Of a stretch of DNA of 39,216 nucleotides, positions 1-39,216 are shown in pieces (position 1 is the first letter of the stretch; every line of letters starts with the position of its first letter). The translations under genes and the position numbers were made by a program. The stretch comes from an uncultured Endomicrobiia bacterium. GTDB lineage: Bacteria > Elusimicrobiota > Endomicrobiia > DTEH01. Location: NCBI GenBank assembly GCA_938074745.1, contig CALJEJ010000035.1:1-39216 (forward strand), given 5' to 3'. Below the pieces are notes generated by a model. It was not told the origin of the DNA, did not search any database, and worked only from the letters and a program-made list of their open reading frames with translations.

Positions 1-131
1 AGACGTTCACAACTGCGTTTAATTTTAATATCTTGATATTCATTAAAATCTTTAGGTGATATTTGTTTAAGTTCCTTAATATACGAACTAAGTTGATCTA
101 TTTTGCTCAAAATCCTGTCTTTATCTAACAT
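1..131 (-). CDS. hepT: HepT-like HEPN toxin (DUF86), N-terminal fragment running off the window
   Basis: Minus-strand ATG at 131, frame open to the edge: MLDKDRILSKIDQLSSYIKELKQISPKDFNEYQDIKIKRSCER, typical DUF86 N-terminus; overlaps the 3' end of the MNT gene by 11 nt. Confidence 0.75.
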   Translation of the reverse strand, partial: MLDKDRILSKIDQLSSYIKELKQISPKDFNEYQDIKIKRSCER

Positions 132-522
132 CTGCTATCTCCTTGAGATACTCTCTATATATATGTTCAAAATCATTAAATTCTTCTATTGTTTTGAAAA
201 CAATTTTATACATTTCATCTTCGTCTCTTAAAAATAATATTTTCCCTTCTTTTATAATTCTTTTTCTTATGTAGATTGGTAACTGTTGGAAAATTTGGAT
301 ATCTAAATTAAACTCTTTAAGATATTTTAATTTTTTGTATGAAAGATATTTTGCAGAATAATCTCGTGATTTTAAAACTAAGCATATATCAACATCTGAA
401 AGACGACAATTTTCTTTACGAACATTACTGCCAAATAAAATTACTGAAACTATTTCTTTATCTAATTTTGCAAAATTTATAAGTTTTTCTATTTTATTCA
501 TTGGAAGAAACACCGTAGCCAT
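121..522 (-). CDS. mntA: MntA-like minimal nucleotidyltransferase antitoxin
   Basis: LFGSNVRKENCRLSDVDICLVL (GSx..SDxD pol-beta motif) and LPIYIRKRIIKEGKILFLRDED; next to HepT-like gene. Confidence 0.82.
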   Translation of the reverse strand: MATVFLPMNKIEKLINFAKLDKEIVSVILFGSNVRKENCRLSDVDICLVLKSRDYSAKYLSYKKLKYLKEFNLDIQIFQQLPIYIRKRIIKEGKILFLRDEDEMYKIVFKTIEEFNDFEHIYREYLKEIADVR

Positions 523-544
523 TACATTTCAAAAGAAGGTTTAT

Positions 545-757
545 CTAAATTTTCCATACAATCACATCTTTTTTATTTCCCCAACTGTAAGCAAGTTTTT
601 GTAATTCTACAAGTATTTTTATTTTTTCTTCAAATGGTAGTTTTGCATCTTTTTTACGAGTTTCTTCTTCCTTCTTGAATAATTCTTGTCTAGTATAGAC
701 TTTTTTACCGATAACAATTTTTTGTTCACTTCTCATATTTTTTTCTAAACTCTTCAA
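545..757 (-). CDS. Small conserved partner protein of an AbiEii-like nucleotidyltransferase; function unknown
   Basis: LPFEEKIKILVELQKLAYSWGNKKDVIVWKI; overlaps 3' end of the NTase gene; true start may be the internal MRSEQK Met. Confidence 0.55.
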   Translation of the reverse strand: MKSLEKNMRSEQKIVIGKKVYTRQELFKKEEETRKKDAKLPFEEKIKILVELQKLAYSWGNKKDVIVWKI

Positions 758-1241
758 ATTTCTTTTTTAACCCAAATTCATTAAGAATTCTCATAAGTTT
801 TGTTTTATCTACTTTTGTTTGAGTTAAAAGCATCTGTATTTTCCTTATATCTTTATCTCTTCCTGCACGTAAAAATAGTGCAATTAAATATTCTGGCGTC
901 ATTATTTTGGTTTTTGCTCCTTGATACTTTGTTTCCACAGCATTCTCTATTGCTTTTTTTTCAAGTTCATCTGCAGTGAAAATGTCTACTGGAATACCTT
1001 CTATGATTATCTTATGCCCATCCCAATTAGTATATCCCTTTTTCTTTAGATATTCATAAATCGGTGTAAGTATGATTAAATTTTTTTCGTTCGGTTCTGT
1101 AAAAAGTATAACAAATATATCCAAATCGCGGGTGAAAAATGGTTCTGTCCATCTTAAGGTTGCTATTGCGCCACCAATAGCGTAATCTTTTATCAACCCT
1201 TTTTCTTTTAGTTCGTTTATAATTTCTAATGTTTTTTTCAT
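726..1241 (-). CDS. AbiEii/DUF6036-like nucleotidyltransferase
   Basis: AIGGAIATLRWTEPFFTRDLDIFVIL (GG..T.DLDI) plus MTPEYLIALFLRAGRDKD. Confidence 0.7.
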   Translation of the reverse strand: MKKTLEIINELKEKGLIKDYAIGGAIATLRWTEPFFTRDLDIFVILFTEPNEKNLIILTPIYEYLKKKGYTNWDGHKIIIEGIPVDIFTADELEKKAIENAVETKYQGAKTKIMTPEYLIALFLRAGRDKDIRKIQMLLTQTKVDKTKLMRILNEFGLKKKFEEFRKKYEK

Positions 1242-1249
1242 CAGCGAAA

Positions 1250-1394
1250 AATCTTTAGGAAATTTTTTAATTTAATTAGGAAACCTTTTTAACCAGTAAT
1301 TAACTTGCCCTCTGATATCTTAAGATCTCTTTAAAGTTTTAGAATCGATCATAATACGGTTTGAATAATATTTTAGAAATTCTTTAAATTTCAT
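1250..1394 (-). pseudogene. Possible remnant of an AbiEi-like antitoxin/HTH gene upstream of the NTase
   Basis: One frame from ATG 1394 reads MKFKEFLKYYSNRIMIDSKTLKRS*DIRGQVNYWLKRFPN*IKKFPKDFSL-MKK, in frame with the NTase start and broken by in-frame stops. Confidence 0.35.
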
Positions 1395-1493
1395 AGTTTA
1401 TTTCTCTATATTGATAATTTTATCAATTTGTGGAAATAAGTTTGAACACCATAGTTTTATAAATATTTTTTAGCGAAGTTTCGCCATTCTTTA

Positions 1494-2453
1494 TTACTTC
1501 TTCAACCTCTCTATGTCAGATTCTACCATCATTTCAACAAGTTCTTTAAAAGTTACTTTTGGTTTCCAGCCAAGTTTTTGTCTTGCTTTGGTTGAATCGC
1601 CTACTAACAAGTCAACTTCTGCAGGACGGTAAAGTTTTTGATCCACTACAACATATTTTTTCCAGTCAAGCCCAACATAAGAAAATGCAAGTTCTACAAA
1701 TTCTTTTACTGAATGTGTTTCACCTGTAGCTATTACATAATCGTCGGGTTTATCTTGTTGTAGCATAAGCCACATAGCTTCTACATAGTCTTTAGCAAAC
1801 CCCCAATCTCTTTTTGCTTCTAAATTTCCTAAACGCAATTCGTTTGCAAGACCAAGTTTTATTCTTGCAACACCGTACGAAATTTTTCTTGTAACAAACT
1901 CTAACCCGCGTCGTGGCGATTCGTGGTTAAAACAAATCCCGCTGCAGGCAAAGATGTTATAACTTTCACGATAGTTTACAGTAATATAATGGCCGAAAAC
2001 TTTTGCAACTCCGTAAGGACTTCTTGGATGGAACGGAGTTGTTTCTTTTTGTGGAATTTCTTTTACTTTGCCAAACATTTCTGAAGAAGATGCTTGGTAG
2101 AACCTTGCGTCGGGTTTGTATTTCCTTATTGCTTCAAGAAGTTTTAAAACGCCGAGACCTGTTATTTCTGCAGTTAATATTGGCTGCTCCCACGAAGTGG
2201 GAACAAAAGATTGTGCGGCTAAATTATAAACTTCGTCAGGCTGAATTTTTCTAATAGCCTCATCTAATGATGTTTGGTCGTTTAAATCCCCAGAGATAAA
2301 TTTAAGTTTATCTCGGATATGTTCAATTCTTTCATAATTTTCTAAACTTGACCTTCTTACTAACCCGTAAACTTCATAACCTTTGCTTAATAACAATTCG
2401 GCAAGATAACTGCCATCTTGTCCTGTGATACCTGTGATTAACGCTTTTTTCAT
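1494..2453 (-). CDS. gmd: GDP-mannose 4,6-dehydratase
   Basis: [73 protein letters not shown]. Confidence 0.95.
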
Positions 2454-2466
2454 TTTTTTAAACTTA

Positions 2467-3843
2467 TTAAAATTTTTCTATTATACAATTACCAACTTGT
2501 TCGTCAGTAATTAGATTATCTAAGAAATCATCGTTACCTTTGACTAATATATCCGGTTTCAAAGTTTTAAATACTAAATCTAATGGTTCATTATTAAGAA
2601 GTATTACCAAATCAACACATTCTAAACTTGAAAGAATATCAGCCGTATCTTTTTGATGATATTCAACAGCAGCTTTTTGTTTTTTAACTATTTCTTCAGG
2701 ATAGAGTAATACTATTAATTTATCTCCCAACTCTCTTGCTCTTATTAAATTTCGAACTTGAGAATGTTTTATAGGGCTAAATACTCCTTGGGTTACGACA
2801 ATTTTTTCACCAAGAACTTTCCAAGTTTGAATTAATATTTCTGCAGAATGTAAAGTCAAAATTTTATGGCTGCTTGCTAACAAACCTTTTTCTTTATTCT
2901 TCCAAGCAGATTCAAGTTCCATGATTGTGATTGGTTGAGACCCTAACTTGCCTACAACTATTCCTGCTGCAAGATTTGAAATTTCAGCAGAGATGTTAAT
3001 TGGCACACCTGAACATACTGCAACTGCAAATGTTGCAATTACTGTATCTCCTGCACCCGTAACATCAAACACTTCTTTTGCAACTGACATAATAAACGTA
3101 TGTCCTTGTGGTCCAACAAGACACATACCTTTTGGTCCTCTTGTAACCAATACATAACGAATACCGTACAACTGACGAATTTTATAGGCTTCTTTTAGCA
3201 ATTTATCTTCATCGTCACCTATTTTTGTCCCACTTATTTCTTCTAATTCAGCAATATTCGGCGTGATAAAATCTGCATTAGAGTATCGTTGCCAATTTTT
3301 TCTTTTTGGGTCAACAAACACTAATTTGTTGTTTAGTTTACACAAATTAATAATACTTTGAGATAAATCGCTAATTAACACACCTTTCGCATAGTCTGAA
3401 AGAATTACACCATCAGCATCTTTTATTTCTTCTTCTATATTTTTTAACAACTGTTGTTTATATTTTTCTCCGCAATCCCAGATTTCTTCTTCATCCAAAC
3501 GAATAAGTTGTTGTCTTGCAGCTATGATACGAGTTTTAACTGTTGTTATATGAGAGGTATCAACTATTAAACAATCTTTTATACTATTATCTTTAATAAT
3601 TGTCGCCATAAGTTCACCTGATACATCAGCTCCACGAACTCCAAATAAACTAACCTTACAGCCAAGTTTAACAAGATTTAATGCGACATTACCAGCCCCA
3701 CCTAAAGTAAAACTTTTGTGACATATTTTTACTACAGGCACTGGCGCTTCAGGAGAAATTCTATTCACTTCGCCAGTAAAATAAACATCTAACATTACAT
3801 CGCCAACAACTACTATTTTAGTTTTTGAAAAGTTTTGTAACAT
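2467..3843 (-). CDS. HldE-like protein: PfkB-type heptose-7-phosphate kinase domain plus degenerate nucleotidyltransferase-like C-terminal domain
   Basis: [49 protein letters not shown]-terminal [36 protein letters not shown]. Confidence 0.82.
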
Positions 3844-3930
3844 TTTTATTACTCCTAAATTATTTACTACTCATTTTGTATTAAAAACCCAAAACTGGCC
3901 TGTTGTTTTTTAAGGCTATCTGTCAGTTTG

Positions 3931-4161
3931 TTATAAAAGTTTGTTGTAGCGTGTTAAAATTTTTTTAAACGGTTTTGGAGTATGGTTTATAAACTGGTTA
4001 TATTCATTAAGAAAATTCAAAAATTTATCAATATCTACCTTGCCGTTTATAACAAAAGGATTATATCTGTTGTTTGAAATTTTTCTAAAATCTTCTTTTA
4101 ATTTTTTTGATTTAGCAAGTGTTTTAATTTCTTTTTTTTCTTCTTTAGTTAGTTTTACCAT
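3931..4161 (-). CDS. Small conserved protein of unknown function paired with wHTH regulator
   Basis: From MVKLTKEEKK at 4161; VDIDKFLNFLNEYNQFINHTPKPFKKI; overlaps end of the upstream regulator gene region. Confidence 0.5.
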   Translation of the reverse strand: MVKLTKEEKKEIKTLAKSKKLKEDFRKISNNRYNPFVINGKVDIDKFLNFLNEYNQFINHTPKPFKKILTRYNKLL

Positions 4162-4165
4162 ATTT

Positions 4166-4738
4166 TTACAAAAATATTCCTGATTCAGCAAGAAAATCTA
4201 ACAAATACACAAAATTATTTTTGTTTTCTTGTTTTGGTTTTATGGAATTCTTTGTTTCAGTATAAAAGATTGCAGTGTTTTCTTCTTTTTTTAATTTGTT
4301 GATTGGTGGATTCTCTTTTATGACAAGATATTCTAAGTTTTTAATTTCAGGAAATGTTTTGAAAGCAAATTCTACTATATCGGTCAATTCGTTGTCGCCT
4401 ATAATTATAAATTTTTTTACTCCTTGTTGTTGGAAGTCTAATATAAGTTGTTGTATTTTTGATTTTATTTCTTTAAAAAGTTTTATTGTTTTTAATGTGT
4501 AATTATATGATTTTTTTGCTTTTTCAGCGAACCCTTTAGGTGTGAGTATATATTGAATTTTTCTTCTATTTAATTGTTTTACTTTTATATACCCCGTCTT
4601 TATAAGTTTTTTTATAATGAGATTTGTAAGACCGAGTGAAAGGCCAGTTTTGTTTGCTATAGTTCTTTGGTCAGGCAAATTATTGTTTGATATTTCTCTT
4701 ATTACTGCAAATTCTTTTTCTGAGATTTTTAATGACAT
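4166..4738 (-). CDS. MarR/ArsR-like winged-helix regulator with C-terminal alpha/beta domain
   Basis: EFAVIREISNNNLPDQRTIANKTGLSLGLTNLIIKKLIKTGYIKVKQLNRRKIQYILTPKG; C-terminal KKFIIIGDNELTDIVEFAFK. Confidence 0.75.
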   Translation of the reverse strand: MSLKISEKEFAVIREISNNNLPDQRTIANKTGLSLGLTNLIIKKLIKTGYIKVKQLNRRKIQYILTPKGFAEKAKKSYNYTLKTIKLFKEIKSKIQQLILDFQQQGVKKFIIIGDNELTDIVEFAFKTFPEIKNLEYLVIKENPPINKLKKEENTAIFYTETKNSIKPKQENKNNFVYLLDFLAESGIFL

Positions 4739-4895
4739 TGGAAAAACCTTTTAAGACCTCCTAAACTTCTTTTTGACAGACTAAAAAACACACCCCTTTT
4801 TATCCCCTCTTAATAGAGGAAAGACAAATGTTTAATCTTCCTCAATTACCATACCTGAAAAAAAGATGAACTTTACAAAATAAAAAAATAACAAT

Positions 4896-4912
4896 TGTTC
4901 AATTTGTGAACA
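4896..4912. promoter_or_regulatory. Palindromic putative operator TGTTCA-attTg-TGAACA
   Basis: Inverted repeat TGTTCAATTTGTGAACA upstream of the wHTH gene. Confidence 0.55.
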
Positions 4913-4955
4913 TTTTATATTATTTTCAAAAATTTGTCAATAGGTAAGAAAAAAA

Positions 4956-4972
4956 TGTTCAATAGTTGAACA
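4956..4972. promoter_or_regulatory. Palindromic putative operator TGTTCAA-TAG-TTGAACA
   Basis: Perfect 7-bp-arm inverted repeat, centre exactly 60 bp from the first site. Confidence 0.6.
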
Positions 4973-4994
4973 AATACTAGCTGAGACCTAAATT

Positions 4995-5416
4995 TCAATC
5001 TGTATTTTTTAGTTTATTATACACACTTTCTATTGCTGAAAAAACTTTTTCACTTCTAATAAATTCGTAAATATTCTTTGCTTGGTCTAAATCATAAATA
5101 TGAACTATCAGATTTCTTTTTTCTATCATATCTATAAAAACATCCTCATATTTTTCGTCAATAAGTTTTGCTTTAAACGCTTCTTTAAAACATTTAAGTG
5201 GCGTTGGACAGTCTATACCTTCTAACCTCAAATATTCTTTTAATGTTTTCCACATACTTTCAAATGTATATTCAAACCTTTTTGTAGCAATTTCAATAAT
5301 TAGTTCTTTTGAGTTAAGAAATTAAACAATTCCTGTGACTTTATTATCTCTTTGAATTTAATAAATGCTTTTTCAAACTTTTCAAAAGTTCTTTTGAATT
5401 TTTCTTTCCGTACCAT
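4995..5416 (-). pseudogene. HI0074-family HEPN (nucleotidyltransferase substrate-binding) gene split by a frameshift
   Basis: Frame 1 from ATG 5416: MVRKEKFKRTFEKFEKAFIKFKEIIKSQELFNFLTQKN* (stop 5300-5302). Frame 2 continues ELIIEIATKRFEYTFESMWKTLKEYLRLEGIDCPTPLKCFKEAFKAKLI... (family motif RFEytfE.aWKtLKeyL). Confidence 0.7.
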
Positions 5417-5718
5417 ATTTTCCCCTCGGTCAGAATATTTTTCAATAAAACTTTATTTATGTTATTTTCAGTAAGATTGACTAAGTCAATTTCTCTCAGC
5501 GTATGTACACTTTGATTTAGTTCTTCTCTTATTAATGCTATTGTTTTTGACGGTATTTTTTCTTCTCTATATATGGCTAAATCTATATCTGAAGACGTAT
5601 CAATCTGGTTTCTTGCTAACGAACCGTAAACAATTAAGACATAATTATTTCCGAGATAATGATTTAAAATTTTAGTAATTTCAGTCTTTATTTTTCCTAT
5701 TTTAGACAGTCGGTTCAT
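5344..5718 (-). CDS. HI0073-type minimal nucleotidyltransferase
   Basis: VLIVYGSLARNQIDTSSDIDLAIY; partner HEPN gene overlaps its 3' end. Confidence 0.82.
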   Translation of the reverse strand: MNRLSKIGKIKTEITKILNHYLGNNYVLIVYGSLARNQIDTSSDIDLAIYREEKIPSKTIALIREELNQSVHTLREIDLVNLTENNINKVLLKNILTEGKIWYGKKNSKELLKSLKKHLLNSKR

Positions 5719-5840
5719 AATGTAAAACCTATCCTTAACTTACAGAATTGTTTCTACTAACAATTCAAAGTCTTGAACAATTTTATAAAATATAAATTTT
5801 TGTGTGTATGAACCAATGAAGAAGTTTGAACTTGGAACAT

Positions 5841-6853
<1,013 letters not shown>

Positions 6854-6857
<4 letters not shown>

Positions 6858-8395
6858 TTTCCATTACTCCTATTATGTGTTTTTAAGTATCTTTCTACTA
6901 AATGTAATGCCTGTTGTGTAGTAGAAATTTTACCTAACAATTGTTGTTCTTCTACAAATCTTAATATTTCTCCTATTAAAGGGCCTGCAGAAAGATTAAA
7001 TTTTTCCATTATAATGTGTCCGTTAACAAGTCTTGGTAATGACTTTTTATGTTTATATTCTATAAACTTATTTAGGAGTAATCTTACGAACTTTCTAAAC
7101 TTAGGCATTTCTTTAAGTTTTAAATCTTTTACACGTTCTGGAATTGAATCATACGAATATCTATCTGCTAATGAAAGTACGATCAACAACCACAAATTAT
7201 CATCTAATTCACGAAACAACCTTAAAAAAGCACGTTCTGTAAGTGTTTTGCTATGACAGAGGTTGCCTATACGCATGTGATTTTCTATTAACAATTTTAT
7301 AGTGTGTATATCATCATTACTGAACCTCAAACGTTGTAAAATTTCTGCTGCAATTAATGCAGATTTTGTTTCATGATAAAAAAATCGTATTCTACCTTGA
7401 TATTTTTTCACTACTAACGGTTTTGCAATATCGTGGAACAATGCAGCAAGTTTTGATAAATAAATTTTATTTTCTATATTTTGTTTAAAAACTTGGTAAT
7501 GTTGTGGGAACAACCGTTTCAAAGATGATAATACATACTCAGTTTTTTTATAGGTTAATTTTATATGTTGCCATAACCCTTCTGGATGGAAATAGAAATT
7601 TCTGAACTTAGAATTTTTACCTTTTATTTTTGCTATTTTTATTTCTGGAATTATTTCTTCTAAAACTTTGTTTTTGTCCAGCCACTCTAATACATTGTAA
7701 GAATTTAAATTAAAAATTTTTTTGAGTTCTTCAATAATTCTTTCTTTTGCTACATATTTAAGTAGATGTTTAGATTTAGAAACTAACTTTTCAATTTTAG
7801 CTTCAGGAGTAAAACCGTAACACATAAATCTCGCTACTCTTAAAATTCTTAACGGGTCGTCGGTAAACACTTTCGGATTTACAATTTTTAAAAGTTTATT
7901 TTTAATATCTTTTACACCACCATATTTGTCTATTATGTTAGCAGTAATAAATTTTTTTTCTTTAGTAGTTAAATATTTAATAAAATATTCTAATTTAACT
8001 GCTAACATATTAATTGTGAAATCTCGTCGTGAGATATCTGTAGATAAATCTTCGTAATTTGAGATATCCACAGTAAATTCTATATTTACGTTTGCAGTTT
8101 TTTCTACCACCACTGTTCTATAAATTTTCCGTTCTTGATCTAATAAAACAAAAGGTAGGTTATATTGTAACAAAATTTTTTTTAATTTATTTTCTACAAG
8201 ATTAAAAACAATTATATCAATATCAACTTTGGTATGTCCTGTAGACAAAAGTTTTTCTAAAAAGTTATAAGTTAAAAAAATATCTCTTAAAATTCCTCCT
8301 ACAACATATGAATCATCAAAAGATAAATTTATTTCTTTTAATAAACTGACAATTTTCATTTGTAATTTATTTGGTGAGTATTTCGCCATTTTCAA
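6854..8395 (-). CDS. cca: CCA tRNA nucleotidyltransferase / poly(A) polymerase family with HD domain
   Basis: [11 protein letters not shown]...[38 protein letters not shown] (HD). Confidence 0.88.
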
Positions 8396-9086
8396 TTTTT
8401 ATAATTTGGTCACAAAAATATTCTGCAAGATTTTCGTCGTGAGTGATAAATATATACGAAAATTTGAACTGTTGTTTTAGTTCAGCAAAAAAGTTTAACA
8501 TTTGTGCTTGCAAAGAAACATCTAAAGCAGAAAGTGGTTCATCTAAAATTAAAAGTTTTGGGTATAAACACAACACTAACAATATTGCAACACGTTGTCT
8601 TTGTCCACCGGATAACTGGTACGGGTACATTTTTAGCACGTCTGGAGACAATTTTACTGTTTCTAACAATTCAGATATTTTTTTATTTACTGTAGAATCT
8701 TCAACTTTAGTATTATTTAATTTAAAATACTGTCGTACTCTTTCTTTGATTAAAAATCCTATATTTAATTTAGGGTTTAACATAGAATAAGGGTTTTGAA
8801 ACAAAAGTTGGACCATACAAGCAAATGTTTTATTCGGGTAAGAAAAAATGTTTCTCCCTTCAAATAAAACTTCGCCACTATCAGGTTGCTCAATTCTAGC
8901 TATAATTTTGGCTAAAGTTGTTTTTCCACAACCTGACGGTCCTAACACACCTAACGCAGTGTTTTCTTCTAAACTGAAGGTTATATTTTTTAATACAATT
9001 TTTTTTGTTATTTTTGTGTGTAACAATTGAGAATATACAGGATAAGATTTTGTTACATTACGAACTTCTAAAATATTATTTTTCAT
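8367..9086 (-). CDS. Dipeptide/oligopeptide-type ABC transporter ATPase (DppF/OppF-like)
   Basis: GPSGCGKTTLAK, FQNPYSMLNP, QLSGGQRQRVAI, LLILDEPLSALD. Confidence 0.9.
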   Translation of the reverse strand: MKNNILEVRNVTKSYPVYSQLLHTKITKKIVLKNITFSLEENTALGVLGPSGCGKTTLAKIIARIEQPDSGEVLFEGRNIFSYPNKTFACMVQLLFQNPYSMLNPKLNIGFLIKERVRQYFKLNNTKVEDSTVNKKISELLETVKLSPDVLKMYPYQLSGGQRQRVAILLVLCLYPKLLILDEPLSALDVSLQAQMLNFFAELKQQFKFSYIFITHDENLAEYFCDQIIKIENGEILTK

Positions 9087-10149
9087 AAAGTAAACATTTT
9101 ACTTTTTGTCCTTTTATAGAATACAACTGTGGTTTTTTAGTTTCGCATCTATTATTTCTTTGTGGACAACGGTTTAAAAATATACATTTTTCGTAAATAA
9201 AATCTTGGTCTGTAAGATCTGGTAGTTCATAAGGTATAACTGGAAGTTTTTGTCCTTTTTTTGTTTTATCTACACTACAAGACATTAAAAGTTTAGTGTA
9301 GGGATGTAATGGATTATAAAAAATCTGTTTAGTTAAACCTGATTCTATAATTTCTCCAGCATAGAGGATATATACATAATCCACATAATTTTTTACGAGA
9401 TTAATATCGTGAGTAATAAGAATTAACGAAGTTGAAAAACTTCCTACAAGATGTGTCAAAAGAGATAATATAGTATGTTTTAATGTTGCATCTAATGCTG
9501 TGGTAGGTTCGTCAGCAATTAGTATTTCTGGGATGTTCGCTAATGCAATTGCAATACATACACGTTGTATTTGTCCACCGGAAAGTTGGTGTGGATATTT
9601 TTTATAAATTATATGTGGTTCAGGAAGTTCTACCTTAGATAGAAGTTCAATAACTTTATCATAAACTTCTTTTTTTGTAATATTTAGGTTATGGTTTAGT
9701 ATTACTTCACTAATTTGTTCACCTACACGTAAGACAGGGTTTAATGCTGTAAAAGGATCTTGGAATATCATACTTATATGATTACCTCTAATATGATTTA
9801 ACAATTCTTCATCAAGTGTATGAATATCGTATGATGTAGTTTGTGTATTTTCGTCGTAATGTTCTTCAGTAGTGACTATACTATATTTATCTAAACATAT
9901 AGAACAATTTTCTTTTTGAGGGTAAAAAATAATATTGCCAAAATATGTCGTTACATTGTTAGGATTAAGTTGCAAAATAGCATTTGCTAACGTAGTTTTT
10001 CCAGAACCTGATTCTCCAACGAACGCTATTTTTTGTGCTTTATAAAGTTCAAAATTAATTTCTCTAAGAGCAAAAAGATATTTATCTTTGGGTTTAATAT
10101 AGAATGCTGTTTCAAAATCTGTTATTTCTAATACAAGTTTTGAATTCAT
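9076..10149 (-). CDS. Dipeptide/oligopeptide-type ABC transporter ATPase (DppD/OppD-like) with an internal insertion
   Basis: GESGSGKTTLAN, FQDPFTALNPVLRVGEQ, QLSGGQIQRVCIA, ADEPTTALD, C-terminal CIFLNRCPQRNNRCETKKPQL. Confidence 0.9.
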   Translation of the reverse strand: MNSKLVLEITDFETAFYIKPKDKYLFALREINFELYKAQKIAFVGESGSGKTTLANAILQLNPNNVTTYFGNIIFYPQKENCSICLDKYSIVTTEEHYDENTQTTSYDIHTLDEELLNHIRGNHISMIFQDPFTALNPVLRVGEQISEVILNHNLNITKKEVYDKVIELLSKVELPEPHIIYKKYPHQLSGGQIQRVCIAIALANIPEILIADEPTTALDATLKHTILSLLTHLVGSFSTSLILITHDINLVKNYVDYVYILYAGEIIESGLTKQIFYNPLHPYTKLLMSCSVDKTKKGQKLPVIPYELPDLTDQDFIYEKCIFLNRCPQRNNRCETKKPQLYSIKGQKVKCLLYEK

Positions 10150-10946
10150 TGTTCTTTTGGGTTCAACAAAATTCTTAACCCTTCGGCTAAAAAGTTAAAC
10201 CCTACTACTGTAATAAAAATTGCCATTCCAGGAAATAACGATAACCACCAAGCAATGTGTATATAATCTTTTCCAGAGGTTAAAATATTCCCCCAAGAAG
10301 GGTTAGGCGGTTGAACTCCTAAACCTAAAAATGACAATGCTGATTCTGTCAAAATTGCGCTACCTATACCTAAACTGAAAGTTACTATCACTGGAACAAT
10401 TACATTAGGTAAAATGTGGACAAACAAAATTCGTGAAGTACCCAATCCAGCAAGTTTTGCTGACAAAACATATTCACGTTCCTTGATAGACAACACTTCT
10501 CCACGGACATATCTTGCAAGTCCTGGCCATGAAGTTAAACCTATTACTACCATGATATTATAAATACTCGGTTTCATAAACGAGATTACCATAAGAATTA
10601 AAAAAAATGTTGGGAAACATAACATTATATCTACTAACCGCATTATGATAAGGTCAATTTTTCCGCCGTAATATCCTGAAATCAAACCTAAAATTGTCCC
10701 TATAACTGTTGCAATACTTACAGCAATTATTCCTACACTTAACGAAACACGAGTAGAAAATATCATACGGGAAAAAACATCTCGGCCAAGTTCGTCTGTG
10801 CCAAACAGATGTTTTAATGAAGGCGGTTGTAACCGATTTGTTAAATCTTGTTGTATTGGGTCATATGGCGAAATAAATTTTGCAAACAATGCAGTAAAAA
10901 TTAGAATAGATACAATTATTATACCAATAACGAGTTGTTTATTCAT
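10146..10946 (-). CDS. ABC transporter permease (DppC-like)
   Basis: QPPSLKHLFGTDELGRDVFSRMIFSTRVSLSVG; PNPSWGNILTSGKDYI. Confidence 0.9.
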   Translation of the reverse strand: MNKQLVIGIIIVSILIFTALFAKFISPYDPIQQDLTNRLQPPSLKHLFGTDELGRDVFSRMIFSTRVSLSVGIIAVSIATVIGTILGLISGYYGGKIDLIIMRLVDIMLCFPTFFLILMVISFMKPSIYNIMVVIGLTSWPGLARYVRGEVLSIKEREYVLSAKLAGLGTSRILFVHILPNVIVPVIVTFSLGIGSAILTESALSFLGLGVQPPNPSWGNILTSGKDYIHIAWWLSLFPGMAIFITVVGFNFLAEGLRILLNPKEQ

Positions 10947-11021
10947 TATCCGAATCGTCCTTTTTTGTCTAATTTATTATTACCATGTTATCGCTAACGC
11001 GGTAGAAACTTTTTTATTATT

Positions 11022-11065
11022 ACAAGATGTAAATTTATTTATAACAAGATGTAAATTTATTTATA
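11022..11065. repeat. Perfect tandem duplication of 22 bp (acaagatgtaaatttatttata x2)
   Basis: Two identical contiguous 22-mers, the second spanning the dppB-like stop codon. Confidence 0.97.
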
Positions 11066-12025
11066 TCTTACTCGTGGGTCAACATATACATACACAATAT
11101 CGGCAATAAAGTTACCCAACAAAGTTAACGCAGCAGTAATTGTTCCGATACCCATTATCAACGGATAATCTCGTGCCATGATTGCTTCATAACCTAACCG
11201 TCCCATACCAGGATATGCAAATATTGTTTCAAAAATAAACCCGCCGCCTATCAAATCAGGTAAAGATAAACCTAAAATAGTCACCACAGGAATTAATACA
11301 TTCCTAAACGCGTGGTAAAACACAACTTTTTTTCTTTGTGTTCCTTTACTCAAAGCAAATTTTATATATTCGCAATTAAGTTGTTCAATCATACTACCGC
11401 GGACATACCTTGCTAACCCTGCTAACCCGCTAAATGAAGAAATTGCTACTGGCAAAATAAGATGTTTTAGTATATCCCATATTTTACCGACAAAAGGTAA
11501 ATATTCCCAGTTGACACTTCGTAATCCAGAAATTGGCAACCAGTTAAGTTTTATCCCAAAAACTATCATACACAAAATTGCTAACCAATATCTCGGTATT
11601 GAATAACCTAAAAAAACCACTATAGTGGTGAGTTTATCAAAAAACTTATTTTGATACATTGCTGAAAGTATACCTATTGTACACCCTACAAAAAATATTA
11701 TCCCTAAGGATAAAATATTTAACAACAAAGTTGCAGGAAGTCGTTCACTAATTTTTTTTAGTACAGGTTTATCGTCTTTAAAAGAAGTACCAAAATCTAA
11801 TCTTATCACACGTAAAAACCAGTTAAAATATCTTATATGTAATGGCTTATCTAACCCGTACAATTTTACTAACCGTTGTTTCGCTTCAAACGAAATTCTG
11901 GTAGACATATCCATCATATCTTGAGGTTTTCCCGGAGAAATGTTTATCACAACAAAAGTTATTACTGTAATTCCAATAAATGTTATAAATAAAACTACTA
12001 TTCTATTCAACAATAATTTTATCAT
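11057..12025 (-). CDS. ABC transporter permease (DppB-like)
   Basis: MIKLLLNRIVVLFITFIGITVITFVVINISPGKP; ARYVRGSMIEQLNCEYIKFALSKG. Confidence 0.9.
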   Translation of the reverse strand: MIKLLLNRIVVLFITFIGITVITFVVINISPGKPQDMMDMSTRISFEAKQRLVKLYGLDKPLHIRYFNWFLRVIRLDFGTSFKDDKPVLKKISERLPATLLLNILSLGIIFFVGCTIGILSAMYQNKFFDKLTTIVVFLGYSIPRYWLAILCMIVFGIKLNWLPISGLRSVNWEYLPFVGKIWDILKHLILPVAISSFSGLAGLARYVRGSMIEQLNCEYIKFALSKGTQRKKVVFYHAFRNVLIPVVTILGLSLPDLIGGGFIFETIFAYPGMGRLGYEAIMARDYPLIMGIGTITAALTLLGNFIADIVYVYVDPRVRYK

Positions 12026-12152
12026 TCTTTTCCTCGGCTAAATAAACTGTTTTTAAACTTTTAATTACAAAACTTAAATCTTTTTTTCTACTGTTGAATA
12101 ACAAAAATATTTTTAATAAATATCTGCAATTAAATTTTACAACATTAAAAAA

Positions 12153-13358
12153 ATGAAGTTGAGAAATTGTTTATTTATATTAATAGTGATATATACTTTT
12201 GTTTCTGGCTGTTACACAAAAAATAACAACGAACAACAAATTCCTACTAAATCTGCAACCATACAGAAGGTTCGTGTAGGGAAACCCGAGTATGTCCGCG
12301 GGATACATTTAAGTGCATGGACTGCAGGCGATATTAAATTTAGAGCACGATTTGAAAATTTATTATCTCGGGATAAACTTAACACTATTGTCATTGCAAT
12401 AAAAGAAAGTGAAGGACATATTTATATTCCGTCAGTAAAAATTGTTGAAGAATACAACATCCCTGTATTCCCTATTCCAAAACTAGAACAATATCTTGAC
12501 TATCTTAAATCCAAAGGTGTCTATCCAATAGCACGTATTGTGGTCTTTAAAGACAACTCGCTTGCGCATAGAAAACCAGAGTTTGCAGTAAAAAATCCTG
12601 ACGGTAGTTTATGGAAAGATTACAAAGGATATAGCTGGACCGACCCATACAACAAAAATGTCTGGAGGTATAACGTAGAAATTGCGAAACGTGCAGTAGA
12701 ACTCGGGTTTGAAGAAATACAGTTTGATTATATCCGTTTTCCTTCTGACGGAAATACTAAACTGTGCCGTTATTCACAAAAACATTCTTCAATTACTGCA
12801 ACAGAAACTTTGGTAAATTTTTTAACCTATGCTAAAGAAGAACTAAAACCGTTCAATATCCCTGTTTCTATAGATGTTTTTGGTTTAACACCATCAGTGA
12901 ACCATGATATGGGAATCGGACAAAGATTTTTAGAGTTATCCGAAGCGTGCGATTTTATTTCTCCGATGATGTATCCTTCCCACTATAGAAAAGGTGAATA
13001 TAACATACCTGACCCGAACAAAGAACCGTATAAAACTGTTTATAGAAGTGTTTACGATGCTAAATTGTTATTAAAAGACAAGATATATAAGTTAAGACCT
13101 TATCTACAAGATTTTTCGTTAGGCTACAAATACGGAGTAGAAGAAGTAAAAGCCCAGATATATGCCTGTTATGACAACGGCGTGTTTGAATGGCTCTTAT
13201 GGGATCCTAAATGTAAATATACTTTAGAAGCAATTGAAGAGATGATAAAATATACACCACAAAATTATAAACCTTTCATAAAAAAATCTACTATTACTTA
13301 CCAAACTAATGATTCTCATTTGCAAAACATTTCTTCGTCAACACTAAATCAACACTAA
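12153..13358 (+). CDS. Putative glycoside hydrolase-like lipoprotein (DUF4015 family)
   Basis: Lipobox-like FVSGC; VRGIHLSAWTAG, IQFDYIRFPSDG, DFISPMMYPSHY. Confidence 0.85.
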   Translation: MKLRNCLFILIVIYTFVSGCYTKNNNEQQIPTKSATIQKVRVGKPEYVRGIHLSAWTAGDIKFRARFENLLSRDKLNTIVIAIKESEGHIYIPSVKIVEEYNIPVFPIPKLEQYLDYLKSKGVYPIARIVVFKDNSLAHRKPEFAVKNPDGSLWKDYKGYSWTDPYNKNVWRYNVEIAKRAVELGFEEIQFDYIRFPSDGNTKLCRYSQKHSSITATETLVNFLTYAKEELKPFNIPVSIDVFGLTPSVNHDMGIGQRFLELSEACDFISPMMYPSHYRKGEYNIPDPNKEPYKTVYRSVYDAKLLLKDKIYKLRPYLQDFSLGYKYGVEEVKAQIYACYDNGVFEWLLWDPKCKYTLEAIEEMIKYTPQNYKPFIKKSTITYQTNDSHLQNISSSTLNQH

Positions 13359-13359
13359 A
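13338..13359. repeat. Perfect tandem duplication of 11 bp (tcaacactaaa x2)
   Basis: Two contiguous 11-mers spanning the stop codon of the DUF4015 gene. Confidence 0.95.
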
Positions 13360-13362
13360 TCG

Positions 13363-14325
13363 TTACTTTAATGACTCAAAATAATCCTGCAAAATTTTTT
13401 TATGGTCAAACACGAGTTTGTATTTATCGCTCAATATTTCTTCTTTTGTTGCAACAATAACATTCTTTGCATCAGAAGAAGCTTTAGCTGAACCTTCAGC
13501 TTCAGCAATAAACACTGTAGAAATTGTGTGGAACCGTGGGTCACGGCCAGGTTCTGAATAACTTTTAAACTGTCTTAAATTTTTTACTTTCAACCCAGTT
13601 TCTTCCTCAGCTTCTCTGATAGCCGTAGTTTCTAACGATTCGTTATATTCTACAAACCCTCCAGGTAACGCCCAACCATACGGCGGGTTCTTACGTTCTA
13701 TAAGAACAATACCTTCTTTATTTTTCCCAATTTTCACTTTTATTATTATATCCACTGTAGGTATTGGATAATGTCCAATTTTACGCTGAATATATCCAAT
13801 ATGTTCAGGAACAATCTTGTTAAAAATTTCAAACCCTGATTTATCAAATAAAACAAATATTATCTTTCTAATTTTTGTTTCGTCATGTTCTACTATATAC
13901 TTTGCAACTTCTTCAGCCATAATTTTAGCTGCTTCTTCATAAGGAAATCCGCCCACACCACAACCTAACGCTGGAAACGCTATTGAAGTTACATCTTTTT
14001 CTTCTGCAACAAACAACGAATTCCTTGTTGCTAAACGAATATACTCTTGGTTTGTTTTAAAATCTAATCCCATAGTAGCTGCATGGATTACATATTTATA
14101 TTTAAGTTTTCCTGCAGAAGTTACTACAGCAGAACCTATTTTTATCTCGCCTATTTTATCACACTCTTTTTGTATATCTTCTCCACCTTTACGTCGTATC
14201 GCACCGGCAACACCACCGCCCATCTTTAGTTTGTTATTTGCAGGGTTAACTATTGCATCAACTTCTTCGGGAAGTTCAGTAATATCACCTTGCAAAATTT
14301 TTATTTCTGTATTTTTTAGTTTCAT
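13363..14325 (-). CDS. Macro domain - Nudix hydrolase fusion
   Basis: Macro: [51 protein letters not shown]. Nudix box [23 protein letters not shown] (GX5EX7REUXEEXGU) followed by [14 protein letters not shown]. Confidence 0.9.
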
Positions 14326-14516
14326 AAATATTCAATTTCTGTTTTATATGTTCGCATACAACGTGTACAAATGTACCCTTTATAAATTTTGTTTTTGAAC
14401 CTAAATTTTTTCTTTTGTACATTAGGTAAAAACCATCTTGGGGTAGATTTTTTTGAATGAGAGACTGACCTACCTGCAGTAGGACCTTTGTTACATAAAA
14501 GACATCGCCTTGACAT
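14322..14516 (-). CDS. rpmB: 50S ribosomal protein L28
   Basis: [66 protein letters not shown]-like ribosome-binding site upstream. Confidence 0.93.
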
Positions 14517-14631
14517 AGCTTTCTTCTCCTTTCAACAAAACAATAAATCACTCAATAATTACAAGTTGTGTTTTTAAATATAAAAAAAAATTTAGTTTAG
14601 CAACAGGTAGAGAAAAAAATTTTTTTATCCA

Positions 14632-14660
14632 TTGACATTAAGATAAATAATTTTGTATTT
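14632..14660 (+). promoter_or_regulatory. Possible sigma70-like promoter for the Gld-like ABC operon
   Basis: TTGACA (14632-14637), 17-bp spacer, weak -10 gtattt; divergent from rpmB. Confidence 0.3.
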
Positions 14661-14708
14661 TTAAAAAAAATTTCTATAAAATTTTCTTCCCTCAAAAATA
14701 CTAATCTT

Positions 14709-15647
14709 ATGATTCAGATAAAAAATTTAACAAAAACTTTTGGTAATATAGTTGCCTTAAACAATATCTCGTTTGAAATTAAACACAACGAAATTTTAGG
14801 CTTACTGGGACCAAACGGTGCCGGGAAAACTACATGTATGCGAATACTTACTGGATTTTTAACTCCAGATAACGGAGATATTACCGTAAATGGTTTTAGT
14901 GCAGTTTCAGATTCATTACAAGTAAAATCTTTAATCGGTTATTTACCTGAAAACAATCCGTTATATGAAGATATGAATGTGTACGAATATCTAAAGTTCA
15001 TCGCTGAAAGTAGAAACATTGACACACCGTTTACTGATAATCTCAACACAAGAATTAAAGAAGTAGTAGAAATTTGTAAATTAAAAGATGTGATCAATCG
15101 TAACATTAGTGAACTTTCTAAAGGTTTCAGACAACGAGTAGGGTTCGCATCAGCAATTATTCATAATCCTAAAATCTTAGTTCTTGACGAACCTACTGCA
15201 GGACTTGACCCTAACCAAGCACACGAAGTTAGACAACTTATCAAAGAATTTAAAAAAGATAAAACGATTGTTTTGTCCACACATATACTTTCAGAAGTTG
15301 AAGAAATAGCAGACCGTGTTGTAATAATCCACAAAGGTAATATTGTAGCACAAGGAAATATTTCAGAATTACACTCTTTGGTATTAAAGAAGAATGTTAT
15401 TCGCTTCGGAGGAAGATTTAACAAAGATTTAAAAAATTATCTGCCGAACGTAATTAAAGAAATATACAATATTACACTTATTACACAACAAGATGATTAC
15501 CAAGAATACGAAATTGAAACAGAGACTGATGTTGATATAAGAGAACAACTGTTTAAATTATCTATTGAAGAACACTGGACTGTAACAGAACTGCACCGTG
15601 TGTCTATTCCGTTACAGGACATTTTCCGAGAATTAACTAAAGAGTGA
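14709..15647 (+). CDS. ABC transporter ATPase (GldA-like)
   Basis: GLLGPNGAGKTTCMRILTGFLTPDNGDI; LSKGFRQRVGFASAIIHNPKILVLDEPTAGLDP. Confidence 0.88.
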   Translation: MIQIKNLTKTFGNIVALNNISFEIKHNEILGLLGPNGAGKTTCMRILTGFLTPDNGDITVNGFSAVSDSLQVKSLIGYLPENNPLYEDMNVYEYLKFIAESRNIDTPFTDNLNTRIKEVVEICKLKDVINRNISELSKGFRQRVGFASAIIHNPKILVLDEPTAGLDPNQAHEVRQLIKEFKKDKTIVLSTHILSEVEEIADRVVIIHKGNIVAQGNISELHSLVLKKNVIRFGGRFNKDLKNYLPNVIKEIYNITLITQQDDYQEYEIETETDVDIREQLFKLSIEEHWTVTELHRVSIPLQDIFRELTKE

Positions 15648-16360
15648 ATTTTATGCCAAAGATTAATTTTAACAAAATTTTATGTATTGTAAAAAAAGAG
15701 TTGCAGTTGTATTTCAACTCGCCAATTGCATATATTGTATTATCTATCTTCTTGTTACTTAGTGGTTTCTTTTTTTCCCGTCCTATATTTGTACAAAATT
15801 ATGCTACGTTACGCCATTATCTTGATATATTACCACTATTATTACTTTTCTTTATCCCAGCAGTTGCTATGAGGACATATTCTGAAGAATATAAAACTGG
15901 AACTATTGAAATAATTTATACTTTACCTTTTAGTAAATTAGAAATCTTGTTGGGGAAATATATCGCTACTTTAATAGTAATCCTCGTAGCAATGGTATTA
16001 ACATTGTTGTATCCTATATCATTATTGTTTTTAGGACAACTGGATATTTTAGCAACAATTTCTGGTTACATTGGAGTAAAGCTTCTTATACTCATGTTCA
16101 CTTCTGTTGCAATCTTTGGTTCAAGTTTAACAAAAAATCAAATCATAAGTTTTGTAATCTCGTTTTTTGTCCTATTTGTATTATTTGTTATAGGAAAACT
16201 TGGATTTTTCTTACCTACAAATGTTACATATTTAGGTATTGACTTACACTACGAAAATTTTATCCGCGGTATAATAGATGTTCGTGACATAATATATTTT
16301 TGTTCATTAACATTTCTAATGTTATACTTTACCTATTTAGTTACTAATAGACAACGATGA
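15644..16360 (+). CDS. ABC-2 type permease (GldF-like)
   Basis: VKKELQLYFNSPIAYIVLSIFLLLSGFFF; PAVAMRTYSEEYKTGTIEIIYTLP. Confidence 0.85.
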   Translation: MNFMPKINFNKILCIVKKELQLYFNSPIAYIVLSIFLLLSGFFFSRPIFVQNYATLRHYLDILPLLLLFFIPAVAMRTYSEEYKTGTIEIIYTLPFSKLEILLGKYIATLIVILVAMVLTLLYPISLLFLGQLDILATISGYIGVKLLILMFTSVAIFGSSLTKNQIISFVISFFVLFVLFVIGKLGFFLPTNVTYLGIDLHYENFIRGIIDVRDIIYFCSLTFLMLYFTYLVTNRQR

Positions 16361-17916
16361 AACAATATCAAAATATTATAATAAACATTGTTTTTGCAGT
16401 ATTAGCTGTAATTTTCGTAAACTTAATATTTTATTTTGGTTTTTTACGGTTTGATTTCACAAGTAACAAAATTTATTCGTTATCAAAATCGTCAAAAAAA
16501 TTGTTAAAAAATTTAGATGATTATATACTTATCCGTGCAATATTTTCAAAAGAGTTGCCTGAACAATACAAGTTTATAAGATTGTATGTAGAAGATATGT
16601 TAAAAGAATATAAAGCTTACTCTCGTGGTAAAGTAAAGTTTGAATTTATAGACCCTATGGAACCAAAATCTAAAATTAAACCGCAGGAAGCGTATTCTAT
16701 GGGTATTGCACCAATACGGTTTACTACTCTTGCCCGAGATAAATACGAAATGAAAGAAGGATTTATGGGTATCGCAATGTTATACAGAGACAACAAGGAA
16801 GTAATCCCTGTGGTGAATAATATTGAAACCTTAGAATATGATATTACTTCAGCAATAAAACGATTAACTACAAAAACCAAAAAAGTTGTTGGTTTGCTAA
16901 CAGGCCATGGTGAAAATACACTTATTTCTGAAGAAACACAACAAATCAGAACTCAATTAGAAAAGTTGTACGAAATAAAAAGTATAAATATAAAAGAACA
17001 AGATGTGTTATCTTCTGTAGATGGGTTAATAATAATTGGTCCAAAGGAAAATTTTGAAGATAAGGAATTATTCTATTTAGATCAATATATTCTTTCAGGG
17101 AAACCCGTTGCTTTTCTGTTAAACAAATATGAAATCAACACACGGTATTTTTATGCAAGAAAAATTAATTCTAACATTTTTAACTTTTTATCAAATTATG
17201 GTATTAACATAAAAGATGGTCTTATTGTAGACCCTCAATGTCAAAAAATTGCTCTTCGGATGCAACAAGGATTCTTTGTAATAGAAAATATTTTAGATTA
17301 TCCGTTTATGCCCATAATTACGAAACTTAACAAGGAACATCCTATAGTAAAAGATTTAGGCCAAGTTGTGTTACCTTTTGTCTCACCAATAGAAATTAAA
17401 GTTGACACCAAAGATGTTAACTATAGCATTTTGCTTGAAACATCTAAGAGTAGTTTCTTAAAAAAAGATGTGTATACTATAAGTCCGATAGCTTCAGATT
17501 TTCGTCCGGACAAAGACTCTCTACGTGGACCGTTTATTGTAGCTGCAGAATTCCGAGGAAAGTTTAAAACATATTTCAACAAAGAACAATTGGATAAATT
17601 AAAATTGTCTACCACGACAAAAATCTTAACAGAAACAGATACAAAAGTAAAAGAATCTAGGATAATTGTAGTTGCTTCAGATGAATTTGTAGATAAAGAA
17701 GTTGCATTACTAGCTAACATAATAGATTTTGTAGCACAAGATTATGAACTGTTGACTATTCGTAGTAAAAAAGTGTTGTTAAAACCTTTAAGACAAATTC
17801 CAGCAGGAATTAAAATTGTTTATAGATATTTCATAACATTATCTTTACCTTGTTTAATAATTCTGGCAGGGTTATACCGCTGGTACTACAGAAAAAATAA
17901 AGTTTTAGTAATCTGA
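16357..17916 (+). CDS. GldG-like ABC system auxiliary membrane protein
   Basis: FDFTSNKIYSLSKSSKKLLKNLDDYILIRAIFSKELPEQYK; VVGLLTGHGEN; C-terminal TM. Confidence 0.85.
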   Translation: MKQYQNIIINIVFAVLAVIFVNLIFYFGFLRFDFTSNKIYSLSKSSKKLLKNLDDYILIRAIFSKELPEQYKFIRLYVEDMLKEYKAYSRGKVKFEFIDPMEPKSKIKPQEAYSMGIAPIRFTTLARDKYEMKEGFMGIAMLYRDNKEVIPVVNNIETLEYDITSAIKRLTTKTKKVVGLLTGHGENTLISEETQQIRTQLEKLYEIKSINIKEQDVLSSVDGLIIIGPKENFEDKELFYLDQYILSGKPVAFLLNKYEINTRYFYARKINSNIFNFLSNYGINIKDGLIVDPQCQKIALRMQQGFFVIENILDYPFMPIITKLNKEHPIVKDLGQVVLPFVSPIEIKVDTKDVNYSILLETSKSSFLKKDVYTISPIASDFRPDKDSLRGPFIVAAEFRGKFKTYFNKEQLDKLKLSTTTKILTETDTKVKESRIIVVASDEFVDKEVALLANIIDFVAQDYELLTIRSKKVLLKPLRQIPAGIKIVYRYFITLSLPCLIILAGLYRWYYRKNKVLVI

Positions 17917-17923
17917 TACTACT

Positions 17924-18889
17924 ATGAAACGATATCTTATATGGGTGATTACAATTTTGTTACTTGGTAGTATCTTTATTTTACGAACTGTTACTCGTTA
18001 CAGTTTTAAACCAAAAAAAATTTTTGCTAATTTACACATTATAGAACTTGAGTTTAAAAATTCAAAAGGTGAAAAATTAAACATAAAAAAAGAGAATGAT
18101 GAATGGATAGTAACAAAAGTATCTACTTCAACTGAACAAAAACATGTTTATGCTGGTAATAAAGAGCAAATTAATCAACTTATAGATAACATAAAAAATT
18201 CTGAAATTGTAGAAATTGTTTCAAGAAATGAAACTTCTTATCCAAATTTTGAGTTAGACGAAGAACATGCTGTAAAGGTAACTATTACTTTTTTAAAAAA
18301 TAAAAAAACCAATAACAAAAAATTCTTCATAGGCAAAGAAGGCGGTTTTTCTTACGAAGAAAGTTATTTAAGGATAGAACCCAACCCTGAAGTACTACTT
18401 GTAAAAGGTATCAAAAAACTACAGTTTAACCGTCCATATTACGAATTTTGTAATAAAACAATTTTGAAATCTAATATAGAACAAATAGATTTTTTTACTA
18501 TTACATCTGACGGAAAAAGAAAAAAATTCAACAAAAATCTCCTAAACGGGACAACTTCATGGATTTTAGTAGAAACAAAAAAATCTATAGATATAACAAA
18601 AGTAAACTCCTATTTAAACTTCTTTAAAGAATTTAATGGAGATGCTATTTTAGACCACAAAATTTCTTCTCTTCCAAAACCTGTTTTACAAATAAATTTA
18701 CACTATCAGGACAAAGGTGAAGTACTGTTACAGTTCTATCAAAGAACTGATACAGACGAAGGAAGTTTCTTCCCAGTAAGAATTCTTTTAACTCAACCTT
18801 CATCAAGTATAGAATTTTGTGCCAACAAAGAAACTACATTTGGAATTTACGAATTCAGATATAACGATTTTAAATCTTACCTTGATTAA
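17924..18889 (+). CDS. DUF4340-type protein associated with GldAFG-like system
   Basis: N-terminal TM; LEFKNSKGEKLNIKKENDEWIVTK...; position after gldG-like gene. Confidence 0.7.
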   Translation: MKRYLIWVITILLLGSIFILRTVTRYSFKPKKIFANLHIIELEFKNSKGEKLNIKKENDEWIVTKVSTSTEQKHVYAGNKEQINQLIDNIKNSEIVEIVSRNETSYPNFELDEEHAVKVTITFLKNKKTNNKKFFIGKEGGFSYEESYLRIEPNPEVLLVKGIKKLQFNRPYYEFCNKTILKSNIEQIDFFTITSDGKRKKFNKNLLNGTTSWILVETKKSIDITKVNSYLNFFKEFNGDAILDHKISSLPKPVLQINLHYQDKGEVLLQFYQRTDTDEGSFFPVRILLTQPSSSIEFCANKETTFGIYEFRYNDFKSYLD

Positions 18890-18904
18890 ATAAAAATATT
18901 CTTC

Positions 18905-18950
18905 TCAACTATATAATTTCTAAAAAATCAACTATATAATTTCTAAAAAA
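18905..18950. repeat. Perfect tandem duplication of 23 bp (tcaactatataatttctaaaaaa x2)
   Basis: Two identical contiguous 23-mers between convergent genes. Confidence 0.97.
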
Positions 18951-18955
18951 AGTTT

Positions 18956-20698
18956 TTAATTATTATTTGAGATTGGTAATTGTTGTAAAGAAAGTAATAC
19001 AGGATAAAACTTACCGTTGGAAAGTAATTCTTGATGTGTCCCGTGTTCTACAATTTCACCATTGGAAAATACATAAATATAATCAAACTTTGTTACTAAA
19101 TTTAACCTGTGGGTAATAAGAATTACTGTTTTCTGCGAAATAACGTTCTCTATTGCTTTCATAACTATAAACTCAGATTCTGCATCTAAAGCCGAAGTAG
19201 GTTCGTCAAAGATAAAAATCTCAGGGTTGGTTAACAAAACTCGTGCAATAGCTAACCTTTGTCTTTCTCCACCGCTTAAAGTATACCCTCGTTCACCTAC
19301 AACAGTGTCAAATTTATCCGGCAAATTTTGTATAGTTTCATAAATATAGGCTAATTTTGTTACTCTGACAAGTTCTTCCTCGGTGACTTCTTCTTGTAGC
19401 CCATAAGAAATGTTGTACTTTATTGTATTGTTAAACAGGAAGGTATCTTGAGTAACCACACCGAACAATTTTCTTAAGGATGATAACGAAAAATTTTTTA
19501 TATCAATATTGTCAATAAATATTCCACCAGAACTAACATCGTAAAACCGAAGTAACAAATTTACAATAGTACTTTTTCCAGCACCTGAAGGACCTACAAT
19601 GGCAACTTTCTGTCCTTTTTTTATCTCAAAGTTAATATTGTTGATAATTTTTTTATTTCCGTCATAAGAAAAAGAAACATTGTGAAACCTGATATTTTTT
19701 TCAAATTTTGCAATCATAGGATTTGGAATTTCTATAATAGAACTTTTATGTTCTAAAATACTAAATACACGGGTTATTGAAACAACCCCTTGCTGAATTA
19801 TCGGGTTGATTTCAGAAATACGTTTCAACGGTTGATAAAAAGATAACACTACTGCGAGAAATGCGAAGAACCCTCCTGGTGTCCATCTGCCAGAGATAAC
19901 ATCGTTTCCACCGAGAAACAATACTACAGCAACTCCTAACGCACCTATAAATTCCATCACAGGAGAACTCAACAGTTCTGTTTTTGAAAATTTTAAAATT
20001 GAAGAATAAACTTTTGTGTTAGTATTACTGAAATTTTTTATTTCTTTTTTCTCCTGACAGAAAACCTTTGTTATTGATATTGCAGAGATACTTTCTTGCA
20101 AGTTTTTGTACAAATTAGCGATTTCAGTTTGAGCGGTTTGTGAATATTTACGTAATTTTTTTGAAAATATATATATTGGAAACAATGCTATAGGTAATAC
20201 TATTAAACTTAATATTGCAAACTTGGCTGAAAGATAAAACAATACTATCACAAGACCTACGATAGTTAATGTATCAGTGACAATCACAGTCGGAACTTTG
20301 GATAATAAAAGAAAAATATTATTTAAATCGTTTGTAAGTTTAGCTATAGTTGCCCCTGTAGAAGTTTTAGTAATAAAATAATCAATAGAAATTTCTTGTA
20401 ACCGTTTATATGTATCTTCTCGTAAATTTTTCACAATGTTGTTCGCTATGAAGATATTAATATAACTTTTTATGTATGCCAACATACCGTTTAAAAGATA
20501 TAATATTGGTATAAGAACTACTAACCACATTAAAAGTTTTATATCCTTAGAAACAAATATTCTATCAACTAAAGGTTTAAGTAACCACCGAGTAACTGCA
20601 GTCAATACAGATACACCTACCATACATAATGAGGAAATAACAAATTTGTATTTATACGGCTTTAGGTAAGGTAAAAGTTTTTTAATCTGTTGTATCAT
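18956..20698 (-). CDS. msbA: Lipid A export ABC transporter, MsbA-like
   Basis: ABC exporter: TM domain + GPSGAGKSTIVNLLLRFYD, LSGGERQRLAIARVLL, IFDEPTSALD; downstream of lpxB. Confidence 0.85.
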   Translation of the reverse strand: MIQQIKKLLPYLKPYKYKFVISSLCMVGVSVLTAVTRWLLKPLVDRIFVSKDIKLLMWLVVLIPILYLLNGMLAYIKSYINIFIANNIVKNLREDTYKRLQEISIDYFITKTSTGATIAKLTNDLNNIFLLLSKVPTVIVTDTLTIVGLVIVLFYLSAKFAILSLIVLPIALFPIYIFSKKLRKYSQTAQTEIANLYKNLQESISAISITKVFCQEKKEIKNFSNTNTKVYSSILKFSKTELLSSPVMEFIGALGVAVVLFLGGNDVISGRWTPGGFFAFLAVVLSFYQPLKRISEINPIIQQGVVSITRVFSILEHKSSIIEIPNPMIAKFEKNIRFHNVSFSYDGNKKIINNINFEIKKGQKVAIVGPSGAGKSTIVNLLLRFYDVSSGGIFIDNIDIKNFSLSSLRKLFGVVTQDTFLFNNTIKYNISYGLQEEVTEEELVRVTKLAYIYETIQNLPDKFDTVVGERGYTLSGGERQRLAIARVLLTNPEIFIFDEPTSALDAESEFIVMKAIENVISQKTVILITHRLNLVTKFDYIYVFSNGEIVEHGTHQELLSNGKFYPVLLSLQQLPISNNN

Positions 20699-21851
20699 AA
20701 ACTTTACTATTTTGAACTAGAATCTTACAAATTTTTTCTACGACTTTATCAGTAACACTACTATTTGGATTTTTTAATATAGATTTAATTTTATCAAATT
20801 CTAGTGTAATTTTTTGGTACCTATCAGCATCGGCAAGAACAGAATTAATATACTCGCATACTTTTTTTATATCAATATACTGAATAAACTCAGGCACTAC
20901 AAATTTGTCTAAGATAATATTGGGTAGTGAAATATAATTTAAACTTTTCGCAATGATAATTTTTATTAACCAATACATTATAAATGGCAATTTATAAACC
21001 ACTACTGTAGGAATGTTGTATAACACATTTTCTAATACTACTGTTCCACTAACAGATATAGCAAATATTATTTTATCTCGGTATTCAGAGTTATATGAAA
21101 TGTTAACATTACAAAGAAAATCCGTTGATTGACAAGTAGACTGAAATTTAGTTATTATTTTTTTGTATAACTTTTCGTATTGAGGAAATCCAAAAATTAT
21201 AAATTTAGTATTATTGTCATAATTTCTAAAATAATATTCAGCAATTTTTAACATCTGAGGTAGGTTCCATTTAATAACCTGTGCTCTACTGCCAGGGAAT
21301 ATACCAACCAAATTTTTGTATTTTTTTGATTCTGAAATAGAAGGTTTCACTATATCCATTATTGGATGGCCATAATATTCTGTAGTAATCCCGTATTGTT
21401 TATACAACTGTGGTTCAAACGGGTAAATGTTTATTACATAATCTACATATTTTTTTATTTTTTTTAATCTATATTTTCTGGTAGCCCATACCTGTGGAGT
21501 AATATAATATAATACTGGAATGTTATATTTCTTTGCCAACTTTGCTATTTTTATATTAAACCCGTAATAATCTAACAACACGACCAAGTCAATTTTTTTA
21601 AACAAAATTTTTTTAATTTTTTTTATCAACTGAAGAAATTTTTTAAATAAAACAAAGGGAGAAAAAAAACCGTGTGCGTCATAACTTACAACATCAGCTA
21701 CAAAATTGTCACAAAAAGGTTTTGAATTCTCACCTCCTAAAACATATTTTTCTATATTTAAATTGATTTTATTTAATTTTTTTAACAATTCACAAAGATA
21801 TTTATCTGCTGACCTGTCTCCACAAGAAAACAAAATTTTGTAGTTATTCAT
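20682..21851 (-). CDS. lpxB: Lipid-A-disaccharide synthase (divergent)
   Basis: VLLDYYGFNIKIAKLAKKYNIPVLYYITPQVWATRKYRLKKIKKYVD; FPGSRAQVIKWNLPQML; SGTVVLENVLYNIPTVVVYK. Confidence 0.88.
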   Translation of the reverse strand: MNNYKILFSCGDRSADKYLCELLKKLNKINLNIEKYVLGGENSKPFCDNFVADVVSYDAHGFFSPFVLFKKFLQLIKKIKKILFKKIDLVVLLDYYGFNIKIAKLAKKYNIPVLYYITPQVWATRKYRLKKIKKYVDYVINIYPFEPQLYKQYGITTEYYGHPIMDIVKPSISESKKYKNLVGIFPGSRAQVIKWNLPQMLKIAEYYFRNYDNNTKFIIFGFPQYEKLYKKIITKFQSTCQSTDFLCNVNISYNSEYRDKIIFAISVSGTVVLENVLYNIPTVVVYKLPFIMYWLIKIIIAKSLNYISLPNIILDKFVVPEFIQYIDIKKVCEYINSVLADADRYQKITLEFDKIKSILKNPNSSVTDKVVEKICKILVQNSKVYDTTD

Positions 21852-21871
21852 TTATTTCCATGTACATAAGT

Positions 21872-22816
21872 TCAATCATTATTAGTTTCTAAACAATTTA
21901 AAATTTCTATTGCTACACCGAGTGCGTCACGAGCATGTTCTGCAGTAACTTTTGGTGGTTGGTTTTCTATTATAGATTTTATAAAATATTGTAGTTCAAG
22001 TTTTAACGGTTCTTCTTTAAAAATTTTAGGTCTTATAAGTTCAATTTCAGATGGAGAAGTTACTATATCTTTTTTTTTGCGATATATTTTTGTTTGTTGT
22101 CGCATGAAATCTAACGAAATATAACTGTCTTGTTGAAAAATGCGCATTACTCTATACTTGTTCATAGAAATTCTTGATGCGGTAAGGTCGCATATACAAC
22201 CATTTTTAAAGCGTAAACGAGATTTTACTATATCATATTTCTGAGTAAACACTTTACTACCATAAGCTTCTACACTATGTAGTTCAGATTTTACAAATGA
22301 AAGAACTATGTCTATATCATGTATCATGAGGTCTAACACAACATCTGTATCAGCTACACGTGGGTCAAAACTGCCTAATCTTATAGATTCTATAAATCGT
22401 GGCGAGGTTATATAAGTTTCAACAGTTTGTATTACTGGATTAAACCGTTCCACATGGCCTACTTGTAATATAAGATTTTTTTCTTTAGCAATTTTAACAA
22501 GTTCTTCTGCTTGAGAAATTTCTGTAGTAATAGGTTTTTCTACTAACAAATGTTTACCTGCGAGTAATATTTCCTTTGCCATTTTATAATGTAGTGGTGT
22601 AGGAACTACAAGTGATACAGCATCTATTTCAGGCAACACTTTTCTAAAATCTGTTTCTACATTTACATTATATTGTTTCTTAAATTTTTCTAATTTAGAA
22701 ACGTCTATATCCACTATATAAGAAAGTACAACAGAATCTCGCATGTTATAATATATTCTTACGTGATGTTGGCCCAAATTACCAACTCCTATTACTGCAA
22801 CTTTTACTTTATTCAT
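21872..22816 (-). CDS. Gfo/Idh/MocA family oxidoreductase of the lpx cluster
   Basis: VAVIGVGNLGQHHVRIYYNM; VEKPITTEISQAEELVKIAKEKNLILQVGHVERFNPV; DLMIHDIDIVLS. Confidence 0.88.
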   Translation of the reverse strand: MNKVKVAVIGVGNLGQHHVRIYYNMRDSVVLSYIVDIDVSKLEKFKKQYNVNVETDFRKVLPEIDAVSLVVPTPLHYKMAKEILLAGKHLLVEKPITTEISQAEELVKIAKEKNLILQVGHVERFNPVIQTVETYITSPRFIESIRLGSFDPRVADTDVVLDLMIHDIDIVLSFVKSELHSVEAYGSKVFTQKYDIVKSRLRFKNGCICDLTASRISMNKYRVMRIFQQDSYISLDFMRQQTKIYRKKKDIVTSPSEIELIRPKIFKEEPLKLELQYFIKSIIENQPPKVTAEHARDALGVAIEILNCLETNND

Positions 22817-23640
22817 ATTCCGTACAACTTTATTGCTAATTTATCCATTTTTTTTATAACTTCAGGTTTGTCTATAATCAATGTTTTTTTACTTTCCACT
22901 GCTAAAAGTTTAACTTTGGCTAGATGTAAAATTTTTACTGTTTTAGGACCTATTACTGGTAAATCAAACTTCATATCTTGGTTTGGTCTGGCTACTTTTA
23001 TAACATAACATTCTGGACCAGCTAATTTACTCCCACGCAAAATACATTCATCAGTTCCTTCCAACGCTTCTACTGCTACTACTATTTTATTTTTTACTAC
23101 AACAGTAAGACCTATATCTGATAAAGAAATTGTTTTTGCAATATTATAACCATAATTTATATTTTCTAAATCTTCTTGTGTAAGTTCTCCGGAAGTCATC
23201 ATTCCTTTATCTGCAAACAAATGTGGTAAATATTTATCTATAGGGTCAATTACTATATTTGCTTTTCTAAACTCTTCTAAAATAACAGAAAAAATTTCCA
23301 TTGCAGAATATGTTTTCATTTTTGAAAACATCTCATTCGTAGCAGTGTCGAACATCAGTTTATCTTTGGCAAGAAGTTTATGTGGGACAACTCCTAATAA
23401 AACTACATTAGTTACATTCCAGTTTTTAAAAAAATTAATGATCTCGTACAAATGTACGAGATCAAAGATTTCGTAGTGTTTTGCAAAATGGAAAATTTTT
23501 TTTGAAGTATAATTTTTAATTCCTGCAATATAAAGTTCTACGGAGGGAACAATTTTTTGTTTATATGATGAGACTAATTCTTGGACAAAAACTTCAGGAA
23601 GTTTGCCATATCCTGCAACGAGACCTATTCGCTGGTTCAT
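22813..23640 (-). CDS. lpxI: UDP-2,3-diacylglucosamine pyrophosphatase LpxI (DUF1009)
   Basis: RIGLVAGYGKLPEVFVQEL; VVVKNKIVVAVEALEGTDECILRG; FDLPVIGPKTVKIL. Confidence 0.9.
   Translation of the reverse strand: MNQRIGLVAGYGKLPEVFVQELVSSYKQKIVPSVELYIAGIKNYTSKKIFHFAKHYEIFDLVHLYEIINFFKNWNVTNVVLLGVVPHKLLAKDKLMFDTATNEMFSKMKTYSAMEIFSVILEEFRKANIVIDPIDKYLPHLFADKGMMTSGELTQEDLENINYGYNIAKTISLSDIGLTVVVKNKIVVAVEALEGTDECILRGSKLAGPECYVIKVARPNQDMKFDLPVIGPKTVKILHLAKVKLLAVESKKTLIIDKPEVIKKMDKLAIKLYGI
23439..23464. repeat. Perfect inverted repeat inside lpxI (11-bp arms, 4-nt loop)
   Basis: TGATCTCGTAC-AAAT-GTACGAGATCA. Confidence 0.95.
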
Positions 23641-23653
23641 TGGATTAAAAATA

Positions 23654-24142
23654 TTATAAGTTAGCTTTTGTGTTCAAATAACACACTGCAACTGCAATTG
23701 CATCGTTTACATGTTCAGAACCAATTTTTTCTTTTTCAACGAGTAAATTTATCATTTTTTTTAACTGTTCTTTAGATGCGCCACCATATCCTGTAATTGC
23801 TGATTTTACTGTTTTGGCTGAATATTCTACTACTTTTAAATTGAACATACCACATAAAAGGTATACAATACCTAAAGCTAAGTACGAGTTGATTATATTT
23901 TTAGCAATACGAGAATAAAATTGTGACTCTATACTAACAACATCAGGTTTGTATTTTGAGATAACATTTTTAAGTTCTACAAAAATTTTGTATAACCGAG
24001 AAGATATATCTTTTTCACTAGAAGTTTTTATTACACCGCAAGAAATTACTTTATATTTATCAGTTATTTCTCTTTCCACCACAGACCATCCACAATTAGC
24101 CAATCCTGGGTCTATTCCTAAAACAGTTATATTTTTAAACAT
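23654..24142 (-). CDS. ruvC: Holliday junction endonuclease RuvC
   Basis: VLGIDPGLANCGWSVVE; VSIESQFYSRIAKN; SAKTVKSAITGYGGASKEQLKKMI. Confidence 0.93.
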   Translation of the reverse strand: MFKNITVLGIDPGLANCGWSVVEREITDKYKVISCGVIKTSSEKDISSRLYKIFVELKNVISKYKPDVVSIESQFYSRIAKNIINSYLALGIVYLLCGMFNLKVVEYSAKTVKSAITGYGGASKEQLKKMINLLVEKEKIGSEHVNDAIAVAVCYLNTKANL

Positions 24143-24144
24143 TT

Positions 24145-24897
24145 TTAGGATGAAACTTTATCTAATATTTCTTTAGGGATATCAAAGTTGGCGTATACAT
24201 TTTGTACATCATCATGATTTTCTAAAGCTTCCATCAGTTGTAGTACTTGTTCTGCTTGTTTCCCATCAAGTTTTATATATGTTTTAGGCAATTTAGTAAT
24301 TTCAGCTTGTGTGAGAGTATATTTTTTAGCAAGTTCAGATTTTATTTGTTCAAAATTTTCTACAGAGGTTATTATCTCATAAACTTCTTCATCATCAGAT
24401 TTAAAATCTTCTGCACCAAGTTCCAATGCTACTGCCATAAGTTCGTCTTCAGAACAAACTGATTTGTTTATTGTAATATATCCTTTTTGTGAAAAATTCC
24501 ATGAAACACAACCTGATTCTCCTAAAGTTCCGTTATACTGATTAAAAATCCTTCTTATTTCTGATGTAGTTCTATTTTTATTATCTGTTGTTGCATCTAC
24601 AATTATTGCCACACCACCAGGACCATAACCTTCATACACTACTTCTTCGTATTGTACTCCGTCGGAAAGTTCTCCGGTACCGCGTTGGATAGCTTTTTTA
24701 ATATTTTCCTGTGGCATGTTAATTTCGCGTGCAAGTTCAATTGCTCGTCTCAAACGAGGGTTATTATCAGGATTTCCTCCTCCTTGTCGTGCAGCAACGG
24801 TCAACTCTCGCATAACTTTGGTAAACATTTTACCACGTTTTGCATCTTGAGCCATTTTTTTATGTTTAATTCCAGCCCATTTTGAATGTCCTGACAT
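24145..24897 (-). CDS. yebC: YebC/PmpR family transcription/translation regulator
   Basis: [79 protein letters not shown] site upstream. Confidence 0.95.
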
Positions 24898-24964
24898 AGT
24901 TTGTCCACCTCCTATCTAAACAAGTTTGTAGAGATAGACATTTTTAAAAGAATATAGTATTTTT

Positions 24965-25046
24965 TGCCGGGAGTGGGATTTGAACCCACACGGATAATAC
25001 CACACGCCCCTCAAACGTGCGCGTCTGCCAGTTCCGCCATCCCGGC
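24965..25046 (-). tRNA. tRNA-Leu (anticodon GAG)
   Basis: GCCGGGATGGCGGAACTGGCAGACGCGCACGTTTGAGGGGCGTGTGGTATTATCCGTGTGGGTTCAAATCCCACTCCCGGCA; acceptor stem pairs, type II variable arm, GGTTCAAATCC T-loop; CCA not encoded. Confidence 0.95.
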
Positions 25047-25069
25047 ACAAAATTTTAGAAATATATATG

Positions 25070-26530
25070 TTACACTTTTTTTTCTTCAAAATCAACAGGT
25101 AGATAAATAATAAATTTTGCTCCTTTGTTAACTCCTTCTGAATATACTGTGATTTTACCTTTATGATGTAAAATAATGTCTTTAGTAATAGACAACCCCA
25201 CACCAGCAAATTTTGTTTTATCTTTAGTAGTAAAATAAGGTTCAAAAATAGCCTCTAAAAATTGTTGTTGTATCCCACAACCTGTATCTTGAAATTCTAT
25301 TACCACATATTCTGAAGAACCGTTTTCAAGTTTTGTAATATACGTTTTTATTTGTAACAATTTTGGTTTTTCAGGGTTTATTTCTTCCATCGCTTGTATT
25401 GCATTATTTATAATATTAAGAAATGCTTGTTGTATATGTGGCAGTGAAATTTTTATTTTAGGAATATCATGACCAAAATTAATAATAGTTTCAATATTAT
25501 GTGCTTTTAATTCGCTATCTGCAATAAATAAAGTGTTTTTTATTACTTCGTGAATATCTTCTAAAGTATATTCATATTCTTTTTGTCTTGAAAACTGTAA
25601 CAATCTTGATATACTTTCACGACAACGTTTTGCAGCACGTTCTATTTTCTCCACATGCTCTCTTAATGGAGAGTTCAATGGAAGTTTTTCTAACAACAGT
25701 TGTGCTTGACCTAACACACCTACCAACGGATTATTAAGTTCATGAGCAATACCGCCAGCTAACTGGCCTATGTTTGATAATCTATCCATTTGCAAAATCT
25801 GTGTTTGGAAATTTTTTAAATTTTTTACCATCCAGTTGAACCCTTTAATAACTTCACAAAATTCGTCTTTGGAATTAAAATTTATCTCTCTATATTCACC
25901 TTTTGCAAGAAGTTTTGTTCCTTCTGACAATATTTTTAACGGTTTTATTAACGCTTTATAAATTTTTATAACAAAAATAACACTTGAAAATATTGACCCA
26001 ACTACAATTATTATACACAAAATTAAACTCACGATACTAATTTGAAAGATCTGTTTTTCAATTATATGTGCTTTTTTAGTATAAATATTACTTTTGTCTT
26101 CTACAATTTTTAAAATATTTTTATACAACGGCAAGAATTCTTCATCTATTATTTTAACTTTTGTATCATAATCTTTTTCATTAAAAATTTTGGTTACTAT
26201 TTCAACAAACAAGTTATACTGTGATAGAATATCTATTCCAGATTCTTTTTGTTGCCATTGGTTAACAAGTTCTACAGTTCGTGGAACAGTTAAATCAAAA
26301 TTTTCTTTCTCTTTTACATCGTGGAGTAGCATATAATAATCTACAATTTGTCGTTGTCTATTTAATAACTGTATTATTTCTGTTGTCAAATTAATTTCAT
26401 CTTTTAAAAGAACAAATTTTGTAAAATAATTTCTTAAGAAATACACTATTGACACCCAAAATAAGCATACTACAATTATTATTCCTAATAGTACTCCGAA
26501 GGCTACTTTTAATTTAGTTTTTATTTCCAT
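25070..26530 (-). CDS. Membrane-bound sensor histidine kinase with HAMP
   Basis: Two TM segments; GQLAGGIAHELNNPLVGVLGQAQLLLEKL (H box); DTGCGIQQQFLEAIFEPYFTTKDKTKFAGVGLSITKDIILHHKG. Confidence 0.92.
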   Translation of the reverse strand: MEIKTKLKVAFGVLLGIIIVVCLFWVSIVYFLRNYFTKFVLLKDEINLTTEIIQLLNRQRQIVDYYMLLHDVKEKENFDLTVPRTVELVNQWQQKESGIDILSQYNLFVEIVTKIFNEKDYDTKVKIIDEEFLPLYKNILKIVEDKSNIYTKKAHIIEKQIFQISIVSLILCIIIVVGSIFSSVIFVIKIYKALIKPLKILSEGTKLLAKGEYREINFNSKDEFCEVIKGFNWMVKNLKNFQTQILQMDRLSNIGQLAGGIAHELNNPLVGVLGQAQLLLEKLPLNSPLREHVEKIERAAKRCRESISRLLQFSRQKEYEYTLEDIHEVIKNTLFIADSELKAHNIETIINFGHDIPKIKISLPHIQQAFLNIINNAIQAMEEINPEKPKLLQIKTYITKLENGSSEYVVIEFQDTGCGIQQQFLEAIFEPYFTTKDKTKFAGVGLSITKDIILHHKGKITVYSEGVNKGAKFIIYLPVDFEEKKV

Positions 26531-26548
26531 TCTTAGGCAAGAGGATAC

Positions 26549-26572
26549 AAAATCCTATAATTTAAGGATTTT
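26549..26572. promoter_or_regulatory. Inverted repeat AAAATCCT-N8-AGGATTTT upstream of the kinase gene; operator or weak terminator
   Basis: 8-bp perfect arms in the MotB2/kinase intergenic gap. Confidence 0.35.
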
Positions 26573-26728
26573 TTAAAAACCACACAATTGTTAAGATGAC
26601 GAACTTGAGTTTAATTTTATGAGAGAAAAAATATCAATTTTTTGTGAAGGTAACCAAAACGAAATGTTACAAACCTCTAAGACAACTGTTTTTCTACAAA
26701 ACAATTTTTTGAAACACATCTGTTTTTT

Positions 26729-27442
26729 TTATATCCTTGAAATAACAAGTTCAATACGTCTATTTTTAGCCCTTTTTTCTTCTGTATCGTTAGCACGTGC
26801 AATATCTGTAGAAAGTGTCACAGGTTTAAATTCGCCATATCCTGCAATAGTAAACCTTTCCGGAGGAATTTTTTTTACATTAACAAAATAGTTTAACACA
26901 GACATTGCCCTTGCAATAGACAATTCCCAGTTGTTTGCAAACTCTTTCGTATGAATAGGAACATTATCAGTATGTCCTTCAATTATAATTGTATTTGTTT
27001 CTGGTAGGGTAAGTAACATCTCTGCTACACTGTCCAAAACAGAAATAGCAGTTTCGTCCAGGTCTGCTTTACCTGAAGCAAACAATACAGCTTTTTCACC
27101 AAATACAACACGAATTTTCTGTGCTGAAATATTAACTTGAGCACCTTCTGCCAAACCTCGTTCTTGCATATATTTTTGTAATTTATCAGCAAATTCAGTT
27201 TCTCGTTCCTTTTTTTCTATTTCTTTTTTTAATTTGAAATCTATTTTACCAAGTTCTGCTTGTATTCTCGTTACAACTCTTTCATAATCAATTTCATGGC
27301 CATAATATGTATAAGCGTACAACAAAAAGAAAAATATCATTAAAAAAGTCATAAGATTGCCGTATGGCACTACCCAAGAACTAGTATCTGGCTGATTTTG
27401 TTCTTCGGAACTAAATATAGTTTTTATAAAATTCTTTTTCAT
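26729..27442 (-). CDS. MotB-like stator protein 2 (OmpA-type peptidoglycan-binding domain), Asn at the ion-carrier position
   Basis: SSWVVPYGNLMTFLMIFFFLLYAYTYYG; TIIIEGHTDNVPIHTKEFANNWELSIARAMSVLNYF. Confidence 0.88.
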   Translation of the reverse strand: MKKNFIKTIFSSEEQNQPDTSSWVVPYGNLMTFLMIFFFLLYAYTYYGHEIDYERVVTRIQAELGKIDFKLKKEIEKKERETEFADKLQKYMQERGLAEGAQVNISAQKIRVVFGEKAVLFASGKADLDETAISVLDSVAEMLLTLPETNTIIIEGHTDNVPIHTKEFANNWELSIARAMSVLNYFVNVKKIPPERFTIAGYGEFKPVTLSTDIARANDTEEKRAKNRRIELVISRI

Positions 27443-27443
27443 T

Positions 27444-28106
27444 TTATCTTTTTATAATCTTAATTCCGATACGTCTATTTTTAGCTCTATTTTCTTCAGT
27501 ATCATTTGGTGCAACAGGTCTATACTCGCCATATCCAACTGCAGACAATCTCGCCGGACTTATCTGATGATACCGAGAAAAATATTCTATTACAGAAAAC
27601 GCTCTTGCAGCGGAAAGTTCCCAGTTAGACTTGTATTTCCCACCAACTATAGGTACATTATCTGTATGTCCTTCAATAACAATTTCGTTTGGAATAGATT
27701 TTAATGTTGTAGCGACTTCGTCAAGGATAGTTTTAGCAGCATCTTTTAATTCTGCTTTACCAGAATCAAACAATACTGGCGAAGGTAGAGTAATAACTAT
27801 TTCTTCTTCTTTAACTTCCACTGTAGCAATATCTTTAAGTTTATCAGTTAACTGTTCTGTTTGCTGGTTGATTACTTGTTCTACTGTAGGTTTATCAGAT
27901 TTTTTCCCTAACTGTGCTAAGGTTGAGATAAGTTCTTGCCGTTTTACTGCGCTTAACCTTGTAAAAGCAAACAAAATTAAAAAAAATAATGCAAGGTTCG
28001 TCGTCATATCTGAATACACAGTACGCCAAGTGTTTAACCCTTGTTTAACTTCTTCTGATTCTATAACTTCTTCTTCAATAGGTTCTTCTACTTTATTTTC
28101 TGGCAT
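27444..28106 (-). CDS. MotB-like stator protein 1 (OmpA-type domain), canonical Asp retained
   Basis: NTWRTVYSDMTTNLALFFLILFAFTRL; EIVIEGHTDNVPIVGGKYKSNWELSAARAFSVIEYF. Confidence 0.9.
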   Translation of the reverse strand: MPENKVEEPIEEEVIESEEVKQGLNTWRTVYSDMTTNLALFFLILFAFTRLSAVKRQELISTLAQLGKKSDKPTVEQVINQQTEQLTDKLKDIATVEVKEEEIVITLPSPVLFDSGKAELKDAAKTILDEVATTLKSIPNEIVIEGHTDNVPIVGGKYKSNWELSAARAFSVIEYFSRYHQISPARLSAVGYGEYRPVAPNDTEENRAKNRRIGIKIIKR

Positions 28107-28113
28107 ATACTTT

Positions 28114-28878
28114 TTACCTTCTTTTTTGTCTCATTTTATATGCTAAGAATGCTTGTAACCGTCTACTTACAATAGATGGTATTTCACCTGCTTGTATTGC
28201 CAAAATTCCTTCAATTGCAACTTCTTTAATTAAAAGTTCTTCTTCGGTATATGCATTAAGTTTGTTCGCTATGGGTAAAAAGATAAAATTTGTTCCAAAA
28301 ATACCGTAAAATGTTGTAATTACTGCTACTGCCATTGAAGTACCTATTGCTTCTGGATTGGTTAAATTTTTCAATACTCCAACAACACCTATTAAAGTAC
28401 CTAACAGTCCAAACACTGGCGCATACGCACCCATACTACGAAAGACAGAATGTATCTGTTGATGTCTTCTTCTGATAAACGTGATTTCTTTGATAAGATT
28501 TTCTCTGACTATTTCTGGTGGTAACCCGTCAAGAACCATCTGTAATCCATCTACTAAAAAATGGTCTTTAATATTTGGTAACTCGTTTTGCAACGAATCT
28601 ATACCGGAACGTTTTGCTACTTCTGCAAGGTGAACTAATAAATTAATATACTTTTCCGCGGTCCAACGCCGTTGAGGGAATAATGCTAACATCATTGCTG
28701 CTGGTACACGTTTTAAGATTCTATATGGATAAGTTAACAATGTAGAAGCGATTGTTCCACCAAGAACTAATACTAAAGAAGGAAAATTGTATATAAGGTT
28801 CAGTATACCACCAACTTTGAACACATAATATACTGCAAACACGCCTAACGCTAACCCTACCAATGTCATCAAATCCAT
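28114..28878 (-). CDS. motA: MotA-like stator protein
   Basis: MDLMTLVGLALGVFAVYYVFKVGG; MGAYAPVFGLLGTLIGVVGVLKNL; AVITTFYGIFGTNFIFLPIANKL. Confidence 0.92.
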   Translation of the reverse strand: MDLMTLVGLALGVFAVYYVFKVGGILNLIYNFPSLVLVLGGTIASTLLTYPYRILKRVPAAMMLALFPQRRWTAEKYINLLVHLAEVAKRSGIDSLQNELPNIKDHFLVDGLQMVLDGLPPEIVRENLIKEITFIRRRHQQIHSVFRSMGAYAPVFGLLGTLIGVVGVLKNLTNPEAIGTSMAVAVITTFYGIFGTNFIFLPIANKLNAYTEEELLIKEVAIEGILAIQAGEIPSIVSRRLQAFLAYKMRQKRR

Positions 28879-28896
28879 AACCGTTATTTCCCCTTT

Positions 28897-30393
28897 CTAC
28901 TTTTTAGATTCTACAATTTCAGCTTCTACAGTAAGACTTTTTTGTCTTTCAAGTTGTTCTTTTACAATTTTACTACGTTCTATATTTATTTCTCCTGAAT
29001 TTATTAAATCACGGATTGTAGAGACTATTTTCTTTTGTTCATTTTTAATAACCTTTTCACCAATTTCACCTAACAAATCCATTTGTTCTGCTAACATTGC
29101 ACGACCACCTTCAGTTAAACAATCCATAACTTTGTTTTTTATTTCCTCTGGCGTATTTTTTAACGCTATTGCTAAAGATATTCCACGACGTTGTGTTTCA
29201 CGAATAATTTTTTGTAATGTTGGTTTATCCAAAAACAAAATGTCTTCAAACAAAAATATTTTTTCTCTAAGTTTTTCTGCCAACTGCGGGTTCTGAAAAG
29301 ATAACGTTTGTAATATATCTTCTTGAACATCTTTATCTGCTTGGTCTAACAATGACAGAAAATAATCTTCTCCACCAATACAATAATCTATTCTTGATTT
29401 AATACTCTGTTCAATTTCTTGAACTTCTTGTGGGTCAGGCAGTTTCACTGAAGCAAGTTCTAACGCTACTTTTGTTTGTGTTTTTCTATCCAACATTGAC
29501 ATAAATTCTGTAGCCAAATCTGACGGTAAATAACTTACCACGAGCGCTATAATTGTTGGTGTTTCATCTTTCAATAAATACCAGAGGTTTTTTAAGTTTG
29601 CTCTGTTGATAAAATCAAAATGTTTCTTGGTAGTTTCTTTTTCTTTTTTCCCACCAACAGTTAATTCCATTGTTCCACCCATACCACCAGCAGCAGGTAA
29701 TCCTAAAGGTTCAGTTCCGGGTAATAACCCTTGTTGCATCTGTCCAGTCATATCCATTTTTTGTGTTCCGGAGAGTCTTGCATCAGCGTCAATTCTTAAT
29801 TGTACAGCTTTCACAATTGTTTTAAAAAAATGTGTCACAGGACCAAACAAAAATAATGCTATTACTAAAATTATAAACGGTAAATACAAATGTGGTAAAA
29901 TTTGTTCCAATATTGCTTGTAATGTAGGAACTTTTTGAAACTCTATCCTGCTAATATTAATTGTATCTCCTCGTTCAAGGTTAAGATTTATAAGTGCTGG
30001 TAATTCAGATTTTATTCTTTCTAAAACTTTTGGCGAAATTGTGTTATCTACTGCTATGTTGATTACAATTTTTTCAATTTGTAGTTGTATTGGCAAATTT
30101 TGTTTTTGTTCTACAGGGATGTATGAATAGGTAACACCTGGCAAATATTCTTCTTCACGTAGATATACTCCTGGGTAAGCCTCTGTTGTAGTAGCAGTTT
30201 CTTGTGTTGGAAGTTTCAGATATACATTAGGCACAACAACAAAATTTTTACTCCCTATAATTCGTTCTACAATAAGTTCAACTTTTTCTTGAATATTTTT
30301 TTCAAGTTGTATCTTTTCTTCGTTTAAAGACAAACTGTAAATACCAGCAGTTATAAAAAACAAAATTGTTATAGTAAAAAATTTTTTTTTCAT
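28897..30393 (-). CDS. FliF (C-terminal periplasmic ring domain only) - FliG fusion
   Basis: Signal peptide; IQLQIEKIVINIAVDNTISPKVLERIKSELPALINLNLERGDTINISRIEF (FliF/YscJ C-terminal type), one TM, then FliG middle/C domains: ETPTIIALVVSYLPSDLATEFMSML... LAEKLREKIFLFEDILFLDKPTLQKIIRETQRRGISLAIALKNTPEEIKNKVMDCLTEGGRAMLAEQMDLLGEIGEKVIKNEQKKIVSTIRDLINSGEI. Confidence 0.85.
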   Translation of the reverse strand: MKKKFFTITILFFITAGIYSLSLNEEKIQLEKNIQEKVELIVERIIGSKNFVVVPNVYLKLPTQETATTTEAYPGVYLREEEYLPGVTYSYIPVEQKQNLPIQLQIEKIVINIAVDNTISPKVLERIKSELPALINLNLERGDTINISRIEFQKVPTLQAILEQILPHLYLPFIILVIALFLFGPVTHFFKTIVKAVQLRIDADARLSGTQKMDMTGQMQQGLLPGTEPLGLPAAGGMGGTMELTVGGKKEKETTKKHFDFINRANLKNLWYLLKDETPTIIALVVSYLPSDLATEFMSMLDRKTQTKVALELASVKLPDPQEVQEIEQSIKSRIDYCIGGEDYFLSLLDQADKDVQEDILQTLSFQNPQLAEKLREKIFLFEDILFLDKPTLQKIIRETQRRGISLAIALKNTPEEIKNKVMDCLTEGGRAMLAEQMDLLGEIGEKVIKNEQKKIVSTIRDLINSGEINIERSKIVKEQLERQKSLTVEAEIVESKK

Positions 30394-30436
30394 TTATTGT
30401 TCCAACTAAATAACTAAAAATTTATATTTTTTTATT

Positions 30437-30877
30437 CTATTTTTCCCGAACAATATAATCACTTTTTGACGAAATTTTGCTGTCTATTCTTAACAACAGT
30501 TCGCGGTTAATACGACTTTCTTCTACAACTAATTGTGCAATATGGTTTGCAATTTCTATTTGTCTATCAATTTTTTCATCCATTTTCTTTAACATTTCAG
30601 TCTGTCTATTTAGCATCTCAGTCTGTTTGTTTAACATCTCGGTCTGTTTATTTAACGTTTCAGTCTGACGGATAACAATTTCTTTAATTCCTTTTGTAGT
30701 TTCAGCTAACTCTTTTGTAGTTTCAGCCAACCCTTTTGTAGTTTGTGCTAATTCTTTTGTAGTTTGAGATATCTCATACACAAGTTTTCTTGTCCCGTTA
30801 AACACAAACAACGCTACACCACCTACCGAAGCTACTGTCCCTATGAATGTTATTATAGACACAGTTATAGTATCCAT
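30437..30877 (-). CDS. Membrane-anchored heptad-repeat coiled-coil protein
   Basis: N-terminal TM (VSIITFIGTVASVGGVALFVF) then (TTKELAQ)x4 and (LNKQTEM)x4. Confidence 0.75.
   Translation of the reverse strand: MDTITVSIITFIGTVASVGGVALFVFNGTRKLVYEISQTTKELAQTTKGLAETTKELAETTKGIKEIVIRQTETLNKQTEMLNKQTEMLNRQTEMLKKMDEKIDRQIEIANHIAQLVVEESRINRELLLRIDSKISSKSDYIVREK
30591..30674. repeat. Four 21-bp coding repeats (LNKQTEM heptads)
   Basis: aacatttcagtctgtctattt-type units repeated in 21-bp register. Confidence 0.85.
30691..30774. repeat. Four 21-bp coding repeats (TTKELAE/Q heptads)
   Basis: cttttgtagtttcagctaact-type units repeated in 21-bp register. Confidence 0.88.
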
Positions 30878-31021
30878 AAACTTATTTTACCGTAAAAAAA
30901 ACTTTTTGTCCACTTTTTATTTTCACTTTTTTATTTTTTCACTTAATTACTTACTAGCTGCTTTATTTTGGAATTTATTATATATACACAATTTTTTATC
31001 CGGTTATCAACAAAATTAAAA

Positions 31022-32641
31022 TTATTTCTGTTGTGTTTTAAGACTTTCTTTTACTCGTTTTATAAACTCAGCCAACCTCGTATCTTTTTTATCCAAAGAC
31101 AATGCTTGTTCCCACATTTTTATTGCTTTTTCTTTTTCTCCCATAGCATAAAATGCAGAACCTAACTTTTTATATGCTTCAGCATCTTCAGGTTCAAGAA
31201 ACAAAATTTCGTCACATAAAGCTACTACACGTGCATAATCTTTTTTCCTAAACGCAATTAACGCTTCATTATGTTTCTGGTCGACAATAGTTCTACCGCT
31301 GGGCAACTCAATTTTTTCTGCTCTGATGCCAGTTTTTTCTTCTATTTTTGTCAACAACCGTGCTAAAGTTCTGTTTTCTGGTGATTTGCTTAATGCATAA
31401 CTTAAAAGTTTTACTGAATTAACATTATCTCCATTAATAAAATATCTCACTCCACGTAGAATTTTTGAATTTATATCTCCTTGTGCAGGTATAGTGGTAT
31501 AAAACGACGCTACTAAACTTACACGGTCTATATAAATATCTACATCGGTTGCCTCAGGTAAAACTTCTTTTGCTTTGGTAAATTTTGACAATGCCTGTTT
31601 AATATACCCACGAGTTGCATCTCTTATACCTTCTTCTAACAATGTTTGGAAATACTTCTTTTTTTCTTCTTCTGTTTGCAACTTTGCTTCTACTATTTCT
31701 ATATCTTCAGCAGTAGGCATACCTTTTATTTTTTCAGCCCAAAGTTCTTCTAACGTTTTGCCAAATTTGAAATCTAACGATATTCTGTGTGTGCTCCCAA
31801 GATAATCTTGAAGTACCAGCGCATAATCAAAATTTATGTTTTTATATATTACACCAAAACCTAATGTTGTTTCAAGATTGTTTCGTCCGGCACGTAGGTT
31901 AAACATTTTCCAAATAGATGTTTCTAATCCAAAACTGTAAGTATCCAACAATGAAGAACCTGTTTTTCGTTTACCTACATCAATACCTAAAATAAAAGTT
32001 TCAAAAGGTTTTATCCCTAAACCAAAGTTTACTCCTAAAGGTAACTTATCTTCTGTATCTGACAATGTCAAAGTAAATAAATTATTGAAATTTGCACCTA
32101 ATGTTATAGCAGAAGAAACAAGATAAATAATACCAATGTTTGTCGTAAAAAAGTTTTGTGAATATGTATAAAGAGAGTTAGAAACGAATTTTGCATTACC
32201 ACCAGTATAAAATTTCCGTATTATTTCCCTACCCCAGCAAAAGTTGAACAATACACTGTTAAACGAAAATTCGTTGCCAGTAAACTGGTTATATTCATTA
32301 GTTTCTTTAGCACCCCAGGAAGTTAGATGAGAAACACCTACTGCAAAATTGCCATAATCAACTGTTGGATGGACATAACCAAAATAGTTCATTATAGTAT
32401 TTTCGTAAAGAATTGCGGTAGCAAAACCTACCTCTTTACGGTTTATCATTCCTAATAACCCGCTGTTTAAATAACTGCTGAACACGTCAGCAGACAATCC
32501 TGCATAAGTGTTACCCATAGCGTTCACTCGTGCACCTAAAGGATAATTTAATATTGATGTTGTTTCCACTGCTACAATAATCCAACTTAGAAATAAAGAA
32601 TATATAACAAACCCTAATTTTCTTTCTACAAAAAATTTCAT
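31022..32641 (-). CDS. PorV/UPF0164-like outer-membrane beta-barrel fused to C-terminal TPR
   Basis: Likely start MKFFVERK at 32641; NYPLGARVNAMGNTYAGLSADVFSSYLNSGLLGM; C-terminal ALIAFRKKDYARVVALCDEILFLEPEDAEAYKKLGSAFYAMGEKEKAIKMWEQAL. Confidence 0.78.
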   Translation of the reverse strand: MKFFVERKLGFVIYSLFLSWIIVAVETTSILNYPLGARVNAMGNTYAGLSADVFSSYLNSGLLGMINRKEVGFATAILYENTIMNYFGYVHPTVDYGNFAVGVSHLTSWGAKETNEYNQFTGNEFSFNSVLFNFCWGREIIRKFYTGGNAKFVSNSLYTYSQNFFTTNIGIIYLVSSAITLGANFNNLFTLTLSDTEDKLPLGVNFGLGIKPFETFILGIDVGKRKTGSSLLDTYSFGLETSIWKMFNLRAGRNNLETTLGFGVIYKNINFDYALVLQDYLGSTHRISLDFKFGKTLEELWAEKIKGMPTAEDIEIVEAKLQTEEEKKKYFQTLLEEGIRDATRGYIKQALSKFTKAKEVLPEATDVDIYIDRVSLVASFYTTIPAQGDINSKILRGVRYFINGDNVNSVKLLSYALSKSPENRTLARLLTKIEEKTGIRAEKIELPSGRTIVDQKHNEALIAFRKKDYARVVALCDEILFLEPEDAEAYKKLGSAFYAMGEKEKAIKMWEQALSLDKKDTRLAEFIKRVKESLKTQQK

Positions 32642-35600
32642 CTTATTACACCTATTTTCCATCTTTTTTGTTGTATACTACCAGTTTCATCTTTAGCTTC
32701 TATTACAAGAATATACATCCCTGTAGAAAAATCTTTACTTTCAGGACAATCTACAAAATTTGCTCCTTGTTTACCTCCATCGGAACCAGAAACAATTTTT
32801 CGTTGCCAAACAAGGTTGCCAAATAAATCAAATATTTTAAGGTTCACATCTGAATCTTTAGTTAGTATATAACTTATCTTTAGAACTGTTTTTCTGACAT
32901 CGCACGGATTAGGGAAAGTAGTTAAATTTGTAATTATATCTGAAGGTAATTGAATAACCACTGGCGAAGATTCTTTCGTCCAGTCAGAATATAAACCTGC
33001 TACATTCATTGTTCTTATACGATAATAATAAAATTTTTCTTTTTGTTTACCTTTCATTCTGAACTCTATATTAAAATTATAATCTTCAAGGTTATACCCC
33101 AGATTTGAAAACAAAGTTTTAAAATTCACAACTTCTACATTTGTAGGGTTCATTGGAGTAGTTACAAAAGTGTGTGTAAGTATCAAATCGTCATTTATCA
33201 CATTACGTGTAGAAAATATTATTTTATTTCCTGAAACAGTTTTTAAAATTTTGTTTGTATAGACTGCTCGGAATAGGGCCGTAAAATCAAGGTCTATACT
33301 TTGTACTTCAGTCCATAAAATTTCATTTCCTACTTTTTCCTGCAATATTATTTTTGATACTAAACTTTCTTGGTCGTCGTAATATTTACAGTTCAACCAA
33401 AACATATCATTACTTGGTGAAGAACCTTGAGGTTGTTGTGGTATTTCTGGTGGAGTACAGTCTACTAAAATTGTGAAATAATTTAGTCTTATGAACCCAG
33501 CGTTACTTTCTGATTTTACCCACACATAATAGATATTATTATGTTGCAAATTCAATCCTGAAAATGTATATTCTTGAGGTAAACCTATTGGAATAAACTT
33601 ATTCAAATCTGGATTATCATTTAAACTTCGTGGTTTATATGAAGCCAATCCTACATATCCTGTTTTTATTCCACCGCCTTCCGGTGCAACCGAGTACCAA
33701 CTAAATTTTATCTCGTTAGTATTAGGAATATAATACACAATATTTTCTACTTCTTTTCCCGTATCTATTCCTCTACCTAAAGGAACTGCAGGTGTAATTA
33801 TAGGTTTTGTAGGAGTTCTTTTATCCAACAAATTTATTTGTGAGGAGGAAAAATAACTAAACGGTTTCTGTTTATTAGGTAACGAATAATAAAATCCTGT
33901 CGGGTCAACACCAAAACCTATTGTTTTATCCGGTATTGCCTCTTTGTTAAAATCAAAAACTATAAATATTCGTGATATTTCGTCAAGAACTAATACAGGG
34001 TCGTATTGTAAATTTCCAGGGTTGAAAAATTTTAGTTCACACTTGCCAGAACTGTCAAACACGCCTGTAGAAACTAACACGTCAGTATAAGTGGAGAACC
34101 GTAAATCGCCATTGTCTAAATATACCTTTACCTGTTTCACAGTAGAAGAAGCTTCCGAAGTACCTTCGTGCGAAATTATCAGTTTCTGTAGTGTAGCATC
34201 ACAAAATGCTAACAAATCTATTTTTGCTATAAGTACATCTTGTTCATACAAAGCTGCTTCTTGTGGTGCTAACGAAGTAATTTCTGTAGAAACTTCGTCA
34301 GGCCAATCTGTTATAGTAAGTTCTGGAGAAACTAATGGAAAGTTTGCATTATCTACTATATCAGCACCACCTAAAGTGAAATATGTCGCAGTGGATAAGA
34401 CAAGTTTCAGTTTTTCTTCAGGAGTAGCGTTCTTGGGAATATAACATGTTATAAAATATGTCGCGTACTCGCCTAAACGTTCAATTTTGTCAATACGTTC
34501 CGGTTGAGAAAAAATAATTATCGCTGAATTGTTCTCAAACGTGCTACCACCTAATTTAATGTCTGAAGAATCTAAATCACCGTCACCGTTTACATCACGC
34601 CATACTTCTACTACTGTAGCGGAACTGCGGTTAAACCGTGTATACCTATCTGCTGCAGGTGTCCCTGAAGTAATCGTAGATTTATCAACACGTAACCGAG
34701 ACCAATCCGCTACACCTGCGTCTATTGATACACCGATAGGTAAAACTATCCTACGTTCACTTTGATAAATTTTTTCCGGTATACGAGCAATAATATCGCT
34801 CAACGGTTTCACATAAACAATATCTCGGGATACTTCTACACGAACTGTAGCTGATTTAATTTCGTCAACTATATCACTCAATTGCGACTGGATAGAATTC
34901 ACCCCTTCAGCGTCAAGCAAGAAGTATGTCGTGGTTAACATTGTTTTAATTGCAAACTTCACTTCTTGCTCTTCAGAAGAATATAACGAATCTGGCGAAA
35001 CTGTAACTACTACATAAAAGTATTTTACTGTTTTATCGGTAATTGTCTGAACTTGTGAAAATTCTAACAATGCAATACCGCCAGAAAATCTCGCAGAAGA
35101 CAAAAGGTTTTCAGGGAAAATATCATCTTTGTAAATTTTTATACTTTTAATATCCTCGTCACGAATATTTACTCCTGTGAGGTTCACTCTTAACTTCCTA
35201 AACGGCGATTCTGACTTGTCAGTTCTTAACCCAAACTTCATCATTATTCCTGAATCACCTTGTTCTAAAACAGAAGTTAGTTGATACCCGCTATCACTAA
35301 TTAAATATGTCCGAGTATCAACTTCTACTAACTGGACATTAACCACAGGAGGGATTACTGTAAAATATTCTAAAGTAGTCGTATCCTTGTAAGTAATATA
35401 TGGTAGATTATTTCGTGCAAACGCTACCCCTTGACTTATATTCAAACAACCAAAATCAAATTTTAGTGCAAAAGTTGTATCCAAGGGCGCATCTACTGAA
35501 AGGTCTATAACAACATCGTAATAATATGTAGCAAATGTTACTGAAGGTTGTGGAGTTAAATTTATTTCCGCACGGGAGTTTATAAATACTGAGGAACCCA

Positions 35601-38600
35601 ACAATTGACCACCTCGGAAAATTTTTATTGCATTGATATACTGGTCATCTAAAGTACCTAATTTGTCTACTATGACTTTAGCAATTTTCGTAGGAACTGC
35701 AGTGTCATAAGCAAACCGAACACCTAACTGTGCAACAGGTTGGTTTGTCCTCCCTTGGACAATTTTTGTAGCGGTGGTTCGTGGAGAAACTACTGTCGCG
35801 TTCCATAAATAATTTGGTGACTTACCTGACATAAAAACTTTTTCCCAACTTTGACCTAAATCTTTTGAAAGATAAATTGTTCCGCTGCTGCCTACTACAA
35901 CAATTTTTGTTGGGTCTATAAACCTGCAAGAATAGAATGTAAGATTTTGTGCCTGAGGTGGTGAAATATCTGTAAAAGTTGTTCCACCATCTGAAGTTAA
36001 ATAAACTTTACCACCACTACCACATAAAATACCTCGTGTTAAAGAAATAAAATGTAAACTATAAAATGTTACTGAAGTAGAAATTGTTACTGAAGTAAAA
36101 CTGTTTGCTCCGTCAGTAGTCTTTAGAAACAACCCGTTTGCACCACATAAAAAACCGTTATTAGAATCAATAAATTGTACTTTATACAAATCCGTAGCAC
36201 CTATGGGTAAATTTACCAAAGTAAAACTGTTTGCTGCGTCAGTTGTCTTTATCAAAGTAGAATTTTTCCCACAGATAAAACCTGTGTCATTAACAAAACT
36301 TATAGAATACAAATTTTCTGTTACTGGTGAAGTGATAGGAAACCAAGTCTCAGCTGTATCAGTTGATTTATATATAACTCCGTTATTACCACAAAGAATT
36401 ATTGTAGAAACAGTAACAAAATTTACATCGTTTAATTCTTCAGTACCAACTTGTGTCTGTTGATATGTAATAAACGAATTTGTTGATTTTATCACTAAAC
36501 CGTTTTTACCACAAACAACACTCGCAAAATTGTTAGAATCTATACTGTTGAACTTTTTGTTAACATCGTTGTTATAAATTTTTGTGAACCACTTATTTCC
36601 CGAATCTGCAGTAGCTTTTAAAATCCCTTTATCTCCTACTACATAACCGTTATTATTATCTACAAACAATACTGATTTATAATTTTGTTCCACTACTTCG
36701 GAAATTGTTATATACGCCTCTCCTGCATAGAAATAATTTCTTACTACAACACTTTTTCTCCCAGCATCTGATAAAGTAAAAGTTACCGAAGAAGGTTCTA
36801 TTAATATTCCCGAAATACTACTGGATAGTACTGCTACACCTTCAAAATCTACTGCTATATTATTTAATTTATCCAGTGCAACAATATAACACGGTTTGTC
36901 TACTTGAATCTGTGCTGAAGGGTCAAACGACCATCTTCCTTGAGGATCAATACTCGTAGCTACAGCAAACGAAACTGCTTTCCCGGGAAGAACCGTATGT
37001 TGTTGTGAAACCGTAAGCCAACCTTGTTCACCATTCCACTTTTCTAACGCTGCAAGTTCGTCTACATAAATAGTGGGATTACCAGAATTCTCGTCTCTAT
37101 AATAAAAAGAACCTTTAGAATACCCAGGTAATATATTTAACCTGTTTATACCAAAATTTACCCCGTCTAACGAAAACTCGCCTTTGGTAGAATCTGACCG
37201 TAACTCACATTCTCCACCAAATTGAGAAATTATTTCATCACCATCTTCGTCTATACATTGAACTTCAATTTTCCCAGAAGAATCGCCTGCATAAAATGTA
37301 TATGGCAAAGTAGTAAATTTCAATGTATGAACTTTAGAACTACGTGAACGTAACAAAAACAGGTTATTAACATTTGTTGCAACCAAAGACCTATTACCTT
37401 CAGCATCTTCAGTACGGATAGAAAACCAGTATGTAAGACCAGGAACAAGACCTGTAATAATACATTCCTGAGGCTCTCCTGCAGAAACATTAAAAGTAGA
37501 AATTATAACCACACCGGAAACGTTCCCAGTAGAAGTTTTTATTTCAGTAATATTTTCAAACTCTTGTTCTGTAGTAATTATCACTCCTGCACGGTATTTT
37601 ATTATATATTTACCAGACACAATATTCCCTGAAGTAGCATCTTCAGTTGGTGCTGTCCATTGAAGTTTCACTGTTCCTTCTTTACCCTTACCTCGTTGTA
37701 CAACCAGATCTGTAATCTGTGATGGACAACCAACAAATTTGAACGGTCCTAAAAGTTGTTCTACAGGAGAGGGGATATTCTCATAATTATAACTGCGAAC
37801 AATAAAATACCAATTCTCACTGTTTTCCGTGGCTATAGGTAAATATTCCGGTGGTAAACCTGAAACTTCCGCACCACCTCCTAAAGTGTGTGTAGCGGAC
37901 GATGGGTACCACAAAACAGCAGAACTTTCATCCCAACTAGAAGTTGTCTTCCAGACAACTTTGTAATATGCAACCCGACCTACCCCAGTAGAGTATTCTG
38001 AAATAAACGAAAATGTTTGTGTCCTGTACCATACATCAGTAGAAATTGATATGTAAGTATAGGAAGTCAAAAATGCGACGAACTTTTCAGCTTTTACTGC
38101 AGGTGGTAGAGGATGTGTGTATTTGTAATACGGTGCATCTTGACCATTTATATTTCTTGCAGCGTTACCACCGTTGTCGTTATATGCGACAACATACCTA
38201 CCGTATTGCGTGTTCGCAGAAAGGTTCTCTTCATACCAAACAGTTGTATCCGGCGAAAGTTCCGCAATTAATCCTTCAGAAGTAGAAGTTATAACCAGAT
38301 ACCCACCATCTTTGTTATACGGCCGTGTGTCAGAATAAATCCTGTATCCACTGAGGTAATACGTAGGAGTTGATGTTACCCATGACCATTTTATTGTAGT
38401 AGAAGATATTACTTCACCTTTGAACTGAACAGCTCGTAACGGTAACGGTTCAAATTCAAACCCTATCTTGTCAACTACTGGCGTTGTACTACCGTCGGAA
38501 TAGAATTCTATTTTGTATTGTACATATCTTCCCCGACCTATTATATTAGACGGTTCAGGATACGGGTTCATAATGAGTTCTCTCCATACCGGAAAAGTAG

Positions 38601-39216
38601 AAAGTTTAACAAACGAAGTATTACTTGTCCTTGCATAAACTTTTATACTTTGCCCATTTGTTGTAACAGTCCATGAAGCATAGACAAAATTTGTGTTATC
38701 ACTATAAGTATCATACACCTCGGATAAGAAATAGCCATATTGATAATAAGGAGTATATGATTCTATACTTTCTATACTAACAGTAGGTTCTGGTGTTGTA
38801 TATTTACGAACAATTATTTTATCCACCCAACCAGAGTCATAACCATAACTACCACTAGCGTCCTTGGTATACTCCCATTGGAGGTTTCTTATCCCAGCGG
38901 AAAGTACTGTAGAATACAGGGTCCAACCTGTTTCGCCTCTAATTCTACTTTTTACCTCACCATCTACACGAAATCTCAGTTGGTCTTCCGCATTACTTTC
39001 ACAGGACACCATCCAGTAAAATTCTATCCTTGCCTGCATTGAAAGGTTTATACTTGTCCTTATATATGTCAGTTGATTATGTGTAATAGAACCGCTAATA
39101 ATATCATACTGTCCTTCGTAAACATTTACTGTCCCTGTAGACTCTTTACCCTTATATAAAGGTTCACTACTAACATGAATTCTGAAATATGGTGGATCAC
39201 CACCTCTCACCCACGG
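32638..39216 (-). CDS. Giant surface/secreted protein (N-terminus off-window): FN3-like domains, YCF48-like propeller, beta-sandwich repeats, C-terminal T9SS/FlgD-Ig-like domain
   Basis: Frame open to the window edge (P-W-V-R-G-G...). C-terminus FPNPCDVRKTVLKISYILTKDSDVNLKIFDLFGNLVWQRKI...FSTGMYILVIEAKDETGSIQQKRWKIGVIR. Confidence 0.85.
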   Translation of the reverse strand, partial: PWVRGGDPPYFRIHVSSEPLYKGKESTGTVNVYEGQYDIISGSITHNQLTYIRTSINLSMQARIEFYWMVSCESNAEDQLRFRVDGEVKSRIRGETGWTLYSTVLSAGIRNLQWEYTKDASGSYGYDSGWVDKIIVRKYTTPEPTVSIESIESYTPYYQYGYFLSEVYDTYSDNTNFVYASWTVTTNGQSIKVYARTSNTSFVKLSTFPVWRELIMNPYPEPSNIIGRGRYVQYKIEFYSDGSTTPVVDKIGFEFEPLPLRAVQFKGEVISSTTIKWSWVTSTPTYYLSGYRIYSDTRPYNKDGGYLVITSTSEGLIAELSPDTTVWYEENLSANTQYGRYVVAYNDNGGNAARNINGQDAPYYKYTHPLPPAVKAEKFVAFLTSYTYISISTDVWYRTQTFSFISEYSTGVGRVAYYKVVWKTTSSWDESSAVLWYPSSATHTLGGGAEVSGLPPEYLPIATENSENWYFIVRSYNYENIPSPVEQLLGPFKFVGCPSQITDLVVQRGKGKEGTVKLQWTAPTEDATSGNIVSGKYIIKYRAGVIITTEQEFENITEIKTSTGNVSGVVIISTFNVSAGEPQECIITGLVPGLTYWFSIRTEDAEGNRSLVATNVNNLFLLRSRSSKVHTLKFTTLPYTFYAGDSSGKIEVQCIDEDGDEIISQFGGECELRSDSTKGEFSLDGVNFGINRLNILPGYSKGSFYYRDENSGNPTIYVDELAALEKWNGEQGWLTVSQQHTVLPGKAVSFAVATSIDPQGRWSFDPSAQIQVDKPCYIVALDKLNNIAVDFEGVAVLSSSISGILIEPSSVTFTLSDAGRKSVVVRNYFYAGEAYITISEVVEQNYKSVLFVDNNNGYVVGDKGILKATADSGNKWFTKIYNNDVNKKFNSIDSNNFASVVCGKNGLVIKSTNSFITYQQTQVGTEELNDVNFVTVSTIILCGNNGVIYKSTDTAETWFPITSPVTENLYSISFVNDTGFICGKNSTLIKTTDAANSFTLVNLPIGATDLYKVQFIDSNNGFLCGANGLFLKTTDGANSFTSVTISTSVTFYSLHFISLTRGILCGSGGKVYLTSDGGTTFTDISPPQAQNLTFYSCRFIDPTKIVVVGSSGTIYLSKDLGQSWEKVFMSGKSPNYLWNATVVSPRTTATKIVQGRTNQPVAQLGVRFAYDTAVPTKIAKVIVDKLGTLDDQYINAIKIFRGGQLLGSSVFINSRAEINLTPQPSVTFATYYYDVVIDLSVDAPLDTTFALKFDFGCLNISQGVAFARNNLPYITYKDTTTLEYFTVIPPVVNVQLVEVDTRTYLISDSGYQLTSVLEQGDSGIMMKFGLRTDKSESPFRKLRVNLTGVNIRDEDIKSIKIYKDDIFPENLLSSARFSGGIALLEFSQVQTITDKTVKYFYVVVTVSPDSLYSSEEQEVKFAIKTMLTTTYFLLDAEGVNSIQSQLSDIVDEIKSATVRVEVSRDIVYVKPLSDIIARIPEKIYQSERRIVLPIGVSIDAGVADWSRLRVDKSTITSGTPAADRYTRFNRSSATVVEVWRDVNGDGDLDSSDIKLGGSTFENNSAIIIFSQPERIDKIERLGEYATYFITCYIPKNATPEEKLKLVLSTATYFTLGGADIVDNANFPLVSPELTITDWPDEVSTEITSLAPQEAALYEQDVLIAKIDLLAFCDATLQKLIISHEGTSEASSTVKQVKVYLDNGDLRFSTYTDVLVSTGVFDSSGKCELKFFNPGNLQYDPVLVLDEISRIFIVFDFNKEAIPDKTIGFGVDPTGFYYSLPNKQKPFSYFSSSQINLLDKRTPTKPIITPAVPLGRGIDTGKEVENIVYYIPNTNEIKFSWYSVAPEGGGIKTGYVGLASYKPRSLNDNPDLNKFIPIGLPQEYTFSGLNLQHNNIYYVWVKSESNAGFIRLNYFTILVDCTPPEIPQQPQGSSPSNDMFWLNCKYYDDQESLVSKIILQEKVGNEILWTEVQSIDLDFTALFRAVYTNKILKTVSGNKIIFSTRNVINDDLILTHTFVTTPMNPTNVEVVNFKTLFSNLGYNLEDYNFNIEFRMKGKQKEKFYYYRIRTMNVAGLYSDWTKESSPVVIQLPSDIITNLTTFPNPCDVRKTVLKISYILTKDSDVNLKIFDLFGNLVWQRKIVSGSDGGKQGANFVDCPESKDFSTGMYILVIEAKDETGSIQQKRWKIGVIR

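Follow-up and report, generated by a model that had tools for sequence, protein, structure and literature searches.

A fused FliF-FliG rotor protein with a MotAB stator in Elusimicrobiota, possibly the motor of a type IX-like surface machine

We analysed a stretch of 39,216 bp, here called the window, from an Endomicrobia MAG (G000; 1.52 Mb, 93.9% complete), to which the nearest public record, JANXCA010000024.1, shows 72% identity. The ORF of interest starts with ATG on the minus strand and encodes a protein in which a FliF-like part and a FliG part are joined (Table 1). It lies in a tight operon and is followed by MotA, MotB1 and MotB2. The top NCBIfam match of MotA is the flagellar-type MotP/MotA (1.7e-61), and the features of a MotAB stator are present, namely the MotA channel protein, the transmembrane Asp of MotB (in MotB1; Asn in MotB2) and the OmpA peptidoglycan domain. 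At this position of MotB2, Asn is found in the window and several relatives, and Asp in others. The sensor histidine kinase located downstream is a possible regulator, and kinases recur close to several loci of the window's type.

The PorV-family protein encoded upstream scored 80.9 bits against the NF033709 cut-off of 90, which its paralogue at another rotor locus of G000 (the long type described below) passes with 107.7 bits. The giant secreted-type protein has a propeller (PSII_BNR/sortilin), fn3 and a C-terminal T9SS-like sorting domain, the last of which matched Por_Secre_tail below the cut-off. Between the PorV-TPR and rotor genes lies a 146-aa ORF (30437-30877, minus strand) whose N-terminus is hydrophobic and whose 21-base tandem repeats code for 7-residue repeats with a coiled-coil look; it was not seen at the equivalent place in relatives.

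Table 1. Features of the rotor locus, with positions in the window
Feature	Position	Strand	Basis
FliF(RBM3)-FliG(M,C) fusion rotor protein, 498 aa	28897..30393	minus	profile searches
N-terminal hydrophobic segment, residues 1-23, signal peptide or TM1	30325..30393	minus	hydropathy
RBM3-like periplasmic domain, short collar-type insert, about residues 24-156	29926..30324	minus	profiles and model
TM helix, about residues 165-183, then conserved FLFGP	29845..29901	minus	hydropathy and relatives
FliG middle domain, residues 269-335	29389..29589	minus	Pfam PF14841, 2.6e-16
ETPT replacing the FliM-contacting EHPQ motif	29554..29565	minus	sequence and alignment
FliG C-terminal domain with torque helix, residues 363-471	28981..29307	minus	Pfam PF01706, 2.3e-25
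MotA stator subunit, 254 aa, 18 bases past the rotor gene	28114..28878	minus	Pfam MotA_ExbB, 2.7e-25; NCBIfam
MotB1, 220 aa, ion-carrying Asp kept (D33, YSDMTT)	27444..28106	minus	profile and alignment
MotB2, 237 aa, Asn at the Asp position (N29, YGNLMT), OmpA domain intact	26729..27442	minus	profile and alignment
Sensor histidine kinase (HAMP, HisKA, HATPase), downstream	25070..26530	minus	profile search
PorV/PorQ-family outer-membrane protein, C-terminal TPRs, 546 aa	31022..32662	minus	NF033709, 1.3e-22
Giant secreted-type protein, 2190 aa as called to the window end	32638..39210	minus	domain searches
Sorting-tail domain (IFDLFGNLV...GMYILVIE...KIGVIR)	32641..32904	minus	Por_Secre_tail, 9.2e-4; family profile A4

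From the N- to the C-terminus, the fusion consists of a signal peptide or first TM, a FliF-like RBM3, a TM, a linker, FliG_M and FliG_C. Both FliG domains were over the Pfam cut-off, and the closest solved structure was Thermotoga FliG (1lkv, 2.5e-30, over residues 257-473). The NCBI equivalog for FliG (TIGR00207) gave 126.9 bits and its cut-off of 226.7 was not reached. No separate FliG_N was found in the rotor, where the FliG_N model merely cross-matched the M/C region (282-364) with 21 bits, below its cut-off. The Pfam model YscJ_FliF_C was sub-threshold on the window's rotor alone (0.011); it was matched by 20 of the 31 rotor family members (best 9.6e-6), with one member over the cut-off at 25.6 bits. 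An RBM3 profile of 24 sequences matched solved FliF chains in PDB (4.9e-7 and 4.5e-5) and was aligned by hhalign (E 6e-6) with the RBM3 of E. coli FliF, residues 220-432, and the rotor family HMM found the genuine flagellar FliF of a phylum member, G216, at 6e-16 over RBM3 only. The secondary structure predicted for the N-terminal part, with low confidence, was helix-strand-(insert)-strand-helix-strand, which is the order of an RBM.

Thus, the FliF C-terminal-like domain proposed in the initial annotation, followed by one TM and the FliG middle and C-terminal domains, was borne out by the profile searches. Structure prediction, suggested there as a check, supported the FliG half alone: the AlphaFold2 model, made from two sequences, was weak (pLDDT 53), and Foldseek gave significant matches to FliG (1lkv, 1.6e-11) and FliF ring matches with E values of at least 0.2. 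The annotation had also described the N-terminal parts of FliF as missing. This holds for RBM1 and RBM2, for which the ~140 aa from the first hydrophobic segment to the TM leave no room, but the absence of the N-terminal TM is unsettled, as the hydrophobic segment could be either a cleaved signal peptide or an uncleaved equivalent of FliF TM1.

An assembly error that removed RBM1/2, or a truncated gene, was ruled out because relatives have the identical architecture. Between the window and its relative at locus L031, pN/pS was 0.24 for the whole fusion, 0.12 for FliG_MC (86% identical, with FliG_C within the best conserved stretch of the rotor) and 0.13 for MotA. Judging from these ratios, the fusion is under purifying selection and its function is maintained. 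At the level of sequence, an RBM3-only FliF fused to FliG is confirmed as a real and conserved architecture.

In the alignment, the torque positions K264, R281, D288, D289 and R297 read K, G, E, Q and G in the window's rotor. Across the family, K264 is K or R in most members and the acidic character at 288/289 is kept in nearly all, whereas position 281 mostly carries Gly, Ala or Asn in place of Arg and the Arg at 297 is lost, so that the earlier description of the torque domain as well preserved was correct only in part and overstated. The EHPQ motif, whose ETPT replacement had been placed correctly, is degraded throughout the family, with its Glu retained in nearly all members. In E. coli, R90 of the stator contacts D288/D289 of the rotor, and E98 contacts R281 (PMC12505986); in the MotA family studied here, the R90 column is mostly Lys or Arg and the E98 column Gln or Glu. 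As read from these columns, the MotA-FliG contact is altered and not preserved intact. Strict co-loss of MotA E98 and FliG R281 was considered and dropped, because MotA E is paired with FliG G in L068 and several long-type pairs, and MotA Q with FliG R in the flagellar L112 pair.

We searched for the rest of the flagellum in 61 relatives. None had FlhA of the export gate, FliM/FliN of the C-ring or the RBM1/2 domain (PF01514) over the cut-off, while control genomes matched in each case. Since FlhA, FliM/FliN and an RBM1/2-type FliF are all missing, the system is not a flagellum; these results also fit the earlier inference that the housing of the export gate and a canonical C-ring are absent. 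FliG_C was detected in 15 of these relatives and, phylum-wide, in 121 of 296 Elusimicrobiota genomes (60 of 90 genera), fused in nearly every locus inspected. FlhA was detected in 3 of the 296 genomes (G081:C2, G216:C78 and G247:C208; L112 and L113). In the two of these that were inspected, G081 and G216, fliF and fliG are separate genes of classical-looking clusters, which, although misbinning is not excluded, conflict with a paper that denies flagellar machinery to the entire phylum and calls all its members non-motile (PMC11257099). G216 also has a fused rotor in another locus with its own MotAB, and the fused system is therefore distinct from the flagellum. One paper raises the question of what filament-less rotor proteins do, and no description of an Elusimicrobiota FliFG-MotAB system was found in the open-access literature (subscription papers were not covered).

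Three kinds of locus recur, here referred to as short (the window's type), long and type 3. In the short type, the fusion is mostly 470-530 aa and comes with MotA (near 16 of 22 loci) and usually two MotBs. The long type has a fusion of about 600-680 aa with C-terminal TPRs. Beyond Endomicrobia, in other classes, it has its own linked MotA-MotB; the long-type MotAB of Endomicrobia is encoded elsewhere in the genome and is closest to that linked version. G000 has one short and one long rotor copy, and the long-type MotAB was not found in it, possibly through its incompleteness. The long-type rotor gene is followed by genes for one or two large coiled-coil proteins that have no TM (~600-2100 aa), and such genes accompany it in all 21 loci; of these proteins (c4/c5; L063 298-8624), one has a Pro-rich N-terminus and one a C-terminal TPR. 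Type-3 loci (L088, L091, L119 and L122) encode an RBM3-TM-FliG_N-like-FliG_M-FliG_C fusion, two unknown or TPR genes, MotA (4 of 4 loci) and a single MotB. The FliG_N-like extra stretch was seen only in these relatives, and type 3 retains R281 and MotA E98. The initial annotation gave no strand and had not noted that FliG_N is lost, how widely the rotor is spread over the phylum, that it has paralogues or that it lies in a PorV/sorting-tail context.

In the FliG_MC tree, the long clade is firm across the phylum (99/99), as is the short clade of the window (100/99), and the split between fused and flagellar FliG has weak support (56/84). Some members depart from the three types. A FliG_MC-TPR protein without RBM3 or TM (L086 9336-10376, G024:C15), which adjoins parB, looks from its domains like a soluble derivative of the long type. 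In family f8, the short-type rotor genes (L071 and L072) are preceded by a sensor kinase and a double-receiver response regulator, an order that suggests two-component control; in G024, a short-type MotA-MotB-MotB set is on another contig (L141). Very long FliG frames in other classes (L128, 966 aa) look spurious in their N-terminal part, where the stretch before the true start is low-complexity Arg/Pro/Gly.

The neighbourhood of the rotor genes resembles a type IX secretion context. A PorV-family/TPR gene lies immediately upstream of the rotor in 20 of 21 long and 10 of 22 short loci; it is missing from L064 and L065, the two closest relatives of the window's short locus. At type-3 loci, a stricter cut removed the weak PorV labels, because the PorV model also reacts to TPRs. 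Genes with sorting tails are near 17 of the 21 long loci, and a tail ending in KIGVIH or similar is common to giant and small secreted neighbours of both short and long loci. Searched against PDB, the sorting-tail profile matched PorU and FlgD, and it had 11 matches in G000. A SprA homologue of ~1750 aa was found in 47 of the 61 relatives, including G000 (9.6e-26) and G024 (6.6e-49), with the G000 protein scoring 89 bits, below the curated cut-off of 200. In nearly all Endomicrobia it adjoins two paired, mutually related genes (in G000:C39; L101 1-5232), and this set occurs also in Endomicrobia lineages without the motor. Family f3, which is Endomicrobiaceae-like, has SprA homologues and no FliG, so that the SprA translocon does not strictly require the motor. 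PorV and sorting-tail proteins are numerous, so their adjacency could also reflect a general surface function. In Bacteroidota, the T9SS is powered by the GldLM motor (PMC13104615; PMC10994853); the GldM profile matched none of 20 genomes and no control genome either, hence it proves nothing.

We are confident that FliFG-MotAB is a real, conserved and non-flagellar rotor-stator, and it appears to be part of a flagellar motor put to another use. Domain architecture, synteny, conservation across the phylum and the lack of flagellar export and C-ring genes were observed; that a ring assembles, that it rotates and, most of all, what it drives are inferred, with no direct evidence of rotation, of a ring or of secretion. 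Many copies of the fusion would assemble through RBM3 into a ring in the inner membrane, with FliG_M/C as the torque track beneath the membrane. Given that FliF and FliG form one chain, we propose that FliG_N, the FliF C-tail and FliM/FliN are unneeded for coupling. Such a rotor is mechanically possible, as a Salmonella FliF-FliG fusion mutant is motile, with defective chemotaxis, and full-length fusions assemble rings (PMC6079021). MotA with MotB1/MotB2 would form the stator, anchored to peptidoglycan by the OmpA domains, and a mixed MotB1-MotB2 dimer, if formed, would have at least one ion-carrying Asp. Without an export gate and C-ring there is no known way to build a filament, and the lack of FliM leaves no CheY-type switch of the known kind, so that one direction of rotation is the simplest expectation. 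The turning RBM3 ring may drive an outer-membrane apparatus of type IX kind, made of PorV-family proteins, the SprA homologue and giant sorting-tail proteins, in work analogous to that of GldLM, powering the release or movement of surface proteins. This explanation as a whole, which is entirely in silico, is one that we favour by a little. That the output is a type IX-like surface machine for secretion or gliding could go either way, and that FliFG-MotAB is its power unit in much of the phylum, in the place of GldLM, is a tentative suggestion that we hold with some doubt.

It is less likely, yet conceivable, that the motor is real and its output is not type IX-like, being either a cytoplasmic target, such as the long type's coiled-coil proteins and TPRs, or a Tol-Pal-like upkeep of the envelope. 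The long type always adjoins coiled-coil proteins without TM and carries TPRs itself, and some short loci have no PorV nearby; the PorV-TPR genes immediately upstream and the sorting-tail genes, at nearly all and most long loci, respectively, point outward. Perhaps MotA-MotB1/MotB2 is instead a stand-alone ion-driven machine for which FliFG is a non-rotating docking scaffold or sensor. The loss of R281 and R297 and the sensor kinases near several short loci would be in keeping with this, but the position of FliG_C in the best conserved part, the low pN/pS of FliG_MC, the K or R at 264 in most members and the flagellar-type MotA make it improbable. A functionless degenerate remnant of a lost flagellum, to which the absence of other flagellar genes and the three phylum members retaining FlhA (FliG clusters being seen in two) might point, was rejected as very improbable given the purifying selection, the paralogues with their own stators, the consistent operons, the spread over two-thirds of the genera and the coexistence with a flagellar cluster in G216.

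The preferred reading, a non-flagellar rotor driving a type IX-kind apparatus, can be compared with known systems. Like the Agl gliding motor of Myxococcus, the window has two B-type subunits. Agl (AglRQS) also uses a MotAB-like stator without a flagellum (PMC13104615); on the other hand, no FliG-type rotor is described for it, and AglRS belong to a non-flagellar ion transporter group (PMC12505986). With the flagellar FliF-FliG and MotAB, the system shares RBM3, TM, FliG_M, FliG_C, MotA and a MotB with Asp and an OmpA domain. It differs in being a single chain and in lacking RBM1, RBM2, FliG_N, FliM/FliN and the export gate, and the window differs further in the loss of EHPQ, R281 and R297 and in its two MotBs, one with Asn for Asp. 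Artificial or mutant FliF-FliG fusions of Salmonella and Vibrio are likewise one-chain rotors that form rings (PMC6079021; PMC11481574), but they are full-length and lie within, or were made from, a complete flagellum. The sporulation protein SpoIIIAG has an RBM-type ring domain (weak profile match, 0.0015), with no FliG part and no stator. The Bacteroidota type IX/gliding machine (GldLM, GldKN, SprA and PorV) has in common, on matches that partly fall short of the curated cut-offs, PorV-family proteins, a SprA homologue and sorting-tail proteins, as well as a nearby ion-driven inner-membrane motor, which in Elusimicrobiota is of the FliFG-MotAB kind.

The finding defines half of a motor, conserved and accompanied by its stator, with paralogues and with gene neighbours that hint at a driven target. 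Its minimal rotor (RBM3 and FliG_MC) may allow torque to be studied in the absence of export gate, C-ring and switch. The finding is also relevant to whether a rotor-stator pair works, or arises, independently of the export apparatus. It further calls into question the view that Elusimicrobiota are without flagellar machinery and non-motile throughout (PMC11257099).
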